Source of the DNA: Phycisphaerae bacterium
Lineage (GTDB): Bacteria; Planctomycetota; Phycisphaerae; UBA1845; UTPLA1
Assembly (NCBI GenBank): GCA_016935885.1
Contig: JAFGQA010000394.1
Location: 1-6,744 of the forward strand
Reading direction: 5' to 3'
DNA: 6,744 bases
Each line of letters opens with the position of its first letter. The first letter of the stretch is position 1. The position numbers were made by a program, and so were the translations under genes. Below, one piece after another: positions 1 through 6,744 of this stretch. The notes under the pieces are model-generated. The model worked only from the letters and a program-made list of their open reading frames with translations. It made no database searches and was not told the DNA's origin.

Positions 1-87
1 GAGAATCCCTTCTCGGTCCTGAAGCCGGTGCCGAGAAAGGATTCTCGGCAGAGCGTACAGTCGTTCTATTTGTGAAACGCCGTACTA
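1..87 (+). repeat. Element A, copy 1 (left part cut off by window edge)
   Basis: This stretch matches 3822-3908 at 83 of 87 positions, differing only at 8, 37, 57 and 85. It contains the right half of a hairpin (GAGAA 1-5 with TTCTC 10-14; the outer GGTCC at 15-19 would pair with bases before the window). A perfect 8-bp hairpin follows: GCCGAGAA at 30-37, loop AGGA, TTCTCGGC at 42-49. It ends with the terminal motif TGTGAAACGCCGTACTA at 71-87. Two of the four differences fall in a hairpin loop (8) or turn an A-T pair into a G-T pair (37), so the folds are kept. By comparison with the full copy at 3777-3910, about 43-45 bases of its left side lie outside the window. No coding role is seen. Confidence 0.9.
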
Positions 88-116
88 CGCTGACGGCTGC
101 ACTTGGGCTACGGATG

Positions 117-209
117 GATTGCCGGCGGCGGCTTATCCGCCAGTGGGCACGGCTTGGCAAGCTGGCCGTGGCATCCCGGCAATCGTGACACGTGTGAAAC
201 GCGGTACTA
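117..209. repeat. Foldable segment B ending in the element A terminal motif
   Basis: A perfect 9-bp closing stem (GATTGCCGG 117-125 with CCGGCAATC 176-184) encloses two hairpins. The first is GGCGG 127-131 with CCGCC 137-141. The second is CACGGC 148-153 with GCCGTG 165-170. Nine bases later comes TGTGAAACGCGGTACTA (193-209), which differs from the right end of element A copy 1 (71-87) at one position. The core is unlike that of element A, and I find no matching left-end inverted repeat in 88-116. It may be a second repeat type with the same end, or a degraded unit. The shared end and the stems are direct observations; membership of one family is inference. Confidence 0.6.
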
Positions 210-353
210 AGGAGCCGCGCAGAAGCAACTTAAACGGTTGATCCGCCAAACGGCAAGCCGGCAGGCCGGCCAAGCGGCGCAATCGATCATGTTATCTTCG
301 CGCGACGCCTAAGTGCCCAGAGTGCAGCGAGTGAAAGCTCGATTGGGTAACGG

Positions 354-1367
354 ATGACGATGGACGAACCTGTCAGCTTGGACATCGAGGCAACGGCCGC
401 ACGCCTCGACGCCGCCTCACGGATCGTCGTCACGACGCATGCGCGGGCGGACGGCGATGCGATCGGCAGCGCGGCGGCGGTGCAGCGCGTGCTGCGTCAA
501 CGCGGCAAGGTCGTCACGGCATATCTGCACGAGGAGGCCTTGGAGCGATACGTCTTCCTCGCGGAGTGGGAGCCGCTGGCCGTTTGGGACGTTGCGACTG
601 CGGCAGGTGTTCTGGCCGACGCCGACCTGATCGTGATTGTAGACACGTGTTCGGTGGACCAACTGCGTGCCATGGCCGATGTGATCAAGGCGGCAGCGGT
701 TCCCAGGCTGGCGATCGATCACCACGTCACGCGCGACAACATCGTGGACGCCATCCTCGCAGACGAGCGGGCCGGCGCCTGTGCGCAGATCATCACGCGG
801 CTGTGCGAGCACGCCGGCTGGCCCCTGGACGCCAAAACGGCGAGCCTGTTGTACACGGGCCTGGCCACCGACACGGGTTGGTTTCGGTTTTCCAATGCCG
901 ACAGTGCCGTGTATGCGACGGCCTCGCGCCTGATCGATGCGGGGGCGCGGCCAAATGAACTGTACGAGCGTCTATATCTCAGCGATTGCGAGGCGCGGGC
1001 CCGCCTGGTGGGGGCCGTGCTGTCGTCGTTCGAGCTGCACGCCGACGGCCGGCTGGCCGTCATCCGGCTGACCCGCGAATTGATTGCCCGGTGCGGCGCG
1101 ACGCACGACATGACCGAAGACGTGATCAACGAGCCGCAGCGCATCGGGTCGGTCGTGGCGTGCGTGCTGTTCATCGAGCCGCCGGCGGACGGCTATATCC
1201 GCGTCAGCCTCCGCAGCAAGCGCGGCGTGGATGTCGCGGAGATGGCGTCGCGATTCGGCGGCGGCGGGCACCAGCGTGCCGCGGGCGTGCGGATCACAGG
1301 CACGATGGACAGCGTCACGAAGCAGGTCATTCCCGCCATGATCGAGGCCGTAAGGTCCGCGACCTGA
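354..1367 (+). CDS. nrnA: DHH/DHHA1 phosphoesterase, NrnA-like oligoribonuclease / pAp phosphatase
   Basis: This 337-residue protein has the full set of DHH-family motifs. Motif I is H29-x3-D33-x-D35 followed by AIGS. Motif II is D97 in IVDTC. Motif III is the DHH triad D122-H123-H124. Motif IV is D173 in ATDTGWFRFSN. The C-terminal DHHA1 domain ends in the glycine-rich loop FGGGGHQRAAG (301-311), which contacts the substrate. The family uses two metal ions, usually manganese, to degrade 2-5 nt RNAs from an end and, in many members, to dephosphorylate 3'-phosphoadenosine 5'-phosphate in the cytoplasm. Length and motif order are normal and nothing is truncated. The ATG at 354 is preceded by only a weak GGGTAACGG; a second ATG two codons on (360) is equally possible. 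rbfA and truB, often adjacent in other bacteria, are not in the window. Which activity dominates cannot be told from sequence. Confidence 0.94.
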   Translation: MTMDEPVSLDIEATAARLDAASRIVVTTHARADGDAIGSAAAVQRVLRQRGKVVTAYLHEEALERYVFLAEWEPLAVWDVATAAGVLADADLIVIVDTCSVDQLRAMADVIKAAAVPRLAIDHHVTRDNIVDAILADERAGACAQIITRLCEHAGWPLDAKTASLLYTGLATDTGWFRFSNADSAVYATASRLIDAGARPNELYERLYLSDCEARARLVGAVLSSFELHADGRLAVIRLTRELIARCGATHDMTEDVINEPQRIGSVVACVLFIEPPADGYIRVSLRSKRGVDVAEMASRFGGGGHQRAAGVRITGTMDSVTKQVIPAMIEAVRSAT

Positions 1368-1425
1368 CGCCCGCGTGGTTCCTCGATCCCGTGGACCTCA
1401 AACGCGTGTCCGCAAACGATGTGGC

Positions 1426-1620
1426 GCTATCCCGGATAACTCACCACAGAGCACACAGAGATCACAGAGAGATGTCAGAAAGTAGCCTAGCGAAGCTGGC
1501 GCAGCATGACTGGTAATACACACTGTCAAAACAAAAAGCGCTCGGATTTCGCCATAACTTCCTTCTCAACAACACTCTGCGCTCTCCGTGGTTTCTGTGG
1601 TATGAACGATCCGGGCTATC
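1426..1620. mobile_element. MITE-like inverted-repeat element with flanking direct repeats
   Basis: The left arm begins CCGGAT (1432-1437) followed by a CACCACAGAG-type tract (1442-1469). The right arm (1575-1602, then ATCCGG 1609-1614) is its imperfect reverse complement; the two 28-base tracts agree at 21 positions. The element proper (1432-1614, 183 bp) has no ORF of note and is less GC-rich inside than its surroundings. It is flanked on both sides by GCTATC (1426-1431 and 1615-1620), consistent with a target-site duplication. From memory, tracts of the form CACCACAGAG/CACAGAG recur in many environmental bacterial genomes, but I cannot verify that here. It sits between the convergent nrnA and ggt genes, where insertion would be harmless. 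A bidirectional terminator or RNA hairpin role is an alternative. Confidence 0.6.
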
Positions 1621-1724
1621 ACATCATCACCGGCGTTTTGCAGAATGCCCAAATCGCTGTGATTGCCCCCCTTCTTCCACGGTAGGACGGCGTCGCTGAC
1701 ATACGAAAGCCTCGTTTTGCGCAA

Positions 1725-1751
1725 GCCCAATTATCAGACAAGAGCTTGGGC
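1725..1751 (-). terminator. Weak hairpin just downstream of ggt
   Basis: GCCCAA (1725-1730) and TTGGGC (1746-1751) are perfect inverted complements with a 15-base loop. The stem starts about five bases after the ggt stop codon on the minus strand. No T-rich tract follows on that strand, so this is at best a poor intrinsic terminator or a transcript-end stabiliser. The rest of 1368-1755, apart from the inverted-repeat element, shows nothing I recognise. Confidence 0.25.
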
Positions 1752-1755
1752 AAAC

Positions 1756-3492
1756 TCATCCACCTACAGGCCTGCCGCCCTTGGATGGGTCGCACGCACC
1801 ACGCCAGCCGGTGGTGGTGCGCTGAATGGCCTGGACGCAGCCGGCCGAACCCGAATACCAGCGGACGGCGTGGCCCCGGTCGAGGAGGCCGCGGAGAACG
1901 GCCGGTTTGATAGCGCGTTGCAGGTTGACTTGATCGGGCAGCCATTGATGGTGCATGCGCGGAGCGGCGATGGCTTCATCGATAGGCATCCCCCGCGTCA
2001 GGGCGTTCAGAATCGTCTGCAGCGTGGCGGTGATGATCTTCGGGCCGCCGGATGCCCCGGCGAGCAACTCAACCTTGCCGTCGCGCAGCGCAATCGTGGG
2101 TGACATGCTGCTCAGCGGACGGCGCCCTGGGCGGATCAGGTTTCGTGCCGATTGCCGCAGGCCGAATGCGTTGGGCGTCCTCGTGTCCACCGCGAAGTCG
2201 TCCATCTCGTTGTTCAGGATGACGCCGGTGCCTGGAACGAGGATACGCGAGCCGAACGCCAGATTGATCGTCTCCGTGCAACAAACGGCCATGCCGTCCG
2301 CATCCACGACGCAGAAATGGCTGGTTCCCCCGTCGTCGGGCGTCGTTTGAAGCCCGTAGGACTTGGCCGGCTTCGTCTTGTCGGGATCGATCTTCGACCA
2401 CACGTCTCGGGCGTGGTCCTGCGAGATCATTCGTCCCACGTCCGCCATGACCTGCGGGGACCGGTCGCCGAGGAGGGCGGCCCGCTCGGCGAAGGCGTGC
2501 TTCATGGCTTCGACGAGCAGATGCGCGTCGGCCGGATTCGTTGTGTCAAGCTCGGTGATGGGGCGACCGGCCTGTGACAAGACGTTTAGCATCTCCAGGA
2601 TCACCGCGCCGCCGGAACTGGGCGGCGGCATGGCGATGATCTCGTAGGGCCCGAACCGGCCGCGCAGGGGCTCCACCATCCGAACGCTGTAGCCAACCAG
2701 ATCGTCTTTTGTGAGCGGGCCGCCGCGATGTTGGATCTCTGCGACGATCTTGTCGGCGACCGGCCCGTCGTAGAAGCCCCGGGCGCCCCGCCGCGCGATC
2801 GCCTCCAGTGTCATGGCTATGTCACTGCGATCAACGTCGTCCCCGACGGCCACCGCCTCGCCGTTTTCGAGGAATCGCCGACACAGTTCCGCGAAGCGCT
2901 CGCGATATCGCGGGTGTTCTCGACAGTCTTCGGCAAGCTTCGTCATTGCCTCGTGAAGGTGGGCGTCGACCTCCAACGGCGAACGCGCCAGACGAATAGC
3001 CGGCGCGAGGATTTGCCACGTGGACAGTCTTCCAGACCCGTATTGCTCCAAAGCGTGCAGGAGGCCGTGGACGGTTCCCGGCACGGCGACGGCCCAGGCG
3101 CCAAGTCTGGTTTTGCCGGCGATGGGCCGGTTGTCGTCATCCAGGTAATGATCGAGCGTCGCGCCGGCCGGGGCGGCTTCGCGGTAGTCCAAGGCGATGG
3201 TGAGCCCGTCCGGCCGGTGAACGATCATGAATCCACCGCCACCGAGCCCACAGCTTTCGGGCCGGACAACCGCCAGGGCGAACGACGTGGCCACCGCGGC
3301 GTCGACGGCGTTGCCGCCCGCAACCAGAATCTCGGCACCGGCTTGGGAGGCCGCTTCGTGGTCGGCCGCCACCATGGTGTGTGTGCCGTCCACCGACCAG
3401 GAGGCATGGGGGCCACCCGTGCAGCCGACAGATGTGAATACGGACGCAGCCAGAGCCGCCAGGATTAGCAGCACATGGCAAGACTGTGGCAC
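1756..3492 (-). CDS. ggt: Gamma-glutamyltransferase, probable lipoprotein
   Basis: This is an Ntn-hydrolase that matures by self-cleavage into large and small subunits. It transfers or hydrolyses the gamma-glutamyl group of glutathione and related compounds outside the cytoplasm. Numbering is from the GTG at 3492 (578 aa, usual family length). The N-terminal conserved segment GGNAVDAAVA is at 59-68. The substrate arginine is R104 in LDYREAAPAGA. The nucleophile is T390 in DDGGTSHFCVVD, where cleavage is expected. NNEMDDF is at 427-433, with D432 as the likely amino-group ligand. PLSSMSPTI (S461-S462) and the oxyanion-hole glycines G482-G483 follow. The C-terminus looks complete. The first 24 residues form a hydrophobic signal ending SVGC, an imperfect lipobox. 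The GTG at 3492 has GAGG five bases upstream. A GTG at 3516 would add eight residues including a lysine. A TTG at 3624 has no Shine-Dalgarno sequence and an implausible arginine-rich extension. It is convergent with nrnA. Confidence 0.96.
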   Translation of the reverse strand: MPQSCHVLLILAALAASVFTSVGCTGGPHASWSVDGTHTMVAADHEAASQAGAEILVAGGNAVDAAVATSFALAVVRPESCGLGGGGFMIVHRPDGLTIALDYREAAPAGATLDHYLDDDNRPIAGKTRLGAWAVAVPGTVHGLLHALEQYGSGRLSTWQILAPAIRLARSPLEVDAHLHEAMTKLAEDCREHPRYRERFAELCRRFLENGEAVAVGDDVDRSDIAMTLEAIARRGARGFYDGPVADKIVAEIQHRGGPLTKDDLVGYSVRMVEPLRGRFGPYEIIAMPPPSSGGAVILEMLNVLSQAGRPITELDTTNPADAHLLVEAMKHAFAERAALLGDRSPQVMADVGRMISQDHARDVWSKIDPDKTKPAKSYGLQTTPDDGGTSHFCVVDADGMAVCCTETINLAFGSRILVPGTGVILNNEMDDFAVDTRTPNAFGLRQSARNLIRPGRRPLSSMSPTIALRDGKVELLAGASGGPKIITATLQTILNALTRGMPIDEAIAAPRMHHQWLPDQVNLQRAIKPAVLRGLLDRGHAVRWYSGSAGCVQAIQRTTTGWRGACDPSKGGRPVGG

Positions 3493-3659
3493 CAGCGCCT
3501 CGCCGGTGGTCTTCACGGTCAGGAACGGCGTTTCCGAACGGCTGTTTTGCCTTTTACCACGGGCTGTTAGCCTTCTTGTCACGACCACGTCTTGGAAGGT
3601 AACTGTCCGTGTCCGCGACGGCAAGGGGCCAGGCGAGGAAGCTGAGAACCCGGGCGCGC

Positions 3660-3694
3660 AAAGAAGAACCGATGCCGGACGGGAACCGGCATCG
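3660..3694 (-). terminator. Probable intrinsic terminator, minus strand
   Basis: A perfect 9-bp GC-rich stem (CGATGCCGG 3670-3678 with CCGGCATCG 3686-3694, 7-base loop) is followed on the minus strand by a pyrimidine tract TTCTTCTTT (3668 down to 3660). It lies downstream of the small minus-strand gene ending at 3906 and upstream of ggt, so it would separate the two transcripts. The tract has interrupting C residues, so efficiency is uncertain. On the plus strand no T tract follows. The rest of 3493-3776 shows no gene I trust and would hold the ggt promoter, which I cannot pinpoint. Confidence 0.5.
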
Positions 3695-3776
3695 ATTCAC
3701 GGTGGTTTCTGGCTGACCGCGGGAAGTCGGCAAGCCCTGCGAGTGATGACGACTGTTTCTATTCCGGGCCGGGCAG

Positions 3777-3910
3777 GCTAGTACCGCGTTTCATAAGAAA
3801 CGCGACTACGATTGCTGGACCGAGAATCACTTCTCGGTCCTGAAGCCGGTGCCGAGAGAGGATTCTCGGCAGAGCGTGCAGTCGTTCTATTTGTGAAACG
3901 CCGTATTAGC
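3777..3910. mobile_element. Element A, copy 2: complete repeat with terminal inverted repeats and three hairpins
   Basis: The left end GCTAGTACCGCGTTTCATAA (3777-3796) and the reverse complement of the right end (3891-3910) agree at 17 of 20 positions, giving imperfect terminal inverted repeats. Three hairpins lie inside: CGCGTTTC 3785-3792 with GAAACGCG 3797-3804 (loop ATAA); GGACCGAGAA 3817-3826 with TTCTCGGTCC 3831-3840 (perfect 10 bp, loop TCAC); and GCCGAGAG 3851-3858 with TTCTCGGC 3863-3870 (8 bp including one G-T pair, loop AGGA). The part from 3822 to 3908 repeats 1-87. It encodes no protein. Size, inverted ends and a second copy fit a non-autonomous MITE-like or REPIN-like repeat, but no transposase is in the window. 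The last three bases of its right end (3906-3908) are the TAA stop codon of the neighbouring minus-strand gene. Confidence 0.8.
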
Positions 3911-4169
3911 TCTCGGACTGATCTTCCAGCATCTTCCGGAGCTGCTCGTTCTCTCGTCTGGTCGCCTCGAGGTCGAACAGGAGGTACTTGATCGACAACC
4001 GAAGGTAGTCAATCGATGCGTGCAAGCTGGTGACCGTCTTATTCAGTTTGTCGTGACGCTCCTTGGCCTGGGCGGCGAGTGCCTCAATCTTGGCACGCTC
4101 CTCCGCTGGCATGTCGCCGATCTCCTGGACTAGTTCGGCAAGCTTACGCTGAAACGTATTCTCGTCCAT
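3906..4169 (-). CDS. Small coiled-coil protein of unknown function
   Basis: This is an 87-residue hydrophilic, highly charged protein that should be almost wholly helical. An N-terminal acidic segment (MDENTFQRKLAELVQEIGDM) is followed by an Ala/Glu/Lys-rich helix at 21-45. A probable coiled coil spans about 46-82, with the strongest signature KYLLFDLEATRREN at 61-74. There is no signal peptide or membrane segment. The ATG at 4169 is chosen because AGGGGAG (4174-4180 on the complement) lies four bases upstream and coding character stops there; the open frame runs on to 4301 but is arginine-rich and non-protein-like. From memory, small proteins with a similar KYLxFDLEATRRE segment occur in planctomycetes without known function; I cannot confirm this. 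It stands alone, divergent from the membrane protein gene at 4817. Its TAA stop is formed by the end of element A, so the original C-terminus may have been altered. Confidence 0.78.
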   Translation of the reverse strand: MDENTFQRKLAELVQEIGDMPAEERAKIEALAAQAKERHDKLNKTVTSLHASIDYLRLSIKYLLFDLEATRRENEQLRKMLEDQSES

Positions 4170-4816
4170 GGCTCTCCCCTCGTCTCTTCCTGATGTCCTC
4201 CAGGCGGGCCGTGTTCTCGTATTGGCCGCTCGCCCCCGTGTCTCCCCTGACACCCAACGCCGACGGTGCGCTCGTGTGCAACCGGTATGCCGCGGCAGCA
4301 CGGCAGCCGCGCCGATCGCGCGATGCTCGTAACGCCCTTGTTAGAAGCGGATTGCGCCGAGACCGCCCGGCCCGAGGCGGCCGTGCGGACGAGACCGGTT
4401 GTGAGGGCCGGTTGCACCAGACGAACGCCGGCCGGAAGGATCGTCCGCACATCTGAATGGCGACACAGGCCGCCCCGAACCCACCGCCGGTAAAAGCACG
4501 GTCCAGGGGGCAGTACGCCGATAGGTCAGTTTCTGGCAGTGATGTTCTGCGCCGCGGCGTGGTCATGATGTGCGAAGTCAATGTTCGGTGTAGCGGCGGC
4601 GACACAGACGAGCCGGGGGCCCGAGGCAACGCCGGGCGGCCGGCCGTCTTGGGGGGCACCGTTGGTCCGAGAAGGCCGCGAGGACTGAAGCCTGCGGCCC
4701 CTCTGTCGCACCTCGTCAACGAGACGGCCAGTCTGGGTTACGAATCTGCCTGCATTACGTAGTCTTCGACATTGGTGTAAGCTCGTTCCGAGAACCGCGC
4801 TGCGCCGATTGAGACC
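4170..4816. other. Long divergent intergenic region without a convincing gene
   Basis: These 647 bases separate two divergent genes. Open frames exist on both strands (for example 4144-4719 on the minus strand), but their translations are Arg/Pro/Ser/Ala-rich, lack recognisable motifs and have no good ribosome-binding sites, as expected for chance frames in GC-rich DNA. The region should hold promoters for both neighbours. I see no confident -35/-10 pair, no tRNA, no riboswitch I recognise and no tandem repeat. The only clear local structure is the hairpin at 4674-4699. Confidence 0.6.
4674..4699. other. GC-rich imperfect hairpin upstream of the GT-C/TPR gene
   Basis: GGCCGC (4674-4679) pairs with GCGGCC (4694-4699). 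After a one-base bulge, AGG (4681-4683) pairs with CCT (4691-4693), leaving a 7-base loop ACTGAAG. It lies about 118 bases before the start codon at 4817. No T-rich tract follows on either strand, so it is not an evident terminator. In such GC-rich DNA it could be fortuitous. Confidence 0.35.
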
Positions 4817-6631
4817 ATGACAAAGACGCTACATCGATCCGATTCTGTGACCGAGACGCTCGATTCCCGAGCGGGCTCTCCAGTCTGGCTGACGGTGCTT
4901 ATCGTCATCGTGCTCGTGGCCATTGTCCTGGCGGCGTTCTGGCCGGCGCTCAACGGCGCGTTCCTCAATTGGGACGATGATCGCAACTTCGTAGAGAACC
5001 CCGATTATCGCGGCCTGGGTATCAAGCAGTCCGCGTGGGCGCTGCGAACCTACCATCTGGGCGTCTGGCAGCCGTTGAGTTGGATGCTGCTCGGTCTCCA
5101 ATACGAACTCGGCGAGATGGACTCGGCGGGCGGAGCAGAATCGGCCGGCGGCATGGATCCGGCGATCTACCATCAGTTCAGCCTGATCCTGCACGCCATC
5201 AACGTCGTCGTGTTCTACCTAATGGCGGTTGCGCTACTGCAGGCTGGGCTGCGGCAGACAGGCCGTGCAACCACAGCCGTTTGTGTATGCTCGGCGGCGA
5301 TGGCGATGTTGTTCGCCGTGCATCCGCTTCGTGTCGAGGTCGTATCCTGGGTCTCGTGTCAGCCGTATCTGCCCGCGGCGCTGTTCTATATGTTGGCGGT
5401 CCTCGCCTACGTGCAAGGCCGTCGCCGGGCGGAGAGCCCAAGGTCGTGGTACAAATGGCTCGCCGTTGTATTTGCGTGCTATCTGCTGGGCGTGGCGTCG
5501 AAGGCCGTCGTGGTCAGCCTGCCGGCGGTGTTGCTGATTCTCGACGTGTATCCGTTGGGCCGTTGGGGCGGCCCGAACGGATGGCTGAGCCGCCCGGGCC
5601 TGCGCGTATGGATCGAGAAGTTGCCGTTCTTCGCCGTCGCAGTGGTCGTTTCCGTGCTGGCCGCCGCCGCAAAGGACTACAGCGATTCGCGCATGCCGTT
5701 CAGTGTCTTTGATGCGGATGCGCAACTCGCCCAGTCCGCCTACGGATTGATATTCTACCTATTCAAGACGATGGCACCGGTCAACTTGATTCCCTATTAC
5801 AGGCTGCCGGATGATCTCGACCTCGCGACACTTCGCTTCGGGCTCTGCGCCGCCGTCGTGCTGGCCGTGACAATTGGATTGGCTGTCCTGCGACGACGCT
5901 GGCCAGCCGTGCTGGCGATGTGGGTTGCGTACATCGTGATCCTGTTGCCGAACCTGGGTATCGTGCAGATCTCACAGCAGATCGCCACCGACCGCTACAG
6001 CTACCTCGCCATCATGCCTGTCATGGTCCTGCTCGCCGGTGCCATGCTGAAGATGTGGCAAAGCCGAGGCCGGCATCGAATCGCGATTCGCAGCGCCCTA
6101 TTGACGGGCGTCTGCGCGATCACGTTGATATTCACATTGGCCTCGCGACGACAGACCGGCGTCTGGAACAACTCCATCGCCCTGTGGAAGGCGACGTTGG
6201 CGCTCGATCCCGATTGTGCCGTGGCCGAGTGCAACCTTGGCGTGGCCCTTCTCACGAAGCAGCAGTACGTTGAGGCCTCGCGCCACATCAGCAAGGCCAT
6301 CGACCTGGACCGCGATTTCGCCTGGGCCTACAGCAACCTGGGCACGATCCTGCTGGAGGCGAATCGCTTCAAAGATGCGGCCGTATGTTTCGAGCGGGCG
6401 CTGGATGTGGAGCCGCCCCTCAGCCACCTCGATCGGGCCAAGGCACACGCCGGGCTGGGCGCCGCCTGTGCCGGACTGGGACAGTATGACTCGGCCTGGA
6501 GACACACTCGCCGGGCCCAGCAAATGGGATTGGAAGTGGCCCAGAAGATGATTGACTATCTCAAGACCGTGTCGGAAGAGCCGAAAGACTCCACTCAAGA
6601 GGCTTCAACGATTCAAGGGGGCGAGGATTGA
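4817..6631 (+). CDS. Multi-pass GT-C-like glycosyltransferase with C-terminal TPR repeats (TMTC/PMT-like)
   Basis: This 604-residue protein has about a dozen hydrophobic segments (roughly 23-42, 120-142, 153-170, 185-200, 212-245, 268-286, 304-322, 341-357, 361-381, 395-412, 427-443). The first extracytoplasmic loop carries FLNWDDDRNFVENP, with the acidic NWDDD at 51-55 typical of GT-C glycosyltransferases using polyprenyl-phosphate sugars. HPLRVEVVSW (169-178) and ATDRYSYL (390-397) match the conserved HPxxxExVxW and DRYxYL segments of TMTC-like proteins. The soluble C-terminus has about three TPR units (around 468-500, 502-534, 541-573) for protein contacts. Transfer of a sugar to envelope proteins or glycans is the likely role; donor and acceptor are unknown. 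The ATG at 4817 has only a weak upstream GAG, but it gives a short polar N-terminus before the first membrane helix. The frame is intact and the stop TGA is at 6629-6631. No sugar-pathway gene is nearby in the window. Confidence 0.9.
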   Translation: MTKTLHRSDSVTETLDSRAGSPVWLTVLIVIVLVAIVLAAFWPALNGAFLNWDDDRNFVENPDYRGLGIKQSAWALRTYHLGVWQPLSWMLLGLQYELGEMDSAGGAESAGGMDPAIYHQFSLILHAINVVVFYLMAVALLQAGLRQTGRATTAVCVCSAAMAMLFAVHPLRVEVVSWVSCQPYLPAALFYMLAVLAYVQGRRRAESPRSWYKWLAVVFACYLLGVASKAVVVSLPAVLLILDVYPLGRWGGPNGWLSRPGLRVWIEKLPFFAVAVVVSVLAAAAKDYSDSRMPFSVFDADAQLAQSAYGLIFYLFKTMAPVNLIPYYRLPDDLDLATLRFGLCAAVVLAVTIGLAVLRRRWPAVLAMWVAYIVILLPNLGIVQISQQIATDRYSYLAIMPVMVLLAGAMLKMWQSRGRHRIAIRSALLTGVCAITLIFTLASRRQTGVWNNSIALWKATLALDPDCAVAECNLGVALLTKQQYVEASRHISKAIDLDRDFAWAYSNLGTILLEANRFKDAAVCFERALDVEPPLSHLDRAKAHAGLGAACAGLGQYDSAWRHTRRAQQMGLEVAQKMIDYLKTVSEEPKDSTQEASTIQGGED

Positions 6632-6687
6632 TGTTCTCCCATTGGGCGATGTTGAAGCGCGACTTGAATGACTACTGTCATCTGACT

Positions 6688-6716
6688 TTGACTTGATCCG
6701 TGAGTACGGTTATGAT
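6688..6716 (+). promoter_or_regulatory. Near-consensus sigma-70 promoter reading out of the window
   Basis: TTGACT (6688-6693) and TATGAT (6711-6716) each match five of six consensus bases and are separated by exactly 17 bases. Transcription would start near 6722-6724 and run off the window edge. A purine-rich GGGAGGGG at 6727-6734 follows, with an ATG at 6736 that is rather close to it, so the gene it serves probably begins at or beyond the window end. It lies 57 bases after the stop of the GT-C/TPR gene, indicating that the next gene is a separate unit. Confidence 0.6.
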
Positions 6717-6744
6717 GGACCTGAATGGGAGGGGCATGGGCAGC

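Follow-up and report, generated by a model that had tools for sequence, protein, structure and literature searches.

An element in a Phycisphaerae bacterium, very probably an IS630-family MITE that carries a pair of hairpins as cargo

The window (the whole stretch of DNA that was analysed, 6,744 bp) is apparently an entire contig of a Phycisphaerae bacterium, which begins inside a repeat and has genes for a DHH-DHHA1 protein, a gamma-glutamyltranspeptidase, a small conserved protein and a TPR protein. The positions of the repeat features are summarized in Table 1. A sequence-only reading had earlier described a hairpin-rich repeat with inverted ends at positions 3777-3910, and our measurements agreed with it: positions 1-87 and 3822-3908 were 95% identical, and 3891-3910, once reverse-complemented, agreed with 3777-3796 at 17 of the 20 positions. 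At 74% identity the inverted repeat reaches 31 nt; the complete element, counted from TA to TA with the duplicated TA included, is 130 bp, with CTAG at its left end and TTAG at its right end. All three of the hairpins that had been noticed are present; the first (3785-3804) lies within the left terminal inverted repeat (TIR). The copy at the left edge is incomplete because the window sequence starts there; assemblies often break at repeats, and a contig start that cuts this copy would fit with this. A further exact 14-nt element end, GAAACGCGGTACTA, was found at positions 196-209, and the whole window contains four exact ends. When up to three mismatches were allowed, seven end matches were found against 1.0 expected, a number that none of 200 shuffles reached. 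Separately, the region 100-209, in which the one-ended remnant has a third palindromic interior, gave a z of -2.7 when folded as DNA. Similar GC-rich palindromes around AGCTTGCC were seen by eye at about 145-180 of the window and at about 2611-2645 of contig L001 (see below), in different contexts.

Table 1. Positions in the window of the element, its parts and its neighbours
Feature	Position	Strand	Basis
Complete MITE	3779-3908		TIRs; 130 bp in 14 of 35 paired G066 copies
CTAG at left end; TA at 3779-3780 is the presumed duplicated dinucleotide	3778-3781		Sequence; CTAG preference in G066
Left TIR	3779-3810	+	Comparison with L040 IS: right end 27/32, left end 25/32
Right TIR, with TA at 3907-3908	3877-3908	-	Comparison with L040 IS: left end 25/32, right end 22/32
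Hairpin CGCGTTTC-ATAA-GAAACGCG within left TIR; the L019 element does not form it	3785-3804		Sequence
Inner hairpin 1, NGGA-type loop on - strand; loop changed to GTGA in this copy	3817-3840		Alignment of copies
Inner hairpin 2 (3850-3871), AGGA loop on + strand; tag AGCG at 3873-3876	3850-3876	+	Alignment of copies; tag from sequence
Second copy, with inner hairpins and right end, TA at 86-87; cut by contig start	1-87		83/87 to 3822-3908
Third, one-ended remnant with an exact end at 196-209 and a different palindromic interior; left boundary uncertain	125-209	-	End-pattern search; fold
Conserved 87-aa Phycisphaerae protein; stop TAA at 3906-3908 lies in element end	3906-4169	-	ORF; protein search

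A search of the genome collection with a 23-base core gave a single contig, L001 of the MAG Zod_Metabat.429 (G001). At 287-483 this contig has a copy with the same ends whose inner hairpin unit is repeated at steps of 32-33 nt, and the flanks of this copy (ATAG on the left, CTAG on the right) would fit a TA duplication without later change. In the same genome, another element (C126, L019) has the same ends with a different interior, and C202 (L020) is a one-ended relative of the L019 element in inverted orientation. Among 397 genomes sampled from the class, at least 19 matched the element at E <= 0.01 with two candidates scored per genome. By eye, the ends were visible in the matches of seven genomes (G001, G066, G288, G344, G026, G385 and G392) and the inner hairpins alone in those of nine (G359, G300, G332, G273, G013, G270, G383, G368 and G217), with G005, G184 and G266 left unclassed. 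G392 has both end-bearing and hairpin-only matches, and the hairpin-only genome G383 also has a full-length IS.

The copies were most thoroughly characterized in G066, where at least 47 BLAST matches at E <= 0.1 were found with 40 of 116 candidates scored. A search with the end pattern, one mismatch allowed, gave 72 matches in this genome, compared with four for the reversed pattern. By pairing ends at 79 loci (up to four mismatches in each end, with the ends 60-450 bp apart), we obtained 37 candidates, of which the 35 of 210 bp or less were used for the length and flank counts. The commonest length was 130 bp (Table 1), and six of the 35 were 142 bp. C precedes the element in 27 of the 35 and G follows it in 30, and 17 have CTAG at both ends; CTAG is itself rare, with 108 occurrences in 160 kb against 579 expected from the base composition. 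An all-against-all blastn of the 400-bp flanks of the elements gave five matches, two from an overlapping pair in L127 and three (27-91 bp) among L127, L063 and L131; the flanks are mostly unrelated. Taken by themselves, the flanks would fit a duplication of either TA or CTAG, and TA was taken as the duplicated bases because of the kinship with IS630. Tenzen and Ohtsubo reportedly described, to go by the title of their 1991 paper, a preference of IS630 for CTAG.

The sequence-only reading had proposed a dispersed non-autonomous element, and this was well supported by the many copies in G066 with sharp TAG/CTA ends and mostly unrelated flanks, by the CTAG target and by full-length ISs with matching ends (see below). 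It had also named two objections to its own proposal, namely only two copies and similarity past the ends, and relatives showed neither. Its suggested search of relatives yielded many sharp-ended copies at TAG/CTA but no empty site. A PEPCK match was found in 25 of 30 genomes related to G066, and these loci showed no empty site and lacked the same convergent neighbour; likewise, no empty site was found at 30 fetched loci of the 87-aa protein, none of which matched the window element's left flank. At both sets of loci, the flanks had diverged too far.

Full-length partners of the element were found in two genomes. G344 has a 1308-bp IS (L040, 223-1530) whose ends are identical for 18 bp, followed by a 5-nt spacer, which differs between the two ends, and then by ACGACTAT. 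Its protein matched DDE_3 (3.1e-22) and the NCBIfam IS630 transposase (7.8e-45). The 1294-bp IS of G383 (L267, 2-1295) has the same layout, and its transposase is 70% identical to that of L040. In both ISs, the reading frame changes between the helix-turn-helix part and the DDE part, at the same conserved sequence; since 70% identity has been kept between the two transposases, this more likely reflects frameshifted expression than decay. Each end of the window element fits the opposite-handed end of the L040 IS better (27 against 25 and 25 against 22), a difference of only two to three of 32 positions. A transposase at E <= 1e-40 was found in at least four of the 397 genomes, with up to four candidates scored per genome. 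The more distant transposases of G352 and G275 come with ends that are related to these yet not the same, and the sole transposase of G288 is a distant one (35%) that lacks these ends. At E <= 1e-10, no transposase of the L040/L267 kind was found in G066, G001, G026 or G385. These include the genomes whose MITEs are the most similar, so their mobiliser may have been lost, may be absent from the MAG or may be more distant. Conversely, no type-A MITE (see below) with these ends was seen in the IS carriers G344 and G383.

The position of the element relative to genes was then considered. The 87-aa protein, whose stop codon lies in the right end of the window element, had 1078 matches in all and is exactly 87 residues in 84 of 120 clusters among those listed (its own included); the insertion target was therefore probably the native stop, and the element apparently left the gene whole. 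At the 30 loci from other genomes, the protein was 84-92 residues (87 in 10 of the 30), and CTAG stood at its stop in only one of these relatives. A more general association was found in G066, where we compared 25 elements having at least one intact CTAG end with 229 other CTAG sites in 400 kb, counting stop positions of ORFs mechanically and not by gene calls. ORFs of at least 150 codons ended on 10 of the 25 elements and on 33 of the 229 control sites (Fisher p = 0.003). With minima of 100, 200 and 300 codons, the counts were 12, 6 and 6 on elements against 43, 20 and 10 on control sites (p = 0.002, 0.03 and 0.002). This excess may perhaps reflect just the loss of insertions inside genes and not a choice of target. 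Among 17 tested G066 ORFs that end on an element, 11 had Pfam families (SRP54-type GTPase, PGI, DUF1570, PFK, PEPCK, ABC1, VanZ-like, Band 7, sulfatase, GNAT and ABM) and six had none; the ORF that ends on the element in L001 had no Pfam match. At L083, convergent genes for PFK and PEPCK both have their stops within the element ends.

From these results, we consider with high confidence that the element is an IS630 (Tc1/mariner) family MITE with the hairpin pair as its cargo, and the mover is very probably an IS630-family transposase. A full-length relative would make the transposase, which would act on the MITE in trans by binding the bipartite ends of about 30 bp. The element would be cut out and pasted into the TA of a CTAG site, with duplication of the TA. 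Since the first base of the element is G and the last is C, CTAG would be rebuilt on both sides, and a gene with a TAG stop as the target would therefore keep its stop codon there. Insertions at stops would be tolerated; many of the copies that survive are at gene ends. This would be a simple low-harm route for a mobile element, in which target and termini together rebuild the stop codon. The hairpin cassette, from a family that is dispersed separately, may have been captured between the ends.

By most of the features tested, the element belongs with IS630-type MITEs such as RUP of Streptococcus pneumoniae, a 107-bp MITE for which IS630-Spn1 is the proposed mover (PMC2229807). The two are alike in their size, their TIRs resembling those of IS630-family ISs, their TA target and their intergenic dispersal. 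RUP differs in its host phylum and its ends (PMC2229807), whereas the Phycisphaerae element has a bipartite TIR of about 30 nt, a preference for CTAG and several alternative palindromic interiors. IS630 and ISY100, which are bacterial Tc1/mariner elements, likewise have an IS630-family transposase and TA at the insertion; they are autonomous ISs, whereas the transposase of the Phycisphaerae partners lies in two frames (PMC2170065). The likeness to Correia/NEMIS elements is one of layout (100-160 bp, TA termini and a strong fold; PMC2229807). MITEPsy1 of Pseudomonas syringae is a 100-nt MITE that also uses CTAG, but it reportedly duplicates four nucleotides (CTAG or YTAA) and resembles an IS of the IS5 family, not IS630 (PMC3189936). 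Among the titles returned by a full-text literature search, none was on an IS630-type MITE family in Phycisphaerae; the present element adds such a family, with identified full-length partners.

The interiors under the same ends vary. In G066, we distinguished type A (the hairpin pair of the window element), type B (with GGC-TTTA-GCC-like hairpins) and mosaics. Hairpins without MITE ends, that is, with no end at up to four mismatches within 500 nt of the hairpin, were found at 17 loci in 10 genomes (the nine hairpin-only genomes and G392), exposing a dispersed family of hairpins in which the loop is almost invariant and the outer stem variable. In samples of stems of at least eight with four-base loops, GGGA (or its complement) was the commonest loop in G066 (5/15), G300 (4/14) and G383 (2/4), but not in G001 (1/8) or G217 (0/1); for stems of at least six, the GGA loop class came first only in G383. 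The tag after the stem was AGC in 49 and AGCG in 35 of 54 core matches, some of which are chance matches. Over these 54 matches, from 13 genomes and the window, the outer stems covaried: 109 of 156 cells (26 distinct outer stems) paired, against a mean of 88.8 and a maximum of 105 in 2000 shuffles, in a set that includes chance matches and related copies and whose loci were selected chiefly for their similarity to the query. In G013 (L038), G300 (L053) and G066 (L167), a full tagged hairpin is directly followed by at least one head-truncated tandem copy with a similar tag. The A-NGGA loop resembles the binding site of CsrA, and CsrA genes were present in nine of the nine hairpin-bearing genomes tested, which alone says little. 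It is, in our estimate, unlikely that the inner pair is a structured element of Phycisphaerae that is mobile in its own right, defined by an NGGA-type loop, a covarying outer stem and an AGC tag, and that it hitch-hikes on IS630 MITEs and has a CsrA-site-like loop; if it were, each insertion at a stop codon would place hairpins that bind CsrA at the 3' end of a gene. As a separate observation, L224 (C52 of G288) has four type-A hairpins (one or two mismatches) in tandem at 40-nt steps at 335-472, near a Y1 transposase gene.

We weighed three other explanations of the repeat. The sequence-only reading had offered, as one possibility, a structured RNA family spread in the genome. A regulatory RNA that is kept and spread for its transcript rather than by transposition would agree with the covariation of the outer stems and with the fold, which is very stable on both strands: the RNA folding of 3777-3910 has its ends paired into a closed fold, as had been predicted, at -69.1 kcal/mol, compared with a mean of -38.3 for shuffled sequences (z -8.1; none of 200 shuffles as good). 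However, no Rfam family was found on the element (best match 15.5 bits against a cut-off of 80), and at least two unrelated interiors occur under the same ends. Covarying stems, which had been suggested as a check, were not convincing within 16 aligned elements, where the score (0.035) was lower than that of a slid control (0.054), although the outer stem pairs did covary across the 13 genomes and the window. We thus regard the RNA explanation as highly improbable. No match to the intrinsic terminator consensus was found within the element, and the single match in the window is outside, at 3666-3698.

A RAYT-type (Y1) transposase might instead move the whole element as a REPIN-like sequence, which we consider very unlikely. 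The inner hairpins do resemble REPs as a stem-loop with a short tag in inverted pairs and single units, as in the REP/REPIN systems with RAYTs and TIRYTs (PMC3733652; for REPIN and TnpA-REP, see also PMC3116915 and PMC8266576), and Y1_Tnp (PF01797) genes were present in all seven genomes searched. At one of 30 Y1 loci (L209 in G300), type-A hairpins with zero or one mismatch flank the Y1 gene on both sides, but another hairpin (CCCCGGCG...) is nearer the gene. At L210 and L224, type-A hairpins (up to two mismatches) lie on one side only, and none was found at that level at the other 27 loci; Y1 genes at L205, L206, L209, L211, L212 and L213 are accompanied, close by or on either side, by different hairpins of their own. 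No element end was found in the 30 Y1 loci at up to three mismatches, and one was found at four. The tag is AGC(G) instead of GTAG or CGTC (PMC3733652), the outer stem varies, and an association with Y1 is not established. The element ends, on the other hand, are long inverted repeats in common with the IS630-type IS. Of the earlier label MITE/REPIN-like, the MITE part stands as the IS630 type, whereas the REPIN layout is limited to the inner hairpin pair. An ordinary segmental duplication without mobility would agree with the window itself, which has just one complete copy and one cut copy, but the similarity of the two ceases at the right end and the family is dispersed in G066 among mostly unrelated flanks, making this explanation almost negligible.

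Two further arrangements of the ends were noted in relatives. In G026 (C14, L163), two inward-facing ends at 369-1519 are 1151 bp apart with a 214-aa ORF between them, and the stop codon of an ORF at 12-371 lies in the left one. In G392 (C111, L234), a paired element at 1296-1458 is directly followed, at the contig end, by another end that shares its CTAG.
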